Source: Halorubrum sp. BOL3-1
Lineage (GTDB): Archaea > Halobacteriota > Halobacteria > Halobacteriales > Haloferacaceae
Direction of reading: 5' to 3'
Length of the DNA: 64,000 nucleotides
Assembly (NCBI RefSeq): GCF_004114375.1
Contig: NZ_CP034692.1
Location: 2,480,001-2,544,000, forward strand
Below, piece by piece: positions 1-64,000 of this stretch (position 1 is the first letter of the stretch; every line of letters begins with the position of its first letter). Below the pieces are notes generated by a model that was given only the letters and a program-made list of their open reading frames with translations, had not been told where the DNA came from and ran no database searches. The position numbers and the translations under genes were made by a program.

Positions 1-90
1 CCGCGACGGACGCGTCGCGCCGCCCCCGATTATCATCCAGCGCCGTCGACGGGGAAGTTTCTTAAGAAAGTCCGCCAAGTTCGGATCGAG

Positions 91-813
91 ATGGACGGCG
101 AGCCCGCGGACCGAAAAGAGGCCGCCGCCGCGGACCGCGAGAGCGGCGAGCTCGTCGACCTGAAGTGGATCGGGCCGGCGACCGAGGCGGTCCTCTCGGA
201 CGCCGACGTGACGGCCGCCGCCGTCCGTGAGAAAGGCGTCTCTTACCGCGCCCTCGTCGACGCCGGCGTGAACCCCGGCGTCGCGGCGAAGATCCGTCGC
301 GAGCACTCCCTGTCGTGGTCGTTCGAGGCCGGCGACGGACTCGACCGCCGCTCGACCCAGGTCCGCGGACTCGGCAGCGAGGAGGCGGCCTGGGTGGCCG
401 CCAGCGCCGGCGACTGGGAGTCTGACGGCTCCGAGTCTGACGGCGACGCGGGTGACGGCGCGGACTCGACTGCGGGCGACTGGGAGCCCGCCGGCGACTG
501 GCCGTCGGTCGGCGGAGCCGACGACACGACTCCGGGCGATGACGCCGCGCCCGACGACGCCGCGGCGGCCGACGGAAGCGGTGACCCCGTCGCGGCCGAG
601 ACGGCGTGGCGCACGCGGTCGGCGCCGACGCCGCTGTCGACGCTCTCGGCGGTCGCAGACGACGGGAACGCGGTCGAGCTGTTGGCGGACGCCGGGATCA
701 GCTCCGTCCGGAGCCTCGCAGCGGCGGACCCCGACCGCGTCGCCGACGTGTTAGACCTTGACGCCGCCCGCGTCGACCGCTGGCACGCGGCGGCGCGCGA
801 CGCCCGGAACTGA
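91..813 (+). CDS. Helix-hairpin-helix-like hypothetical protein (DUF7409-like)
   Basis: Acidic 240-residue protein of unknown function. The N-terminal part (about residues 22-75) has a helix-hairpin-helix look, with 'KWIGPATEAVL' followed by 'VNPGVAAKIRREH'. The last 55 residues hold another helical HhH-like segment ('LLADAGISSVRSLA'). The two are joined by an Asp/Gly/Ala/Ser linker (about 105-180) that is probably disordered. HhH segments usually contact nucleic acid or other proteins, so a DNA-linked role is possible, but nothing here proves it. The start at 91 is supported by an A/T-rich box at 58-66, the spacing of a leaderless transcript. It lies upstream of the aldolase gene with a 186-base gap. 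Confidence 0.75.
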   Translation: MDGEPADRKEAAAADRESGELVDLKWIGPATEAVLSDADVTAAAVREKGVSYRALVDAGVNPGVAAKIRREHSLSWSFEAGDGLDRRSTQVRGLGSEEAAWVAASAGDWESDGSESDGDAGDGADSTAGDWEPAGDWPSVGGADDTTPGDDAAPDDAAAADGSGDPVAAETAWRTRSAPTPLSTLSAVADDGNAVELLADAGISSVRSLAAADPDRVADVLDLDAARVDRWHAAARDARN

Positions 814-999
814 CTCACTGCCTCCCGGTCCGCTGAGAGGAGTTTCAGTCTCCGTTCACGACGACGAGAAATTTACTATCCTCGTAGTGCTATTGTCACC
901 CCGAGAACCACGCGAAGAGGGGATCAACGGCCTTATTCTAGACTCTCTCTCGAGGACGCGGTCGCCGTTCACCACCGTCTTTTTTGTGTCTGTACGCGT

Positions 1000-1815
1000 A
1001 TGATTGAGCCGATGCTCCCACACGCCGCCGACCCCATCTCCCGCGATGGCAAGTCGCTCATCTTGGCGTACGACCACGGGCTCGAACACGGCCCGGTCGA
1101 CTTCGAGCCGAACCCGGACACCGCGGACCCCGAGCAGATATTCGAGCTCGCCACGCACGAGGCGGTCACCTCGGTGGCGGTCCAGAAGGGGCTCGCCGAG
1201 GCGTACTACCCGGACTACGAGGACGAGGTGAACCTCCTCCTCAAGCTCAACGGCACCTCGAACCTCTGGATGGGCGAGCCGGACAGCGCGGTCAACTGTA
1301 CCCCCGAGTACGCGGCCGAGCTGGGCGCCGACGCGGTCGGGTTCACCGTCTACGGCGGCTCAAACCGCGAGGTGGAGATGGCCGAGGAGTTCCGGGCGGC
1401 CCAGGAGGGCGCCCGCGAACACGACATGGCCGTCGTCATGTGGTCGTACCCCCGCGGACAGGGGCTCCGCAACGACGGCAGCCCGGACGTGATCTCCTAC
1501 GGCGCGCGGGTCGGCTTAGAGCTCGGCGCCGACGTGGTGAAAGTGAAGTACCCCGGCTCCGCCGAGGCGATGGGCCACGCCGTCGAGATGGCCGGTCCCG
1601 CCGACGTCGTGATGTCCGGGGGCACGATGCGCGACGACGAGGCGTTCCTCCGGACCGTCTCGAACGCCATCGACGCGGGCGCGACCGGCGTCGCCGTCGG
1701 GCGGAACGTCTTCCAGCGCGACGAGCCGGAGCGCATCCTCGACGCGTTGGAGGGCGTGATATTCGAGGAGACTCCCCCGACCGAGGCGCTCGCCGTCGCC
1801 GGGAGCGCGGACTGA
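1000..1815 (+). CDS. Class I fructose-bisphosphate aldolase (archaeal DhnA type)
   Basis: Reversible aldol condensation of glyceraldehyde 3-phosphate and dihydroxyacetone phosphate, used in gluconeogenesis and in the lower half of sugar breakdown in haloarchaea. The 271-residue length fits the archaeal DhnA-type family. Visible motifs are 'LAYDHGLEHGP' (about 22-32), the Schiff-base segment 'DVVKVKYPG' (about 178-186, Lys183 the likely catalytic lysine) and the phosphate-binding 'GATGVAVGRNVF' near the C-terminus. ATG 1012 (fifth codon) is an alternative start. The stop shares one base with the start of the bisphosphatase gene downstream, so the two are very likely co-transcribed and translationally coupled. 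Confidence 0.95.
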   Translation: MIEPMLPHAADPISRDGKSLILAYDHGLEHGPVDFEPNPDTADPEQIFELATHEAVTSVAVQKGLAEAYYPDYEDEVNLLLKLNGTSNLWMGEPDSAVNCTPEYAAELGADAVGFTVYGGSNREVEMAEEFRAAQEGAREHDMAVVMWSYPRGQGLRNDGSPDVISYGARVGLELGADVVKVKYPGSAEAMGHAVEMAGPADVVMSGGTMRDDEAFLRTVSNAIDAGATGVAVGRNVFQRDEPERILDALEGVIFEETPPTEALAVAGSAD

Positions 1816-2762
1816 TGGTCTCCTCGACGCCCGCCGCCGACGGCGGCGACTCGCCCGGTGGCGACGACCCCGTCGTCGCGGCCGTCTTCGACGCGGTCGC
1901 CGCGACCGCCCCCGAGATCCGCGCCGCGCTCCCCGGCCGCCGCGTCGAGAGCGGGACGGAGAACACCTCCGGCGAGTCGGTGCTGGCCGGCGACCTGTAC
2001 GCCGACGGGCTGCTCGGTGACGCGATCACCGCGGTCGACGGCGTCGGCTCGTTCGTCAGCGAGGAGCGCGAGACCGCGGTCGACGCCGGCGGCCCGGTCG
2101 GCGGCGACGGAGAGGGCGAGACCCCGGACGGCCCCCCGTACGCGGTCGCTATCGACCCTCTCGACGGCTCCTCGAACCTCCGGTCGAACAACGCGATGGG
2201 GACGGTCGTCGGGGTCTACGACGCCCCGCTGCCGGCGACCGGGCGCGACCTCGTCGCCGCCGGCTACGTCCTCTACGGCCCGATCACGACGATGGTCGTC
2301 GCGGACGACGCGGGCGTCCGCGAGGAGGTGATCGAGCGCGACGGCGACGGCGGAATCGAGCGGTCCGTCGTCGAGGACGACCTGACGCTTCCGGACGACC
2401 CCCTCGTCTACGGGTTCGGCGGCCGCGTCCCCGACTGGCCCCCCGACTTCCGGGCGTACGCCCGGGGGATCGAAGACGAGCTGAAGCTCCGGTACGGCGG
2501 CGCGATGGTCGGAGACGTGAACCAGGTGCTCACCTACGGCGGCGTGTTCGCGTACCCGGCGCTCGTCGACGCGCCCGAGGGGAAACTCCGGCTCTCTTTC
2601 GAGGCGAACCCGATCGCCTACATCGTCGAGCGCGCGGGCGGGGCCGCCACCGACGGCGAGACCGACATCCTCGACGTCGAGCCGGAGGCGATCCACCAGC
2701 GGACGCCGCTGTACGTCGGCAACGAGGCGCTGATCGAGCGGCTGGAGGCGGCGCTGGACTGA
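1815..2762 (+). CDS. fbp: Class 1 fructose-1,6-bisphosphatase
   Basis: Removes the 1-phosphate from fructose 1,6-bisphosphate, the committed step of gluconeogenesis. The product has 315 residues; the inositol-phosphatase-fold metal site 'DPLDGSSN' is at about 114-121, and the C-terminal substrate and metal-binding part contains 'EANPIAYIVERAGG'. An acidic, glycine-rich insertion precedes the metal site (about 90-106). The start is fixed by the TGATG overlap with the aldolase stop; the frame stays open upstream, but that part is antisense-like Arg-rich noise inside the aldolase gene. Aldolase and bisphosphatase are consecutive reactions, so the pair forms a two-step gluconeogenic unit. Confidence 0.93.
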   Translation: MVSSTPAADGGDSPGGDDPVVAAVFDAVAATAPEIRAALPGRRVESGTENTSGESVLAGDLYADGLLGDAITAVDGVGSFVSEERETAVDAGGPVGGDGEGETPDGPPYAVAIDPLDGSSNLRSNNAMGTVVGVYDAPLPATGRDLVAAGYVLYGPITTMVVADDAGVREEVIERDGDGGIERSVVEDDLTLPDDPLVYGFGGRVPDWPPDFRAYARGIEDELKLRYGGAMVGDVNQVLTYGGVFAYPALVDAPEGKLRLSFEANPIAYIVERAGGAATDGETDILDVEPEAIHQRTPLYVGNEALIERLEAALD

Positions 2763-2838
2763 CCGGGGCGCCGCCGCGGTCCCCTGCCCCCGAACCCGCA
2801 TGGAAAACTGTTTAGGACCTACCGCAAATCTTGCGTCC

Positions 2839-4719
2839 ATGAAAGTCCACGTCGGCGCGGCGGCGACCCCCGAGGAGGCCGAGGCGATCGCGAAGTCGCT
2901 CGCGGAACACCTCGGCGTCGGCATCGACGTCTACACCGATGACGGCGACGAGGAGATGCCGGCCGCGAGCGCCGAACCGCCGGAAAGCGACTACCCGCTC
3001 GACGACGACCTCGGTCCCACGGACCGCGAGCGCGACCTTCAAGCGGAGATCGACGACATTCTCCGGGGCGGTCCCGAGAAGTACCGCGACCGACTCGCGG
3101 AGCAGGGGAAGCTGTTCGTCCGCGACCGCCTCGACCTCTGGTTCGGCGGCGAGGGAGGCACCCGCGGCGCGGGCGACGCGAGCGCGACCGACGGCGACCC
3201 CGCGGGCGTGAAGTTCGAGGACGGGAGGTTCGCCGCGTTCGACGACTGGCACCCCGACGCGCCCGGCGGGGCCGGCGAGAACGGTAACGACGGGGCGGAC
3301 GGGGACGGCGACTCGGACGGCGAGGAGGACGCGGCCGACGACGAGACCGACGAGGTCGACCGCGACCGCCTCCCCGGCGACGGCCTGCTGACGGGCGCCG
3401 CCGAGTTCGAGGGACGCGACGTCCACTTCATGGCCAACGACTTCACCGTGAAGGCGGGGTCGATGGCCGCGAAGGGCGTCGAGAAGTTCCTCCGGATGCA
3501 ACAGCGCGCGCTGAAGACGGGCAACCCCGTCCTCTACCTGATGGACTCCTCCGGCGGGCGGATCGACCAGCAGACGGGCTTTTTCGCTAACCGCGAGGGT
3601 ATCGGGAAGTACTACTACAACCACTCGATGCTCTCGGGCGCGGTGCCGCAGATCTGTGTCCTCTACGGACCGTGCATCGCCGGGGCCGCGTACACGCCCG
3701 TCTTCGCGGACTTCACCGTGATGGTCGAGGGGGTGTCCGCGATGGCGATCGCCTCCCCGCGGATGGTGGAGATGGTCACCGGCGAGGAGATCGACTTAGA
3801 AGATCTGGGCGGCCCGCGCGTCCACGCAGAGGAGTCCGGCTCCGCCGACCTCGTCGCGCGCGACGAGGAGCACGCCCGCGAGCTGGTCGCGGACCTGATC
3901 GGCTACCTCCCGGACCGAGCGGGCGAGAAGCCCCCGAAACGCGAGACCAAGCCGCCGAAGTTCTCGCCCGACGGGATAGACGAGCTGATCCCGGCGTCGC
4001 CGAACCGCGCGTACGACGCCCACGACCTGCTCGACCGGATCGCCGACGCCGAGTCGGTGTTCGAACTGAAGGCGGGGTACGGCCCGGAGATCGTCACCGC
4101 CTTCTGTCGGATCGACGGTCGCCCGGTCGGCGTCGTCGCCAGCCAGCCGACTGAGCGCTCGGGGGCCATCTTCCCGGACGCCGCGGAGAAGGCCGCGGAG
4201 TTCGTCTGGACCTGCGACGCCTACGAGATCCCCCTGTTGTACCTCTGTGACACGCCCGGCTTCATGGCCGGCTCGGGGGTCGAGAAGGACGCGATCTTAG
4301 AGAAGGGGAAGAAGCTGATCTACGCCACCTCCTCGGCGACGGTCCCGAAACAGACCGTCGTGGTCCGGAAGGCGTACGGCGCGGGGATCTACGCGATGGG
4401 CGGTCCCGCCTACGACCCCGAGAGCGTCATCGGACTCCCCTCCGGCGAGATCGGTATCATGGGACCGGAGGCCGCGATCAACGCCGTCTACGCCCGGAAG
4501 CTCGCCGCGATCGACGACCCCGACGAGCGGGCGGCCGAAGAGGAACGGCTGCGCGAGGAGTACCGCGAGGGGATCGATGTCCACCGGATGGCCAGCGAGG
4601 TCGTCATCGACGAGATCGTTCCCCCCTCCGACCTCCGCGCCGAGCTGGCCGCCCGGTTCGACTTCTACGAGGACGTTCAGAAGGATCTCCCGGACAAGAA
4701 ACACGGGACGGTCCTCTGA
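2839..4719 (+). CDS. Acyl-CoA carboxylase, carboxyltransferase subunit (PccB/MmdA type)
   Basis: Carboxyltransferase half of a biotin-dependent acyl-CoA (propionyl/acetyl-CoA) carboxylase, 626 residues. The crotonase-fold N- and C-halves are visible: the first has 'VLYLMDSSGGRIDQQ' and 'GPCIAGAAYTPVFAD', the second 'LLYLCDTPGFMAGSG' and 'RKAYGAGIYAMGGPAYDP', which give the paired oxyanion-hole glycines. About 80 extra N-terminal residues and an acidic insertion (about 140-175, Gly/Asp/Glu-rich) are halophile features. ATG 2839 is chosen over ATG 2800 because a TATA-like box at 2806-2815 lies about 28 bases before it. The biotin carboxylase subunit is not in this window. Confidence 0.9.
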   Translation: MKVHVGAAATPEEAEAIAKSLAEHLGVGIDVYTDDGDEEMPAASAEPPESDYPLDDDLGPTDRERDLQAEIDDILRGGPEKYRDRLAEQGKLFVRDRLDLWFGGEGGTRGAGDASATDGDPAGVKFEDGRFAAFDDWHPDAPGGAGENGNDGADGDGDSDGEEDAADDETDEVDRDRLPGDGLLTGAAEFEGRDVHFMANDFTVKAGSMAAKGVEKFLRMQQRALKTGNPVLYLMDSSGGRIDQQTGFFANREGIGKYYYNHSMLSGAVPQICVLYGPCIAGAAYTPVFADFTVMVEGVSAMAIASPRMVEMVTGEEIDLEDLGGPRVHAEESGSADLVARDEEHARELVADLIGYLPDRAGEKPPKRETKPPKFSPDGIDELIPASPNRAYDAHDLLDRIADAESVFELKAGYGPEIVTAFCRIDGRPVGVVASQPTERSGAIFPDAAEKAAEFVWTCDAYEIPLLYLCDTPGFMAGSGVEKDAILEKGKKLIYATSSATVPKQTVVVRKAYGAGIYAMGGPAYDPESVIGLPSGEIGIMGPEAAINAVYARKLAAIDDPDERAAEEERLREEYREGIDVHRMASEVVIDEIVPPSDLRAELAARFDFYEDVQKDLPDKKHGTVL

Positions 4720-4791
4720 TCCGGCGTCCGTCCCGCTGGAGCCGAACCGCCGGAGGTGGGTATTTATCGGTCGCACCCGCAGGTGTCACCC

Positions 4792-5319
4792 ATGATCGAC
4801 GTCGGCGACACGGCCCCCGACTTCATCGCGCCCGCAGTCGCCGGCGGGACGGCGACCGAACTGGAGCTGTTCCGCCTCGTCGAGGCGCACGAGGCCGTCG
4901 TCCTCGCGTTCGCACCCGCGACGTTCGTCCCGACCTGTACCGCCGCGTTCGCCGCGGTCCGCGACGCGGGCTGGCGCGACCGCGATGACCTCGCCGTCGT
5001 CGCGCTGACGGGCGACTCGCTGTACGCCGGGTTCGCGTACGCCGACCGCTTCGGCCTCCCATTCCCGATCGTCTCCGACTTTCACGGGGGCGTCGCGGCG
5101 TCGTACGACCTGCTCGCGGAGTCGTGGGAGGGACACTCCGAGATCCCGCGCCGCGCGACGGTCGTGATCGACGGCGGCTGGACGGTCCGGTTCGCGGACG
5201 CGGCCGCCGCCGCGCTCGACCGCGCCGACCCGTCTCCCGTTCGGAACGCGACCGCGGCGCTCCGCGAGATGGGTCTCGACGTCGACCGACCGCGGGTGGA
5301 CTACGACGGGGCGTGGTGA
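4792..5319 (+). CDS. Peroxiredoxin/redoxin-domain protein
   Basis: A 175-residue thioredoxin-fold protein of the AhpC/TSA (redoxin) family, expected to reduce peroxides or act as a thiol redox protein. The N-terminal 'VGDTAPDFIAPAV' and the active-site loop 'FAPATFVPTCTAAF' place the peroxidatic cysteine at residue 49. The residue three before the cysteine is Val, where the usual Prx motif has Thr, so activity may be altered. No clear resolving cysteine is seen in the C-terminal half. A TATA-like box at 4758-4767 sits about 29 bases before the ATG, consistent with a leaderless monocistronic transcript. Confidence 0.85.
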   Translation: MIDVGDTAPDFIAPAVAGGTATELELFRLVEAHEAVVLAFAPATFVPTCTAAFAAVRDAGWRDRDDLAVVALTGDSLYAGFAYADRFGLPFPIVSDFHGGVAASYDLLAESWEGHSEIPRRATVVIDGGWTVRFADAAAAALDRADPSPVRNATAALREMGLDVDRPRVDYDGAW

Positions 5320-5392
5320 ACGGCCCGCGTCGTCTCCTCACCTTCCCCTCCGTCGCCGTGGCTATTTGACCCGTGCGTGTCGAAGGTCCAAC

Positions 5393-6490
5393 ATGGAAGC
5401 CGCCTTCGCGGAGTACCTCGACGAGTTCGCGCGCCGGGACTGGGAGACGCTCGACCCGGACGCCGTCACCGACCCCGTCCGGGTCGCGGTCGTCGGCCTC
5501 GGCTGGTTCGCCCGCGAGTGGTCGCTCCCCGGTATCGACCGGTCGGCGTACACTGAGGCGACCGTCGTCACCGACGTCGACGCCGACGCGGTCGAGGCGG
5601 TCGCCGCCGAACGCGACGTGACCGGCGTCACGCCGGAGGAACTCCGGTCGGGCGCGGTCGCGGACGACTACGACGCCGTCTACGTCGCGACCCCCAACGC
5701 GACCCACTTGGAGTACGTCGAGGCCGCCGCGGAACACGGGAAGGCAGTCCTCTGCGAGAAGCCGCTGGAGGCGACGGCGGAGCGCGCTCGTCGGCTCGTG
5801 GCCGCGTGTCGGGACGCTGACGCGCCCCTGATGGTCGGCTACCGGATGCAGACCGACCCCGCCGTCCGGCGGCTCCGCGACCTGATCGACGCGGGCGTCG
5901 CCGGCGACGTGGTCGGCGTTCACGCGACGATGTCCCAGACGATGCTCGGCGAGCTCGGCGGCGACGACGACCAGTGGCGGCTCGACTCGGAGCTGTCGGG
6001 CGGCGGCGCGCTCATGGATCTGGGCGTCTACCCGCTCAACACGACCCGGTTCGTCCTCGGCGCGGACCCGGTCCGCGTCTCGGGCCGGACCCGCTCGGAG
6101 CACGAGGCGTTCGCCGACGTCGACGAGCACGCCACGTTCCGGCTGGAGTTCCCGGGCGGCGTCGACGCGCTGTGTACGGTGAGCCAGAACGCCCAGCACG
6201 CGAGCCGGCTGGAGGTCACGGGGACGGACGCCAGGCTGATCTTAGACCCGGCCTTCTACGAGCGGGAGGACCGCGGGTTCGCCGTCGTCCGCGACGGCAC
6301 GCGGGTCGACGCGGACTTCGACCAGGTCCACCAGATCGAAGAGGAGTTCGCGTACTTCGGCCACCAGCTGCTGGCGGGCGAGCCGTTCCACCCGGACGGC
6401 GAGCACGCCCTCGTCGACGTGCGCGCGCTCGACGCGGTCTACGAGTCGGCTGAGACCGGCCGGCCGGTGGCGCTCGACGGCGACTCGTAG
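5393..6490 (+). CDS. gfo6: Gfo/Idh/MocA oxidoreductase, D-xylose 1-dehydrogenase (Gfo6) type
   Basis: NAD(P)-dependent sugar dehydrogenase of 365 residues. The N-terminal Rossmann domain has 'VAVVGLGWFAREW' (about 27-39), followed by the family signature 'VLCEKPLEATAERA', whose lysine is catalytic; the C-terminal alpha/beta substrate domain follows. The N-terminal helix, the 'FAREWSLPGI' segment and the overall length match haloarchaeal Gfo6, which oxidises D-xylose to the lactone in the xylose pathway; assignment to xylose rather than another sugar is inference. The start is supported by a TATA-like box at 5358-5366. It converges on a broken aldo/keto reductase gene, and no other pentose-pathway gene is present. 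Confidence 0.82.
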   Translation: MEAAFAEYLDEFARRDWETLDPDAVTDPVRVAVVGLGWFAREWSLPGIDRSAYTEATVVTDVDADAVEAVAAERDVTGVTPEELRSGAVADDYDAVYVATPNATHLEYVEAAAEHGKAVLCEKPLEATAERARRLVAACRDADAPLMVGYRMQTDPAVRRLRDLIDAGVAGDVVGVHATMSQTMLGELGGDDDQWRLDSELSGGGALMDLGVYPLNTTRFVLGADPVRVSGRTRSEHEAFADVDEHATFRLEFPGGVDALCTVSQNAQHASRLEVTGTDARLILDPAFYEREDRGFAVVRDGTRVDADFDQVHQIEEEFAYFGHQLLAGEPFHPDGEHALVDVRALDAVYESAETGRPVALDGDS

Positions 6491-6497
6491 GGCCGAC

Positions 6498-7340
6498 TCA
6501 CTGTTCGATCCCGTACACGTCGCCGGTCCAGTCGCGGGCCGGCGTGTCGTACACCGGCGCGTCGCGGTCGCGCTCGTCGAGCCGCCGGCGGTCGGCCTCG
6601 TCCAGCTCCCAGTCGAGGGCGGCGTTGGCCCGGACGTGGTCCGGGGTCGACGACCCCGGCAGCGGGACCACGCCCCTGTCGATCGCCCACCGAACGACGA
6701 CCCGTGCGGGGTGCTTGTCGTACTCCTCGGCCAGTTCGGCGACGACCTCGTCGCCGAACACGTCGGTCCGCGCGAGCGGCGCCGCGGCCTCGATCACGGT
6801 GTCGGTCTCGCGGCAGTAGTCGACCAGATCGGGGCGCTGGAACCACGGGTGGAACTCGACTTGGTTGACCGCGATCGGCACGTCCGAAACGTGATGGGCG
6901 CAGCTCAGCTGGTACGCGCTGAAGTTCGAGACGCCGACGTCGCGGACGAGGCCGCGGTCGCGAAGCTCCGCCATCGCCCGGAGGGTCTCGCGCAGCGAGA
7001 TCGCGGGGTTCGGCTAGTGGATCAGGTACAGGTCGAGGTAGTCGGTGCCGAGCCGGTCGAGCGACGCCTCGCACGAGTCGATCACCGACTCGTAGCTGAG
7101 GTTCTTCGCGAGCACCTTCGAGGTGAGGAACGCGTCGCCGCGGTCGACGCCGCTCGCCGTCAGCGCGTCGCCGATGACGGCCTCGTTGTGGTACCCCTCG
7201 GCGGTGTCGACGTGGCGGTAGCCGGCGTCGAGCGCCGCGCGGACGCTCGCCGCCGTTTCGTCGTCGTCGAGGTCGTACGTGCCCAGTCCGAGCGCCGGCA
7301 GCTCGGCGCCGCTCGGGAGCGTCTTCGGTGGTACAGTCAC
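6498..7340 (-). pseudogene. Aldo/keto reductase interrupted by an in-frame TAG
   Basis: A 280-codon aldo/keto reductase frame (NADPH-dependent carbonyl reductase) that is intact except for one TAG at 7014-7016. Upstream are 'LGLGTYDL', 'GYRHVDTAEGYHNE' with catalytic Asp and Tyr, 'FLTSKVLAKN' with catalytic Lys, and 'LDLYLIH' with catalytic His. The stop follows the His directly, where the family has Trp (TGG). The same frame then resumes with 'PNPAISLRETLRAM', 'VGVSNF' and 'RWAIDRGVVPLPGSSTPD', the cofactor-binding C-terminal half. One G-to-A change explains the lesion. The truncated product would lack the NADPH site. The likely start is GTG 7340. Recent decay, sequencing error and readthrough are all possible. 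Confidence 0.85.
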
Positions 7341-7462
7341 ACCGCATGGGTTTGCCGGTTCGCCGATTGAAACTACCGGTTAGGTACCGATGGCCCCGAT
7401 GAAACATCGTGCGACGGCGCGCGCCTGCGAGCGGGCGCCGGAGGCGGCCGCGAAGCAGCGCC

Positions 7463-7735
7463 GCGCGAGGGAGTCGACCGGTCGGAGCGAAGCGGAGACC
7501 GGCCGACGAGGCTGGGGAGGTGTGAGGTGCGGTTGCTGTGCGGTCGGGCGGGACTCGAAGGGGCAGCCGCGAGGCGAGCAGAGGCGACGTAAGCACCGCA
7601 GCGAGCACCCCGAGCGAGGAGCGCAACGAGCGTCTGCTCGCCTCGCGGCTGGGGCTTCGGCGGTCTCGGTGATCGAGTTCACTCTGACGGGATTCGTCAC
7701 GTACAGCCGAGCGGCTGGGGGTCCGGGAGTGTTCA
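7463..7735 (+). repeat. Structured dispersed repeat, copy A
   Basis: First of three related copies in this window (others near 32.04-32.24 and 38.34-38.55 kb). Conserved boxes in order are GCGAGGGAGTCG, GGGGAGGTGTGAGGTGC, GAAGGGGCAGCCGCG and GGCTGGGGCTTCG. Stem I pairs 7473-7483 with 7497-7507 (one mismatch) around a loop containing GAGCGAAGCGG. Stem II is a perfect 18-base inverted repeat, 7565-7582 with 7633-7650. A second degenerate form of the last box occurs near 7710-7720. The orientation shown is arbitrary; whether it acts as DNA or RNA is unknown. Confidence 0.8.
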
Positions 7736-7804
7736 GCGCATAAGCGTCAACGTATAGCCGACGACTGGATATTTCCGGTCTCGATCGCAGAATGTACCAG
7801 CCGA

Positions 7805-7833
7805 GACTCCCGCGAGCAACGCGAGCGGGAGTC
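7805..7833. repeat. Hairpin with 11-base GARCGNAGYGA-like loop
   Basis: Perfect 9-base stem (GACTCCCGC with GCGGGAGTC) around the 11-base loop GAGCAACGCGA. It is the first of three hairpins in 190 bases that share loop length and a related loop sequence while their stems differ. Confidence 0.7.
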
Positions 7834-7834
7834 A

Positions 7835-7875
7835 GGCCGGTGGATCTTCGAGCGTAGCGAGAAGATCCACCGGCC
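7835..7875. repeat. Hairpin with 15-base perfect stem and 11-base loop
   Basis: Stem GGCCGGTGGATCTTC with its exact complement, around the loop GAGCGTAGCGA. The 3' arm merges into a tRNA-like 3' end (7866-7892), so the stem appears to be built from tRNA acceptor-end sequence. Confidence 0.75.
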
Positions 7876-7892
7876 GAGATTCGAACTCAGAA
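7866..7892 (-). pseudogene. tRNA 3'-half fragment (T arm plus acceptor strand)
   Basis: On the minus strand this reads as a T arm with loop TTCGAAT, a T stem that still pairs (one G-U), and an acceptor 3' strand CCGGTGG followed by A. It resembles the 3' end of tRNA-Gly at 7993-8063 but differs at several positions. No matching D arm or anticodon arm is found next to it. Tandem duplication or an old integration scar are both possible. Confidence 0.55.
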
Positions 7893-7968
7893 TCAGACGT
7901 GCTCGCTCGCGGCTTCGCCGCTCGCACCGCTCGCTGCGCGCGACTGATAGCGTTCAAATCACTCGGTG

Positions 7969-7993
7969 ATTTCTCTCACTACGTTCGAGAAAT
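7969..7993. repeat. Hairpin with 11-base loop abutting tRNA-Gly
   Basis: ATTTCTC pairs with GAGAAAT around an 11-base loop that reads GAACGTAGTGA on the minus strand. Its outer base is the discriminator position of tRNA-Gly, so a transcript leaving the tRNA would fold here directly. It could help 3'-end formation, or it may be a copy of the dispersed hairpin family. Confidence 0.6.
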
Positions 7994-8063
7994 GCACCGG
8001 CCGAGATTTGAACTCGGGTTGCAACCATGGCAAGGTTGCGTGATACCACTACACTACCGGTGC
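7993..8063 (-). tRNA. tRNA-Gly (GCC)
   Basis: Complete 71-base cloverleaf on the minus strand. The acceptor stem is GCACCGG/CCGGTGC with discriminator A, the anticodon stem CAACC/GGTTG encloses loop TTGCCAT (anticodon GCC), and the T arm CCGAG/CTCGG has loop TTCAAAT. CCA is not encoded, as is usual in archaea. No intron is visible. The gene lies divergent from the sugar dehydrogenase gene and is preceded on its 3' side by the hairpin cluster. Confidence 0.96.
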
Positions 8064-8170
8064 GTGCTTCGCGTCTGATCGTAGCCGGAGTCGGAGATAT
8101 AAGGGTTCCGAACGAGGGTCGGCGGAAGGGTCATCGGTGCCGCGTCCTCACCGCTACCCGTACCCGAACG

Positions 8171-9448
8171 ATGACCGACTCCCCCGATTGCGCCGACAGA
8201 CGCAGCGTCCTCCGCGCCACCGCCGGCGTCACCGGTCTCCCCGCGATCGCCGGGTGTCTCGGCGGTGAGGGCGACGGCGGCGATGGCGACGACGACACCG
8301 ACGGAAACGGCGGCGCGGACGCCCCGCCGGACGACGGCCCGGACGTGGACTACGCCGTCGAGACCGTCGCGGAGGGGTTCGAGAACCCGTGGGGACTCGC
8401 GTTCCTGCCCGACGACGGCCGCCTGCTCGTTACCGAACGCCCGGGGCGGCTCTCGCTCGTCGACCCCGGGGACGGGACGGTTGAGGGGGTCGCGGGCGAG
8501 CCAGACGTGTTCGCGGAGGGGCAGGGCGGCCTGCTCGATGTCGCGGTCAACCCCGACTACCCGGACGACTCTCGGATCTATCTCACCTACAGCGCGACTG
8601 ACGACGACGGGAGCGGCGCGGCGGCGACGCACGTCGGGAGCGGGCGGCTCTCGCTCGACGGCGAGGACGCGCCCGCGATCGACGGCTTCGAACCGATCCG
8701 CGTCGCGGAGCCGTTCCGCGAGGGCGCGAACCACTTCGGGTCGCGGGCGACGTTCGGTCCCGAGGGCGCGCTGTTCGTCACGGTCGGTGACCGGCGCGAC
8801 ACCGATTTCGGGCCGGACCACGTCTCGCAGGACCGCTCGAACGAGCTGGGCGCGACGCTCAGACTGACGCCCGACGGCGACGCCCATCCCGACAACCCCT
8901 TCGTCGACGACTCCGACGCGGCGGACGCGATCTACAGCCACGGCCACCGGAACCCGCAGGCGATGGCGGTGCGGCACGAGACGGGCGCGCTCTGGGAGTG
9001 CGAGCACGGCGAGGAGGACGGCGACGAGATCAACGCCATCGAGCGCGGCGGCGACTACGGCTGGCCGATCGCGAGCGAGGCGTGCCGGTACGGTACCGAC
9101 GACCCCGTCGCGCCCGGCCACGACGAGCGCGACGACGTGACCGCGCCGGTCCACCACTGGCCCTGCGGCTCCGGCGGGTTCCCGCCGAGCGGCGCGGTCT
9201 TCTACGACGGCGACGCGTTCCCCGAGTGGCGGGGAGACCTCCTCGCGGGCACGCTCGCGGGCGAGTACCTCGGTCGGTTCACGATCGACGGCGCGGGAGC
9301 CGAGGGGGCGTCGGTGACGGAGCGCGATCCGCTGCTCGGCGATCGGGAGTGGCGCATGCGCGCGGTCGCGGTCGAACCGGCTACCGGCCACCTCTACGTT
9401 GCGGTCGACGACGCCGACGCGCCGCTGGCGCGACTCGTTCCCGAGTGA
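8171..9448 (+). CDS. PQQ-dependent sugar dehydrogenase family lipoprotein (GSDH domain)
   Basis: A 425-residue extracytoplasmic beta-propeller of the glucose/sorbosone dehydrogenase family, expected to oxidise aldose sugars outside the cell. It begins with a twin-arginine signal ('DRRSVLRATAG') ending in a lipobox-like 'LPAIAGC' with the lipidated Cys near residue 32, then an acidic Gly/Asp linker of about 40 residues. Propeller signatures include 'NPWGLAFLPDDGRLLVTERPG' (shown in part), 'GQGGLLDVAVNPDYPD', 'YSHGHRNPQAMAV' and 'DYGWPIASE'. ATG 8171 is chosen because the upstream in-frame extension overlaps the tRNA gene. PQQ dependence is a family inference; no PQQ biosynthesis gene is nearby. 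Confidence 0.87.
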   Translation: MTDSPDCADRRSVLRATAGVTGLPAIAGCLGGEGDGGDGDDDTDGNGGADAPPDDGPDVDYAVETVAEGFENPWGLAFLPDDGRLLVTERPGRLSLVDPGDGTVEGVAGEPDVFAEGQGGLLDVAVNPDYPDDSRIYLTYSATDDDGSGAAATHVGSGRLSLDGEDAPAIDGFEPIRVAEPFREGANHFGSRATFGPEGALFVTVGDRRDTDFGPDHVSQDRSNELGATLRLTPDGDAHPDNPFVDDSDAADAIYSHGHRNPQAMAVRHETGALWECEHGEEDGDEINAIERGGDYGWPIASEACRYGTDDPVAPGHDERDDVTAPVHHWPCGSGGFPPSGAVFYDGDAFPEWRGDLLAGTLAGEYLGRFTIDGAGAEGASVTERDPLLGDREWRMRAVAVEPATGHLYVAVDDADAPLARLVPE

Positions 9449-9614
9449 CCGCGGTCGATCCGTGGATCGGTCGCGGTCGACGATCGCGGTGAGCGTTCGC
9501 ACGATTCGAGACGAAATCGACCGTCAGACTCCGTGTGAACGCGGCACAGCCCGAAATCGGGACCGCTATCCTTTTAGGGCGTGGTATGAAATCGAGAGGT
9601 ACAGTCTCGCCACG

Positions 9615-10481
9615 ATGCGTACCGAAGACGGACTCACGATCTGCGTTCCGTCTTCGCTCGTCCGGGAGGCCGAGGACGACCGCGAGGCGACTCGCAAACT
9701 CGGCTACGTCGCCCGTGCGGCGGCGGTGTTCCGGGCGGATCGGCTGGTCGTCTTCCCCGACCGGGAAGGCGACGGTCGACGGGACGGGGAGTACGTCCGC
9801 ACCGTGCTGGGGTACGCCGCGACGCCGCCGGATCTCCGAAAGGACCTCTGGGGGCAACGCGACGAACTCCGGTACGTCGGCGTGCTACCCCCGCTCCGCG
9901 TGCCGTGGCGGACCGGCTCGACCCCTAGCGGGGAAGAGTCGAAAACACAGGGACTCGTGACTGAGGTCGGACCTGAAGGCCGCGTCCGGGTCAATTCCCC
10001 GCTGCGGGAACACCCGATCTCCCTGCTCGTTCCCTCCGGAACGGAGGTCGAGCAGGGGGAGCGCGTCACCATCAGGGTCTCTTCGAGAGAACCGGTCCGC
10101 GCCCGCATCGCCGGGAAGCCCGAGGCGGGCTTCCAGGTCGTGGCCGCGGACCTGTCGGAAGCGCTCGCCGGCGACGGACTGGCCGTCGCGACGTCGCGAC
10201 ACGGGGAGGAACTCTCCGTCTCGCGGCTCGGCGGCCTCGTCTCGGACGCGCGGGAGGCCGGCGGATACACCGTCGCCTTCGGCGCGCCCGAGCGGGGGCT
10301 TCCGGAGATGCTCGGGCTTTCGCCCGACCGCATTCGGGCGGCCGTCGCCGACGGCCGCTCGGTCGAACCCGATCCGGGGTTCGACCTCTGGCTGAACACG
10401 ATCCCGGCACAGGCGAGCGAGGTCGTCCGGACGGAGGAGGCTCTGTTCGCGACCCTCGGCTCGCTCACACTCACGGAGTAA
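9615..10481 (+). CDS. Putative RNA uridine N3 methyltransferase (SPOUT, DUF171 family)
   Basis: A 288-residue SPOUT-superfamily protein with the archaeal DUF171/Methyltrn_RNA_3 layout: an N-terminal SPOUT half ('LTICVPSSLVREAEDD', 'ADRLVVFPD'), an inserted OB-like beta domain (about 100-160, 'GRVRVNSPLREHPISLLVP') and the C-terminal knot half ('YTVAFGAPERGLPEML', 'NTIPAQASEVVRTEEALF') that should bind S-adenosylmethionine. The likely substrate is rRNA. It precedes uL3 by four bases, the usual archaeal position at the head of the S10 cluster. A TATA-like box at 9570-9578 gives a short leader before ATG 9615. Confidence 0.85.
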   Translation: MRTEDGLTICVPSSLVREAEDDREATRKLGYVARAAAVFRADRLVVFPDREGDGRRDGEYVRTVLGYAATPPDLRKDLWGQRDELRYVGVLPPLRVPWRTGSTPSGEESKTQGLVTEVGPEGRVRVNSPLREHPISLLVPSGTEVEQGERVTIRVSSREPVRARIAGKPEAGFQVVAADLSEALAGDGLAVATSRHGEELSVSRLGGLVSDAREAGGYTVAFGAPERGLPEMLGLSPDRIRAAVADGRSVEPDPGFDLWLNTIPAQASEVVRTEEALFATLGSLTLTE

Positions 10482-10485
10482 ACAC

Positions 10486-11502
10486 ATGCCACAACCAAGC
10501 CGACCACGAAAAGGCTCGCTGGGCTACGGCCCGCGCACCCGCGCAGACAGCGAGGTGCCGCGCATCCGTTCGTGGCCAGAAGACGACGGGGCCCCTGCTC
10601 TACAGGGATTCGCCGGCTACAAGGCCGGGATGACCCACGTCATGATGGTCAACGACGAGGCGAACTCGCCGCGTGAAGGGATGGAAGAGGCCGTCCCCGT
10701 CACCGTCGTCGAGACGCCGCAGATGTACGCAGTCGCCCTACGCGCCTACGAAGACACGCCGTACGGACAGAAGCCGGTCGCGGAGGTCTGGAGCGGCGAG
10801 TTCCACGAGGAGCTCGACCGAGCGCTCGACCTGCCGGCGGAAGACACCTTCGAGGAGGACGCCGACGAGCTTCGCGCGCTGCTCGACGACGACGTCGTCG
10901 ACGACGTCCGCGTCATCACGCACACGGCCCCCTCGGAGCTCTCGAACGTTCCCAAAAAGAAGCCGGATGTCATGGAAACGCGCGTCGGCGGCGGCTCCTT
11001 AGCGGATCGCGCCGACCTCGCGCTCGACCTCGTTGCCGAGGGCGGCGCCCACGAGTTCGGCGACGTCTTCCGCGCGGGACAGTACACCGACGTCTCCGGC
11101 ATCACGAAGGGGAAGGGGACGCAGGGTCCCGTCAAGCGGTGGGGCGTTCAAAAACGGAAGGGCAAACACGCCCGCCAGGGATGGCGGCGCCGGATCGGTA
11201 ACCTCGGTCCGTGGAACCCCTCCCGCGTTCGCTCCACCGTGCCCCAGCAGGGACAGACCGGCTACCACCAGCGGACCGAGCTCAACAAGCGCCTCATCGA
11301 CTTCGGCGAGGGCGACGACGCCTCCGTCGACGGCGGCTTCGTCAACTACGGCGAGGTCGACGGCGAGTACGCGCTCGTCAAGGGCTCGCTGCCGGGACCG
11401 GACCAGCGTCTGCTGCGCCTCCGCCCGGCTATCCGGCCGAACGACCAGCCGCGCCTCGACCCCGAGGTCCGGTACGTTTCCACCGAATCCAACCAGGGAT
11501 AA
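10486..11502 (+). CDS. rpl3: Large ribosomal subunit protein uL3
   Basis: Core 50S protein that binds 23S rRNA and reaches the peptidyl-transferase centre. The 338-residue length matches archaeal uL3. The basic N-terminal 'MPQPSRPRKGSLGYGPRTR' and the long central loop 'GTQGPVKRWGVQKRKGKHAR' are typical. It lies four bases after the methyltransferase gene and three before uL4, the first ribosomal gene of a run of 23. Confidence 0.97.
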   Translation: MPQPSRPRKGSLGYGPRTRADSEVPRIRSWPEDDGAPALQGFAGYKAGMTHVMMVNDEANSPREGMEEAVPVTVVETPQMYAVALRAYEDTPYGQKPVAEVWSGEFHEELDRALDLPAEDTFEEDADELRALLDDDVVDDVRVITHTAPSELSNVPKKKPDVMETRVGGGSLADRADLALDLVAEGGAHEFGDVFRAGQYTDVSGITKGKGTQGPVKRWGVQKRKGKHARQGWRRRIGNLGPWNPSRVRSTVPQQGQTGYHQRTELNKRLIDFGEGDDASVDGGFVNYGEVDGEYALVKGSLPGPDQRLLRLRPAIRPNDQPRLDPEVRYVSTESNQG

Positions 11503-11505
11503 CCA

Positions 11506-12252
11506 ATGAACGCAACAGTACACGACCTGGACGGCGACGAGGCGGGCAGCATCGATCTGCCGGCCGTCTTCGAGACCGCGTTCCGACCGGACCTCATCGG
11601 TCGCGCGGTCGGCGCCGCCCAGGCCAACCGAAAGCAGGCCTACGGGGCAGACGAGTTCGCCGGGCTGCGGACGCCCGCCGAGTCGTTCGGCTCCGGTCGC
11701 GGACTTGCGCACGTGCCGCGTTCCGAGAACGTCGCCCGTCGCGTCCCGCACGCCGTGTCGGGGCGCGCCGCGCACCCGCCGAAGGCCGAGAAAGACCAGA
11801 CGAAGAAACTGAACGACAAGGAGCGACAGTTCGCCATCCGGTCGGCCATCGCGGCCACGACCGACGCCGAGACCGTCGCTGAACGCGGGCACGCGTTCGA
11901 CGGGGACCTCGACCTCCCGCTCGTCGTGAGCGACGAGTTCGAGGACCTCGAGAAGACGCAAGAGGCCCTGAGCGTGTTCGAAGCCGTCGGCGTCGACGCC
12001 GACGTCGAGCGCTCCGAGGAGGGCCGCTCCGTCCGGGCCGGTCAGGGGAAGGCCCGCGGCCGCAAGTACCGCCAGCCGAAGTCCGTCCTCGTCGTCACCA
12101 GCGAGGAGCCGTCCCGCGCCGCCCGCAACCTCGCGGGCGTCGACGTCGCGACCGCGGGCGAGGTCAACGCGGAGGACCTCGCGCCGGGCGCGCATCCGGG
12201 CCGACTCACGCTGTGGACCGAAAGCGCCGTCTCGGAGGTGGCCGACCGATGA
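11506..12252 (+). CDS. rpl4: Large ribosomal subunit protein uL4
   Basis: A 248-residue 50S protein lining the nascent-peptide exit tunnel. The extended loop that enters the tunnel is recognisable at 'YGADEFAGLRTPAESFGSGR' and the basic segment after it. The acidic globular part has many Glu/Asp, as expected in halophiles. Its stop overlaps the uL23 start by four bases (ATGA), implying coupled translation. Confidence 0.97.
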   Translation: MNATVHDLDGDEAGSIDLPAVFETAFRPDLIGRAVGAAQANRKQAYGADEFAGLRTPAESFGSGRGLAHVPRSENVARRVPHAVSGRAAHPPKAEKDQTKKLNDKERQFAIRSAIAATTDAETVAERGHAFDGDLDLPLVVSDEFEDLEKTQEALSVFEAVGVDADVERSEEGRSVRAGQGKARGRKYRQPKSVLVVTSEEPSRAARNLAGVDVATAGEVNAEDLAPGAHPGRLTLWTESAVSEVADR

Positions 12253-12503
12253 ACTCGATCATCGAGAATCCGATCGTCACCGAGCAGGCGATGAACGAGA
12301 TGGACTTCGACAACAAGCTGCTGTTCCTCGTCGATATCGACGCGACCAAACCGGAGATCAAGTCCGAGGTCGCGGAGCGCTACGACGTAGGTGTCGTCGA
12401 CGTGAACACGCAGGTGACGCCGCAGGGCGAAAAGAAGGCGGTCGTCACCCTCTCCGCGGACGACGACGCGACCGAAATCGCCTCGCGCATCGGGGTGTTC
12501 TAA
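12249..12503 (+). CDS. rpl23: Large ribosomal subunit protein uL23
   Basis: An 84-residue protein at the tunnel exit, the docking site for the signal recognition particle and other nascent-chain factors. The sequence begins 'MNSIIENPIVTEQAMNEMD' and ends in the usual short 'EIASRIGVF'. The start at 12249 is fixed by the ATGA overlap with uL4; the upstream in-frame extension lies inside uL4. One base separates its stop from the uL2 start. Confidence 0.96.
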   Translation: MNSIIENPIVTEQAMNEMDFDNKLLFLVDIDATKPEIKSEVAERYDVGVVDVNTQVTPQGEKKAVVTLSADDDATEIASRIGVF

Positions 12504-12504
12504 G

Positions 12505-13227
12505 ATGGGACGACGAATTCAAGGACAACGGCGCGGACGCGGCGGCCCGACGTTTCGGGCCCCCTCCCACCGTTACAAGGCGGAACTGTCGCACAAGAAG
12601 CTCGAAGACGTGGACACGATCACCGGCGAGATCGTCGGAATCGAACACGACCCCGCCCGCTCGGCTCCGCTCGCGGAGATCGAGTTCGAGGACGGCGACC
12701 GTCGGCTCGTGCTCGCGCCGGAAGGCGTGCGCGTGGGCGAGACGATCCAGGTCGGCGTCTCGGCGGAGATCAAGCCGGGCAACACGCTCCCGCTGGCGGA
12801 GATCCCCGAGGGCGTCCCGGTCTGTAACGTCGAGAGCAACCGTGGGGACGGCGGAAAGTTCGCGCGCGCCTCCGGCGTGTCCGCGACGCTGCTCACCCAC
12901 GACCGCGACGTCGCGGTCGTCGAGCTCCCCAGCGGCGAAGTGAAGCGGCTCGACCCGCAGTGCCGCGCCACGATCGGCGTGGTCGCGGGCGGCGGCCGGA
13001 CGGAGAAGCCCTTCGTCAAGGCCGGTAACAAACACCACAAGATGAAAGCGCGCGGGACCAAATATCCGCGCGTGCGCGGCGTCGCGATGAACGCCGTCGA
13101 CCACCCCTTCGGTGGCGGTGGTCGCCAACACCCCGGACAGCCGAAGTCCGTCTCGCGGGACGCCCCGCCGGGACGCAAGGTCGGTGACATCGCATCCAAG
13201 CGCACCGGACGAGGTAGCAACAAATGA
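12505..13227 (+). CDS. rpl2: Large ribosomal subunit protein uL2
   Basis: A 240-residue protein needed for subunit joining and peptidyl transfer, among the most conserved ribosomal proteins. The start '[20 protein letters not shown]' and the C-terminal '[20 protein letters not shown]', which carries the functionally important histidine region, are diagnostic. Its stop overlaps the uS19 start by four bases. Confidence 0.97.
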
Positions 13228-13649
13228 GTTCAGATTACCGCACCGGCCGCGAGGGCAAGGAGTTCGCCTACCGCGGTCACTCGCTCGACGAGCTGCAGGA
13301 GATGGACGTAGACGAGGTCGCGGAACTGCTCCCCGCACGCCAGCGGCGAAGTATCGTTCGCGGACTCGGCACCGAACAGCAGAAGCTGCTGGAGACGGCC
13401 CGGAGCCGCGACAAGGAGACGACGGCGGACGACCCGATCCGGACGCATCTGCGCGACATGCCGATCCTGCCGGAGTTCGTCGGCGTCACCTTCTCCGTGT
13501 ACAACGGCCACAGCTTCGAGCGCGTTCAGGTCGAGCCCGAGATGATCGGGCACTACCTCGGTGAGTTCCACCTCACGCGAAGCACCGTCGAACACGGTCA
13601 GGCCGGCATCGGCGCGACCCGGTCCTCGAAGTTCGTGCCCCTCAAGTAA
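13224..13649 (+). CDS. rps19: Small ribosomal subunit protein uS19
   Basis: A 141-residue 30S head protein that partners with uS13 near the decoding-site tRNAs. The archaeal-type N-terminal extension (about 60 residues, '[20 protein letters not shown]') precedes the uS19 core with '[19 protein letters not shown]' and '[13 protein letters not shown]'. It starts inside the uL2 stop (ATGA) and ends three bases before uL22. Confidence 0.97.
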
Positions 13650-13652
13650 CCC

Positions 13653-14117
13653 ATGGGAATCAACTACAGCGTCGAGGCCGACCCGGAGACCACCGCCAAG
13701 GGGATGCTCCGCGACCGGCCCATCAGCGTGAAGGACAGCAAGGAGGTCTCCCGAGAAATCAAAGGCGAAACGGTCGCCGACGCGGAGGAGTTCCTCCACG
13801 AAGTCATCGACGAGGAGACCTCGGTACCGATGCGCCAGCACAACGCCGGCGCGGGTCACCGCTCCGACATCGACGGCTGGGACGCGGGACGATACCCCGA
13901 GAAGGCCGCCAAGGACTTCCTCAAGCTCTTGGAGAACGTCAAGAACAACGCCGACGAGCAGGGGTTCGACGGCGAGGAGATGGTCATCAAACACGTCGCC
14001 CCGCACAAGGTCGGTGAACGACCCGGTCGGAACCCTCGCGCCGCGGGCGCGACGGAGTGGAACACCACGCTCGCGGACGTCGAACTAATCATCGAGGAAC
14101 CGGAGGCTGACAACTAA
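13653..14117 (+). CDS. rpl22: Large ribosomal subunit protein uL22
   Basis: A 154-residue exit-tunnel protein with a long beta hairpin. '[20 protein letters not shown]' and the C-terminal '[19 protein letters not shown]' match the archaeal family. Its last base is the first base of the uS3 start codon (TAATG), a one-base overlap. Confidence 0.96.
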
Positions 14118-15049
14118 TGGCTGACGAACACCAATTCATCGAGGACGGCCTGCGCCGTTCCCAGATCAACGAGTTCTTCGCGGACGAGCTCGGCCGCGCC
14201 GGCTACGGCGGGATGGACGTCGCCCAGACGCCGATGGGCACGCAGATCGTCTTGAAGGCCGAAAAACCCGGGATGGTGATCGGGAAGGGCGGGAAGAACA
14301 TCCGCAAGATCACCACCGAGTTAGAGGACCGGTTCGACATGGACGACCCGCAGATCGACGTTCAGGAGGTCGACGAGCCGGATCTGAACGCCCAGATCGT
14401 CGCGGACCGTCTCGCGAACGCCCTCGAACGCGGCTGGTACTTCCGGAAGGCCGGCCACACGACGATCGACCGGATCATCGACGCGGGCGCGCTGGGCGCC
14501 GAGATCGTCTTGTCCGGCAAGGTCACCGGGGCGCGCTCGCGCGTCGAGAAGTTCAACCGCGGGTACATCAAGCACAACGGCGAGCCGGCCCAGGAAGTAG
14601 TCGACCACGGTCAGGGCGTCGCCGTCATGAAGCTCGGGACGATCGGCGTCAACGTGAAGATCATCCCGCCGGGCGCGACGCTTCCGGACGACTTCGAGGT
14701 CCGCGAGGACGCCGAGGTCCCGGAGGTCGAGCAGGCGGCCGCCGGCGACGACGAGGGCGTCGAGGCCCTCCTCGAAGAGGAGCCCGAAGAGGTGCCTGAC
14801 GCGGACGACGACGACGTCGACGTTCCCGACGAGGACCCGGCCGAGGCCATCGACGAGGAGGTCGTCGAGGAAGTCGTCGAGGAGACGCAGGACACGGCGA
14901 CCGAGGCGACCGACGTCGCCGCCGAGGAGCCTGTCGGCGACGCGGACGCCGACGAGCTCGACGAGCTCGACGAAGAGATCGAGTCCGAGGCGGCCGACCT
15001 CGTCGCGGAGATGGAGGCGGCCGACGAGGAAGACGAGGAGGACGAGTAA
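14117..15049 (+). CDS. rps3: Small ribosomal subunit protein uS3 with long acidic tail
   Basis: 30S protein at the mRNA entry site. Residues 1-200 carry the KH domain, with '[19 protein letters not shown]' giving the GXXG loop, and the C-terminal fold ('[20 protein letters not shown]'). The remaining 110 residues are almost entirely Glu/Asp/Ala/Val and probably disordered. Acidic extensions of uS3 occur in other haloarchaea; this one is long. One base separates the stop from uL29. Confidence 0.97.
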
Positions 15050-15050
15050 T

Positions 15051-15269
15051 ATGGCGATACTGTACACCGACGAGATCCGCGACATGACCGCGGCGGAGCG
15101 GCAGGTCGAACTCGAAGAGCTGGAGACCGAGCTGCTCAACTCGAAGGCGCAGCGGGCGGCCGGCGGCATGCCGGATAGCCCGGGCCGCGTCAACGAGCTG
15201 AAAAAGACGATCGCGCGGGTCAAGACGATTCAGGCGGAAGAAGGCGACTTCGACGAGGACGAACAGTGA
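15051..15269 (+). CDS. rpl29: Large ribosomal subunit protein uL29
   Basis: A 72-residue two-helix protein at the tunnel exit next to uL23. The helices 'EIRDMTAAERQVELEELETE' and 'VNELKKTIARVKTIQAEEG' are clear. It ends one base before the RNase P protein gene, giving the archaeal uS3-uL29-Rnp1-uS17 order. Confidence 0.95.
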   Translation: MAILYTDEIRDMTAAERQVELEELETELLNSKAQRAAGGMPDSPGRVNELKKTIARVKTIQAEEGDFDEDEQ

Positions 15270-15270
15270 G

Positions 15271-15729
15271 ATGATCTCCCCCGACCAGCTCGTTCGACAC
15301 GAACTCGTCGGCCTCCCGGTTCGGGTGGTCGACGCCGACAGCGACGCCCATGCGGGCATCGCCGGTCGCGTGCTCGACGAGACGTTCGGTACCCTCGTGG
15401 TCCGGACGGTGTCGGGGGACAAGCGCGTGCCCAAGTCGGGCGCGACGTTCGAGTTCGGCGTCGTCGAGACGCCGACCGCTCGCACAGATGAAGCCGCCGG
15501 CGACGCGCAGTCGCCGGGGTCCACGTCCCAACTCGGGTCGGATACTACGGGGGTCCGCCCCCGTCAGTCCGGCCCGTCCGGGTCCACAAGCGCCGTCGAC
15601 GGTGACGGTGCGGGTCCGGCGAGCCGACGAGGCGAGTGCAAAGACGCGGTCTACGTGACGGTGGATGGCGATCGGTTGCGACATCGACCCGCCGAACGCA
15701 CCGAACGAGGTGCCACACAATGGCGATAG
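15271..15729 (+). CDS. rnp1: Ribonuclease P protein component 1 (Rnp1/Rpp29)
   Basis: Protein subunit of archaeal RNase P, which with its RNA removes 5' leaders from pre-tRNAs. The Sm-like barrel strands are visible in 'LVGLPVRVVDADSDAHAGIA', 'ETFGTLVVRT' and 'RVPKSGATFEF' (residues 1-65). The final strand 'AVYVTVDGDRLRHRPAERT' comes only after about 55 low-complexity Ser/Gly/Thr/Asp residues, so the barrel is split by a disordered insertion. The last ten bases overlap the uS17 start, arguing for strict co-translation. Confidence 0.9.
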   Translation: MISPDQLVRHELVGLPVRVVDADSDAHAGIAGRVLDETFGTLVVRTVSGDKRVPKSGATFEFGVVETPTARTDEAAGDAQSPGSTSQLGSDTTGVRPRQSGPSGSTSAVDGDGAGPASRRGECKDAVYVTVDGDRLRHRPAERTERGATQWR

Positions 15730-16061
15730 GAATCGACGTACCCACGCCTCCGGAGCCAGACAACCCGGAGGATTACGACTACGAGAAGTGCCCGTTCTAC
15801 GGGCAGCTCTCCGTCCGCGGCCAGACCCGCGAGGGGACGGTCGTATCGACGGATATGGCAAAGACCGTCATCGTCGAGCGAGAGTACGACGTGTTCGTAC
15901 CGAAATACGACCGGTACATGAAGCGTCGCTCGCGCATCCCGGCCCACGTGCCGGGCGTGCTCAACTCGCTCGAAGTCGGTGACGAAGTGACGATCGCGGA
16001 GACGCGACCGCTCTCGAAGACGAAGTCCCACGTCGTCGTCGAGATCCCGGGTGATCAGTGA
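15720..16061 (+). CDS. rps17: Small ribosomal subunit protein uS17
   Basis: A 113-residue early-assembly 30S protein binding 16S rRNA. The archaeal N-terminal extension ('[18 protein letters not shown]') precedes the OB-fold core ('[19 protein letters not shown]', '[19 protein letters not shown]'). ATG 15720 is chosen because it gives the family N-terminus; the upstream in-frame stretch lies in the Rnp1 gene. The stop shares one base with the uL14 start. Confidence 0.96.
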
Positions 16062-16459
16062 TGGAGGCGCTCAAGGCCGACGTCACGCAGGGCCTCTCGA
16101 AGGGCTCGCTTATCACGTGCGCCGACAACACCGGCGCCCGTGAGCTGAAGGTGATCTCCGTGTCGGGCTACTCCGGCACGAAGAACCGTCACCCGAAGGC
16201 AGGGATCGGCGACAAGGTGACCGTCTCGGTCACCAAGGGGACCCCGGAGATGCGGCGGCAGGTGCTGGAGGCGGTCGTCGTCCGCCAGCGCAAGCCGATC
16301 CGCCGTCCGGACGGCACGCGCGTGAAGTTCGAGGACAACGCGGCCGTCATCATCGACGACCTCGAGGAGCCGCGGGGCACGGAGATCAAAGGCCCCGTCG
16401 CCCGCGAGGTCGCCGAACGGTTCGGGAGCATCGCCTCGACCGCGACGATGATCGTCTAA
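16061..16459 (+). CDS. rpl14: Large ribosomal subunit protein uL14
   Basis: A 132-residue 50S protein at the subunit interface. Diagnostic stretches are '[17 protein letters not shown]' and '[20 protein letters not shown]'. ATG 16061 is preferred over the adjacent GTG 16058, as it gives the one-base overlap with the uS17 stop used repeatedly in this operon. Two bases separate it from uL24. Confidence 0.97.
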
Positions 16460-16461
16460 CT

Positions 16462-16818
16462 ATGACGAAACAGCCACGCAAACAACGAAAACGGTCGGAG
16501 ACCGCGCCGCTCCACGAGCGGCAGAACCAGGTCCGGGCCACCCTCACCGAGGACCTCCGCGAGGAGTACGGACAGCGGAACGTCCGCGCCAACGCCGGCG
16601 ACACCGTCGAGGTGCTTCGCGGCGACGCGGCCGGGACGGAAGCGGAGGTCGTCTCCGTCGACCTGTCCGCCGAGCGGATCACGGTCGAGGACGTCACCGT
16701 CGAGAAGGCGGACGGGGAAGAGGTTCCCCGTCCCATCCCGGCGAGTAACGTCCGGGTGACCGAACTGGACCTCGAAGACGAGCGCCGCGAAGCGCGGCTC
16801 CAGGAGGATAACGAATGA
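16462..16818 (+). CDS. rpl24: Large ribosomal subunit protein uL24
   Basis: A 118-residue assembly-initiator 50S protein with a KOW motif ('[20 protein letters not shown]', about 47-66). The basic N-terminus '[20 protein letters not shown]' is typical of archaeal and eukaryotic (eL26-like) members. It overlaps eS4 by four bases. Confidence 0.96.
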
Positions 16819-17537
16819 CGCGACACCAGAAGCGACTGTCAGTACCGAACTCCTGGCCGGTCGAGCGCAAGACGAACACGTTCACCGTGAAAGCGGGCGC
16901 GGGCCCGCACGGCGAGGCGGGCGTTCCGCTCGTCGTCCTACTGCGAGACGTGCTCGGCTACGTCGACTCGACGAAGGAGGCGTGCTACGCGCTGAACAAC
17001 GACTCGGTCCTCGTCAACGGGGACGCGGTCTCGGACGAACAGCGTCCGATCGGGATGTTCGACATCCTGGCGTTCCCCGAGCGCGGGGAGTTCTTCCGCG
17101 TCTTCCCCGACGAGGGCGGTCGGCTCGCGCTGACCTCCGTCGACGAGGAGGCCGCGGGCAGCCGGCTCGGGAAGATCACGAACAAGACCGTCGTCCCCGG
17201 CGGAGCCGTCCAGCTGACGCTCCACGACGGGACGAACGTCCGCGTCGAAGACGACGCGGACTACGAGACGAACGACTCGATCGTCGTCGATAACGAGACG
17301 AAGGAGATCGTCGCCCACTTCGAGTACGAGGAGGGCGCCTTGGTGACAGCCGTCGCCGGGCAACACGCCGGTCGAATCGGTGAGATCGACGACATCGACG
17401 TGACGCTCGGCTCCGGAGACAACACCGTCACCGTCGCCAACGAGGACGACGGCTACGAGACGGTCGAGGAGTACGTCGTCGTCATCGACGAGAACTTCAC
17501 CGACGACGGAGACGAGGCGGGTGATTCGGATGAGTGA
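16815..17537 (+). CDS. rps4e: Small ribosomal subunit protein eS4
   Basis: A 240-residue 30S protein found only in archaea and eukaryotes. It has the N-terminal '[19 protein letters not shown]', an S4-type RNA-binding segment ('[20 protein letters not shown]') and a C-terminal KOW-like part ('[15 protein letters not shown]'). The acidic tail overlaps the uL5 start by eight bases. Confidence 0.97.
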
Positions 17538-18054
17538 AGCCGAGGGTGCCGCCAACGAGATGCGCGAGCCGTACCTCGAGAAGGTCGTCGTCCACATGGG
17601 CGTCGGAGAGGGCGGTGAGCCGCTCGCGGACGCCGAGGAGATCATCGAGGCGATCGCGGGCCAGCAGTCGGTCCGGACCACCTCGAAGCGCACCATCGCC
17701 GAGTTCGGCATCCGCAAGGGCGACCCGATCGGCGTCAAGGTGACGCTGCGGGGCGAGGACGCGCACGCGTTCCTCGATACCGCACTGGAGCTGGTCGAGG
17801 TCGACCGGAGTCAGTTCGACGACACGGGCAACCTGAGCTTCGGGGTCGAGGACCACACCGACTTCCCGAGCCAGGATTACGATCCCAACACCGGGATCTA
17901 CGGTCTCGACGTGACGACGACGATAGTCCGTCCCGGCTACCGCGTCTCGAAACGCGACAAGGCGACGGGAACGATTCCCGTCCGCCACCGGATGACAGCC
18001 GAGGACGCCGCAGCGTTCCTCGAAACGAACTTCGACGTCGAGGTAACCGAATGA
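17530..18054 (+). CDS. rpl5: Large ribosomal subunit protein uL5
   Basis: A 174-residue protein that binds 5S rRNA and contacts P-site tRNA. '[20 protein letters not shown]' and '[20 protein letters not shown]' mark the family. ATG 17530 is preferred to GTG 17521, which would add three residues. The stop overlaps uS14 by four bases. Confidence 0.96.
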
Positions 18055-18224
18055 GCGAAGCGAACAACGAGACGGGCGAGCACGCCGCGAAGCGTACCGA
18101 CGAACGGCACACGTGCCGGCGGTGCGACCGCGAGCAGGGACTCGTCGGCAAGTACGACATCAACCTCTGCCGGCAGTGCTTCCGCGAGGTCGCCCGAGAC
18201 ATGGGATTCGAGAAGTACAGCTGA
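18051..18224 (+). CDS. rps14: Small ribosomal subunit protein uS14 (zinc-binding type)
   Basis: A 57-residue protein read directly from the sequence between uL5 and uS8. It contains two CxxC pairs, 'CRRC' and 'CRQC', 15 residues apart, forming a zinc ribbon, and ends in the expected 'MGFEKYS'. It sits in the 30S head near uS3 and uS10. It overlaps uL5 by four bases and ends two bases before uS8. Confidence 0.96.
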
Positions 18225-18226
18225 TC

Positions 18227-18619
18227 ATGACGGGAAACGATCCATTCACCAACGCGCTGGCCGGCATGGACAACGCCGAGAGCGTTGGCCACCTGTCGTA
18301 CACGGTTGAGCCCGCCTCCAACATCATCGGCTCCGTCCTCGAGGTCCTCTACGACCGCGGGTACGTCGACGGCTTCGAGTACGTCGACGACGGGAAGGCC
18401 GGGAAGTTCGAGGTCGAACTGAAAGGAGCGATCAACGAGTGTGGCGCCGTCAAGCCCCGCTACTCCGCGGGTGCCGACGAGTTCGAGAAGTGGGAGAAGC
18501 GATACCTCCCCGCCCGCGACTACGGGACGCTCATCGTCACGACGAGCCACGGCGTCATGAGCCACTACGAGGCCCGCGAGGAGGGCATCGGTGGCCAAGT
18601 GATCGCATACGTCTACTAA
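18227..18619 (+). CDS. rps8: Small ribosomal subunit protein uS8
   Basis: A 130-residue 16S-binding assembly protein. 'DPFTNALAGMDNAESVGHLS' opens the N-terminal domain, and 'TLIVTTSHGVMSHYEAREEG' holds the conserved C-terminal rRNA-binding loop. ATG 18227 is fixed by spacing: the frame extends upstream only into uS14. Two bases separate it from uL6. Confidence 0.96.
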   Translation: MTGNDPFTNALAGMDNAESVGHLSYTVEPASNIIGSVLEVLYDRGYVDGFEYVDDGKAGKFEVELKGAINECGAVKPRYSAGADEFEKWEKRYLPARDYGTLIVTTSHGVMSHYEAREEGIGGQVIAYVY

Positions 18620-18621
18620 CA

Positions 18622-19155
18622 ATGAACAGAGTCGAAATCGAGATTCCGGACGACGTCTCCGCAGAAACCGATCACCTCGAGCTCACCGTCGAGGGGCCCA
18701 ACGGGAGCGTCACGCGACGCCTCTGGTACCCCGACATCGACGTGTCGGTCGAGGACGGCGCGGTGGTCATCGCCTCCGAGAACGAGGACGCGAAGACCAA
18801 CGCCACGGTCGGTACCTTCGAGAGCCACGTCGCCAACATGATCCACGGCGTCACCGGCGGCTGGGAGTACGCGATGGAAGTGTACTACGCTCACTTCCCG
18901 ATGCAGGTGAACGTGGAGGGCGACGAGGTCGTCATCGAGAACTTCCTCGGAGAGAGCGCCGCGCGGCGCACCCCGATCCGCGGAGACACTGAGGTACAGG
19001 TCGACGGCGAGACGGTCACGCTGACGGGCTCCGACAAGGAGGCCGTCGGGCAGACCGCGGCCGACATCGAACAGCTGACGAAGGTGACCGACAAGGACAC
19101 GCGCGTCTTCCAAGACGGCGTGTACATCGTCGAGAAGCCCACCGGAGGTGCCTAA
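18622..19155 (+). CDS. rpl6: Large ribosomal subunit protein uL6
   Basis: A 177-residue 50S protein near the factor-binding site. It has two similar alpha/beta domains, the first with 'LELTVEGPNGSVTRRLWYPD', the second with 'ENFLGESAARRTPIRGDTEV'. The start at 18622 follows the uS8 stop after two bases; upstream in-frame sequence is inside uS8. Three bases separate it from eL32. Confidence 0.96.
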   Translation: MNRVEIEIPDDVSAETDHLELTVEGPNGSVTRRLWYPDIDVSVEDGAVVIASENEDAKTNATVGTFESHVANMIHGVTGGWEYAMEVYYAHFPMQVNVEGDEVVIENFLGESAARRTPIRGDTEVQVDGETVTLTGSDKEAVGQTAADIEQLTKVTDKDTRVFQDGVYIVEKPTGGA

Positions 19156-19158
19156 CCG

Positions 19159-19866
19159 ATGGCAGACGAACTGGAAGACATCAGCGGTGTCGGTCCCTCG
19201 AAGGCGGACGCCCTTCGCGAGGCCGGCTACGAGACGGTCGAGGACGTGAAGGCGGCCTCCCAGTCGGAGCTCTCCGAGGTCGACGGCGTCGGCAACGCGC
19301 TCGCAGCGCGCGTCAAGGCCGACGTCGGCGGACTGGAGGTCGACGAGGAGGCGGACGCGGAGATCGAAGACGAGACCGAGGAGGAGGCGGCCGAGGAGGC
19401 GGCCGAGTCCGAGGACGTCGAGACGGAGCTTCGCCCCCGCGGTCACGCCGACAAGACGCCGGAGCTGGACGACGAGACCGCTCGCGCGCTCGCACAGAAG
19501 CACCGCGAGGGGAAACCGCAGTTCAACCGGCAGGACTACCACAAGAAAAAGCGGATCCCGACGTCGTGGCGCAAGCCGCGCGGCGGGCTCTCCAAGCAGC
19601 GCCGCCGCATGAAGGCGAAGGGACCGGTCGTCGAGGCCGGCTTCCGTTCGCCGACGGCGTCTCGCGACCTACACCCGAGCGGCTTCGAGGAAGTCCGCGT
19701 CCACAACACGGACGACCTCGAGGGCGTCGACGGCGACACGCAGGCGGTGCGGATCGCCTCGAAGGTCGGCGGCCGCAAGCGCGAACTGATCGAAGACGAG
19801 GCGGAGGAGCGCGAGATTCGCGTGCTGAACCCGACCTACGTCGAAGTGGAGGTCGACGATGAGTGA
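19159..19866 (+). CDS. rpl32e: Large ribosomal subunit protein eL32 with N-terminal HhH extension
   Basis: Archaeal/eukaryotic 50S protein of 235 residues, nearly twice the size of the conserved eL32 core. The core occupies about 105-235 ('[20 protein letters not shown]', '[12 protein letters not shown]'). Residues 2-58 form a helix-hairpin-helix pair ('[20 protein letters not shown]', '[17 protein letters not shown]'), joined by an acidic Glu/Ala linker (59-92). The HhH extension is a haloarchaeal feature with no assigned role. The stop overlaps eL19 by eight bases. Confidence 0.95.
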
Positions 19867-20320
19867 CCTGAAAGCGCAGAAACGGCTCGCGGCGGACGAG
19901 CTCGACGTCGGCAAGGGCCGCGTCTGGCTCGACCCCGAGGCACAAGAAGAGATCGCGGACGCGATCACCCGCGAGGACGTCCGCGAACTCATCGAACAGG
20001 GAACGATCCGCGCGACGGACGCGAAGACGAACTCGCGCGGTCGCGCCCGGGAGCGCGCCGAGAAGCGCTCGTACGGGCATCAGTCTGGCGCCGGTACCCG
20101 GAAGGGGCAGTCCGGCGCGCGGCAGAACACGAAAGACGACTGGAAGGCGCGCATCCGCGCACAGCGGGCCCGCCTGAAGGAGCTTCGCGACGAGGAAGAC
20201 GTCCTCGACGCCTCCGAGTACCGCACGCTCTACAACAAGGCGAGCGGCGGAGACTTCGAGGATGTCGCCCGTCTCGAGGCGTTCATTCGGACGCAGTACG
20301 GTTACGAGGTGACGGACTAA
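19859..20320 (+). CDS. rpl19e: Large ribosomal subunit protein eL19
   Basis: A 153-residue archaeal/eukaryotic 50S protein that forms an inter-subunit bridge. '[20 protein letters not shown]' is the typical start; the long basic helix ('[20 protein letters not shown]') is also visible. It starts inside the eL32 stop region and its stop shares one base with the uL18 start. Confidence 0.96.
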
Positions 20321-20877
20321 TGGCGACAGGACCACGATACAAGGTGCCGATGCGGCGCCGCCGCGAGGTCAGGACGGATTACCATCAGAGGTTGCGCCTG
20401 CTGAAATCGGGCAAGCCTCGCCTGGTCGCCCGGGTGAGCAACGCTCACGTCAGGGCGCAGCTGGTGACCCCCGGACCCGACGGCGACGAGACCCACGCGG
20501 CCGCCTCCAGCGAGGAACTCGGCGAGTACGGCTGGGACGCCCCCACGGGCAACCTCCCCAGCGCGTACCTCACCGGGTACCTCGCGGGCGCCCGCGCCGT
20601 CGACGCCGGCCTCGACGAGGCCGTCCTCGACATCGGGCTCAACACGGCGACGCCCGGCAACAAGACGTTCGCGGTACAGGAAGGAGCGATCGATGCGGGC
20701 CTCGAAATCCCGCACAACGACGACGTGCTGGCCGACTGGCCGCGCACGCGCGGCGAGCACATCGCCGACTACGCCGAGCAGCTCGACGAACCGCTGTACA
20801 GCGGCGAGTTTGACGCCAGCGAGCTACCCGAGCACTTCGACGACGTGCTCGCAACAATCCAGGAGGACCATGAGTAG
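20320..20877 (+). CDS. rpl18: Large ribosomal subunit protein uL18
   Basis: A 185-residue protein that binds 5S rRNA together with uL5. '[20 protein letters not shown]' and '[20 protein letters not shown]' identify it. Like archaeal homologues it has a longer C-terminal part than bacterial uL18. It overlaps uS5 by eight bases. Confidence 0.96.
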
Positions 20878-21517
20878 ACACAACGACGGCTGGGAACCGC
20901 GGACGCGACTCGGCCGCAAGGTACAGGACGGCGACGTTACGTCGATGGAACAGGCCCTCGAATCCGGGCTCCCGATGAAGGAGGCCGAGATCGTCGACCA
21001 AGTCCTGCCGGGGCTGGAAGACGAGGTGCTGGACATCAATATGGTCCAGCGTATGACCGACTCGGGCCGCCGCGTGAAGTTCCGCTGCGTGGTCGCCGTG
21101 GGCAACCGCGACGGCTACCTCGGCTACGCGCAGGCCCGCGACGACCAGGTCGGCGGCGCGATCGAGAAGGCGATCGACGTCGCGAAGCTGAACATCATCT
21201 CGGTCGACCGCGGCTCCGGTTCTTGGGAGGACCAGCCCGGCGGCACCAACTCCCTGACGCGGACGGCGAAGGGGAAGGCCGGCTCCGTCACCGTCGAGGT
21301 CAAGCCCGCCCCGCAGGGGCTGGGCCTCGCGGCCGCGGAGACGGTTCGCAACATCTTGGAGCTCGCCGGCGTCGAGGACGCTTGGACGAACTCCGACGGC
21401 AACACGCGCACGACGGTGAACCTCGCGAAGGCGACGTTCAACGCCCTCGAGAACGCGGCACAGTCCCGCACGCCCCAGCACGCGCGTGAAGTCCACTACG
21501 ACGAGGTGAGCGAGTGA
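20870..21517 (+). CDS. rps5: Small ribosomal subunit protein uS5
   Basis: A 215-residue 30S protein involved in decoding accuracy and mRNA unwinding. The N-terminal double-stranded-RNA-binding fold ('[20 protein letters not shown]') and C-terminal '[20 protein letters not shown]' are clear. ATG 20870 is preceded by a strong AGGAGG within the uL18 gene, one of the few obvious ribosome-binding sites in this operon. The stop shares one base with the uL30 start. Confidence 0.96.
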
Positions 21518-21981
21518 TGCAGGCGATCGTACAGCTCCGCGGCGATGTCAACCTCGAGTACGGCGTCGAGGACACGCTCGATATGCTGAACGTCGGGCGC
21601 GTCAACCACGCGACGTTCGTCCCCGAGACGGACTCGTACCGCGGCATGATCACCAAAGTCAACGACGTCGTCGCGTTCGGGAACCCGAGCGTCGAGGCCG
21701 TCGCGCAGACGATCGCGCGGCGCGGCGAGCCGCTTGAAGGCTCCGCCGACGTCGACGACGAGTGGATCGACGACAACACCGAGTACGACGACGTAGCGGC
21801 GTTGGCCGAGGCGCTCGTCGACGAGGAGACGACCCTGCGAGATCAGGGCCTCTCGCCGACGCTGCGGCTCCACGCCCCCCGTGGGGGTCACGAGGGTATT
21901 AAGCACCCCGTGATCGACGGCGGCGAGCTCGGGAAACACACGACCGAGGAGATCGACAGTCTCCTGGAGGCGATGCGATGA
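21517..21981 (+). CDS. rpl30: Large ribosomal subunit protein uL30
   Basis: A 154-residue protein, the long archaeal form of uL30. '[20 protein letters not shown]' and 'NVGRVNHATFVPETDSYRGM' match the family, and 'LHAPRGGHEGIKHPVIDGGE' the archaeal C-terminal extension. ATG 21517 is preferred to GTG 21514. It overlaps uL15 by four bases. Confidence 0.96.
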   Translation: MQAIVQLRGDVNLEYGVEDTLDMLNVGRVNHATFVPETDSYRGMITKVNDVVAFGNPSVEAVAQTIARRGEPLEGSADVDDEWIDDNTEYDDVAALAEALVDEETTLRDQGLSPTLRLHAPRGGHEGIKHPVIDGGELGKHTTEEIDSLLEAMR

Positions 21982-22475
21982 CGAGTAAGAAACGACGACA
22001 GCGCGGCTCTCGGACCCACGGCGGCGGCACGCACAAGAACCGGCGCGGCGCCGGTCACCGCGGCGGCCGCGGCGCGGCCGGTCGCGCGAAACACGAGTAC
22101 CACAATTACGGCCCGCTCGGCAAGCACGGATTCAAGCGTCCCGAGGACGCCAAGACGGATGTCCTCGAAGTGAAGATCCAGAAGCTCGACGAGGACGCGG
22201 CGCTGTACGCCGCGGACGGCCTCGCTGAAGAGGACGGCGACGCCTACGTCTTCGACGCGCGCGACGTCGTCGACGACGGCTACGAGGCGGACGTCGTGAA
22301 GGTGCTCGGCGGCGGACAGGTCCGCCGCGAGCTTCGCGTCACGGCGGACGCGTTCACCGCCGGTGCGGTCGAGCTCATCGAGGAGGCCGGCGGCGAGGCG
22401 ACGCTCTCCGAGCGCGCCGAAGACGCCGCTGACGAAGCAAAAAACACTTCCGACGACGAGAACGACGAGGCGTAA
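21978..22475 (+). CDS. rpl15: Large ribosomal subunit protein uL15
   Basis: A 165-residue late-assembly 50S protein. The glycine- and arginine-rich N-terminus ('RGSRTHGGGTHKNRRGAGHR') is followed by the globular domain and an acidic tail ('NTSDDENDEA'). It ends one base before secY, the conserved archaeal arrangement. Confidence 0.96.
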   Translation: MTSKKRRQRGSRTHGGGTHKNRRGAGHRGGRGAAGRAKHEYHNYGPLGKHGFKRPEDAKTDVLEVKIQKLDEDAALYAADGLAEEDGDAYVFDARDVVDDGYEADVVKVLGGGQVRRELRVTADAFTAGAVELIEEAGGEATLSERAEDAADEAKNTSDDENDEA

Positions 22476-22476
22476 C

Positions 22477-23958
22477 ATGAGCTGGAAGGAGGCCGCCGAA
22501 CCGGTGCTCTCGCGGATGCCCGTCGTGGAGCGGCCCGCGGGACACGTCCCGTTCAGACGGAAGCTCACGTGGACGGCCGGCATCCTGATCGTCTACTTTT
22601 TCCTGACCAACATCAACCCGTTCGGGTTGGCCGTCGGTCAGGGCTCCGACTTCTTCGGGCAGTTCCGATCGGTGCTCGCCGGCTCGTCCGGATCGCTGTT
22701 ACAGGTCGGTATCGGCCCGATCGTCACGGCGTCCATCGTTCTCCAGCTGCTGGGCGGTGCGAACCTCCTCGGTCTCGACACGGAGAACGACCCGCGCGAC
22801 CAAGTCCTCTATCAGGGGCTCCAGAAGCTGCTTGTCATCATCGTCACCGCCCTGACGGCGGCGCCGATGGTGTTTACCGGCGGCTTCCTTCCGGCTGACG
22901 GCGCGGTCGGGGACGCGCTCGGGATCGGCACGTTCGGCGTCCAGGCGCTGATCTTCGCGCAGGTCTTCGTCGGCGGCGTCCTCATCCTGTTCATGGACGA
23001 GATCGTGAGCAAGTGGGGGGTCGGCTCCGGCGTCGGACTGTTCATCATCGCGTCGGTGAGCCAGCAGATCGTCGGCGGCTTCTTCAGCTTCTCCGCGCTC
23101 GGTGCGTCCGGCTTCTTCGCGAGCTGGTACGGCGTCATCGTCGGCGACGTGCCCGCATCGCTGTCGCCGTTCACGGCGGAGGGCCTCCAGAATCTCCTGT
23201 TCGACCCGGGGAACATTCTGGCGCTTTTCACCACGGTGTTCATATTCGGGATCGTCGTGTACGCGGAGTCGGTCCGCGTCGAGATCCCGCTGTCGCACGC
23301 CCGCGTGAAAGGTGCTCGCGGACGCTTCCCGGTGAAGCTCATCTACGCGTCCGTCCTGCCGATGATCCTCGTTCGCGCGTTACAGGCGAACATCCAGTTC
23401 CTGGGCCAACTCCTCTCCTCGCAGTGGGCGGGGATGCCCGCGCAGCTCGGCGTCTACAGCGACCAGGGACAGCCCATCTCCGGGCTGTTCTACTACCTGA
23501 ACCCGATCCAGCGCCGCGATCAGTGGATGTGGTTCCTCGGTGAGATCCCGGCGTCCGTCGAACCGTGGATGATCGCGGTCCGGCTCGGCGTTGACCTGAC
23601 GTTCATGGTTATCGGCGGCGCCATCTTCGCCATCTTCTGGGTCGAAACGACCGGGATGGGACCGGAGGCGACCGCGAAACAGATCCAGAACTCCGGGATG
23701 CAGATCCCCGGGTTCCGCCGGAATCCGCAGGTCGTCGAGAAGGTCATGGAACGGTACATCCCGCAGGTGACCGTTATCGGCGGCGCCCTCGTCGGGCTGC
23801 TCGCCGTGATGGCGAACCTGCTCGGCACCATCGGCCAGGTCTCCGGTACCGGCCTGCTGCTCGCGGTCTCTATCACGTACAAGCTGTACGAGGAGATCGC
23901 CGAAGAGCAGCTCATGGAAATGCACCCGATGATGCGCCAGATGTTCGGCAACGAGTAA
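22477..23958 (+). CDS. secY: Preprotein translocase subunit SecY (Sec61 alpha)
   Basis: Channel-forming subunit of the Sec translocon in the cell membrane, 493 residues with about ten hydrophobic helices. 'RKLTWTAGILIVYFFLTNIN' is TM1, the plug and TM2 region contain 'GIGPIVTASIVLQLLGG', and the cytoplasmic loop before TM7 carries 'PLSHARVKGARGRFPVKLIY'. ATG 22477 follows the uL15 stop by one base; upstream in-frame codons belong to the uL15 region. It is the last gene of the ribosomal run, after which a T-rich stretch and a 350-base spacer follow. Confidence 0.97.
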   Translation: MSWKEAAEPVLSRMPVVERPAGHVPFRRKLTWTAGILIVYFFLTNINPFGLAVGQGSDFFGQFRSVLAGSSGSLLQVGIGPIVTASIVLQLLGGANLLGLDTENDPRDQVLYQGLQKLLVIIVTALTAAPMVFTGGFLPADGAVGDALGIGTFGVQALIFAQVFVGGVLILFMDEIVSKWGVGSGVGLFIIASVSQQIVGGFFSFSALGASGFFASWYGVIVGDVPASLSPFTAEGLQNLLFDPGNILALFTTVFIFGIVVYAESVRVEIPLSHARVKGARGRFPVKLIYASVLPMILVRALQANIQFLGQLLSSQWAGMPAQLGVYSDQGQPISGLFYYLNPIQRRDQWMWFLGEIPASVEPWMIAVRLGVDLTFMVIGGAIFAIFWVETTGMGPEATAKQIQNSGMQIPGFRRNPQVVEKVMERYIPQVTVIGGALVGLLAVMANLLGTIGQVSGTGLLLAVSITYKLYEEIAEEQLMEMHPMMRQMFGNE

Positions 23959-23967
23959 CGGCCGTTC

Positions 23968-23992
23968 TCACGCCTTTCATTTTCAGTAGTCT
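23968..23992 (+). terminator. Probable T-rich terminator after secY
   Basis: Short runs of T (CCTTTCATTTTCAG) on the coding strand begin about 15 bases after the secY stop, at the boundary of the ribosomal operon. Archaeal RNA polymerase stops at such T tracts, without needing a hairpin. This is position and composition evidence only. Confidence 0.35.
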
Positions 23993-24311
23993 CTCAGTCA
24001 AGTCCGTCTCGCACGGACACGGGACGCCGTGCGGCGCGTTCGAGATCGCTGCCGTCGTGACGTGGACTCACTGACTACAAAGCCGATCGACTTCACCCCC
24101 GCCTGGCTTGCCCACCACGTCGCGACTGCGGAGGAGTCTGGGTGATTTCACCGTCTCGGAGCCGTCGATGTCGCTCGACTCGAAGGCCCCAATCGCCGGC
24201 TGCCGCCACCGAACTCCGCGACGTGAGTCCACGTCGCCTTCGCGGTCCAGACCGAAACGACGGTGGTCCTCGTGAGTAAACAATATTACAGTCTAGCGGC
24301 AACGACGGGAT
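23993..24311. other. Intergenic spacer with inverted repeats and a promoter
   Basis: No supported gene. A 13-base segment at 24059-24071 (GACGTGGACTCAC) recurs exactly inverted at 24223-24235, and the second arm lies inside a tighter palindrome, GCGACGTG-AGTC-CACGTCGC (24218-24237). A TATA-like box (CAATATTA, 24281-24288) follows about 45 bases later and serves the downstream uORF and regulator. The palindrome is a candidate operator; it may also be a remnant of something older. Confidence 0.5.
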
Positions 24312-24371
24312 ATGACGCTCCTTCGACGCCGCGGCCAGCTCTCGACCGCAACAGGAGGTAGTCGTCCGTGA
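24312..24371 (+). CDS. Possible leaderless upstream ORF, 19 codons
   Basis: ATG 24312 stands about 27 bases after the TATA-like box, the spacing of a leaderless start, and opens a short Arg/Leu/Ser/Thr frame beginning 'MTLLRRRGQLS'. Its TGA (24369-24371) overlaps the GTG start (24368) of the regulator, and a strong ribosome-binding site (AGGAGGT, 24353-24359) lies inside it. The layout suggests a coupled leader peptide rather than a functional protein. Confidence 0.45.
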   Translation: MTLLRRRGQLSTATGGSRP

Positions 24372-25129
24372 GCCGTCGCCTCGACGAGATCGATCGTCAG
24401 ATCGTTCACGCGCTGATGGCCGACGCGCGGAACACCTCGGCCCCGATGATCGCGGAAGATATGAACGTCTCCGCGGGGACGGTCCGGAACCGGATCGAAC
24501 GCCTCGAGGAGTCGGGCGTGATCCGCGGCTATACGGCCATCGTCGACTTCGAGCAGGCGGACGGACGCCTCACGTCGGTGTTCATGTGTACGGTCCCCGC
24601 CGACGAACGGGAGCGGTTGGCGCTGGCGGCGCGGTCCATCCCGGGCGTAATAAACGTTCGCGTGCTGATGGCTGGTCGCCGAGACCTCCAAGTAGTCGCG
24701 GTCGGCGAGGAGACGAACGACCTCCGAGAGATCGCCCGGACGCTCTCGGGACTCGACATCCGGATCGAAGACGAGGAGCTGCTCCAAACAGAGCTTCACA
24801 CCCCGTACTCCCGGTTCCTCTCCGACGACTCGAAGCGATCGGTCGTCACCGACACGGTCACACTCGCTGACGGGACCGCGGTCATTGAGGTGTGTGTCAC
24901 CGAGGACGCGCCGATCGTCGGCCGGTCGCCGTCGGAAGCCCGCGCCGACGGTCTCCTGTCGAGCGACGCGGTCGTGACGTCGATCGAGCGCGACGGCTCG
25001 ATAATCCATCCGGTCGACAACGAGACGGTTCGGTCGGACGACGTTGTGACCGTACTCCCGAAAGAGTCCTCCGAGGATGTCCTCAAAGCGTTCCTCGTCG
25101 ACGAGGAGACCGCGTCGCCGCCCTCTTAA
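24368..25129 (+). CDS. Lrp/AsnC-type regulator fused to an RCK_C (TrkA-C) domain
   Basis: A 253-residue transcription regulator. Residues 4-60 are an AsnC-type winged helix ('LDEIDRQIVHALMADARNTS', 'VSAGTVRNRIERLEESGVIR'). The middle contains a Lrp-like sensor segment ('IPGVINVRVLMAGRRDLQVV'). Residues about 165-245 resemble the RCK_C/TrkA-C ligand-binding fold ('EDAPIVGRSPSEARADGLLS', 'VRSDDVVTVLPKES'), which in K+ channels and transporters binds nucleotides or ions. GTG 24368 is chosen for the AGGAGGT eight bases before it. The Usp gene follows after 57 bases and an APC permease converges on it, so control of transport is a reasonable inference. Confidence 0.85.
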   Translation: MSRRLDEIDRQIVHALMADARNTSAPMIAEDMNVSAGTVRNRIERLEESGVIRGYTAIVDFEQADGRLTSVFMCTVPADERERLALAARSIPGVINVRVLMAGRRDLQVVAVGEETNDLREIARTLSGLDIRIEDEELLQTELHTPYSRFLSDDSKRSVVTDTVTLADGTAVIEVCVTEDAPIVGRSPSEARADGLLSSDAVVTSIERDGSIIHPVDNETVRSDDVVTVLPKESSEDVLKAFLVDEETASPPS

Positions 25130-25186
25130 ACTCGTCTTCGACCCTCGATCTCTCCGTTTATTATGTCCGGCGGATAAGGGTGGGCC

Positions 25187-25894
25187 ATGGCAGACACGAT
25201 CCTCGTTCCGCTCGAACTTTCGGATCCCGAGCCGCTGTCTCCGGTGTTGATCGAGGACCTCTCTTCGCTTTCGGTCGTGGTCCTCGGCCACTACAATCTC
25301 CCGGAACAGACGCCGGTCAGGTCGGCCCGCGAGCAGTTCGGCGAGGCGGCGCAAGCGACGCTCGACGCGGTCGCTGAACGGTTCGTTGACGCCGGAGCGT
25401 CCGTTCGAACGCGACTGGTGTTCGGGAAGGACCGCGCGGCCGCGATCCGGCAGATCGCGGCAGAGGAGAGCTGTGCGGCCGAGCTTGATCCCGCCCCCAG
25501 CGGGGGAATAGAGCGGATCCTCGTGCCGCTTCCGGACGTCGCCGAGTTCGACCGCCTCCCGAAGTTCATCCGAATTCTGGCCGAAGACTCGACAAAGGAG
25601 ATCACGCTGTTCCATGTCGTCAAGAGTGAGGAGTCCCGCGAGCGGGGCGAGACCATCGTCACTGAGACGCGCGAGCGCCTGATCGAAGACGGGTTCGACG
25701 CCGAGTCGGTCAACACGCTGGTGGCCGAGGGCAACGAACACGACGAGGAGATCCTCCGGGTCGCGGCCGACTACGACGCGGTCGTGATGTACGAGCCGGA
25801 GTCTCGCCTCGGTGACCGCGTGTTCGGCTCGCTGGCGGATCGAATCGCCGACGAGACGGACGACCCGGTGGTCCTCGTCAACCGAGACTACTGA
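25187..25894 (+). CDS. Universal stress protein family (UspA), probably two domains
   Basis: A 235-residue cytoplasmic protein. The second half (from 'GGIERILVPLPDVAEFD') is a Usp domain with 'VKSEESRERGETIVTETRER' and the C-terminal 'FGSLADRIADETDDPVVLVN'. The canonical ATP-binding GxxGSxS motif is not intact, as the equivalent reads 'RVFGSLADRI'. The first half ('ADTILVPLELSDPEPLSPVL') is shorter and looks like a reduced Usp copy. Usp proteins are often encoded beside haloarchaeal APC permeases and may regulate them. The APC gene is convergent here, 39 bases from its stop. Confidence 0.82.
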   Translation: MADTILVPLELSDPEPLSPVLIEDLSSLSVVVLGHYNLPEQTPVRSAREQFGEAAQATLDAVAERFVDAGASVRTRLVFGKDRAAAIRQIAAEESCAAELDPAPSGGIERILVPLPDVAEFDRLPKFIRILAEDSTKEITLFHVVKSEESRERGETIVTETRERLIEDGFDAESVNTLVAEGNEHDEEILRVAADYDAVVMYEPESRLGDRVFGSLADRIADETDDPVVLVNRDY

Positions 25895-25933
25895 GGCCGG
25901 CTCGAACGACGACCGCCCGCCCTTTCGGCCTCT

Positions 25934-27316
25934 TCAGTCCGCTCCCGTCGAGGCGAGGCCGTCGTCTTCCTCTCCGCGACGGGCGTGAATGATCGTCCCG
26001 ATCGCTCCGGTCCGATCTGTCCTTGACCGGCCGTACACGAGGTAGACGAGCGCGCTGCCGGCGATGATTCCGGCCGCCCCGAGAACGGGGAGCGTTCCCA
26101 TCTGCGTCAGGAGGCCCAGCCCGGCGAGGAAGCCGAATATCTGTACGAACGGGTATCCCGGGGCGCGGAACTCGGGCTGGTACGACGGAACGTCCGCCTC
26201 CCGGAACGCGATCAGCGCGACGTTGATGATCGAGAAGACGAGAATCTGGAACGCGCTCGCCAGCTTCGCTAACTCGATCACCGGGACGAACGCGATGAGC
26301 AGCAGCAACACGATTCCGGTGAGCAGCACGGAGTTCCGCGGCGTCTTGAACCGCGAGTCGATGGTCCGGAGCGCCGGCGGGAGCAGGTCGTCGCGGCTCA
26401 TTGCGAGCGGGAACCGCGAAGAGGAGAGCACGCCGGCGTTCGCCATGCTCGTCAGCGCGACGATGGCGATCACGGAGATGAACAGCACTCCGACGCCGCC
26501 GAGGAGCGCGCTGGCCCCGTCTGCCATCGGCGTGAGCGACGCGGTGCCGTTCGGGCCCCCGGTTGTCAGCACCTCCGGATCGCTCAGGCCGATGATCGCG
26601 CCGACGACCGCGACGTACAGGACGGTCATGATTCCCATGGAGCCGAGCATCGCGCGCGGGAGGTTCTTACTGGGCTGTTTCACCTCCTCGGCGACGCTCG
26701 CGATCTTCGTGACGCCCGCGTACGAGACGAACACGAAGGCGGCTGCCGTGACAATCCCCCCGCTTCCGTGAGTCGTGAAGGGGGTGTACCGGGTGGTATC
26801 GAGGAGGAAGCCGGCGTTGACGACGTACCCGAGCAGTCCGGCGATAACCAGGGTGACGATGACTGCTTGTATCCCGCCGCTCATCTTCGTCCCCGAGACG
26901 TTCAGGGCGACGACGAGGACCGCGAGCGCCAGTGCGACGTACACCACCGCCCCCTGCGAGATCGGTGCGAAGAGCAGCAGGTACGCACCGAGACCGACGA
27001 GCGCGAACGAGCTCTTGAACACGAGTGAGAACCACGCCCCGACCCCGGCGATCGTCCCAAAGAGCGGACCGAGCGCCCGGTCGATGTATAGGTACGTTCC
27101 CCCGGACTCGGGCATCGCCGTCGCCATCTCGGCTTTCGACAGCGCCGCCGGCAACACGACGAGCGCCGCCAGCACGTACGCGAGGATCACTGCCGGCCCC
27201 GCCTTCTTGTATCCCAGCGCCGGGAGAACAAATATTCCGCTCCCGATCATCGCACCCATGCTAATCATCATCGTCGGGTACAACCCGAGACTCCGATCGA
27301 GGTCGTGGTGGCCCAT
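25934..27316 (-). CDS. APC superfamily amino acid permease
   Basis: A 460-residue membrane transporter with about 12 predicted helices. The N-terminal 'MISMGAMIGSGIFVLPALGY' includes the conserved GSGIF of TM1, which binds the amino-acid backbone, and TM6 to TM8 carry 'FVFVSYAGVTKIASVAEEVK' and the loop 'KQPSKNLPRAMLGSMG'. It most likely imports an amino acid or polyamine; the substrate cannot be told. The start at 27316 has a TATA-like box about 34 bases upstream (near 27350). The Usp and Lrp-RCK_C genes on the other strand end at its 3' side. Confidence 0.9.
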   Translation of the reverse strand: MGHHDLDRSLGLYPTMMISMGAMIGSGIFVLPALGYKKAGPAVILAYVLAALVVLPAALSKAEMATAMPESGGTYLYIDRALGPLFGTIAGVGAWFSLVFKSSFALVGLGAYLLLFAPISQGAVVYVALALAVLVVALNVSGTKMSGGIQAVIVTLVIAGLLGYVVNAGFLLDTTRYTPFTTHGSGGIVTAAAFVFVSYAGVTKIASVAEEVKQPSKNLPRAMLGSMGIMTVLYVAVVGAIIGLSDPEVLTTGGPNGTASLTPMADGASALLGGVGVLFISVIAIVALTSMANAGVLSSSRFPLAMSRDDLLPPALRTIDSRFKTPRNSVLLTGIVLLLLIAFVPVIELAKLASAFQILVFSIINVALIAFREADVPSYQPEFRAPGYPFVQIFGFLAGLGLLTQMGTLPVLGAAGIIAGSALVYLVYGRSRTDRTGAIGTIIHARRGEEDDGLASTGAD

Positions 27317-27444
27317 ACAACTACACTTTATTATCCGCTCCCGTGGCTTATGACTACCGGAATACGAAAAGATAGCCCTACCAAATTACTGATACAGAAA
27401 CAGAATGCGGACAAAATACGTATTATTTATCAGCGCGGAGCCGG

Positions 27445-28149
27445 CTACGACTCGTCTCGTCCATCGCCCGCCTCATCGCCGGCTTCGTCCGGCTCCTCGG
27501 CGGCTTCTTTGACTTTCGCTTCGACCTTCTCCTTGACTTTCTCGTCGACGGTTTCGCCGACCTTCTCTTCGACCTTCTCCTTGACTTTCTCGTCGACGGT
27601 TTCGCCGACCTTCTCTTCGACCGTCTTTTCCACCGTCTCCTCGACTTTCCCGGTTACCTCCTCGCTGACGGTGTCGCTGACGTCGTCGGCGACCCCGCTG
27701 ACTTCCTTGTTGACGGTTTCGCCGACGCTCTTTTCGACCTCCTTGCTCACGGTCTCGCCGACGGTCTCCTCGACGCTCTTTTCGACCTCCTTGCTCACGG
27801 TCTCGCCGACGGTCTTTTCGACCTCTTTGTTGACTGTCTCACCGACGGTCTTCTCGACCTCCTTGTCGACGGTCTCACCGACGGTTTCCTCGACCTGTCT
27901 TCCGACCTGATCCGCGACCTCGCGGGTCATCCAGTCCGGATCGAACCGCGCCATCTTCCAGACGACGTGGACCACGTACGAGGCGAACACCCCGATCCCG
28001 AACGCCATCGCCACGCGGTTCACCGGGAGCGTTGCGATGAGTACGATCGACAAGGCGATCAGCGCGCCGTACGCGATGTCGGTTATCGCGTCCACCCGTG
28101 CCGGGCTTACCATCCCCGTCTCTCCGTCTCTCCGTCGAGCGCGTCGCAT
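27445..28149 (-). CDS. Two-helix membrane protein with valine tetrad repeat tail
   Basis: A 234-residue protein of unknown function. After a charged N-terminus come two hydrophobic helices ('[18 protein letters not shown]', '[19 protein letters not shown]', about 28-68). From '[14 protein letters not shown]' to near residue 213 valine recurs every fourth residue, in units such as [16 protein letters not shown] and VDEK: about 19 steps, one three-residue slip at '[10 protein letters not shown]', then about 16 more. The tail is highly charged and ends acidic. A long helix with a 4-residue period would coil right-handed, unlike a normal heptad coiled coil. A second candidate start is ATG 28113, preceded by a GGAG-like run. 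Confidence 0.85.
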
Positions 28150-28306
28150 CGTCGTCGCGTGGCGTCTCCGTTCATACGTCTGTATTCCGCGCCGCCAGCG
28201 TAAAAGCCTCTCATTGTCGCGACATCGCCTCGCTCCGTTTATCGCTTCCGGCGCCGCTTCCTACCCGGAGCGCGGTCCTTTTAATCCGGATGGCCGAACC
28301 GACGGT

Positions 28307-29437
28307 ATGGACATCGAAGAGGGCGGACTCACCGTTTCCGTCCCGGAGGCCCGCGACGGCGCCAGCGAGGGGACCGGCGGCGGCGTCTTCTTCAACCCGA
28401 CTCAGGAACTGAACCGCGACGTGACGGTCGCGACGCTACGCGCCTACCGCGAGCGCGAGCCGCGGGTGGCCTCGTATCTCGACGGAATGGCCGCCTCGGG
28501 GGTTCGGGGGGTCCGCGCCGCCGCCGAGGGGTACGACGTCACCTGCGCCGATGTCGACGCGGACGCGGTCGACCTCGCCGCCGCCAACCTCGACGCCAAC
28601 GGTCTCGACGGTGAGGCGGTCCACCGCGACATCAACGCCCTGCTGTACGACGACGGGCCATTCGACGTGGTCGATCTTGACCCGTACGGCACGCCGATCC
28701 CGTTCGCGGACGCGGCGTTCGCGAACGGCCGCAACCTGATCTGCGTCACCGCCACCGACACCGCGCCGCTCTGTGGCGCTCACCTTCAGAGCGGGATCCG
28801 GAAGTACGGCGCGGTCCCGCGCAACACCGACTATCACCCGGAGATGGGACTCCGAACGCTGATCTCCGCGCTCGTCCGGACCGCGGCGCGCTACGACAAG
28901 GCGGCGCGGCCGATCGTCTCCCACGTCTCTCGTCACTACGCCCGGACCTACCTCGAACTGGAGTCTGGCGCCCGTGCGGCCGACGACTGTATTGAACGGC
29001 TGGGCTACGTGGACCACTGCGAGGACTGCCTGTGGCGGTCGGCGTCGCCCGGCCGCATCGCCGATCCGGTCGACGCCTGTCCGGAGTGCGGAAGCGACCG
29101 GATTCTCACGGCCGGTCCGATCTGGCTCGGTCCGGTCGCGGACCCCGACTTCGCGCGCGCGGTCCGCCGCGAGGTAACCGACGACATGGGCGAGGCGAAG
29201 CGGGCGCGCAAACTGCTCGGCACCGTTGCGCGCGAACTCGACACGCCGACGCACTACGATCAACACCGACTGTACAAGCAGTGGGGCGAGCCGGCCATCG
29301 GCATGGACGAGTTCGTCGAGCGGCTGCGCGGGGCCGGTCACGAGGCGAGCCGCGCGCACTACCGCGGGACGGCGGTCAAGAGCACGGCGTCGATCCCGGA
29401 GATGCGCGAGGTGGTCCTCGGCGACGACGCGGACTGA
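28307..29437 (+). CDS. trm1: tRNA (guanine-26 N2)-dimethyltransferase Trm1
   Basis: A 376-residue SAM-dependent enzyme that dimethylates G26 at the D/anticodon-stem junction of tRNA. The Rossmann methyltransferase domain contains '[20 protein letters not shown]', the catalytic '[15 protein letters not shown]' (DPYG motif) and 'DTAPLCGAH'. The C-terminal Trm1-specific part has a zinc-binding cluster ('[13 protein letters not shown]', '[10 protein letters not shown]'). The start at 28307 lies about 26 bases after a TATA-like box (CTTTTAATCC), fitting a leaderless message. Confidence 0.95.
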
Positions 29438-29530
29438 CGACGCGGTTCCCGATGACGGTGCGGACCGACGACGCCTCCGCTCGCGGTCGGTACCCACCCG
29501 CTTTTGTCGCCATCGGTCGAAGGCCGGAGC

Positions 29531-30837
29531 GTGTTCCGACACTCGCGCACCGCGTTCGGCACGGCTCGGCGTGTCGCCGCCCTCGCGATCGACCGACAGG
29601 TGACGTTTCTCGCGGCCGCGATCGCCTACTACGCGTTCGTCTCGCTCGTCCCCGCGCTCCTGTTGCTCGTCGTCGTCGCCACCGCCGTCTTCGGTGAGAC
29701 CGTCGCCGCGGAGCTGGTCGCGTTGACGGGAGATCTCCTCACGCCGGCCGGCGAGGAGGCGGTCGTCGCCGCCGTCTCCTCGGCCGGCGGACGGACCGGT
29801 GCGAGCCTGATGGGCGTCGCCGTGCTGCTCTGGTCGACGCTGAAGGTGTTCCGCGGACTCGACACGGCCTTCGTCTCACTGTACGGCGGCGACCCGACCC
29901 CGGGATTCCTCAGGCAGGCCGTCGACGCCGCCTCGGTCGTCGTCGGCGTCGGTATCGGCGTGATGGTCGGTGGCGGCGCGTTCGTCGCGGCCGCCGACGC
30001 GGTCCCGCCGGTCGAGGCGCCGAGCGTCCTCGCGTTGCCCGCCTTTCTCGCCGTCGTCTTCCTCCCGACGTACTACCTCCTCCCGCAGCCGACGGTCGGC
30101 GTCCGCGAGGCGCTGCGGGTGCGGTGTTCGCGGCGGTCTGCTGGACGCTGCTTCAGGCCGGGTTTCAGGTATACGCTGCGGGAGCCGCCCAGTACCAGGT
30201 GTACGGCGTCATCGGCGGCGTCCTGCTGCTGGTCACGTGGCTGTACCTCGCGGCCGTCGTCGTCGTGCTCGGCGGCGTGGTCAACGCGGTGTTCGCGGGA
30301 CGGGCCACCTCCGGCGACCCCGATCGAACCGGATCCACCGCCGGTCCCGTCGCGAGTTCGGACGACGCCGAGGACCGGCAGTTACAACAGGACCGCGGCC
30401 GACTCACGGGTATGAACGGCGAGTCGGACGCCTCCGGCGACGACGACGAACGGCCGCAGGGAGCGCCGGACGTCGCCGCCCTCGAAGCGGAGGTCCGGGA
30501 GCTGCGGTCGCAGCTCGACGAGTTCGAAGGCGACGTGGAACGGCGCACGGTCGACAAGCCCGAGGTCGAGTCGGAGCTGAAACGGTACGTCCGGTCACAG
30601 ATGCGTCGCGGGCACGCCCGCGGCTGGGGTCCGTACCTCGTGTTGCTGTACGGAACGGTGCTGACGCTCGCGGCCCTGACGTCGCTTCAGGGGATCTACG
30701 CGGTCGGTGCTATCGTCGTCCTCGGGCTGTCGACGCTCGGGCTGTACACGGTATTCGTCGTCGTCGGGATCGGGCTGAACCTGCTCGAAACCCCCGGAAA
30801 AGCGCTCGATTACGCCCGTCGACGCGGCGATGATTAA
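29531..30837 (+). pseudogene. YihY/BrkB family membrane protein, frameshifted
   Basis: Multi-helix membrane protein of the YihY/virulence-factor BrkB family. The N-terminal frame (from GTG 29531) runs through 'QVTFLAAAIAYYAFVSLVPA', 'LWSTLKVFRGLDTAF' and 'TYYLLPQPTVGVREAL'. It then passes into Arg/Ser-rich noise at about 30115, while the next frame picks up the family C-terminus ('GAVFAAVCWTLLQAGFQVYA', 'GVIGGVLLLVTWLYLAAVV'). Adding one base in 30115-30119 restores 'EALPGAVF'. The resumed frame continues without a stop into a second conserved segment, described separately. A one-base deletion or sequencing error is likely. Confidence 0.8.
30412..30837 (+). CDS. Small membrane protein with coiled coil, possibly fused to BrkB
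   Basis: From ATG 30412 the frame encodes 141 residues: an acidic N-terminus, a coiled coil ('LEAEVRELRSQLDEFEGDVE', about 25-45), a basic turn ('RRGHARGWGPYLVLLYGTVL') and two or three hydrophobic helices. Similar short proteins follow BrkB-family genes in haloarchaea, from memory of the family. Here no stop separates it from the BrkB frame, so it may be a true fusion or the downstream gene of a run that lost its stop. The PAP2 gene begins 15 bases after it. Confidence 0.5.
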   Translation: MNGESDASGDDDERPQGAPDVAALEAEVRELRSQLDEFEGDVERRTVDKPEVESELKRYVRSQMRRGHARGWGPYLVLLYGTVLTLAALTSLQGIYAVGAIVVLGLSTLGLYTVFVVVGIGLNLLETPGKALDYARRRGDD

Positions 30838-30852
30838 TCGAGCGATGGCCCG

Positions 30853-31863
30853 GTGACCGGACTCGTCGCAGCCGAGCGCGGGATCGGGGAGACCGCGCTC
30901 GCCGACGCGCTGCCGGAGGTCGTCGTCGTCGCCTTCGCGGCCGTCACGCACCTCGCGGACCCGTGGTTCCTCTTCGGACTGCTCGCGGTCGGCTACTGGT
31001 TCGCCGGCGACGGGACAGCGGAGTCGCCGCGCCGCGCCGGCGCTACGGCCGTCGCGGCGGTCACCTGCGCGTACGCCGCGACGGCGCTCGGCAAGGCGTG
31101 GTTCGCGGTCCCCCGACCGCCCGGCGCGGTGGGACCCGTCGACGTCCCGGCGTGGCTCCCCGGACTGCTGTCGGCGTGGTACGAGGCGCAGGTCCTCTCC
31201 GACGGGTTCGGCTTCCCGAGCGGCCACGCCACCGGCGGCGCGGCGGCGTACCTCGCGCTGGCGCTGCTGTACGACCGCATCTGGACGGATCGGACACGAT
31301 ACGTCGCGGCCGCCGCCGTCGCCGTCGCCGTCGCGGCCTCGCGGGTCGTCATCGAGGTCCACTACCTCGTCGACGTACTCGCGGGACTGATCGTCGGGGG
31401 CGGCGTCGTGCTCGGTGCGCTGTGGCTCGCCGGCGACCCGCGGGTCCGGCGCTCGCCGCTCTCGGACGCGGCGGGCGGTCCGACCGCAGACCCTGCGGCC
31501 GATCCGACCGCCGAACTGAACCCCGAGCCAGCGTTCCTGCTCGCCGCGGTCGTCTCTGCCGGCGCGCTGGCCGTCGCCGTCGCGGGCGGGCACACCGGGG
31601 AGGTCGTCGAGGCCGGCGTCGGCGTCGCCACCGGCGCCGGCGGCGCGATCGGCTGGCGGCTCGTCGACGGCGACGAGCCCGCGGTTCCGGTCCGCGCCGC
31701 GGTCCCGGCGCTCGCCGTCACCGGCGGGCTCTGGATCGGCGCGTACGCGCTGGCCGACCCGCTCGTCGTCACGCTGGCCGCGACGACGGCCGCTGTCGTC
31801 GCCGTCGTCGCGCTGCCCGTACTGCCGGAACGGATCGAGGGGCTGTCGAGAATCCGGGACTGA
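30853..31863 (+). CDS. PAP2 superfamily membrane phosphatase
   Basis: A 336-residue integral membrane protein with all three phosphatase signatures: 'KAWFAVPRP' (KxxxxxxRP), 'FPSGHATGG' (PSGH) and 'SRVVIEVHYLVD' (SRxxxxxHxxxD). It should remove phosphate from a lipid phosphate or pyrophosphate such as a polyprenyl-diphosphate carrier. The C-terminal third (about 215-336), beyond the PAP2 core, adds three or more Ala/Val-rich helices of unknown role. The GTG start gives a 15-base gap to the preceding membrane-protein gene, suggesting co-transcription. Confidence 0.9.
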   Translation: MTGLVAAERGIGETALADALPEVVVVAFAAVTHLADPWFLFGLLAVGYWFAGDGTAESPRRAGATAVAAVTCAYAATALGKAWFAVPRPPGAVGPVDVPAWLPGLLSAWYEAQVLSDGFGFPSGHATGGAAAYLALALLYDRIWTDRTRYVAAAAVAVAVAASRVVIEVHYLVDVLAGLIVGGGVVLGALWLAGDPRVRRSPLSDAAGGPTADPAADPTAELNPEPAFLLAAVVSAGALAVAVAGGHTGEVVEAGVGVATGAGGAIGWRLVDGDEPAVPVRAAVPALAVTGGLWIGAYALADPLVVTLAATTAAVVAVVALPVLPERIEGLSRIRD

Positions 31864-32320
31864 GTCGGCCTGTTGTGCGATCGCAGTAATCCGTCCTGAT
31901 CGACAGCGGGAGAGTGTTGTAGACCGGTGGTAGCGATGCGGCGTTTAATCGATTATGAGCGATGGGGACGATAGCTCATAAACGGACTGTGGTCGGCGCG
32001 CGCCTCCGAGCGGGCCGTCGGTCCGCGAGGAGCGCGTGCGAGGGAGTCGCTGGCGGCTACTGCCGCCAGCGACAGGGCGAGAGCGGAGCTCTCGCTTGAA
32101 ACCGACGTAGTCCGGTGACGAGGTCGGGGAGGCGTGAGGTGCTGTGCGGTGTCGTGCGGGGCGGGAATCAAAGGGGCAGTCGCGCTCGGCGAACCCCAGC
32201 GAGCTGTGGGAGCCGAGCGCGACCGGGGCTTCGGAGGCTTCACCGCACCGTCCGAGAATTATGACAAAGTGAAACCGGACAAGACGAGCGAGACCGAGAG
32301 ACCGCGACCGCGCCGTCGCC
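31864..32320. other. Intergenic spacer holding structured repeat copy B
   Basis: No supported gene lies between the PAP2 gene and the 3' end of glnA. A hairpin at 31954-31980 (TATGAGC with GCTCATA) precedes the structured repeat (about 32040-32240). Open frames here are Arg/Pro/Ser-rich and follow the repeat. Confidence 0.7.
32040..32240 (+). repeat. Structured dispersed repeat, copy B
   Basis: Second copy. Stem I is a perfect 12-base pairing, 32046-32057 with 32062-32073, framed by GTCG/CGAC as in the other copies; an extra hairpin (GCGAGAGC with GCTCTCGC, 32077-32095) and a short insertion follow. The conserved boxes GGGGAGGCGTGAGGTGC and AAAGGGGCAGTCGCG come next. Stem II pairs 32179-32190 (GTCGCGCTCGGC) exactly with 32212-32223, then CGGGGCTTCGG. 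Relative to copy A the stem bases differ on both sides, so pairing is kept by compensatory change. Confidence 0.8.
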
Positions 32321-33691
32321 TCAGAACGTCTCCAGGTAGCGGTCCTCCTCCCACTGCGACACCTGGGTGAGGTACTCGCTGAACTCCTGGGACTTCGCCT
32401 CGGCGAACTTCTCGGAGGTGTGCGGACCGAGCGCCTCCTGAAGCACCTCGTCCGCCTCCAGCTCCTCGACCGCGGCGCCGAGGTTCGGCGGGAGCGTCTC
32501 GATGCCGTACTCCTCGCGTTTCGCATCGTCGAACTCGTAGATGTCCTCGCGGACCGGGTCGCCGGGGTCGGCGCCGGTCTTGATCCCGTGGAGGCCGGCG
32601 GCGATGAGCGACGCCATCCCGAGGTAGGGGTTACAGGACGGGTCGGGGCTGCGGACCTCGAACCGGGCGGAGACGCCCGCGGCGTCGGGCACGCGGACGA
32701 GCGCCGAGCGGTTCGTGTCGGACCACGCGACGTAGATGGGCGCCTCGTAGCCGGGAACGAGGCGCTTGTAGGAGTTCACGGTCGGGTTGGTGACGGCCGT
32801 GAACGCGGGCGCGTGGTTCAGGATGCCGCCCATGAACTGGTAGGCCGTCTCGCTCAGGTTGAACTCGTCGTCGGCGTCGGCGAACGCGTTGCCGTCCTCG
32901 TCGAAAAGCGAGATGTGGCTGTGCATGCCCGAGCCGTTGATGTCCGCGATCGGCTTGGGCATGAACGTCGCGTGGAGGTCGTGTTGCGCGGCGACCGCGC
33001 GGACGACGGCGCGGAACGTCGCGATGTTGTCCGCGGTCGTGAGCGCGTCGTCGTACTTGAAGTTGATCTCGTGTTGGCCCTTGGCGACCTCGTGGTGGGA
33101 GGCCTCGATCTCGAAGCCCATCTCTTCGAGGGTGAAGATGATCTCCTTGCGCACGTCGGACGCGAGGTCCTTCGGGGCGAGATCGAAGTAGCCGCCGTTG
33201 TCGTGGGGGGTCGTCGTCGCGTTCCCGTCGTCGTCGGTCTTGAACAGGAAGAACTCCGGCTCGGGACCGATAGAGACGGAGTATCCCATCTCTTCGGCCT
33301 CCGTGAGCACCGACTTCAGCACCTGGCGCGGGCCGCCGACGAACGGCTCGCCCTCGGTGTCGACGATGTCACAAATGAGGCGGGCGGCCGCGGAGCCGTC
33401 CTCGCCGTCGCTGCGCCACGGGAGTACCGCGAACGTATCGGGGTCGGGAACGAGCCGCATGTCCGACTCCTGGATGCGTACGAACCCCTCGATCGAGGAG
33501 CCGTCGAAGTAGATCCCCTCGGTGAACGCCTTCTCCGCCTGGTGTGCGGGCACGGAGACGTTCTTGACAACGCCGAGAATGTCGGTGAACTGGAGCCGCA
33601 GGAAATCGACGTTCTCCTCTTCGATCTCGTCGAGCACCGCCTGTTCTCCGGCCGTGAGGCCGCCGTCCGGTTTCGCGTGTTCGTCCGTCAT
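32321..33691 (-). CDS. glnA: Glutamine synthetase type I
   Basis: ATP-dependent synthesis of glutamine from glutamate and ammonia, the main route of nitrogen assimilation; 456 residues, forming a dodecamer in this family. The N-terminal beta-grasp part has '[20 protein letters not shown]', and the catalytic domain '[20 protein letters not shown]', '[10 protein letters not shown]', '[13 protein letters not shown]' and '[20 protein letters not shown]'. The bacterial adenylylation loop motif is absent. The start at 33691 is preferred over a long Arg-rich extension; a TATA-like TTTATAC lies about 34 bases upstream. It diverges from an Lrp regulator, a likely controller. Confidence 0.96.
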
Positions 33692-33719
33692 GTTCTGGAC
33701 GCTTGATTCGTTATCTGCC

Positions 33720-33735
33720 AGTATAAAGGCCTTAT
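33720..33735. promoter_or_regulatory. glnA promoter with overlapping palindrome
   Basis: The near-palindrome ATAAAGGCCTTAT (33722-33734) covers the glnA TATA box, read on the minus strand. Occupation by a dimeric regulator such as the divergent Lrp protein would block TBP binding. A separate TATA-like box (TAAAATTCTAA, about 33782-33792) serves the regulator gene. Binding is an inference from position. Confidence 0.45.
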
Positions 33736-33817
33736 CGCTTGGCGCATGAACCGCCGGACAGGCAAAACTGCTGGACGTTCGTAAAATTCTAAACCCCTGG
33801 AAGCGTGATCGACTGTG

Positions 33818-34279
33818 ATGACGTACGAAAACCTCGACGCGAAGCTCATCAACTCCCTGCTCAGCAACGGGCGCGCGAGCCTCCGAAGCCTCGGGGACGA
33901 GTTGGACGTCTCGGTGACGACGGTCTCGAACCATCTCCGCGACCTCGAAGAACAGGGCGCCATTCGAGGGTACACGCCCGTCGTCGACTACGACAAGATC
34001 GGCTACGACGTCACGGCCGTCCTCCAGCTCAAGGTCGAAGGGAGCGCGCTGCCGGACGTCACCGAGAAGCTGCGCCGGGAGAAACAGATGGTGAGCGTCT
34101 ACGAGGTCACGGGCGACTACGACGTGATCGCGATCGGGAAGTTCACCGACACGGACGGGATGAACGACCAGATCAAGTCGATCCTCACGGACGCGGACAT
34201 CCGCGAGTCGAACACGAGCGTCGTCTTGAACGCCGTCACCGAGAACGCGCAGTTCGACCTCGACGTCGACGAGGAGTGA
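33818..34279 (+). CDS. lrp: Lrp/AsnC family transcription regulator
   Basis: A 153-residue Lrp protein with an N-terminal winged helix ('[20 protein letters not shown]', '[20 protein letters not shown]') and the C-terminal RAM ligand domain ('[20 protein letters not shown]', '[20 protein letters not shown]'). Lrp proteins form octamers and sense amino acids. Its position divergent from glnA is widespread in haloarchaea and points to nitrogen or glutamine control. ATG 33818 is preferred to the adjacent GTG 33815, and lies about 30 bases from the TATA-like box. Confidence 0.93.
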
Positions 34280-34309
34280 CTCGGCCGGCGGCGACGGTCC
34301 GGTAGCCCG

Positions 34310-35563
34310 CTACTCCCGCTCCGCCGCCCCGCGCTCGGCCGCCTCCCGCTCCGCCGCCGCCTCCAGCACCTCGACCGCCGGGAGCGGTTCGCCCGTCAGC
34401 GCGCGGATGTACGCTCCGCCCGCGATGGAGACGTGCGAGAAGTCCGCCTCGCTCATGCCGTACATCCCGATGGCCCGCGAGGTGTCGCCGCCGCCGACGA
34501 CAGAGAAGCAGTCGGTCTCCCCGATGGTCTCTAAGACGCCGACCGTCCCGTCCGCGAACCGCTCGTCCTCGAAGACGCCGAGCGCGCCCTTCACGAACAC
34601 CGCGTCGGACTCGCGGATCGCCGGCTCGTAGTCTGCGACCGTCTCGGACCCCACGTCGAGGAACCCGGTCGTCTTCTCGTCGACATCGTCGATCGCGACC
34701 TCCGCGCGGTCGCCGTCGGGACCCTCGTACGCGAGGTCGCCCGCGAGGCGGATCGCGTCGCCGCGCTCGTCGAGGACCGACTCGATCAGCTCGCGGTTCC
34801 GTTCCCACTGCTCGTCGAACAGGGCCATCCCCCCGACGTCGTGACCGACCGGGTGACCCGCCGCGCGCAAGAATAGCTCGCCGGCGACGCCGCCGAGCAG
34901 GAAGCGGTCGACTCGGTCGTCCAACGCGTCCATCACGCCGATCACGTCGGTCGCCTTGGTACCGCCGACGACCATCGTCACCGGCCCGTCGAACTCGCGG
35001 GTCGCGATGGCGGTGTTCGCCTCGTACTCCGTCTCCATCACGCGACCCGCGTACGCGGGAAGCACGAGCGGGAAGCCGACCAGCGAGGCGTGCTTCCGGT
35101 GGGCCGCCGAGTAGGCGTCGTTGACGTACGCGTCGAATCGGGGGGCCAAGGTCCGAACGAACTCCGTCTCGGCCTTCTCCTCGGGAGACTCTTCCGGCAG
35201 TTCGTCGTCGCACATCCGGGTGTTCTCGAGGAGGAGGATCTCGCCCGCGTCGAGGGCGTCGATCGCCGCGAGCGCCTCGTCGCCGTCGGTGTCCGCGACG
35301 AACGCCACGTCGCGGTCGACGTGGGCGGCGAGGATCGCGGCGTGGCCCGAAAGCGACGTGAAGTCGTCGCGGCCGGGTCGGCCCTGGTGGGCCAACAGGA
35401 CGACGCGGTGGCCCGCGGCGGCCAGTTCGCGGACCGTCTCCGCGTGACGCTCGAAGCGTCGATTGTCCTGCGGTTCTCCGTCCTCGATCGGGGAGTTCAG
35501 GTCGAGCCGAACGAGGACGCGCGAGTCTGCCGGGAGGTCGTCGATGGTGTCGAACTCTGCCAT
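34310..35563 (-). CDS. pgk: Phosphoglycerate kinase
   Basis: Interconverts 1,3-bisphosphoglycerate plus ADP with 3-phosphoglycerate plus ATP. Length 417 residues, with 'RVLVRLDLNSPIEDGEPQDN' at the N-terminal substrate site, 'LLAHQGRPGRDDFTSLSGHA', 'GGTKATDVIGVMDALDDRVD' and the C-terminal nucleotide loop 'VVGGGDTSRAIGMYG'. The last 20 residues are a Glu/Ala repeat. The start at 35563 has a TATA-like box about 29 bases upstream. The gap gene lies immediately upstream on the same strand, although each has its own promoter-like box. Confidence 0.96.
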   Translation of the reverse strand: MAEFDTIDDLPADSRVLVRLDLNSPIEDGEPQDNRRFERHAETVRELAAAGHRVVLLAHQGRPGRDDFTSLSGHAAILAAHVDRDVAFVADTDGDEALAAIDALDAGEILLLENTRMCDDELPEESPEEKAETEFVRTLAPRFDAYVNDAYSAAHRKHASLVGFPLVLPAYAGRVMETEYEANTAIATREFDGPVTMVVGGTKATDVIGVMDALDDRVDRFLLGGVAGELFLRAAGHPVGHDVGGMALFDEQWERNRELIESVLDERGDAIRLAGDLAYEGPDGDRAEVAIDDVDEKTTGFLDVGSETVADYEPAIRESDAVFVKGALGVFEDERFADGTVGVLETIGETDCFSVVGGGDTSRAIGMYGMSEADFSHVSIAGGAYIRALTGEPLPAVEVLEAAAEREAAERGAAERE

Positions 35564-35661
35564 GGATGAACGGTCGTCGATGAGCTACTTAACTGACGGC
35601 GCATCGGGAAACGTTGCGGTCGGAAAACTGTGCCGTCGAGACCGCGGCCCGCGCTCGCCGC

Positions 35662-36714
35662 TTACGCCTCGTCCTGAATGTACGCGGCCATGTCGAGCAT
35701 CCGGTTCGAGAAGCCGTACTCGTTGTCGTACCAGGTGAGGATCTTCAGCAGCTTCCCGCCTGCGATGACGTTCGTCGACTGCAGGTCGACGTAGCTGGAG
35801 AACGGGAGCCCGGCGATGTCCGAGGAGACGACCTCGTCGTCGGTGTAGCCGAGGACGCCCGCGAGCGGGCCGGAGTCGGCCGCGTCGCGGAAGGCGGCGT
35901 TGACCTCCTCCGCTGTGACCTGCTCGTCGAGGCTGACGACGAACTCGGTGATGGAGCCGGTCGGGACCGGGACGCGCATCGCCATGCCGTCGATTTTGCC
36001 CTCCAGCTGCGGGAGGACCTCCTGGGCGGCGCCCGCCGCGCCGGTCGAGGTCGGGACGATGTTCTCGGCGGCCGCACGGCCGCGACGGCGCTTCGCCATC
36101 GGGCCGTCGATGAGGCTCTGCGAACCGGTGTAGGCGTGAACGGTGGTGAGGGTCCCGGCGTCGATACCGAACTCCGCGTCGAGAACCTTCGCGACCGGCG
36201 TGATGGAGTTCGTCGTACAGGAGGCGTTCGAGATCACGTCGTCGCCCTCGTACTCGTCGTGGTTGACGCCGTAGACGAGCTGTTTGACCGGTTTCTCGCC
36301 CTTCGGTGGGGCGGAGATGATCACGGTGTCGGCGCCGCCGTCGAGGTGCGCGCTCGCGTCGTCGCGGGTGCGGAAGATGCCCGTACACTCCAAGACGACG
36401 TCGGCGTCGAGCTCGTCCCACGGGAGGTCGGCGGGGTCCTGGACGTTGAACAGCGGGACTGAGGTGCCGCCGACCGCCAGCTCCTCACCGTCGCGCTCGA
36501 CGCCTTCGAGCCGGCCCATGACGGTGTCGTACTTCGCGAGATACCCCATGTCGTCGAAGTCCATCACGTCGTTGATCCCGACGAGTTCGATCCGCGGACT
36601 CTCTAAGGCCGCGCGAAACACGTTGCGCCCGATACGACCGAAGCCGTTGAGTCCCACTCGAACGACCTCGTCGTCGCTCACGTCGTCGCCAGCCGCCAGA
36701 TGCGATTTACTCAT
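35662..36714 (-). CDS. gap: Type I glyceraldehyde-3-phosphate dehydrogenase
   Basis: Phosphorylating GAPDH of 350 residues, the step before phosphoglycerate kinase. The N-terminal NAD-binding loop 'VGLNGFGRIGRNVFR' (about 20-34) and the catalytic 'SNASCTTNS' with Cys166 and 'TVHAYTGSQSL' are clear, as is 'LTWYDNEYGFSNRM' near the C-terminus. ATG 36714 is chosen because the family N-terminus begins shortly after and a TATA-like box (TTTAAGTAG on the minus strand, near 36741) stands about 28 bases upstream. Its type I sequence resembles bacterial enzymes more than the archaeal type II enzyme, as in several haloarchaea. Confidence 0.95.
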   Translation of the reverse strand: MSKSHLAAGDDVSDDEVVRVGLNGFGRIGRNVFRAALESPRIELVGINDVMDFDDMGYLAKYDTVMGRLEGVERDGEELAVGGTSVPLFNVQDPADLPWDELDADVVLECTGIFRTRDDASAHLDGGADTVIISAPPKGEKPVKQLVYGVNHDEYEGDDVISNASCTTNSITPVAKVLDAEFGIDAGTLTTVHAYTGSQSLIDGPMAKRRRGRAAAENIVPTSTGAAGAAQEVLPQLEGKIDGMAMRVPVPTGSITEFVVSLDEQVTAEEVNAAFRDAADSGPLAGVLGYTDDEVVSSDIAGLPFSSYVDLQSTNVIAGGKLLKILTWYDNEYGFSNRMLDMAAYIQDEA

Positions 36715-36933
36715 ATTCGAAAAAAGTAAGACCCAACTACTTAAATCCGACTCAGTCGCCTTGAGATCGTCATAATCGTTCGAATTTGTTACGATCGGCG
36801 TCTCCGATCGCGGTACGCCGCCGTCGCTCGACAGGGGCCGCCGTCGGTCGTCGTCTCCCGTCGCATGCGGCGGGTAGCGGCCGATACGACGACCGACAGA
36901 AGGCTTATCGGGATCACCGACCTCACTAGAGAC

Positions 36934-37314
36934 ATGGACAGAGACGACCGCGACGATCCGTTCGGAGACTTCTTCGAGGAGATCGAGCGGATGATGAACG
37001 AGATGGCCAACGCGAACGGGCCGTCGGCCGACGACGCCGGGTTCGGCTCCGACACCCACGTCGACGCTTACGCCACCGAGGAGTCGGTGCGTCTCGTCGC
37101 CGACCTCCCCGCCGTCTCGAAGGAGGACCTCTCGCTGCGCTGTGACGGCGACGCGCTCACCATCTCCGCGGTCTCCGACCGGCGCGAGTACGACGAGACC
37201 ATCGAACTCCCCGCCCCGGTCGACGAACACTCCGCGGACGCGACGTTCAACAACGGCGTGTTGGAGGTATCGTTCGACCGCGACGACGACAGCGCCTCGA
37301 TCGACCTGGTCTGA
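36934..37314 (+). CDS. Small heat-shock protein Hsp20/alpha-crystallin family
   Basis: A 126-residue chaperone with an acidic, Met-containing N-terminus ('DPFGDFFEEIERMMNEMANA') and an alpha-crystallin domain (about 40-126: 'DAYATEESVRLVADLPAVSK', 'ATFNNGVLEVSFDRD'). It holds unfolded proteins. No C-terminal IxI tail is visible. The start at 36934 lies about 28 bases after the TATA-like box AGGCTTATCGG. It is divergent from gap. Confidence 0.9.
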   Translation: MDRDDRDDPFGDFFEEIERMMNEMANANGPSADDAGFGSDTHVDAYATEESVRLVADLPAVSKEDLSLRCDGDALTISAVSDRREYDETIELPAPVDEHSADATFNNGVLEVSFDRDDDSASIDLV

Positions 37315-37348
37315 GCCGCTCTCCGCCTGATTTTCTGCCGGTGTTCGA

Positions 37349-38242
37349 CTACTCCCCTCCGGCGGTCCGACGGATCAGCGCCGCGAACCGGTCGTAGAAG
37401 TCGTCCTCGTACTTCGTCGCGGCGTCGACGGTCGGCCGGGCGTTCGTCTCGTTGACGACGAGCCGGTCGTCCGTCGCGAGCAGGTCGACGCCGAGGTAGT
37501 CGATCCCGAGGACCTCGGCCGCGCGCTCGGCCAGGTCGCGGGCCTCGGGGTCGAGTTCGACGCCGCGGGCCGTCGCGCCGCGGTGGACGTTGTGTTTCCA
37601 CCGCCCGGCCGCGAGCGCGTTGTCGTCGAGTTCGCGCTCGACCGCGCCGGCGTGCGCGCCGTCGACGACCATCGCGCGGTAGTCGCGCGCGTTCGGGAGG
37701 AACTCCTGAATCAGGAACGACTTGTCGCCGGTGGCGCGGTAGTCGTGTATCAGGTTCAGGTAGTCGACCACGCCAAGAAGCGAGTCGAGGTCGTTCGCGG
37801 TCGCGACACCTACCCCCCGGGTGGCGGAGTTCGGCTTGACGACGACGGGATACGAGAACTCTCCGACTGCGTCGACGACGACCGACTCGTCTACGGGGTT
37901 CGACACGAGCGTCGTCCGCGGCGTGGGCAGCCCCGCCGCGTCGAGCGCCGCCAGCACGCCCGCCTTGTTCCGCGACATCACGACCGCGTCGCGGCCGTTC
38001 ACCCACGGGACGTCGAGTCGCCCGTCGACCACCGCGCCCTCCATGAGACGGGTCGGATAAACGAGACCGACGTCGAAGCCGTCGAACTCGCCCGAGGCGT
38101 CCGCGCTCCCGCCGTCCCCGCCCGAAACTCGCAGCGACCGCTCCTTCGCTCGTACGTGGCCGACGTCGATCCCTCGCTCGCCGAGCGGTTCGCGCACGCG
38201 CTCGAACGTCTCCGCGTCGGTGGTCATCGCGAGCCGGATCAT
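37349..38242 (-). CDS. RimK-type ATP-grasp ligase
   Basis: A 297-residue ATP-grasp enzyme of the RimK/alpha-L-glutamate ligase family, joining an amino acid to a carboxyl group through an acyl phosphate. Visible are 'AVVMSRNKAGVLAALDAAGL', the ATP-binding 'YPVVVKPNSATRGVGVATAN', 'FLIQEFLPNARDYRAMVVDG' and the metal site 'VVNETNARPTVDAATKYEDD'. In archaea related enzymes modify coenzymes or act in lysine/arginine carrier-protein pathways; which applies here is unknown, and no carrier-protein gene is nearby. The start has a TATA-like box about 26 bases upstream. Confidence 0.85.
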   Translation of the reverse strand: MIRLAMTTDAETFERVREPLGERGIDVGHVRAKERSLRVSGGDGGSADASGEFDGFDVGLVYPTRLMEGAVVDGRLDVPWVNGRDAVVMSRNKAGVLAALDAAGLPTPRTTLVSNPVDESVVVDAVGEFSYPVVVKPNSATRGVGVATANDLDSLLGVVDYLNLIHDYRATGDKSFLIQEFLPNARDYRAMVVDGAHAGAVERELDDNALAAGRWKHNVHRGATARGVELDPEARDLAERAAEVLGIDYLGVDLLATDDRLVVNETNARPTVDAATKYEDDFYDRFAALIRRTAGGE

Positions 38243-38660
38243 ACCATCGCTGGGGACCGTTCGAACTTAAAAACCGCGCGAGTGAGAGCCGATTACTGCG
38301 GTGGCGCGTGCCGGTGAGCGCCGCACCGCGGCGCGAACCGCACGCGCGAGGGAGTCGCGAACGAAGTGAGCGACGAGGCCGGGGAGGCGTGAGGTGCGGT
38401 TGCTGTGCGTTCCCGCGAGCAGCGTGGCGCTGCGCGCCGGCTGCCAGAGAATCTTCGATTCTCGCGGCTGGGGCTTCGACGGTGTTCACGGCCGTGGCGA
38501 TTTCAACGACGTATTGCCGAGCGGCTGGGGCTTCGACGGTGTTCGCAGACGACCCGGATCTATCCGTGTACAGCAGAGCCACTGAGGGTACGACGGCATT
38601 CTACGAGACGGGGGAACGTTACCGAACTACCGGGAACCTGCTGACCTCCTCCACGACCGG
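38243..38660. other. Intergenic spacer holding structured repeat copy C
   Basis: No supported gene between the start of the RimK-type gene and the 3' end of aIF1A. The structured repeat (about 38343-38547) fills the middle. The left 40 bases contain the promoter of the ligase gene, and the last 110 bases hold nothing recognised. Confidence 0.7.
38343..38547 (+). repeat. Structured dispersed repeat, copy C
   Basis: Third copy. Box GCGCGAGGGAGTCG leads into stem I, GTCGC (38354-38358) with GCGAC (38370-38374), around the 11-base loop GAACGAAGTGA. GGGGAGGCGTGAGGTGC follows, then stem II, CCGCGAG (38413-38419) with CTCGCGG (38461-38467), enclosing two smaller hairpins. The last box, GGCTGGGGCTTCGACGGTG, occurs twice about 57 bases apart. 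The A-like GAAGGGGCAG box is missing, so this copy is partly degenerate or a shorter subtype. Confidence 0.75.
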
Positions 38661-38951
38661 TTACTGAAGATGGCCTTCCTCGCGGAGCTGTTCGGCCTCG
38701 CTCTTCTCGTAGCGCCACGAGATGTCGCCTTTCTCGTCCTGCCAGTCCCACGGCTCGACGAGGACGATGTCGTCTTCGCGGATCCACACGCGCTTTTGCA
38801 TCCGGCCGGGGATGCGCGCGGTCCGCTCTTCCCCGTCCGCACAGCGGACCGTGACGCGGTTCGCGCCGAGCATCTCGACGACCTCCGCGAACACCTCGTC
38901 ATCGTCGGGCATCCGGAGGTCGTTCCGATCGCCGTCGTCTCCGTTGCTCAT
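38661..38951 (-). CDS. eif1A: Translation initiation factor aIF1A
   Basis: A 96-residue OB-fold factor that binds the A site of the 30S subunit during start-codon selection. The core has '[20 protein letters not shown]', '[20 protein letters not shown]' and '[19 protein letters not shown]', a near-invariant archaeal signature. ATG 38951 is preferred to a long extension, with a TATA-like box about 26 bases upstream (leaderless). Confidence 0.95.
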
Positions 38952-39047
38952 GCGTACGCGGCCATACGCGTTCCCGGAAATAAAAGGGCGGTTCTCCGTC
39001 GAGACCGAACCGGCCCGTTTACACCGCGGGACCGCGGACGCGACGAC

Positions 39048-39227
39048 ATGCGCGACACGCTCGGACTCGAAGGTATTGCCGGAGTTCTCGTCGTCTTCGT
39101 CGGAATCGGTATCTTGACCCTCCACGACCCGGTCGTCGCGGGCGCCCTGATGGTGGTGCTCGCCGGTCTCGCGCTGATCGCGAAGGGGCTCGCGGACACC
39201 GTGATGCGGTCGTTCGGACTCAAGTGA
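39048..39227 (+). CDS. Small two-helix membrane protein (DUF7470-like)
   Basis: A 59-residue protein: '[20 protein letters not shown]' starts the first helix and '[20 protein letters not shown]' the second, ending 'VMRSFGLK'. It is divergent from aIF1A, with the shared promoter region in 96 bases. Such small membrane proteins beside aIF1A occur in haloarchaea; the function is unknown. Confidence 0.75.
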
Positions 39228-39246
39228 CGGCTCCGGCCCCCGAACC

Positions 39247-39316
39247 CGCCGCGACGCTCCGATACCCTCCCCTCGCCGCGACGCTCTGACACCCTCCCCT
39301 CGCCGCGACGCCCCGG
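39247..39316. repeat. 27-base tandem repeat, about 2.6 copies
   Basis: Two 27-base units (39247-39273, 39274-39300) differ at three positions and a third is partial. Each starts CGCCGCGACGCT and ends CACCCTCCCCT or a close variant. It lies in the spacer between two small membrane-protein genes. Confidence 0.7.
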
Positions 39317-39380
39317 CCGTCGACCTGACCGTCCACCGTCGTCCCGAAAGAGTAATAATATCCGACGGTAGCGTTCGGGT

Positions 39381-39626
39381 ATGGTCGAAGTGCCTGCCGT
39401 CGTCGTCGAACTCGTCGAACTCCTCGCCGCCACCCTCGGTGCCGGCGCGGCGGCCGCGGTCGGCGTCGCGTTCGAACAGTTCGGTCTCTCGGCGGTCTCG
39501 GGCGGCCGGCTCGTGCTCGGCGCGTGGGCCGCCGGCATGGGACTGCTCGCGTTGTACGTCGGTCTCGTCGGACTCGGCTACGAGCAGGCGCTCCCACGGC
39601 TGCGTCGGCTCGTGAGCGGCGAGTAG
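39381..39626 (+). CDS. Small membrane protein, unknown function
   Basis: An 81-residue protein with two hydrophobic helices ('[20 protein letters not shown]' and '[20 protein letters not shown]') and a basic C-terminus ('[11 protein letters not shown]'). TA-rich sequence (AGTAATAATATCC, 39351-39363) about 25 bases before the ATG is a good promoter for a leaderless message. Its 3' end meets the 3' end of the photolyase gene. Confidence 0.7.
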
Positions 39627-41368
39627 GCACTACGGCTCCGCCCGCTACAATTCTCTCTCCACCCGCTACAGCTCCCCTCGGCCGCCAGCTCCCGAACTGT
39701 CGCCGCGCGCTCGCGGATCGACTCCCACTCCTCGTCGTCCTTGTCGTCGACGTGCGAGTACATCAGTCCCATCCGTCCGGTGCCGCGGAGGGTCTCCTCG
39801 TTTTCTTTCAAGAAGTCCCAGTAGAGCGCGTTGAACGGACAGGCGCCCTCGCCGGTGGTGCGGGAGACGGCGTACGGGCAGTCGGCGCAGTGGTCGCTCA
39901 TCCGGTTGACGTAGCTCCCCGACGAGGCGTACGGCTTCGAGGAGAGGACGTCCGTCCCGAACGACCCCATCGCGACGACGTTCGGCGTCGTCACCCAGTG
40001 GTAGGCGTCGACGAACCCGAGGTGGAACCACTCGTTCACCTCGGCGGGGTCGGCGCCGTAGACCAACGCGAAGTTGGCGAGCACCATCAGCCGCTCGATG
40101 TGATGGGCGTACCCGAACTCGCGGACGTGCCCGACCGCCTCCGAGAGACACCGCATGTCCGTGTCGCCGTCCCAGTAGGCCGGCGGCAGCTCCCGGTCCT
40201 GCTCGAGCTGGTTCGCGCCGGCCAGCTCGGGCATCGCCTCGCGGTAGACGTGACGCATGAACTCGCGCCAGCCGATCACCTGCCTGATGAACCCCTCCGC
40301 GGCGTTGAGCGGGACCGGCGGGAGGTCGCCGCCGCCGGCGTCCTCGTCGCGGTCGCCGTCCCCGTCGCCGTTCCCGAAGTCGTCGAGCGTCGCCGTCCCG
40401 GTCGCCTCCGGATCGTGCTCGCCGGGGTCGACGCCGCGCTCCGCGTACGCCTCCTCGACGGCGCGGACCGGTTCGCGCGGGTCGAGCAGCCCGAGGTTGA
40501 TCGCGGGCGAGAGCAGCGAGTGCGAGAGGAACGGCTCGCCGCCGACCATCGCGTCCTGATACCGCCCGAACGCGGGGAGCCCCTCGCTGACGAAGCGGTC
40601 GAGCGCCTCGCGCGCGTCCTCGCGGGTGACCGGCCACGCGAACTCGTCGAGCGAGCCGTTCCCCCACGTGTCGAACCGCTCGCGCACCCACGCGTGGGTC
40701 TCCCGGGTCAGGTCGTCGGGATCGAACGTCGGCCGCGCGGGCGGCTCCCAGCCGTCGGGCGGCGTCTCCTGGTTTTTGTCGTCGTAGTTCCACTCTCCGC
40801 CGACCGGGCCGTCGTCTGTCATCAACACGCCCGTCTCGCGGCGGACGTGCCGGTACCAGTTCTCTTGTCGGTAGGCGCGGTCGGCGGCGCCGTCGGCGCC
40901 GATCGCCGTCTCCTCTCCGCCGGCCCACGCCCGCCAGTCGTCGGGCGTCGTCCAGAACAGCTCGTTGTCGACGAGTTCGAGGGTTCCGCCGCGCTCGGCG
41001 ACGAGTTCGCGAAGCCGCTCGCCCGCGCCGCGGCTCGCGGGTCGCATGAGCCGCAGACGCGGTCCGTCGCCGGCGACGCCGTCGGCGTCGTCGGTTCCCG
41101 CTCCAGTCGCATGCGCGGCGAAGAACTCGTCGAGGCCCTCGCCGAAGGATTCGGCCCGCAGGTACGTCACGTCGTGGCCGCGCTCGCGCAGCTCGTCCCG
41201 GAAGTGCCGCATCGCGGAGAACACGAGCGTCAGCTTGTGCGCGTGGTACGGCTTCCGGTCAGCGAAGCCGTGCGCCTCGACCAACAGCACGTCGTCGGCC
41301 GCGTCGAGGGCGTCGAGGTCGGGGTTGAGTTGGTCGCCGAGCAGCCACAGGGTCGTCCGGTCGCTCAC
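39578..41368 (-). CDS. Fe-S cryptochrome/photolyase (PhrB-like), C-terminus probably frameshifted
   Basis: A 596-residue flavoprotein of the iron-sulfur bacterial-type cryptochrome/(6-4) photolyase family, likely repairing UV photoproducts. Seen are the N-terminal '[15 protein letters not shown]', '[20 protein letters not shown]', and the four 4Fe-4S cysteines ('[11 protein letters not shown]', '[10 protein letters not shown]', '[13 protein letters not shown]'). GTG 41368 gives the family start. The end is odd: after 'VRELAAEG' the frame adds about 30 Ser/Arg-rich residues and overlaps the 81-residue gene. Restoring one G in the run at 39674-39677 would give 'EGEL' and a stop at 39666. An Asp/Gly-rich insertion lies near 340-365. 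Confidence 0.9.
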
Positions 41369-41497
41369 GGGATCAGTAACGGGGGCCAGCGGTATAGCTC
41401 CGGTGGCGACGCGGGTCCGGCGCGCTCTCCGACTCGGTTCCCGGTACGGCGCCGCGTCATCCGCGGCTTTTTGCTGCCCCCTCGTGTCCGTCAACCT

Positions 41498-41695
41498 ATG
41501 GAAAGAATCCTCACGAACTGGCTGCTCGGACTAATCGCCGCCCTCCTCGCCGTCCTGGTGCTCGACTCGACCGGACGGTCCTTCCTCGATCCGCTCGCGC
41601 CGGTCGCGAACGTGCTCGCGCTCGTGACGTTCCTCGCGTTCGTCCTCCTCACCGGCGCGTTCCTCGTGTACACGGCGTCGTTTCGTGACCTGTAG
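41498..41695 (+). CDS. Small two-helix membrane protein
   Basis: A 65-residue protein, mostly two helices ('LLGLIAALLAVLVLDSTG' and 'VLALVTFLAFVLLTGAFLVY'), ending 'TASFRDL'. It is divergent from the photolyase gene. No family recognised. ATG 41498 is the only sensible start; the frame upstream overlaps the photolyase gene. Confidence 0.65.
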   Translation: MERILTNWLLGLIAALLAVLVLDSTGRSFLDPLAPVANVLALVTFLAFVLLTGAFLVYTASFRDL

Positions 41696-41789
41696 CCGCC
41701 TCGTCCCCGTCGCGCTCGTCGCTCTGATGCGGTCCGAATAAAAAGAGATCGCCGTCGAGCCGTCTCGCCTGACACCTCGACCGCGAGCG

Positions 41790-43262
41790 TCAGCGGCGGC
41801 GCGCGAGCAGCGCGGCGACGACCACCGCGAGCAGCGCGACGACCGGGCCGAACCCGGGGGTCTGTTCTTCGAGTATCGCGTCGTCGCCCCCGGTCTCCTC
41901 GCTCGCGTCGTCGCCCCCGGTCTCCGCGCTTGCGCCGTCGCCATCGGTGTCGTCGACGGTCGCATCGGCCTCGACGACCGAGAGGCTGCCGGCATCGGTG
42001 CCGCCGACTGCGATCGAGTACTCCCCCGGGTCGTCGACGGTCGCCGAAAACAGCACTTCGATCGACTCGTCGCCGGGCACGGTGACTCGCTGGTCGGCCC
42101 GTTCCTCGCCGTCGACGAGCAGCGCGACGGTCGCCTCGCCGTCGGCCGCGCCCTCGTTCGTCACGGTGGCGGTCACCTCGACCTGATCGCCGGCGGTGAC
42201 CTCGTCGGCCTCCAGCGAGGCCGCAGTCACCGCGACGTCCGCGGTCGCGACCCCGACGGCGAACGACGAGAACTCGTCGGTCTGCGCGACGAACTCGTAG
42301 GTGTCGCCCTCGGTCGCGACCGGCCCGGTGTCGAGCCGCTCCCAGCCGTCCGCGTAGCGGTACAACGCGACGTCCTCGGCGGACGCGCTCGACGGGAGCT
42401 CCGCCGAGTCGACCGCGAACTCGAGCGACGCGCTCGATATCCGGTCGGTCCCGATCGGCTCCACGTTGAGGTAGCCGACCGCTTCGGCGTCGTCAAGCGA
42501 CGGCGCACTGGCCGGCTCCTCGCCGACGTTCGTCACTTCGATTCGGTAGTCCTCCGGCGGGAGCTGATGGTCGACGGTCATCGACTGGAGCGCGACGCCG
42601 ACGCCCGAGGCCGCGCCGTCGACCGGAACGTCGACCGGGTCGTTCCCGGGCACGTCCTCGATCCGAAGCGTCGCCCCGTCATCGACCGACGTCACGTCGA
42701 CGCTTGGCCCCTCGTCCGAGGGACCGACGGCACCCCCACCGCCGCCACCGCCGCCGGTGGAGGCCGTGGTGTCACCGCCGTCGGAACCGTCGGAGCCGTC
42801 GGAACCGTCGGAGCCGTCGCCGCCGTCGGAACCGTCAGAGCCGTCGCCGCCGTCGGAGCCGTCGCCGCCGTCACCGGGATTGTCTCCCAGCGACGGGAAC
42901 GTCAGGTCGGCCTCGACGGTCTCGCCCGGCGTACACGTCGCAGTCTCCTCGGCGCTCACGCCGCTCGCGAGCTGGAACTCGACCGTGCTACTCTGATCGT
43001 CGGCGGTACACTGGACGGTGAGCCGTTCGTCGAACGCGTCCGCGCCACCATACTGGCCGTCACCGTCCACCGTGGTCTCGTCGACGACCTCGTCGCCGAG
43101 GACGGCCTGAACCGTTGTGCCTTCTGGCGCTGGCTCACCGTCAACCGCGGCCGATCCGTAGAACTCGGCCGGCGGATTCGGCTGCGCGGCCGCCGGGCCG
43201 GCGGCGGCTAGCGGCGCGAGCAGGACCACGGCGACGACGAGCAGCGTTCTGGTGGTGTTCAT
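41790..43262 (-). CDS. PGF-pre-PGF surface protein with PGF-CTERM anchor
   Basis: A 490-residue exported protein. Signal peptide 'RTLLVVAVVLLAPLAAAGPA' (cleavage near residue 26), a globular domain, a Gly/Asp/Ser linker (about 128-172), a PGF-pre-PGF-like domain ('IEDVPGNDPVDVPVDG', 'YLNVEPIGTDRISSASLEFA', 'DTYEFVAQTDEFSSFAVGVA'), a CARDB-like beta domain ('EVTATVTNEGAADGEATVAL'), an acidic stalk and the C-terminal 'TPGFGPVVALLAVVVAALLA' followed by RRR. That tripartite tail is the signal for archaeosortase A, which replaces it by a lipid. It starts 12 bases after the giant beta-helix gene, so both are probably one secretion unit. Confidence 0.92.
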   Translation of the reverse strand: MNTTRTLLVVAVVLLAPLAAAGPAAAQPNPPAEFYGSAAVDGEPAPEGTTVQAVLGDEVVDETTVDGDGQYGGADAFDERLTVQCTADDQSSTVEFQLASGVSAEETATCTPGETVEADLTFPSLGDNPGDGGDGSDGGDGSDGSDGGDGSDGSDGSDGSDGGDTTASTGGGGGGGGAVGPSDEGPSVDVTSVDDGATLRIEDVPGNDPVDVPVDGAASGVGVALQSMTVDHQLPPEDYRIEVTNVGEEPASAPSLDDAEAVGYLNVEPIGTDRISSASLEFAVDSAELPSSASAEDVALYRYADGWERLDTGPVATEGDTYEFVAQTDEFSSFAVGVATADVAVTAASLEADEVTAGDQVEVTATVTNEGAADGEATVALLVDGEERADQRVTVPGDESIEVLFSATVDDPGEYSIAVGGTDAGSLSVVEADATVDDTDGDGASAETGGDDASEETGGDDAILEEQTPGFGPVVALLAVVVAALLARRR

Positions 43263-43274
43263 GGATTGTCGTTA

Positions 43275-46200
43275 CTAGATCTCGTCTTCAGTCTCGTCCG
43301 TTTCGAGCGTCTGGATCTCCTCGAGTGTGGTCGCACCGACATCCGGCAGCGCGCCGGTCACCGTCGCGTCATCGGTGCCAGCGTCGATGCTCACCCAGTA
43401 CCCGGTGTACGGGCTCACGATCTGGTTGCCGGGCTCGTTACCCAGCACGCTGAACGACGGCGCCTGACCCGAGGCATCCTCAGTGCTCTCGAACCAGAGC
43501 GGAGCGCCGTTCCGCTGGGCCGTCGTGTCGTCCACGAAGGCAGGCTGGTCCGCGGCGTTACCGTAGAGGTGGTTCACCTGCGCCTCTTGACCGTTGAGAA
43601 CACTGGAGAACGCCGTGCTCACCGTGGTCTTTTTTGGAGCACCAACGAGGTTCCAGCCCTCCTCAAGCTGCTTTACGCCGGGGCTCGCGGTGCCCTCGGA
43701 CGGGTACTCGAAGGCGATCGTCGCGTCCTCGTCGAGGTCGGTCACGACGAACGCGTCGAGCGCGCCGACCGACTCGTTGGCCATGTCGCCGCCGGGGACG
43801 AACTCGTCCTCAGAGGCATCGTACGCGAACACGGAGGCGCCCGCGGGTAGGTCGGAGAAGACCTCTTCGACCGTGCCGTCGACCGACGCCGGGAAGGCGA
43901 CGACCTGCGGGTCACTCGTGTTCGGCGTGGCCTCGAGCGTCAGCTCGTGGCCGAACTCTTGGGTGTTCTCCGGCTCCTGAACGCTGACGTCGGACTGCGA
44001 GACGGTCAGGAACGGGTCGTAGAGCACGTCGCCCTCGAAGGCGGCGTTCTCGTCGACGTCCGAGTGCGAGACATCCGCGTCGGTGTCGTAGTAGTTGAGC
44101 AGCGCCTCGACGGTCGTCGGCCCGTCGTTGGCGACATCGACGCCCTCCTCGTCGAGGAGGTCGTTGTACGTCGCGTACGGCGGTTGTTCGGCGTCGAACG
44201 CCTCGAAGTGGATGCCGGTGTCGTACGCGTCGAGCACGTTGCGCTCGACGTCGACCGGCTCGTCGGTGCCGGCCGCGTCGATCGCGATGCCGGTTCCCAC
44301 GTCGGAGACGTCGTTGTCGGTCACGCTGGCGTCGATCGCGGCGCCGCCCACCGCAATCCCGTCGCCCGCGCTCTCGATGACGTTCTCCGCGACCGTTGCG
44401 GTCGCGACAGTGTTGACGCCGATCGCCTGGCCGTCGATGTCGCTCACGTCACTGGACGTGACACTGACCTCAGCCGCTTCGGCGACACCGATACCGATGT
44501 CGGCGTCGCTGACCGTGTTGTCCGAGGCGTCGACGTCCGCGACACCGGTCGCGGTGATCCCGTCACCGACGTCGCTGACGTCGTTACTCGTCGCGGTCAC
44601 GTTCCCGGCGTTCGAGACGGACAGTCCGTCGCTCCCATGGTCCGAGATCGTGTTCGACGCGGCGGTGATATCGCCGGCGCTATCGACCACGACGCCGTAC
44701 ACGTCGTTGCTCTCGACGAGGTTGTCGCTCACGTCGAGCGCGTCGACGTCGACGACGGAGATGCCGTACTCGAACGTATCCGGCGCCGGATCGTCGTTGT
44801 TCGTGACCTCGTTGGCCGTCACCGCGGTGTCGCCCTGCGCGACGCCGTCGACGGTGATCCCGTCGTCCTCGTTCGCGTCGACGAGGTTGTCCATGACGTC
44901 GAGCGCACCGGTGACGTTGCTTACGTCGAGCCCGTCATCGTTGTTCGTGACGTCGTTGTTATCGACCGTGAGGCCGCCGGCGACGTTTGCCGCAGCGATG
45001 CCGCCCCCGCTTCCGTCGACGAGGTTGTCGTTGACCGCGGCGCCCGCGGTGATGTCCGCGAGCGAGATGCCGCCATCATCGTTGGCCGTCACGTCGTTGG
45101 CGAGTACGGAGACGTCGCTCGACTCGCTGACGTCGATCCCGGCGCCGAGGTCGTCGGCGGCGTCGACGTCGTTGTCGGAGACCGCCACCGTCTCGCTCCC
45201 GGAGACTGAGACGCCCTCAAGCTCGCTGTCCGAGATAGTGTTCTCGCTCACGTCGACCGTCGACGATCCGGTGACGAGAACGCCGCCAAGGTTGTCCTCT
45301 ACCGTGTTTCCGACGACGTCGAGACCGGTCACGCCCGCGGCGTTGACGCCCCAGGCACCGGAGTTCGAGACCTCGTTCCCGGAGAGGCTCACGTCCGCGG
45401 AGCCGCCGAGAACGTTGACGCCGTTGTCGTCGGCGCTGTCGACGACGTTGTCCGTCACCGAGACGTCCTCGCCGACGAGGTAGAGTCCATCGTCGAAGCC
45501 GCTTGACGAGAGGTCGTTGTTCTGGACCTCGTTGTTGTCGCCGGCGACGGCGACGTCGTACGACTCCCCTGCTCCCGTGGAGGGGAACTGGTTGTCCTCG
45601 ACTACAGCGTTGTCGCTCTCGAGGTGGAGCGAGATGCCGGTCGTGCCGTCGTCGGACCCGGTCGGCGTCTCCGTCGTGAACGTGTTGTCCGCGACGGTGT
45701 AGCCGTCGGGCTGCTCGCCCTCGGAAACGGGACCGCCAGCGATGAACACCAGCGATTCGGCGCTCGCGCCCGGTGCGACGGTGAACGTGTTGTCGATCAG
45801 CTCGTTCCCGTCGTCGGGCTCGCCCATCGACATCGGCACCGCGTCGAATCCGGTGCCACCATCGCCCGCGACGACGATGTTGTGTTCGAAGTTGAGGTTC
45901 TTGACGTTGTCTGTGCCGGAGCTCCCGGAGAGAAGCACGCCCGGCCCGTCGCCGCCCACGATCGTCATGTGGGTGACGGTGAGCCCGTCGGTCTGGACGT
46001 TGAGGGCCGGCTCGGCCGGGTCGTCGGCTTCGATCCGGACCCCGTCGAACTGGTCGTCGCCCTCGTTTTCGCCGATCAGGTCGACGTTCGTGTCGACAAC
46101 GGCGTTCTCCGTGTAGTCGCCCTCCGCGACGTACACGGTGAACGCGGCCTCGGCCTCTTCGAGCGCCGGACCGAGCTCGTCGAATATCTGGTCCGACTCG

Positions 46201-46358
46201 TTGACTTCCCCGTCCTCGAAGTCGTCGTCAACGAGAATCTCGTCGCTTGCGAGGTCGTCCTCGTCGGACGGGAACGATCCCGTGTGATTCGCCGCCGCCG
46301 GGCCCACCGCGAACCCGCCGACAGCGAGCATCGATACTACCACCACCAGGGCCATCAC
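43275..46358 (-). CDS. Giant secreted parallel beta-helix (NosD-like) surface protein
   Basis: Exported protein of about 1,027 residues. After the hydrophobic signal ('ALVVVVSMLAVGGFAVGPAA') and an acidic N-terminus ('FTVYVAEGDYTENAVVDTNV'), residues about 120-700 are consecutive turns of 22-25 residues such as 'NNDVTNNDDGLDVSNVTG', with repeated Asn ladders: a right-handed parallel beta-helix. The C-terminal 300 residues form another domain ('GWNLVGAPKK', 'VSPYTGYWVSIDAG'). There is no PGF-CTERM, so attachment must be through a partner, likely the co-encoded protein 12 bases downstream. The start is unclear: GTG 46358/ATG 46355 lack a charged n-region, while the frame continues upstream to an ATA at 46412. 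Confidence 0.88.
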   Translation of the reverse strand: MMALVVVVSMLAVGGFAVGPAAANHTGSFPSDEDDLASDEILVDDDFEDGEVNESDQIFDELGPALEEAEAAFTVYVAEGDYTENAVVDTNVDLIGENEGDDQFDGVRIEADDPAEPALNVQTDGLTVTHMTIVGGDGPGVLLSGSSGTDNVKNLNFEHNIVVAGDGGTGFDAVPMSMGEPDDGNELIDNTFTVAPGASAESLVFIAGGPVSEGEQPDGYTVADNTFTTETPTGSDDGTTGISLHLESDNAVVEDNQFPSTGAGESYDVAVAGDNNEVQNNDLSSSGFDDGLYLVGEDVSVTDNVVDSADDNGVNVLGGSADVSLSGNEVSNSGAWGVNAAGVTGLDVVGNTVEDNLGGVLVTGSSTVDVSENTISDSELEGVSVSGSETVAVSDNDVDAADDLGAGIDVSESSDVSVLANDVTANDDGGISLADITAGAAVNDNLVDGSGGGIAAANVAGGLTVDNNDVTNNDDGLDVSNVTGALDVMDNLVDANEDDGITVDGVAQGDTAVTANEVTNNDDPAPDTFEYGISVVDVDALDVSDNLVESNDVYGVVVDSAGDITAASNTISDHGSDGLSVSNAGNVTATSNDVSDVGDGITATGVADVDASDNTVSDADIGIGVAEAAEVSVTSSDVSDIDGQAIGVNTVATATVAENVIESAGDGIAVGGAAIDASVTDNDVSDVGTGIAIDAAGTDEPVDVERNVLDAYDTGIHFEAFDAEQPPYATYNDLLDEEGVDVANDGPTTVEALLNYYDTDADVSHSDVDENAAFEGDVLYDPFLTVSQSDVSVQEPENTQEFGHELTLEATPNTSDPQVVAFPASVDGTVEEVFSDLPAGASVFAYDASEDEFVPGGDMANESVGALDAFVVTDLDEDATIAFEYPSEGTASPGVKQLEEGWNLVGAPKKTTVSTAFSSVLNGQEAQVNHLYGNAADQPAFVDDTTAQRNGAPLWFESTEDASGQAPSFSVLGNEPGNQIVSPYTGYWVSIDAGTDDATVTGALPDVGATTLEEIQTLETDETEDEI

Positions 46359-46412
46359 CGCGGCCCCGGCGGAACTGCGAACGCTTCCACCGTCCGTGTC
46401 TGTCGAATGTAT

Positions 46413-47079
46413 GGTTGGCTGTGACGCCGATGTAGTGTAGAGTAATAGAACATATTAGTGCGTTTACCGGACATCTGCCGGACCGGTCACCGACCGGGTA
46501 CGCGAACCTCAGCAGTCCCCGAACGTCGACGCGACGCGGTTGATTTCGGAGGATCGTCGTTCGTGTCACTACGGTATCTTTTCGGTCTCCCCGTTTTTCA
46601 TGGAGCCTACACTCGTTCAGGACTCCCAACACGTGTACACCCTACACAAATGCGCGACTCGAACGAACGATCATACCGAACGTGTGCGATGCGACTCATG
46701 TCGTGTGATTTTTTCCCGTCGTCGGCTCACCCCGCTCCGTCGGCCGTCGGGGAACTGGCTCCCAGCACGGCGTCCTCACCGACGTCCGACCCGACTTGAC
46801 GGCCAATCCGGAGGGCGGGCGTCGCCCGCGGTTTCGGGTCGAGGCCGTCGAACTGCCGACCGGACCGTTCGAATTCGGTCGCTCGATCCGTCCCGCCGCA
46901 GCCCTCGTCGCCACACCGTCGCTCCGGATCGACGTCGGAATTCGGGTCGATCCGGCGCCGTTCCGGGTGATGTCCAGAAGTCGCACGCGTTCGCGATCCC
47001 GAAAGCGTGTGGACTCCGCACACGTTCACGCGACGCTCACGAGACGACGAAAAAACCGCATCCAGCCGCTTCCGACCCG
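46413..47079. other. Non-coding or unassigned stretch, A+T-richer
   Basis: About 660 bases between the surface-protein operon and the 3' end of a regulator. The left end has A/T-rich sequence (46440-46460) fitting the operon promoter. The remainder is lower in G+C than the neighbours and has several short open frames, none with a recognisable domain or consistent codon use. I see no gene I can support. Confidence 0.5.
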
Positions 47080-48060
47080 TTATCCGGGTTTCTCCACGGG
47101 ATGCGCGTCGCGCTCGAACCGTTCGAAGCGGTCGGTGGCCCACGACCGGACGCCGTCGTCGGGCTCGAACCGGAGCAACACCCGGATCAGGTTGTCGTCG
47201 TCGGTCGTTCCCAGCTGAACGCCATCGTCGCCGTCGACGCCGAGGTAGTACGGGAGCGTTCCCTCGTACTCCAACACCGCGCACTCCCGACACACGTCGG
47301 CGAACAGCTCCGGGTACCGGCCTCGGAGTTCGGTTATCGCCTCCGCCTCCACCACGAGCGTGACGTCGCCGCCGTCGCTCCGAGCCGTCCGGCGCGACGC
47401 CTCTAGGATCTGTCTGTTCACGGTAGGGAGCGCGGCACGGACGGCCGTCGCCCGGCGGACCAGCGCGACCTGCTCTTCGATGGGCGCGTACGGGTTCGTT
47501 GAGGCCGCAGCGGTGATGTTTGCCCGCTCGAAGTGCCGCAAGTCGAGGTCGAGCCTCTCGACGTTGAGCCACCGCAGCGCCGGCCGCAGGTCGACGGCGA
47601 GCGACGCGCTCTCGGTGAGCGCGACCAGCTCTTCGACTATCATCCGCCCGCACCCGGTTATCTCGTATCCCTCTGGCGTGTCCTCGATCCACCCCCGGTC
47701 CTCCAAGGCGGTCAGGTTCCGCGTTACGGTCGTCCGCACGCCGTCGACCAGGTCACGGAGTTCCCGCTTCTCTACCGGGCCGTTTCGGTGTAAGGCGTGA
47801 AGCACCCGCACGCGGACCGGCGAGCGAGTGAGAAACGCGATTACACCGATTGATTCGTCCGTCACGGCGCCGCTCCCGCCGCCCGCCCCAACGCCGCTCC
47901 CAGCGCTCGTCGCGGCACCGGGTCTGCCGTCCGCCGCGGCACCCGACCCGTCGGCCGCCGTCGCGTCCGGCTCACCGCCCACCGACGGCCCCGTTTCGCC
48001 GTCGATCTCCTCTCCGGCCGCCATACCGATTCCGCTCGAATCGTCTCCCTCGTCTTTCAT
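47080..48060 (-). CDS. HTH transcription regulator with FilR1 (DUF1724) domain
   Basis: A 326-residue regulator. The first 65-70 residues are Gly/Ala/Ser/Asp low complexity; a later internal start is possible. A winged helix follows ('FLTRSPVRVRVLHALHRNGP', 'LVDGVRTTVTRNLTALEDRG'), then the FilR1 sensor domain with 'HFERANITAAASTNPYAPIE', 'VVEAEAITELRGRYPELFAD' and 'PYYLGVDGDDGVQLGTTDDD'. This architecture is frequent in haloarchaea; effectors are mostly unknown. It is divergent from an aldo/keto reductase gene (358-base spacer) and convergent with nothing. Confidence 0.88.
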   Translation of the reverse strand: MKDEGDDSSGIGMAAGEEIDGETGPSVGGEPDATAADGSGAAADGRPGAATSAGSGVGAGGGSGAVTDESIGVIAFLTRSPVRVRVLHALHRNGPVEKRELRDLVDGVRTTVTRNLTALEDRGWIEDTPEGYEITGCGRMIVEELVALTESASLAVDLRPALRWLNVERLDLDLRHFERANITAAASTNPYAPIEEQVALVRRATAVRAALPTVNRQILEASRRTARSDGGDVTLVVEAEAITELRGRYPELFADVCRECAVLEYEGTLPYYLGVDGDDGVQLGTTDDDNLIRVLLRFEPDDGVRSWATDRFERFERDAHPVEKPG

Positions 48061-48418
48061 CCGTTATGCGTTATTCGCGTCTCAATGTCTTCGGTCGTCG
48101 ATCGGTCCACCCAGCTGGGGTTCGACCCAACCCTGTTCCCCTCGATATCGGTTGTGACACTCCGACACACTTGTTGGATAGATAATCATTCGTTCCGGGG
48201 GATATAGTTATGCCTCTCTTGTCGGGGTTGAATCGGTGGTTACGTCGCTCGACGGCGTCCTTTCCGGAGAGTAACGGCTGATTGTCTTCCGTCGGGCCGG
48301 CATCAAGGACAGCCTGAACCGCCTAAATATAGCTCTCGGCCGAGCGCAACGGGTTCTCCGAGCGGTCGATCCGGGACCGGCACGCGGGATTTTTGTGCCG
48401 GGTCGCCGTGGCCGGCGC
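48061..48418. other. Regulatory spacer between regulator and aldo/keto reductase
   Basis: No supported gene. Contains A/T-rich patches at 48176-48188 and 48199-48208, the box TAAATATAG (48326-48334), a 23-codon frame starting at 48210 (see findings), and a hairpin CCGGCAC/GTGCCGG (48377-48401) with an 11-base loop ending in T5. The hairpin lies 18 bases before the reductase start and could affect its expression. Confidence 0.5.
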
Positions 48419-49396
48419 ATGGAGTACACGACACTCGGAGACACCGGGATGACAGTCTCGAAGATCTGTCTGGGCTGTATGAGCTTCGGTGACTCCGACT
48501 GGCGCGAGTGGGTCCTCGACGAGGAGGAGGGGAGAGAGTTGGTCGAGCGCGCGATCGACCTCGGGGTGAACTTCTTCGATACGGCGAACATGTACTCGGA
48601 CGGCGAGAGCGAGCGCGTCCTCGGGGAGGCGCTCGACGGGTACGACCGCGATCAGTTCGTCGTCGCCACGAAGGGCTACTTCCGGATGGACGAGTCGAAT
48701 CCGAACTCGGGCGGCCTCTCTCGGAAGGCGATCGAACAGGAGCTGTCGAACTCGCTCGACCGGCTCGGCACCGACACGATCGACCTCTATCAGATCCACC
48801 GCTGGGACGACGAGACGCCCATCGAGGAGACGCTGGCGGCGCTCGACGACGCCGTGCGGCGCGGCGACGTCCGGTACGTCGGTGCCTCCTCCATGTGGGC
48901 CCACCAGTTCGCGGACGCCTTACACGTCAGCGACCGCGAGGGGTACGAGCGGTTCGCGACCATGCAGAACCACTACAACCTCGCGTACCGGGAGGAGGAG
49001 CGCGAGATGCTGCCGCTGTGCGAGAACGAAGGGATCGGTGTGATGCCGTGGAGTCCGCTCGCCCGGGGGTACCTGACGCGTCCGCACGAGGACGTCGACG
49101 CGACGCTCCGCGGCGAGACCGAAGAGCACCTCTACGCGCATCCGTACCGCGAGGGCGGCGGTCTCGAAGTCAACGAGCGCGTCCAGGAACTGGCCGACGA
49201 GAAGGACGCGAAGATGGCGCAGATCGCGCTCGCGTGGCTGTTCCAAGTGGAGTGGGTCGACACGCCTATCGTCGGGACGACGAGTGTCGAACACCTCGAA
49301 GACGCGGTCGAAGCCCTCGATATCGACCTCTCGGACTCCGATATCGAGTGGCTCGAAGAACCGTACGAGCCGGTCCGCGTCTCCGGCCACGAGTAG
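48419..49396 (+). CDS. Aldo/keto reductase
   Basis: A 325-residue NADPH-dependent (beta/alpha)8 oxidoreductase, intact. The catalytic tetrad is visible: Asp and Tyr in 'FFDTANMYSDGESERVLG', Lys in 'VVATKGYF', His in 'LYQIHRWD'. The cofactor segment 'YVGASSMWAHQF' and 'LFQVEWVDTPIVGTTSVEHL' follow. Its closest subfamily is the AKR11/AKR12-like group; the substrate is unknown. It may compensate for the broken reductase at 6.5-7.3 kb, though the two are only distantly related. Confidence 0.93.
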   Translation: MEYTTLGDTGMTVSKICLGCMSFGDSDWREWVLDEEEGRELVERAIDLGVNFFDTANMYSDGESERVLGEALDGYDRDQFVVATKGYFRMDESNPNSGGLSRKAIEQELSNSLDRLGTDTIDLYQIHRWDDETPIEETLAALDDAVRRGDVRYVGASSMWAHQFADALHVSDREGYERFATMQNHYNLAYREEEREMLPLCENEGIGVMPWSPLARGYLTRPHEDVDATLRGETEEHLYAHPYREGGGLEVNERVQELADEKDAKMAQIALAWLFQVEWVDTPIVGTTSVEHLEDAVEALDIDLSDSDIEWLEEPYEPVRVSGHE

Positions 49397-49491
49397 CGCG
49401 CCGCCGTCGCGGTCGGTCCGACACGACTTATAAATACACCGTCGCGGACGCCACGACAACCCTTTTCGGCGGCGCCGCCGAACGCTCGTCC

Positions 49492-49941
49492 ATGGCAGAC
49501 GACGACGACGCCACCGACCCCGAGAACGGCGAGGCCGGCGAACAGGGCGACGCCCCCGAGGGCGACGACGGCGAGGAGAAGTCCTTCCGCGATCGCGTCG
49601 AAGAAATTCGCGAGCGACGCGAGGAGGAGCGCGAGGAGGGCGAGCGGCCCGACCCCGAAGAGATGATGGGCGGCGGAGGCGGTCCGCCGGGCATGGGCGG
49701 CGGCGGCGGCGGCAATCCCTTCGCGCAGATGATGTCCGGAATGATGGGCGGCGGCGGTCCCGGCGGCGCGGGCGGTCCGCCAGAGATGGGCGGCGGTCCC
49801 GGCGCACAGGGTGGACAGGGCGGACAGGGCGACGACGGCGGCAACGAGGAGCTCGTCCGCGAGGTCCGCCAGCTCAGAGACGAGGTCCGCGACGCGACGC
49901 GTCAACTCCAGCGCATCGCGCAGGCGCTCGAAGACGACTGA
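49492..49941 (+). CDS. Acidic Met/Gly-rich hypothetical protein
   Basis: A 149-residue protein of unknown function. An acidic N-terminus leads to a charged helix ('FRDRVEEIRERREEEREEGE', about 31-50), a Gly/Met/Pro-rich middle ('MSGMMGGGGPGGAGGPPEMG') and a C-terminal coiled coil ('LVREVRQLRDEVRDATRQLQ'). Gly/Met-rich segments occur in chaperone tails (GGM repeats) but no chaperone domain is present. A box ACCCTTTTCGGC (49460-49471) about 28 bases before the ATG supports this start. Confidence 0.75.
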   Translation: MADDDDATDPENGEAGEQGDAPEGDDGEEKSFRDRVEEIRERREEEREEGERPDPEEMMGGGGGPPGMGGGGGGNPFAQMMSGMMGGGGPGGAGGPPEMGGGPGAQGGQGGQGDDGGNEELVREVRQLRDEVRDATRQLQRIAQALEDD

Positions 49942-49954
49942 GTCGCCCGGTCTC

Positions 49955-49976
49955 GACTCCCCCTTCTTTTTCACGT
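49955..49976 (+). terminator. Probable T-rich terminator
   Basis: A pyrimidine stretch with T-runs (CTTCTTTTTCACG) begins about 15 bases after the stop of the Met/Gly-rich protein gene and before convergent nrdJ. Composition-based call. Confidence 0.35.
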
Positions 49977-50089
49977 CGATCGACGCGAGAGCGACTCGGT
50001 CGCCCACGGGCTGAGATCGCTCACGGGCCGGCGCGAACGAAAAGTAACGATGTCGGCGCGAGCGAACGGCTCGCGCCCGTCAGCTCACG

Positions 50090-53000
50090 TCAGCACTCCG
50101 ACCAGCCGCACGACTCGCACGTCTTGCAGCCCTCGGAGTAGTAGAGGTTCATCCCGCCGCACTCGGGACACTCGGGCGACTCGCCCGCCGCGATGAGTTC
50201 TTCCATCGCGTCGTCGGCGCCCGCGGCGTCGTCCGCCGCCTCGGGCGCGTCGAGTGCTTCCGGCCCGCCAGCAGCCGCGTCGGCGGCCGCGCCGCCGTCG
50301 GTCTGGCCCGGCCGGCCCGTCGACTCGTCCGCCGCGGTCTCCTCGACGTCGTCGAGGCTCTGCTGTTGGGGAATCCCCTTGTCGACGTCGTTGTCGAGGT
50401 AGCGCCGCAGCGCGGTGCCGATCGCGTCCGGGATCGACTGGATCTGCTCGCCTTTGTCCCAGGCGACCTTCGGACTCCGGGTGCCCTGTAACTCGTCGAC
50501 GATCTCCTCGGGGTCGACGCCGGAACGGAGCGCCGTCGAGATGACCTTCGCGAGCGCCTCCGTGAAGGAGTTGGTGTAGCCGCCGGAGTGACCGATGTTC
50601 GCGAACAGCTCGAACGGCAGCCCCCTGTCGTCCTCGTTGATGGTGACGTACATCTTGCCGTACCCCGTCTCGACGCGCTGCGTGACGCCGTTCAGGGAGT
50701 CGGGACGCGGGCTGCGCTCGCTGTAGTCGACGCGGGGCTGCTCGGTCGCCTCCAGCAGGTCCGAGATTTCCGCGTCGATCGCGGCCCGGACCTCCTCGTT
50801 GTCGAGGAACGCCTCGACGCCGCCGAAGACCTCGCCGATCTGCTCGACGATCGTCTCGGCGGCCTCGCTCTCGTCCGCGAACTCGGTGTTCTTCGCGCGG
50901 GTCGTGAGCACCTGCTTCGAGCGGGTGCCGTCGCGGTAGACGGTGACGCCCTTCCCGCCGTGGTCGTAGATATAGCGGTACACCGCTTCCATCTCCTCGG
51001 CGGTGGCGTCGTTCGGGAAGTTACACGTCTTCGAGATGGCGGAGTCGACGCCCTTCTGGCAGGCGCACTGGACCGCCGCGTGCTGTTTGCCGGAGAGGTC
51101 GCCGGTGACGACGAACAGCTCGCCGATGGCGTCCGGGACCGTCTCTAACCCGTCCACGCCGTCGAACTCGTTTTCCGCCATCTGGTCTTGCGCCTCCCGC
51201 TTGACGGCGTCGACGTCGACGTCGTTCTCCTCTAAGGTGCGCAGGAAGTAGTCGTCGAACTCGACGAGCATCTCGTCGCCTTGGACGTCGCCGGAGACGT
51301 TCTTGTAGTAGGCGACGTTGTAGATGGGCTCGCAGCCGCCCGTCGTGTTGCCGATCATCGACGTCGTGCCCGTGGGGGCGATCGTCGTCGTGTTGTGGTT
51401 GCGGATCGGGAACCCGTCCTCCCACTCGTCGGCGTCGAGACCGGTGTAGTGTTCGAACCACTCGCGGTACTCGGTGGGGTTCGCGTACTTCGAGTCCTCC
51501 CAGTCGGCGAACGTCCCGCGCTCCTGTGCGAGCTCGTGGGAGGCCTGCTTCGACGCGTGGTTGATATGGGTCATCAGCTGGCGGGCGACCTCGTTGCCCG
51601 GCTCGGTGCCGTACTGGATCCCGAGCTGAACGTACAGCTGCGCGAGTCCCATGATTCCCAGTCCGATCTTCCGCATGTCGCGGACCTTCTCCTCGATCTT
51701 CTCGACCGGGAAGTCCGACATCGTGACCACGTTTTCGAGGAAGCGGGTGCCGTAGTCGATCCGTTCGTCGAACTCCTCGAAGTCGATCGCCTCCTCGAGG
51801 AAGGCGTCGATCGCTGCCGCCTGCGAGTCGTACTCGTCGGCGTGCTCCGCCGACCAGACGCGCCAGTCCGGCACGTCCTGCGCCGCGAGCGTCGAGAGGT
51901 TGATGTGTCCGAGGTTACAGGCCTCATACTCCTCCAACGGTTGCTCACCGCAGGGATTTGTTGCAAGAATTCTGTGGTCTGGATTTTCTTTCACATCGAA
52001 CGAATGTTCCTTGTTCACCCGTTCGAGATAGATGACGCCCGGCTCGCCGTTCTCGTGGGCGCCCTCGATCATGTCGTCCCACAGCTCTTGGGCCGGGAGC
52101 GAGAGTACCTCCCCGACCTCGACGTGTTCACCGAGGCCGAACATGTCGTAGATCTCCTTCGTCTCGGGGGTCGCGATGTGCGGCTCCCCGGTGCGCGGGT
52201 TGGTGAAGGTGAATTCCTCGTCGTCTTCGAGCGCCTCCATGAAGTCGTCGGTGACGCCGACGCTGATGTTGAAGTTCGAGAGGTGGCCCTCAACCGCGTT
52301 CCGGAGGTGTTCGGGCACCTTCCCGTCGTCGTCGATGAGGTCGCGGGCCTCCTCTAAGGCGTCCGCGAAGGAGTTGTGCGTGAAGTCGTCGGGGTCGTTC
52401 AGCCGCAGGGAGTGGGCCAGCGAGACATCCTTGTTCTTCGCGTGGATGAACTGGATCACGTCCGGGTGCGAGACGCGCATGACGCCCATCTGGGCGCCGC
52501 GGCGCGCGCCGCCCTGCGCGATCGTCTCGCACATCTGGTCGAACGTCCGCATGAACGTGATCGGCCCGGAGGCGATGCCGCCGGTCGAGCCGACGGAGTC
52601 GCCGTACGGGCGGAGCTTCCAGAACGCGTACCCCATGCCGCCGCCGGACTGGAACACCTCGGCCGCCTCCTTTGCGGTCTGGTGGATGTCCGTGATGTCG
52701 TCCTCGGGGGAGTCGACGAAGCAGGCGGAGAGCTGCTGGAGCTCGTCGCCCGCGTTCATCAGCGTCGGGGAGTTCGGCATGAAGGAGAGCCGCTCCATCC
52801 CGTCGCGGAACGTCTCGGCGGTCGCCTCGACGTGGTCGCGCACTCCGTCGGGCAGCTCGGGGACGACGGTCTCGTACGCGAACTTGTTGACGTTGTGGGC
52901 CGTGAGCGTCGTCTCCGCGTCGTCCTCGGCCGCGATCCCCGCGCCGAAGACCTCCTCGGCGAGCTCGTCGCGGCGGGGATGGCCGGGCTTCAGCTGGTCG

Positions 53001-53251
53001 GGCGTGACGGTGACCTCGACGTCCCGCTTTTCGGCCTCGAAGACCGCCTCCGCGAGCGCGACGTTGCGTGCGACGCGGTCGAACAGCTCTTCGGGGTCTT
53101 CGATCGGCTCCCCGTCCGCGTCCTTCCGGAGGTAGCGCGCGGGCAGGATGTTGTGGTACGCGTTGCCCGTGAGGCGGTCCTCCATCGTGTCGCCCGTGGT
53201 GCGTTTGATCGGCAGTTCGACTACGTCGGCGGTGACGTCGTCGCTGCTCAT
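50090..53251 (-). CDS. nrdJ: Adenosylcobalamin-dependent (class II) ribonucleotide reductase
   Basis: Makes deoxyribonucleotides with a B12-generated thiyl radical; 1,053 residues. Visible are 'LSFMPNSPTLMNAGDELQQL', 'CFVDSPEDDITDIHQTAKEA', the active-site 'LATNPCGEQPLEEYEACNLG' (Cys434 in the NPCGE motif), 'PTGTTSMIGNTTGGCEPIYN', a low-complexity linker (about 950-1015) and a C-terminal zinc ribbon ('CPECGGMNLYYSEGCKTCES'). ATG 53251 is preferred to an extension to 53440; TATA-like boxes lie near 53285 and 53442. Around 51936-52030 codon choice turns A+T-rich, unlike the rest (see findings). Confidence 0.96.
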   Translation of the reverse strand: MSSDDVTADVVELPIKRTTGDTMEDRLTGNAYHNILPARYLRKDADGEPIEDPEELFDRVARNVALAEAVFEAEKRDVEVTVTPDQLKPGHPRRDELAEEVFGAGIAAEDDAETTLTAHNVNKFAYETVVPELPDGVRDHVEATAETFRDGMERLSFMPNSPTLMNAGDELQQLSACFVDSPEDDITDIHQTAKEAAEVFQSGGGMGYAFWKLRPYGDSVGSTGGIASGPITFMRTFDQMCETIAQGGARRGAQMGVMRVSHPDVIQFIHAKNKDVSLAHSLRLNDPDDFTHNSFADALEEARDLIDDDGKVPEHLRNAVEGHLSNFNISVGVTDDFMEALEDDEEFTFTNPRTGEPHIATPETKEIYDMFGLGEHVEVGEVLSLPAQELWDDMIEGAHENGEPGVIYLERVNKEHSFDVKENPDHRILATNPCGEQPLEEYEACNLGHINLSTLAAQDVPDWRVWSAEHADEYDSQAAAIDAFLEEAIDFEEFDERIDYGTRFLENVVTMSDFPVEKIEEKVRDMRKIGLGIMGLAQLYVQLGIQYGTEPGNEVARQLMTHINHASKQASHELAQERGTFADWEDSKYANPTEYREWFEHYTGLDADEWEDGFPIRNHNTTTIAPTGTTSMIGNTTGGCEPIYNVAYYKNVSGDVQGDEMLVEFDDYFLRTLEENDVDVDAVKREAQDQMAENEFDGVDGLETVPDAIGELFVVTGDLSGKQHAAVQCACQKGVDSAISKTCNFPNDATAEEMEAVYRYIYDHGGKGVTVYRDGTRSKQVLTTRAKNTEFADESEAAETIVEQIGEVFGGVEAFLDNEEVRAAIDAEISDLLEATEQPRVDYSERSPRPDSLNGVTQRVETGYGKMYVTINEDDRGLPFELFANIGHSGGYTNSFTEALAKVISTALRSGVDPEEIVDELQGTRSPKVAWDKGEQIQSIPDAIGTALRRYLDNDVDKGIPQQQSLDDVEETAADESTGRPGQTDGGAAADAAAGGPEALDAPEAADDAAGADDAMEELIAAGESPECPECGGMNLYYSEGCKTCESCGWSEC
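51936..52030. other. A+T-rich patch in nrdJ at a known intein insertion point
   Basis: About 95 bases at roughly 45% G+C within a gene near 65-70%. It encodes 'KEHSFDVKENPDHRILATNP' then Cys-Gly-Glu, with codons such as AAA, AAT, AGA, ATT, CTT, ACA and CAA that are rare elsewhere in the window. The patch spans the NP/CGE junction (between 51952 and 51953) and stays in frame without insertion. Confidence 0.75.
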
Positions 53252-53668
53252 TCGACGGTCACCCGGTCGGATTGGCGTGGAATATGGATCATCTGTAGTG
53301 TTGGTGTACTGGCGAGGCGGGCCCTTGTACGTTCGGATGTCCTGACCCGATCGGCTCGATATATCCGATTCGATATGTAACGTTCGTGCGGCGCGTCTGA
53401 CGCTAACTACGGTACGTCGACAAGAACGGTCTTCGGACATATAAGCATAGGCAGACCGGAGTGAAACTGGTACTCAGCAGAAAAAACCGCGGTACGAAAG
53501 CAGTTTCCCACCGGAATTGAAGGGGGCTAATCGGCGCCTTTCTCCGCGTCCGGAGCGGGTATCGTCGGCTTCGCGGCCGCTACGCTGACGAGCGCTCCTC
53601 CGAGTTCGGCGCGGTTTTCCGCAGACCTATCAGAATACATAATCTTTCTGTCCTCGTCCCACAAGCTT
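53252..53668. other. Divergent promoter region between nrdJ and a small membrane protein
   Basis: No supported gene. Candidate boxes are CATATTC on the minus strand near 53285 and TTATATG near 53442 for nrdJ, and ATACATAATC (53635-53644) for the rightward gene. If the 53442 box is used, nrdJ has a leader of about 165 bases. I could not recognise a cobalamin riboswitch in it. Confidence 0.5.
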
Positions 53669-53911
53669 ATGCCCGGCGTCGCCGTGACCCTGGGTATGAC
53701 AGCCTCCTCACTCGCGCTCGCGGGACTCGCCGCGCCGGCACAGGCCGCGCTGCTCGGCAGTCAGGTCGGGCAGCTGCTCGTCGCCTTGGTCGTCGTCGCC
53801 CTCGTCATCGTCGTCGGCAAGTTCGTGTTGAAACTCGCGTGGCGCCTCATTACGATCGGCATCGTCGTCGTCGCCGCCTTCTACCTGCTGTCGACGCTCG
53901 GACTGGTCTGA
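53669..53911 (+). CDS. Small membrane protein, unknown function
   Basis: An 80-residue protein with an alanine-rich first helix ('TASSLALAGLAAPAQAALLG'), a strongly hydrophobic second helix ('LLVALVVVALVIVVGKFVLK') and a third ('LITIGIVVVAAFYLLSTLGL'). ATG 53669 lies 28 bases after the TATA-like box, supporting a leaderless start there; ATG 53696 is an alternative. The first helix could be a cleavable signal ('APAQA'). Confidence 0.65.
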   Translation: MPGVAVTLGMTASSLALAGLAAPAQAALLGSQVGQLLVALVVVALVIVVGKFVLKLAWRLITIGIVVVAAFYLLSTLGLV

Positions 53912-53978
53912 AAAACGCGGTCGCGAAGCCGAGACAGACGCGCTGGTCCGGCCGACACGCGGGGAGAGGACGCGTCCT

Positions 53979-56243
53979 CTACTGGAACGCGGCGGGCTCG
54001 CTTTCGGTGCGGTCCACGTCCGACCGCTTGAATTGCTTTTCCATCTCCTCGTATTGCTCCCGCGTCTCGGGGGTGACGCTCGGGCTCACCTCACCCAAGG
54101 CGTCCTCGAAGTGTGCCATCGTCACGCGGACGTTACCGACGGACTCTCTCACCTCCTCGGGCGTGACGCTACCGACAAACTCCCGGGAGGCGTTCATCGA
54201 CGCCTCGCGGGCGACCGCCTCGATGTCGGCGCCCACGTAACCCTCGGTCTTCCGGGCAAGGGCGTCGAGGTCGATGTCGTCGGCCAGCGGCTTGTTTTGC
54301 GTGTGGACCTCGAAGATCCGGCGTCGGGCCGCCTCGTCGGGGACGGGCACGTGGACGTGCCGGTCCAGGCGCCCGGGGCGCAACAGTGCCGAGTCGATGA
54401 GGTCCGGGCGGTTCGTCGTCGCGATGACGACGACGTCTTCGAGCGATTCGAGGCCGTCAAGCTCTGTCAGCAGCTGTGAGACCACGCGTTCTCCGACGCC
54501 GGAGTTGCCGGAGTTCTCGCCGCGCTCGGCCGCGATCGAGTCGATCTCGTCGAAGAACACGATCGTCGGCGCGTTCTCGCGGGCCTTGCTGAACACCTCG
54601 CGGACGCCCTTCTCGGACTCGCCCACGTACTTGTTCAGCAGCTCCGGTCCCTTGATCGAAATGAAGTTCGACTCGCTCTCGCTGGCGACGGCCTTCGCGA
54701 GCAGGGTCTTCCCCGTACCCGGCGGGCCGTACAGCAGGACGCCCTTCGCGGCCTGCATGTCGAGCTCCTCGAACACCTCGGGGTACTCCAGCGGCCACTG
54801 GATCGTCTCGCGGAGCCGCTCTTTGGTGTCGTTGAGACCGCCGACGTTGTCCCAGGTGGTGTCGGGGACCTCGACGAACACCTCCCGCAGCGCGGAGGGT
54901 TCGATCCCCTTCATCGCCTCTCTAAAGTCCGCCTCGGTCACCTGGATCTCGTTGAGCACGTCGGCGTCGATCTCGTCGCTCTCGAGGTCGATCTGCGGGC
55001 GGATGCGTCGCAGCGCGTGCATCGCGGACTCCTTCGCGAGCGACTCCAGGTCGGCCCCGACGAAGCCGTGCGTGTTCTCGGCGTACTCGTCCAAGTCGAT
55101 CCCGTCGGTCAGCGGCATGTTCCGGGTGTGGACCTGGAGGATCTCCTTGCGGCCGTCGCGGTCGGGGACGCCGACCTCGATCTCGCGGTCGAAGCGGCCG
55201 CCCCGACGGAGCGCCTGGTCGATGGCGTCGACGCGGTTCGTCGCCCCGATGACGACGACCTCGCCGCGGTCTTCCAGCCCGTCCATCAGCGAGAGGAGCT
55301 GGGCCACGACGCGTCGTTCGACATCGCCGCCTGCCTCCTCCCGTTTCGGCGCGATGGAGTCCAGCTCGTCCATGAAGATGATGGCGGGCGACTCCTCGGA
55401 CGCCTCCTCGAACACCTCGCGGAGCTGCTCTTCGCTCTCGCCGTAGTACTTCGACATGATCTCCGGCCCGGAGATCGTGTGGAAGCTCGCGTCGATCTCG
55501 TTGGCGACGGCCTTCGCCATCAGCGTCTTCCCCGTGCCCGGCGGGCCGTGAAGCAGGACGCCCTTCGGCGGGTCGATACCGAGGCGCTTGAACAGCTCCG
55601 GGTGCCGCATCGGCAGCTCGATCATCTCGCGGACCTGTTCGAGCTCGCCGTCGAGACCGCCGATGTCCTCGTAGGTGATGTCCGGCCCCTCGCCGGTCCC
55701 GCCCGCGGCGTCGCCGCGGTCCGCGATCTCCTCGGCGGAGATCTCGGAGATGCTGATCTCCGTCTCGTCGGTGATGACGACCGTGCCGCCGGGGCTGGTC
55801 TCGGCGACCTTCATCGGGACCGCCTGCGACTGGCCGCCCATCAGCCCGAAGCCGAGCGACGTGCGGATCGTCTGTCCCTCGGTCACCGGCTGTCCGGAGA
55901 GCTTGTCGCGGATGAACGGGGCGATCTGTCCCCGCACCCGCAGCTGGCTGGGGAAAGCGATCGTGACCGCGTCCGCCCGCGAGACATCGACGTCCTCGAC
56001 GGTCACGCGGTCGTCGATCCCCACGTCGGCCTCCTGTCGGAGGCGGCCGTCGATGCGGATCACCCCCGTCCCGTCGTCCTCTGGGTAGCCGGGCCAGACG
56101 CGGGCGATCGCGGCCCCGTCCGAGCCCTCGACGCGGATGATGTCCCCGCCGGAGAGCCCTAACTCGTCGGCCGCGACGCGGTCGATCGCCGCGAGGCGGC
56201 GACCGGCGTCCTTCTGTTTCAGCGGCTTGACGGTGAGCTTCAT
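53979..56243 (-). CDS. cdc48: Cdc48/VAT-type AAA+ ATPase
   Basis: A 754-residue hexameric unfoldase that threads proteins for refolding or for the proteasome. The N-domain (1-190, '[20 protein letters not shown]') is followed by D1 and D2, each with Walker A 'GPPGTGKT', Walker B ('[10 protein letters not shown]', '[13 protein letters not shown]') and second-region arginines ('[13 protein letters not shown]', '[13 protein letters not shown]'). The C-terminus lacks the eukaryotic HbYX-like tail in recognisable form. ATG 56243 sits in a four-base overlap with the small alpha-crystallin-like gene upstream, so both products should be made together. Confidence 0.96.
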
Positions 56244-56491
56244 CGCTCGCCCTCCACGGTGAGCACACCGTTGTTCACGGCCGTGGATGCCGCCGTTCCG
56301 GGCAGCTCGAACTCCGACTCGACCGGTCCGTCCGGTCCCTCGACGACGACGATCGCCGTCCCGCCGACGGTGTCGATCGCGACGGTCTCGTCGCCGACGC
56401 CCAAGTCGGCGGCGACGATCCAACTGTCGTCGTACTCGTACCGGCGCAACAGCGCGCCGTCGCCGGTCGATTGGGTCTGTCTGTGGCTCAT
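56240..56491 (-). CDS. Alpha-crystallin-like small protein (DUF7127-like) preceding Cdc48
   Basis: An 83-residue protein, one beta-sandwich domain: '[20 protein letters not shown]', '[20 protein letters not shown]' and '[13 protein letters not shown]', the last matching the strand and 'NNGVL' signature of Hsp20 domains. It lacks the N-terminal arm needed for large oligomers. The ATGA overlap with cdc48 suggests a substrate-holding or adaptor role for the unfoldase; this is inference. A TATA-like TTTAAATATT lies about 28 bases before its ATG. Confidence 0.82.
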
Positions 56492-56492
56492 C

Positions 56493-56507
56493 CTAACTAC
56501 GAGTTAG
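56493..56507. promoter_or_regulatory. Palindrome at the cdc48 operon transcription start
   Basis: CTAACT-ACG-AGTTAG, a perfect 6-base inverted repeat with a 3-base centre, lies between the TATA-like box (about 56515-56525) and the first ATG (56491) of the operon, directly on the expected start of transcription. It is a candidate operator, for example for heat-shock or stress control. Confidence 0.5.
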
Positions 56508-56674
56508 TCACAGAAATATTTAAACTCATCGCAAAAAATCGCATGACGTGAGTGTTTTTAGGCGTATCGGTAGTGTAGCGGTTCGGACCGATCGTTCCGC
56601 CTTCCGTCCCCCGTCTTCGACTGCGAGTCGGTCCCCTCCGGCGTTTATACCCCTCGGGGTCGAACCGGTCCGAC

Positions 56675-57445
56675 ATGGAACGGGTCACCCACGACGGCCG
56701 CGAGACGGCGTACCGCCGCTTCGACCGCGGCGGCGACGGGCCGACGGTCTGTTTCGTTCACGGCAGCGGCGGCACGAGGGACGTCTGGAAGTCGCAGGCG
56801 CGGCTCGCGGACCGGTTCCCGGGCGTCGCCGTCGACCTCTCCGGACACGGGGACAGCGACGACGTCGCGACGCCCGCGGGTCCCGAGACGCTCGACGCGT
56901 ACGCCGACGACGTCGTCGCGGTCGCCGAGGCGACGGACGCGACCGTGATCTGCGGCAACTCGCTCGGCGGCGCGGTCGCGCTGCGGGTCGCCTTGGAGCG
57001 CGACCTCGCGCTTGACGGTCTCGTTCTCGCGGGCACGGGCGCGAAGCTCGCGGTGACCGACCCCCTCCGCGACGTACTCGCGAGCGACTTCGACCGGGCT
57101 GTCTCGCTGCTTCACGGGTCAGACCGCCTCTTCCACGACGCGCCCGCCGAGTACGTCGAACTCTCGAAGGCGTCGATGCGGGCGTCCGGGCGCGAGGTCA
57201 CCGAACGCGACTTCCTGACCTGCCACCGCTTCGACGTCCGAGAGCGCCTCGACGAGGTCGGCGTCCCGGCGCTCGGGATCGTCGGGAAGCACGACGAACT
57301 CACCCCGCCGGCGTACCACGAGTACCTCGCCGATCGGATCCCGGACGGGGAGTGGACCGAACTCCCCGACGCCGCCCACCTCGCGATGCTCGAACGGCCG
57401 GCCGCGTTCAACGGGGCGCTCTCCGGGTTCCTCAACGGGCTGTAG
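56675..57445 (+). CDS. Alpha/beta hydrolase
   Basis: A 256-residue esterase-like protein. The oxyanion region 'VCFVHGSGGTRDVWKS', the nucleophile elbow 'CGNSLGGAVALR' (Ser), the acid loop 'IVGKHDELTPP' (Asp) and 'PDAAHLAMLERP' (His) complete a catalytic triad in the normal order. The substrate is unknown. ATG 56675 is about 29 bases after a TATA-like GTTTATACC (56642-56650). Confidence 0.9.
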   Translation: MERVTHDGRETAYRRFDRGGDGPTVCFVHGSGGTRDVWKSQARLADRFPGVAVDLSGHGDSDDVATPAGPETLDAYADDVVAVAEATDATVICGNSLGGAVALRVALERDLALDGLVLAGTGAKLAVTDPLRDVLASDFDRAVSLLHGSDRLFHDAPAEYVELSKASMRASGREVTERDFLTCHRFDVRERLDEVGVPALGIVGKHDELTPPAYHEYLADRIPDGEWTELPDAAHLAMLERPAAFNGALSGFLNGL

Positions 57446-57560
57446 GCGGCGACCGGACGTCCGTGCGAATCGCGGCGGCGGTGCGCGTGTCGACCGCGGC
57501 GACTGTACGGAGCGGCGGCCGCGCAGTACCCTTTTAAATCGCTCTCGCGTCGCGAGGGCC

Positions 57561-58294
57561 ATGGTGGACAGCGACGAACGAGACGGGGGCGAGCGGACGG
57601 GTCAAGCGATCACGTCGACTCCGCACGTGGCTCTGACGAGCCGGACATCGACGACCTGCCCGCGAAGCTCGACGCGCTCAGCGACACCGTCGACGCGGCC
57701 CACGAGCGCGAGGGGGTGCGCCAGACGACCTCGCTCGTCGATCGCATACCCGGAAGCACCGCGTTCGCGGAGCGGATCACCAAGTACACCTCCCGCGACA
57801 TGGCCGAGTCGTTCGTGGGGGCGGTGCTGTTCGCGCTGCCGCTGCTCGTCGAGGGCGGGGTCTTCGAGATCGCGGCGTGGTTCGCGGCGACCACCGTCGC
57901 CGGGGTCCCGATCCTCCTTTCGGGTCACGTCGGGTTCATACTCCTCGCGACCGCGGGACTCCTCTACTACGCCGATTTCCGGCAGATCGCGGTCCACCAC
58001 CCGATCCTCGGGTTCATTCCTCGCCGGTACGCCGGCGTCCTCCTCGTGTCGCTCACCACGTCGACGGTCATGCTGCTGTTCTGGGGACGGCTCCACGAGG
58101 GCGACCCGACCGCGCTCGAACAGGTGGGGCGGATCGCCGTCGTCTGGGCCGCGGCCGCGTTCGGCGCCGGACTCGGCGACATCCTCCCCGGCGAGTCGCA
58201 GGGAGAAGATATCGGGCCCTTCGACCTCGACCCGTTCGACGGCGACCCGAAACGCGGTGATCGGGCGCCTCGCGACCGGAAGCGAACGGACTAA
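57561..58294 (+). pseudogene. DUF2391 family membrane protein, frameshifted near the N-terminus
   Basis: From GTG 57716 the frame gives a 192-residue multi-helix protein ('MAESFVGAVLFALPLLVEGG', 'GHVGFILLATAGLLYYADFR', 'AGVLLVSLTTSTVMLLFWGR') of the DUF2391 family. Conserved-looking acidic sequence in the same frame extends upstream ('GSDEPDIDDLPAKLDALSDT') without a start codon. The good start ATG 57561, 26 bases after a TATA-like CTTTTAAATC, is in another frame. One G missing from the run at 57585-57589 would join them. Sequencing error, recent decay, or initiation at GTG 57716 are the alternatives. Confidence 0.7.
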
Positions 58295-58354
58295 TCCGCA
58301 TCGAGTGTCCGGCCTTTCCACACCTTTTTCGTCGCGGCGACCCTATCTCATTCC

Positions 58355-58729
58355 ATGCCAGCTCTACGCGACGCGCTCCGGGACCTCCCGGACGCGGTGT
58401 TTGCGGACCTACTCGAATCCGACGAGGGGTACGTCCTCGTCGTCGACCTCCCGGGCGCGACCGCCGAGACCACCGAGGTGCTCATCGAGGACGGGCGCAT
58501 CGAGATAGAGGGACGCCGCGAGAAGTCGGTTCCCGAGGGGTTCGAGTACGTCCGGGAGGACCGGCCGCTGTTCCTCGACGCGGAACTCCCCCTCCCGAGC
58601 GACGCCGACGGCGCGGGCGCGGACGCCGAGGTCGACCGCGGCGTCCTCGAAATCGCGCTCCCGAAGCGGGAGCGCGACGTCTCTCGGACCATCCCCGTCG
58701 ACGACGCGGACGACGAGGGCGCCGCCTGA
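58355..58729 (+). CDS. Hsp20/alpha-crystallin family protein
   Basis: A 124-residue small heat-shock-like protein. The N-terminal arm is short ('LRDALRDLPDAVFADLLESD'), then the crystallin strands ('YVLVVDLPGATAETTEVLIE', 'REKSVPEGFEYVRED') and 'EVDRGVLEIALPKRERD', the equivalent of the A-x-x-x-N-G-V-L strand with Arg for Asn. It ends three bases before the ABC1-kinase gene, so the two are probably co-expressed. Confidence 0.88.
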   Translation: MPALRDALRDLPDAVFADLLESDEGYVLVVDLPGATAETTEVLIEDGRIEIEGRREKSVPEGFEYVREDRPLFLDAELPLPSDADGAGADAEVDRGVLEIALPKRERDVSRTIPVDDADDEGAA

Positions 58730-58732
58730 CGG

Positions 58733-60406
58733 GTGGTCACGCTGGTCAACCTTCGCGCCTACTGGCGGTTCGTCGTCGTCCTGCGGCAGTTCTCGCCGCT
58801 CATCGTCGCCTACTGGCGTGACAGCCGGCGCTACTTCCTGTTCGGCGGGAGCCGCGAGGTCGACGCCGAGACGCAGCGCGAGCGCGCCGCGATACTGCTC
58901 GACATCCTGCTCACGCTCGGCCCGACGTTCATCAAGCTCGGACAGATTCTCTCGACGCGCCCCGACATCCTCCCACCGGCGTACATCGAGGTCTTGGAGG
59001 GACTCCAAGACGACGTCCCGCCGGCGCCGTGGGCGGAGTCCCGGGTCGTCCTCGAAGACGAGTTCGGCCCGGTCGACGAGACGTTCGACGAGTTCGACCG
59101 CGACCCGATAAGCGGCGCGAGCCTCGGCCAGGTGTACACGGCGACCTACGAGGGCGACGACGTCGCCGTGAAGGTCCGACGGCCCGGGATCGAGTCGCTC
59201 GTCGAGGCCGACCTCCGGACGATCCGCTGGTCGATCCCGCTCATCAAGCGGTTCACCGGCGCCGGCCGAGCGTTCTCCCTGGAGAACCTCGCAGACGAGT
59301 TCGACAAGACGATCCACGAGGAGATGGACTACGCCCGCGAGCGGACGATGCTCGAAGAGATCCGCGGCAACTTCGCCGACGAAGACCGGATCCGGATCCC
59401 GGAGACGTACGAGTCCGTCTCGGGGCCCCGAGTACTCACGATGGAGTACATCCCGGGCACGAAGATCAGCGAGGTCGACGCGCTCGATGAGGCGGGACAC
59501 GACCGTACCGCCATCGCGGAGACGCTACAAGAGGTGTACCTCCAGATGATCATCGAGGACGGCGTGTTCCACGCCGACCCGCATCCGGGAAACCTCGCGG
59601 TCGCGGACGACGGTGCCGTGATCTTCTACGACTTCGGGATGGCGGGCCGGGTCGACCCGTTCGTCCAAGAGAAGATAGTCGAGTTCTACGTCGCGGTCGC
59701 CAGACAGGACATCGACGCAATCCTCGACACGCTGGTCTCGATGGGGACGCTCTCGCCGGAGGCCGACCGCGAGGTGATGGGCAACGTGATGGAACTCGCC
59801 ATCGCCGACGCCAGCGGCGAGGACATCGAACAGTACCAGGTGAACCAGATCATCGAGCAGGTGGAGTCGACCATCTACGAGTTTCCGCTGCGGCTCCCGC
59901 CGAACCTCGCGCTCGTCCTCCGGGTCGCCACCGTCGTCGAGGGGGTCTGCGTCACGCTCGACCCAGAGTTCGACTTCATCTCGACGGCGACCGACTACCT
60001 CCGCGAGGAGGGGTACTACGAGCAGACCGCCCGCGACCTCGCGGAAGACGCCGGCAGACAGGTCCAGAAGACCACCGAGGCGCTGTTCACGGTCCCGCCG
60101 AAGGCCGACGAGTTCCTCGACCGCGCCAACCGCGACGACCTCACGGTCAACGTCGTGCTGGAGGACGATACCGGCGTCTTAGAGAAGCTGGCGATGCGGA
60201 TCGCCTACTCGGTGCTGCTCGCGGTCGGCGTCCTCTCGGCGACGATCCTCTACTCGTTCACGCAGCAGTGGCGGATCACCTTGGCCATCCTCGCTGTGTC
60301 CGCGCCGCTCGCGATCGCCTTGTATCGGTCGTTCCGCGACAAGAGCGGGCTCCGGGCCACGCCGCAGTTCACCAGACAGGGCATGAAAAAGCGACGCGAG
60401 GACTGA
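58733..60406 (+). CDS. ABC1/UbiB (AarF) family atypical kinase
   Basis: A 557-residue membrane-associated atypical kinase, needed in other organisms for isoprenoid quinone synthesis. The family KxGQ motif is 'LGPTFIKLGQILSTRPDILP', followed by 'DPISGASLGQVYTATYEGDD' with the A-rich loop in place of the usual P-loop, 'AVKVRRPGIESLVEADLRTI', the catalytic 'VFHADPHPGNLAVADDGAVI' and 'FYDFGMAGRVDP'. Two C-terminal helices ('YSVLLAVGVLSATILYSF', 'ITLAILAVSAPLAIALYR') anchor it. The start is GTG 58733, three bases after the Hsp20 stop. Confidence 0.93.
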   Translation: MVTLVNLRAYWRFVVVLRQFSPLIVAYWRDSRRYFLFGGSREVDAETQRERAAILLDILLTLGPTFIKLGQILSTRPDILPPAYIEVLEGLQDDVPPAPWAESRVVLEDEFGPVDETFDEFDRDPISGASLGQVYTATYEGDDVAVKVRRPGIESLVEADLRTIRWSIPLIKRFTGAGRAFSLENLADEFDKTIHEEMDYARERTMLEEIRGNFADEDRIRIPETYESVSGPRVLTMEYIPGTKISEVDALDEAGHDRTAIAETLQEVYLQMIIEDGVFHADPHPGNLAVADDGAVIFYDFGMAGRVDPFVQEKIVEFYVAVARQDIDAILDTLVSMGTLSPEADREVMGNVMELAIADASGEDIEQYQVNQIIEQVESTIYEFPLRLPPNLALVLRVATVVEGVCVTLDPEFDFISTATDYLREEGYYEQTARDLAEDAGRQVQKTTEALFTVPPKADEFLDRANRDDLTVNVVLEDDTGVLEKLAMRIAYSVLLAVGVLSATILYSFTQQWRITLAILAVSAPLAIALYRSFRDKSGLRATPQFTRQGMKKRRED

Positions 60407-60407
60407 C

Positions 60408-61247
60408 TCAGTCCTCTGCGTCCGCCCCTTCGACCGGTCGGCAGACCCACGCGTCCCCCGCGTCCTCGACCGCGTAGCCGCGCGCCGCCAACCACTCTCG
60501 GAGTCCGACCGGGCCGTCGCGTTCGGTCGGGTCGTCGCGTTCGGCGGTCGCAGCCTCTCTCCCCTCCGGCTCCGCCTCGTGAACCTCGACGACGAGCAGC
60601 GGGCGATACGCCTCGATCGTCGCCGCCGCGCCCCGGAGGACCGCCGCCTCGTGGCCCTCAACGTCCACCTTGACCGCGTCCGGCGGCGGGAGGGGGTCGT
60701 CTCCGTCCGGACTCGGGCCCCCGACACCCTCGACGAGGTCGTCGAGCCGCCGGACCGGGACCGACTCCGTGCCCGCGACGCTCGCGCCCCACCTGGTCGC
60801 GGAGTCGCGGTCGAACGCGGAGCACTTCGAGAACGTCGACCGGTAGAAGGTCAGCGTCGCGTTCGCGTCTCCGAGCCCCGCCCGTCTGAGATCGATCCGG
60901 TCCCCGACCTCGTTCCGCTCGGCGTTCCGCGCCAACCGGTCAGCGCTCTCGCCGTTGGGTTCGAACGCGACCACCCGACGGTCGGTCCCGCGCGCCAGCG
61001 GGACCGCGTGTTCACCGACGTGCGCGCCCGCATCGACGACCACTGCGTCGCCCGGGAGGCGGTCGAGCGCGGCGAGTCCGGGGTCGTCGCCGTGGGGGTT
61101 CGTCGGCTCGTAGCTCCAGTAGGTCCCGGCGACCGTCCGCTTCGGGGTCGCGACGCCGAGCGCGTACGTCAGGTCGACGAGTCGGTACAACGTCCGGAAG
61201 CCGAGTCGTTCGACTCGTGCGTACGGTAGCGACGGGAGTCCGGTCAT
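60408..61247 (-). CDS. FkbM family methyltransferase
   Basis: A 279-residue SAM-dependent methyltransferase. Motif I is 'DAVVVDAGAHVGEHAVPLAR', motif II 'RRVVAFEPNGESADRLARNA', and the family-specific 'AVKVDVEGHEAAVLRGAAAT' contains the DVEG signature. FkbM enzymes O-methylate sugars or small metabolites; in haloarchaea they often serve glycan synthesis, but no glycosyltransferase is nearby. It ends two bases from the convergent ABC1-kinase stop and starts 16 bases after the protease gene, likely one transcript. Confidence 0.9.
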   Translation of the reverse strand: MTGLPSLPYARVERLGFRTLYRLVDLTYALGVATPKRTVAGTYWSYEPTNPHGDDPGLAALDRLPGDAVVVDAGAHVGEHAVPLARGTDRRVVAFEPNGESADRLARNAERNEVGDRIDLRRAGLGDANATLTFYRSTFSKCSAFDRDSATRWGASVAGTESVPVRRLDDLVEGVGGPSPDGDDPLPPPDAVKVDVEGHEAAVLRGAAATIEAYRPLLVVEVHEAEPEGREAATAERDDPTERDGPVGLREWLAARGYAVEDAGDAWVCRPVEGADAED

Positions 61248-61263
61248 CGCGGTCGCCTCGGCG

Positions 61264-62412
61264 TCACCCCCCGATAACCTGGATCGGGACCAGGAGGAAA
61301 CAGAGCGCGCCGACGGCGAACGTGGCGACGCCGACCGCGAGCCGCGGCAGCCCCAATCCTTCCTCGTCGGTCGGATCCGCCGGGCCGTTGAACGCGATGA
61401 CCGCCGAGAACACCCCCCAGAACGCCCACAGCCCGACGGACTCGTTCAGGCCGAGACCCCGCCAGAAGTGGAGGTACGCGGCGATCCCGAACAGCGCGCC
61501 GGGGACGAGCGCCGCCACCGTCTCCTGGCGGGAACCGAGCATCGCCCGCACCATATGGCCGCCGTCGAGCTGGCCGACCGGCAGGAGGTTCAGGAGCGTA
61601 AAGAACATCCCCACCCACCCGCCGATCACGACTGGATGGGCGGTGACCCGCGGGTCCCCGTAGCTCGTCGGCTGGCCGAGCGCGCCGGCGATGAGGTCCA
61701 AGAGCGGCGGGTTGTTGAATCGGATCATCGCCCCCGAGGCGTTCGCGAGCTCCGCCGGCACCCGGATCGGGTCGAGCGAGAGTCCGACCGCGGTCACCGC
61801 GACGGTCGCGAACAAGCCCGCGATCGGTCCGGCCGCGCCGATGTCGAAGAGGACCTTCCGAGAGGGCATTCGCCCGCGGATGCGGATGACCGCGCCGAGG
61901 GTCCCGAACGGGAAGACGAAGGGGATGACGTACGGGAGCGAGACGGGGACGCCGTGGTACCGCCCGGCGGCGTAGTGGCCGAGCTCGTGGGTCATCAGGA
62001 CGCCGAGGACGGCGGCGGTGAACGGCCACGCCTGAAGCAGCGTCAGCGGGTTCGCCCGGATCTCCGCGAGCGGGACGTAGTACCAGCCGTAGGCGCCGAC
62101 GAACAGCGTCGACAGCACGGTCGCCGCGAACATGGCGACGTTCACCCAGGGAATCCCGTCGCGCCCGCGGGCGAACGGCGTCGCGACGACGACGTGGCCG
62201 CCGTCGACGGCCTCGACGTCGACCTCGTAGCCCGCCTCTCGGAAGGGCGGGGTCAGCTTCCGCAACAGCGTCCGCTCCGGGACGTACGACTCGCCGCGGT
62301 ACCGCACGCGACCGTCCTCGCGGCGGACCTCGTCGATCCGAAAGAACGTCCGGAGCGGCTCCGGACGCGGCGCGCCGTCGCCGGCCGTCGCCGCGTCCTC
62401 GTGTTCTGGCAT
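61264..62412 (-). CDS. Site-2 protease family (M50) membrane metalloprotease
   Basis: A 382-residue intramembrane zinc protease. About 85 cytoplasmic residues ('FFRIDEVRREDGRVRYRGES') precede the membrane domain. The zinc motif HELGH is at 142-146, and the second metal-ligand motif is 'LLPVGQLDGGHMVRAMLG'. 'FGTLGAVIRIRGRMPSRKVL' is the usual loop after the first catalytic helix. Family members cut membrane-anchored regulators; no anti-sigma-like target is encoded beside it. The FkbM gene follows after 16 bases. Confidence 0.93.
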   Translation of the reverse strand: MPEHEDAATAGDGAPRPEPLRTFFRIDEVRREDGRVRYRGESYVPERTLLRKLTPPFREAGYEVDVEAVDGGHVVVATPFARGRDGIPWVNVAMFAATVLSTLFVGAYGWYYVPLAEIRANPLTLLQAWPFTAAVLGVLMTHELGHYAAGRYHGVPVSLPYVIPFVFPFGTLGAVIRIRGRMPSRKVLFDIGAAGPIAGLFATVAVTAVGLSLDPIRVPAELANASGAMIRFNNPPLLDLIAGALGQPTSYGDPRVTAHPVVIGGWVGMFFTLLNLLPVGQLDGGHMVRAMLGSRQETVAALVPGALFGIAAYLHFWRGLGLNESVGLWAFWGVFSAVIAFNGPADPTDEEGLGLPRLAVGVATFAVGALCFLLVPIQVIGG

Positions 62413-62573
62413 CGTGGCGTCGTAACCGGTCTGCGATTATAAACCCGGCGTCGGCGGGGACCGGAACCGGACGGAGCGGTCGCTCGCGAGTCGGGGCGGT
62501 CGGAAAAGCGCGGGGCGGGGACCGCGGCGGGGATCGAGCCGGGGTACGGGTTCGGTCGCGGCGCGAGACCGGA

Positions 62574-62834
62574 TCAGGCGGGCTCGACGCGCCAGGTCGT
62601 CGCGCCCGTGTACGACCACTTCTCGACGGTGAGTTCCGTCGCTGAGTCGCGGAGCTTCACCATCAGGGCGCCGATCTCCTTCGGGGAGAGGTCGACGTCC
62701 TCGGAGATGAACTTCCCTTTGAAGTACATCTCGCCGTCCTGGGCGCGGTCGAGCAGGTACTGCTTCAGCCGCTCTTCCTTGCTGCGGTCGTCGTTCGCGC
62801 TCGCGTTCGTGGAGGGGTTCGCTGTCGCGCTCAT
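62574..62834 (-). CDS. DUF7123-like small protein
   Basis: An 86-residue protein with a Ser/Asn-rich N-terminus, then helices and a small winged-helix-like arrangement ('ERLKQYLLDRAQDGEMYFKG', 'DVDLSPKEIGALMVKLRDSA') and a final strand ('VEKWSYTGATTWRVEPA'). The architecture suggests nucleic-acid or protein binding; function unknown. Unlike most genes here it has a clear ribosome-binding site (GGGAGGTG seven bases before the ATG), plus a TATA-like CTTTATAAC near 62868. Confidence 0.82.
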   Translation of the reverse strand: MSATANPSTNASANDDRSKEERLKQYLLDRAQDGEMYFKGKFISEDVDLSPKEIGALMVKLRDSATELTVEKWSYTGATTWRVEPA

Positions 62835-63169
62835 GGTACACCTCCCGCTTGCCGCCGGAGGGTGTTATAAAGGCGACACCGTTGGGTGACGTTCAGGGGG
62901 TTTCAGGGCGTTTCACCGCGATCGACCGGCTAAAACGTGTCTGACGGACTTTTCAAAAACGTTTGAGAAGGCGTTAGACGTTTTACAAACTGATCTAAGC
63001 GCGCATTCTGCGAAAGTGATTCCGTGTTCGAGTTGCTCGTCGCTCTTTCGGTCGATCGGTGATTGACAGCAGATATCTCCGCATTCTCGCGCTTCGGGCC
63101 GGCGGCGCGTCCCCCACGCGGTCGGTCCGCGGCCACGACCGGCCCGCCGGAGTCGCTCTCGCGTCCCGC
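62835..63169. other. Spacer with nested palindromes
   Basis: No supported gene. Next to the DUF7123 promoter lies an A+T-rich block of nested inverted repeats (62931-62985, described separately). The right-hand half, up to the MoaE stop, is G+C-rich with nothing recognised. Confidence 0.5.
62931..62985. repeat. Nested AAACGTTT-type inverted repeats
   Basis: The outer arms TAAAACGTGTCT (62931-62942) and AGACGTTTTA (62976-62985) pair with one bulged base; inside them CTTTTCAAAAACGTTTGAG and its surroundings (62950-62970) form a second palindrome centred on ACG. The block is far richer in A+T than its flanks. It could bind a regulator of the DUF7123 gene or fold as a terminator for transcripts entering from either side. 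Confidence 0.6.
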
Positions 63170-64000
63170 TCAGTCGCGCCGATGGACCCAGAACGTCTCC
63201 GACTCCGTCGCCTCCTTTTTGAATATCGGCACCTCGTCTTTCAGCCGGTCGATCCCGTCCTCGACGGTTCGGAACGCCTCCCGCCGGTGGCCGGCGAGCA
63301 CGACGACGAACACGATGTCCTCGCCCGACTCGATCACGCCGGTGCGGTGGTGCATCCGCACGTCGAAGACGCCGTCGCGCTCCGTGAGCTCGGCGGCGAC
63401 GGCGTCCATCCGTTCCTCCGCGACCCCGTCGTACTTCTCGAACGCGAGGTGCGTCGTCCGGTCGTCGTTCTGGGCGTCGCGGGCGCGAACGCGACCGGTG
63501 AACGTGGCGATCGCTCCCGACCGCTCCGCGTCCGCCGACGCCTCGACGCGCCGCACCAGCGTCTCGCGGGTGACCCACGGCTCGGCGCCGTCGAGGTCGG
63601 CCACGAGGGAGTCGAGGTCGACCTCGTCGGGACCGCTCGCGGTCGCGAGGACGGTCCCCGGAACGCTCTCGGGGTCCGGATCGGGACCGAGCAGGACTGC
63701 GGGTACGCGCAGCCGGGATTTCCCGGCCGCCAGCAGGTAGTCGTGGTCGGGCGCGAGCCCGTCCAGCAGGTCGTCGAACCCCCCGACCGTCCCCCGTCCG
63801 CTCCAGTTTCCCCCCGCGTCGAACCCGATCGCGGTGTCGGCGTCGGAACGTCGAGTCGGGTCGACGGTCCCCCCGTCGGCGGTCGGATCGCTCGGTTCCG
63901 GACCCGGTCGGTATCCCCCGGTCGAGTCGCCGTCGCGCTCCACGACGGCGACCCGCCCGTCGAGCCGCCCCGCGAGCCGTCGCGCCAGCCCGGACGCCCC
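63170..64000 (-). CDS. moaE: Molybdopterin synthase MoaE with N-terminal MobB-like part (partial)
   Basis: The C-terminal 140 residues are MoaE, the large subunit of molybdopterin synthase, which puts dithiolene sulfur into precursor Z: 'RSGAIATFTGRVRARDAQND', 'THLAFEKYDGVAEERMDAVA', 'DVRMHHRTGVIESGEDIVFV' and 'RREAFRTVEDGIDRLKDEVP' with catalytic lysines in 'LKDEVPIFKKE'. Before it lies a linker and a domain with 'FDDLLDGLAPDHDYLLAAGK', typical of MobB-like GTP-binding proteins. The frame runs off the right edge ('GASGLARRLAGRLDG' near the end), so the start is outside the window. ATG-equivalent GTG 63943 is unlikely to be the true start. Confidence 0.9.
   Translation of the reverse strand, partial: GASGLARRLAGRLDGRVAVVERDGDSTGGYRPGPEPSDPTADGGTVDPTRRSDADTAIGFDAGGNWSGRGTVGGFDDLLDGLAPDHDYLLAAGKSRLRVPAVLLGPDPDPESVPGTVLATASGPDEVDLDSLVADLDGAEPWVTRETLVRRVEASADAERSGAIATFTGRVRARDAQNDDRTTHLAFEKYDGVAEERMDAVAAELTERDGVFDVRMHHRTGVIESGEDIVFVVVLAGHRREAFRTVEDGIDRLKDEVPIFKKEATESETFWVHRRD

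Follow-up and report, generated by a model that had tools for sequence, protein, structure and literature searches.

The nearest known systems found for the repeats described here are the PATEs and small mobile repeats (SMRs) of the haloarchaeon Haloquadratum walsbyi. According to their description (Dyall-Smith et al. 2011, PMC3119063), both are gene-less palindromic repeats that make no target duplication and show insertion polymorphism between strains; PATEs have IS605-related near-terminal palindromes, SMRs are bounded by terminal inverted repeats and keep a conserved sequence, and modules bounded by tRNA tails are not mentioned in the passages covered. The modules reported below share these general features and are likewise haloarchaeal, but differ in their free stems, fixed tip, tRNA-tail copies and lack of a link to Y1 transposases. 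Unlike the highly similar copies of an SMR, modules at different tRNAs have a common architecture, not a common sequence. In bacterial REPs, the stem sequence and a flanking tetranucleotide are conserved, and the repeats depend on REP-associated Y1 enzymes. The haloarchaeal hairpins resemble REP/BIME elements in being short, intergenic, numerous in each genome and sometimes arranged in arrays, whereas conservation here is in the tip, on top of a free stem. The attC sites of integrons are folded single-strand sites that are read by shape, with a largely free stem sequence, and form arrays of tandem units; in contrast, the modules are too short for genes, carry no cassette genes, and their units end in a copy of the neighbouring tRNA's tail. 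Integrases targeting tRNA genes are expected to leave copies of the tRNA from the T-loop to the 3' end downstream. The direct downstream copies seen here also start in the T-loop, but they are spaced by about 70-140 nt and have a common hairpin architecture, an inverted box matched to the tRNA and no adjoining integrase gene. The C(GNA)G triloop is known from d(GCGNAGC) mini-hairpins and from phage N4 promoter hairpins, and its stability in DNA is particularly high. Those hairpins are single, phage or synthetic, whereas a class-wide chromosomal family with an additional facing GA step was found here. The sequence GCGAAGC has been printed in several papers as an extraordinarily stable hairpin.

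The 64-kb window, i.e., the whole stretch of Halorubrum DNA that was analyzed, contains three hairpins with different stems and 11-base loops, which had been reported in the earlier note and were all perfect in the sequence check (Table 1). A GARCNNNGYGA loop on a stem of at least 7 bp occurs in the window only in these three; the fourth example in Table 1 has a shorter stem. All three are located in two modules downstream of the tRNA-Gly gene, and each module terminates with a tRNA 3'-end copy. The GA strand of hairpins 1 and 2 is opposite to the tRNA-Gly strand. In relatives these two hairpins recur jointly as a single module, and part of the neighbouring tRNA-Gly 3' end is contained in the arms of hairpin 2; the stems, described as free in the earlier note, do differ between copies but are thus not unrelated to their surroundings. 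The tip of hairpin 1 has AAC instead of GNA, while its counterparts in other Halorubrum have GNA; hairpin 1 is a deviant copy. The two inner pairs of hairpins 1 and 2 were drawn by a folding program, which left the tip of hairpin 3 open, with modest stability. In the Rfam scan of the window, no curated RNA family was found at the hairpins, the only matches being tRNA and a ribosomal leader.

Table 1. Features of the tRNA-Gly locus and one further tip in the 64-kb window (positions are those of the window).
Feature	Position	Strand	Description	Basis
tRNA-Gly(GCC) gene	7993-8063	-		ARAGORN, Rfam, sequence
Unit T	7993-8014	-	AGTTCAAATCTCGGCCGGTGCA; last 22 nt of tRNA-Gly, copied downstream	
Module 1	7866-7992	-	127 nt: hairpin 3, inverted T box, middle hairpin, T copy; copy ends 127 nt past the tRNA	
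Hairpin 3	7969-7993	-	ATTTCTC-GAACGTAGTGA-GAGAAAT, immediately 3' of tRNA-Gly; tip GA-AC-GTA-GT-GA	
T' box	7952-7960	-	GATTTGAAC; T-loop portion of the tRNA tail, copied in inverted orientation	Sequence
Middle hairpin of module 1	7907-7923	-	GA-GCGGC-GAA-GCCGC-GA; facing GA, 5 bp, GNA triloop	Sequence
tRNA 3' end copy (L237)	7866-7887	-	AGTTCGAATCTCGGCCGGTGGA; 20/22 identical to T	Sequence
Module 2	7794-7865	-	~72 nt: hairpins 2 and 1, then degenerate short tail copy TCTCGGCTGGTACA	Sequence; module also in relatives
Hairpin 2	7835-7875	+	15-bp stem, loop GAGCGTAGCGA; right arm overlaps copy of T	
Hairpin 1	7805-7833	+	9-bp stem GACTCCCGC, loop GAGCAACGCGA	
Tip in dispersed repeat	38354-38374	+	GAACGAAGTGA, 5-bp stem; within GCGAGGGAGTC..GACGAGG	Pattern scan

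The frequency of the pattern was compared with that in shuffled sequence, as the earlier note had proposed. Without a stem, GARCNNNGYGA was counted 44 times in the window versus 27 expected; because this stemless pattern is frequent by chance in G+C-rich DNA, the signal is carried by the stem together with the exact tip. With a stem of at least 6 bp, the pattern occurred 11 times in 194 kb of intergenic DNA of the source Halorubrum genome, sampled by stretches, partly around motif matches, with related loci that are not independent and an intergenic split made by a simple codon-usage gene caller; 100 dinucleotide shuffles of this DNA averaged 0.01 occurrences, with never more than 1. The GNA version of the pattern was found 43 times (2.1 in shuffles), and 12 times with a stem of at least 5 bp (0 in shuffles). 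Among the hairpins with an 11-base loop and a stem of at least 10 bp in 80 ribosomal-operon loci and the window, the tip was present in only 1 of 11, because these loci are mostly coding.

The rules of the tip were determined by enumeration in 512 kb of noncoding haloarchaeal DNA; the all-DNA versions of the inner-pair and loop statistics were blurred by codon periodicity. Between GARC and GYGA, the four GNA triloops, among 64 possible, accounted for 152 cases against 6.5 expected (observed/expected: GAA, 74/1.9; GGA, 32/2.2; GCA, 28/1.4; GTA, 18/1.0), and no other triloop was strongly enriched. The inner pairs GC (83 observed, 4.5 expected) and AC (69 and 2.0) were at the top of the 16 possible, the excess of CC, GT and CT being much weaker. 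Positions 3 and 9 of the tip covary, with 83 G-C and 69 A-T combinations compared with 8 A.C and 6 G.T (Fisher p ~6e-30), and the tip is closed by C-G or T-A (pyrimidine-purine) in 122 of the 152 cases. In the frame of a C-G-closed triloop with exactly two pairs and GA/GA flanks, GNA was observed 61 times versus 4.6 in shuffles, all other triloops together 78 versus 59. GNRA tetraloops were not prominent. The stems below have free sequences that differ between copies, and a second GA/GA step follows after 2 or 5 bp in many hairpins. The enrichment of GNA, of the pairs and of the flanks is the signature of a fold. From the sequence rules, a folded tip is a better description than an "11-base loop": a GNA triloop sits on two covarying RC/GY pairs, flanked by GA steps that face each other (tandem G.A). 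The proposal of a single loop type stands as far as the shared tip is concerned, but the loop is not open, since pairs form inside it, its GA steps face each other and GNA is enriched in it. The sheared geometry of the G.A pairs and the DNA state of the tip are presumed. An alternative absent from the earlier note is that the tip is kept because it is self-folding. The folded tip and the tRNA-tail architecture themselves are considered very probable, much more so than the recombination role discussed below.

The conservation of a tip on a free stem, noticed earlier at a single locus, extends across the class. The motif GAACGNAGTGA was present in all 242 Halobacteria genomes searched, representing 74 genera, usually in tens of copies versus 0-3 for the reversed control. 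Outside Halobacteria it was at the control level in most families of the phylum and mildly above it in two (f14 and f16). A few Halobacteria genomes (G018, G196, and G129) are almost devoid of GAACGNAGTGA, and comparison of their gene content with that of motif-rich genomes could point to a protein involved. In the sampled loci, 357 of 396 distinct matches were outside called genes; 29 of 203 motif copies were within 600 nt of a tRNA, and most copies were elsewhere. The viral contigs searched with the long H1 pattern gave no match, and with the short pattern GCGAACGNAGTGAGC the number among the matches listed was, by our own estimate, attainable by chance alone. Genome G138 contains arrays in which two kinds of hairpin alternate. 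Alternating hairpin arrays were seen in L175 (9300-9780, minus strand) and L186 (2800-3070), composed of GCGARCGGSGARCGNAGYGASCCGYGAGC and a second type with GGAACCANC arms. A fold that is readable from genome sequence, follows sharp rules and occurs in every haloarchaeal genome searched is unusual. The tip rules provide a concrete search string for a class of DNA-level hairpins and suggest a role for single-stranded DNA in high-salt cells.

An association of the hairpins with tRNA genes, which the earlier note had suggested examining, proved strong at the 3' flanks. A tail copy was defined as a sequence at least 17/22 identical to the last 22 nt of a tRNA and at most 400 nt downstream, with each tRNA counted once. 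Such copies were found downstream of 34 of 101 haloarchaeal tRNAs (13 of 48 in the source genome and 21 of 53 in other Halobacteria), rates that are partly biased since some of the loci from other Halobacteria were picked for holding the motif, while the source-genome tRNA loci and one further set were picked by tRNA only. No tail copy was detected upstream of the 101 haloarchaeal tRNAs or at the 34 outgroup tRNAs. A tip was located within 400 nt in 29 of the 34 tRNAs with a tail copy, compared with 12 of the 67 without one (p = 5e-11). The copied block comprises positions -22 to -1 of the tRNA, from the T-loop to the discriminator base, and has sharp edges; the copies were selected on these 22 nt, and the drop to background just outside them was not subject to selection. 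Near-full inverted tail copies were found at 6 of the 101 tRNAs.

In the typical module, the 22-nt tail is followed by two hairpins with an inverted T-loop box between them and then by a further 22-nt copy; such modules are about 70-140 nt long and gene-less. The inverted T-loop (T') box lies between the tail and its copy in most modules, and in a swap test it fitted its own tRNA better on average (19.8 vs. 14.9), though not in every case. In Halorubrum, the spacer downstream of tRNA-Gly often contains strings of hairpins joined by tail copies, whose number and order depend on the species and which are missing in some. Modules of the same architecture, without a common sequence, are also located at other tRNA types and in several families. 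T-rich stretches follow the tRNA ends and many of the tail copies. Exact tandem duplications of tRNA-tail modules were observed in L096 (16823-17042) and in L164, past the tRNA-Leu at 1943, with periods of about 110 and 125 nt. The tails are unlikely to stem from reverse-transcribed mature tRNA, the bases after the listed copies being T-rich or varied and not CCA. The literature searched, which took in few subscription journals, contained no paper matching the motif or the tRNA-tail repeats and no earlier account of the arrangement of the modules.

Filled and empty states could be compared between species. A 122-nt module that closes with an exact 22-nt tail copy is present in Halorubrum xinjiangense (L006) and absent from both H. 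distributum (L005) and Halorubrum sp. CSM-61 (L014), where the tRNA runs straight into the DNA that follows the module in H. xinjiangense, with 60 of 60 bases identical; this exact case comes from a single locus compared in one group of species and fits insertion as well as deletion. Other species pairs show a similar pattern at lower identity, and the modules vary between species with edges at the tRNA-tail copies. Ordinary recombination between the 22-nt direct repeats could account for gain and loss of modules. The tRNA-tail modules represent a natural experiment on the spread of gene-less repeats.

The best explanation of these data, to which a probability of about 0.5 is assigned, is a DNA-level, shape-dependent role of the hairpins and modules in recombination. 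In this reading, the window hairpins belong to a haloarchaea-wide family of DNA hairpins whose self-folding tip sits on a stem of any sequence. The tip combines a C(GNA)G triloop with two Watson-Crick pairs (RC/GY) and with 5'-GA/GA-3' steps that face each other, presumably as sheared tandem G.A. By analogy with integron attC sites or the end hairpins of IS200/IS605, the hairpins would give a single strand the right shape, which would be read while the stem sequence stays free, and modules may be inserted, lost or exchanged through recombination at the tRNA tail. A more tentative proposal is an undescribed haloarchaeal recombination system, in which single-strand-folded gene-less modules would move in and out at tRNA 3' ends with the 22-nt tail as the joint, and the scattered hairpins would be its wider footprint. 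If the modules are mobile, haloarchaea should have a DNA-shape-reading enzyme other than the known Y1 transposase.

Alternatively, the modules might be remnants of integrative elements, with a tyrosine integrase crossing over in the T-loop and with elements that repeatedly entered and left the tRNA 3' ends, leaving att-site copies separated by short scars, and with hairpins as leftover integrase-binding palindromes. The position of the copies, downstream, nearly always direct and running from the T-loop to the tRNA 3' end, agrees with this explanation, as do the 18 integrase-domain matches in the source genome. The nearest of these to the window tRNA-Gly is about 15 kb off; no match adjoins a tail-copy tRNA among the tRNAs tested in the source genome, and the one located about 0.7 kb from a tRNA (C3:84742) is beside a tRNA that shows no tail copy. 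Since the modules are also very short, have one architecture at many tRNA types in several families and contain an inverted T box matched to the tRNA, and since the identical tip type is widespread away from tRNAs, an origin from integrative elements is considered unlikely.

The tips could also act as RNA hairpins in tRNA trailers or untranslated regions, in termination, in stability or as a fold that prevents pairing between trailer and tRNA. In the 400 nt downstream of tRNAs, 54 tips were on the tRNA strand and 25 on the opposite strand (p = 0.0015), and an RNA role may therefore apply there; the T-rich stretches past the tRNA ends and many copies would suit it as well. In gaps between tandem genes, however, 78 tips were sense and 87 antisense (p = 0.53), and this near-equal strand use favours a DNA feature over RNA. 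The same is indicated by positions 3 and 9, where G.T does not outnumber A.C as G.U would be expected to do in RNA, and by the lack of prominent GNRA tetraloops. Considering, in addition, the orientation of hairpins 1 and 2 opposite to the tRNA and the Rfam result at the locus, a general RNA function is judged rather improbable, and the acting form is presumably the folded DNA strand.

A purely mutational origin, in which template switching on the nascent strand builds and repairs palindromes and successive fold-back copying yields tail, inverted tail and tail, without selection or mobility, is regarded as quite improbable. The T, T', T order of the modules, the long perfect stems, the exact tandem duplications in L096 and L164 and the free stem sequences are in line with it. 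Under fold-back copying, however, the facing GA steps would become matched pairs, but these steps persist, including the second one, 2 or 5 bp further on. The rules for GNA and RC/GY are also highly specific, and near-full inverted tail copies are rare relative to direct ones.

The earlier note cited IS200/IS605-type Y1 transposases as a precedent for the recognition of such hairpins. No detectable Y1 match was present in 35 of 116 Halobacteria genomes, and the number of motif copies per genome, averaged by hand from two tables, was about 31 in 20 Y1-less and about 33 in 30 Y1-bearing genomes. Around 20 Y1 genes, five motifs were counted in 47 kb of noncoding DNA, which equals the background density; the only motif within 0.5 kb of a tnpA at these loci (L438, ~0.27 kb) was stemless. 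Targeting or movement of the hairpins by an HUH Y1 transposase (of the IS200/IS605 type or a REP-associated TnpA) is thus most improbable and, for the Pfam Y1 family, largely refuted by family presence and flank density, even though single-strand hairpin recognition is the known mode of these enzymes and IS605-related palindrome-associated elements have been described in a haloarchaeon (PMC3119063).

Several other features were observed in the window. The ribosomal leader matched by Rfam (L4-Archaeoglobi, positions 9973-10075) lies ahead of the ribosomal protein L3 gene, which has its closest relatives in Halorubrum. An aldo/keto-reductase-like gene on the minus strand (6498-7340) has an in-frame TAG near 7013 (..DLYLIH*), which divides it into ORFs 7014-7340 and 6498-6974. 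A dispersed repeat, GCGAGGGAGTC..GACGAGGCTGGGGAGG, is located at positions 7465, 32038, and 38346 of the window and elsewhere in the sampled Halorubrum DNA, and has a hairpin slot with a stem that varies by copy; among its 28 distinct copies in the sampled DNA, 10 have a GNA tip.
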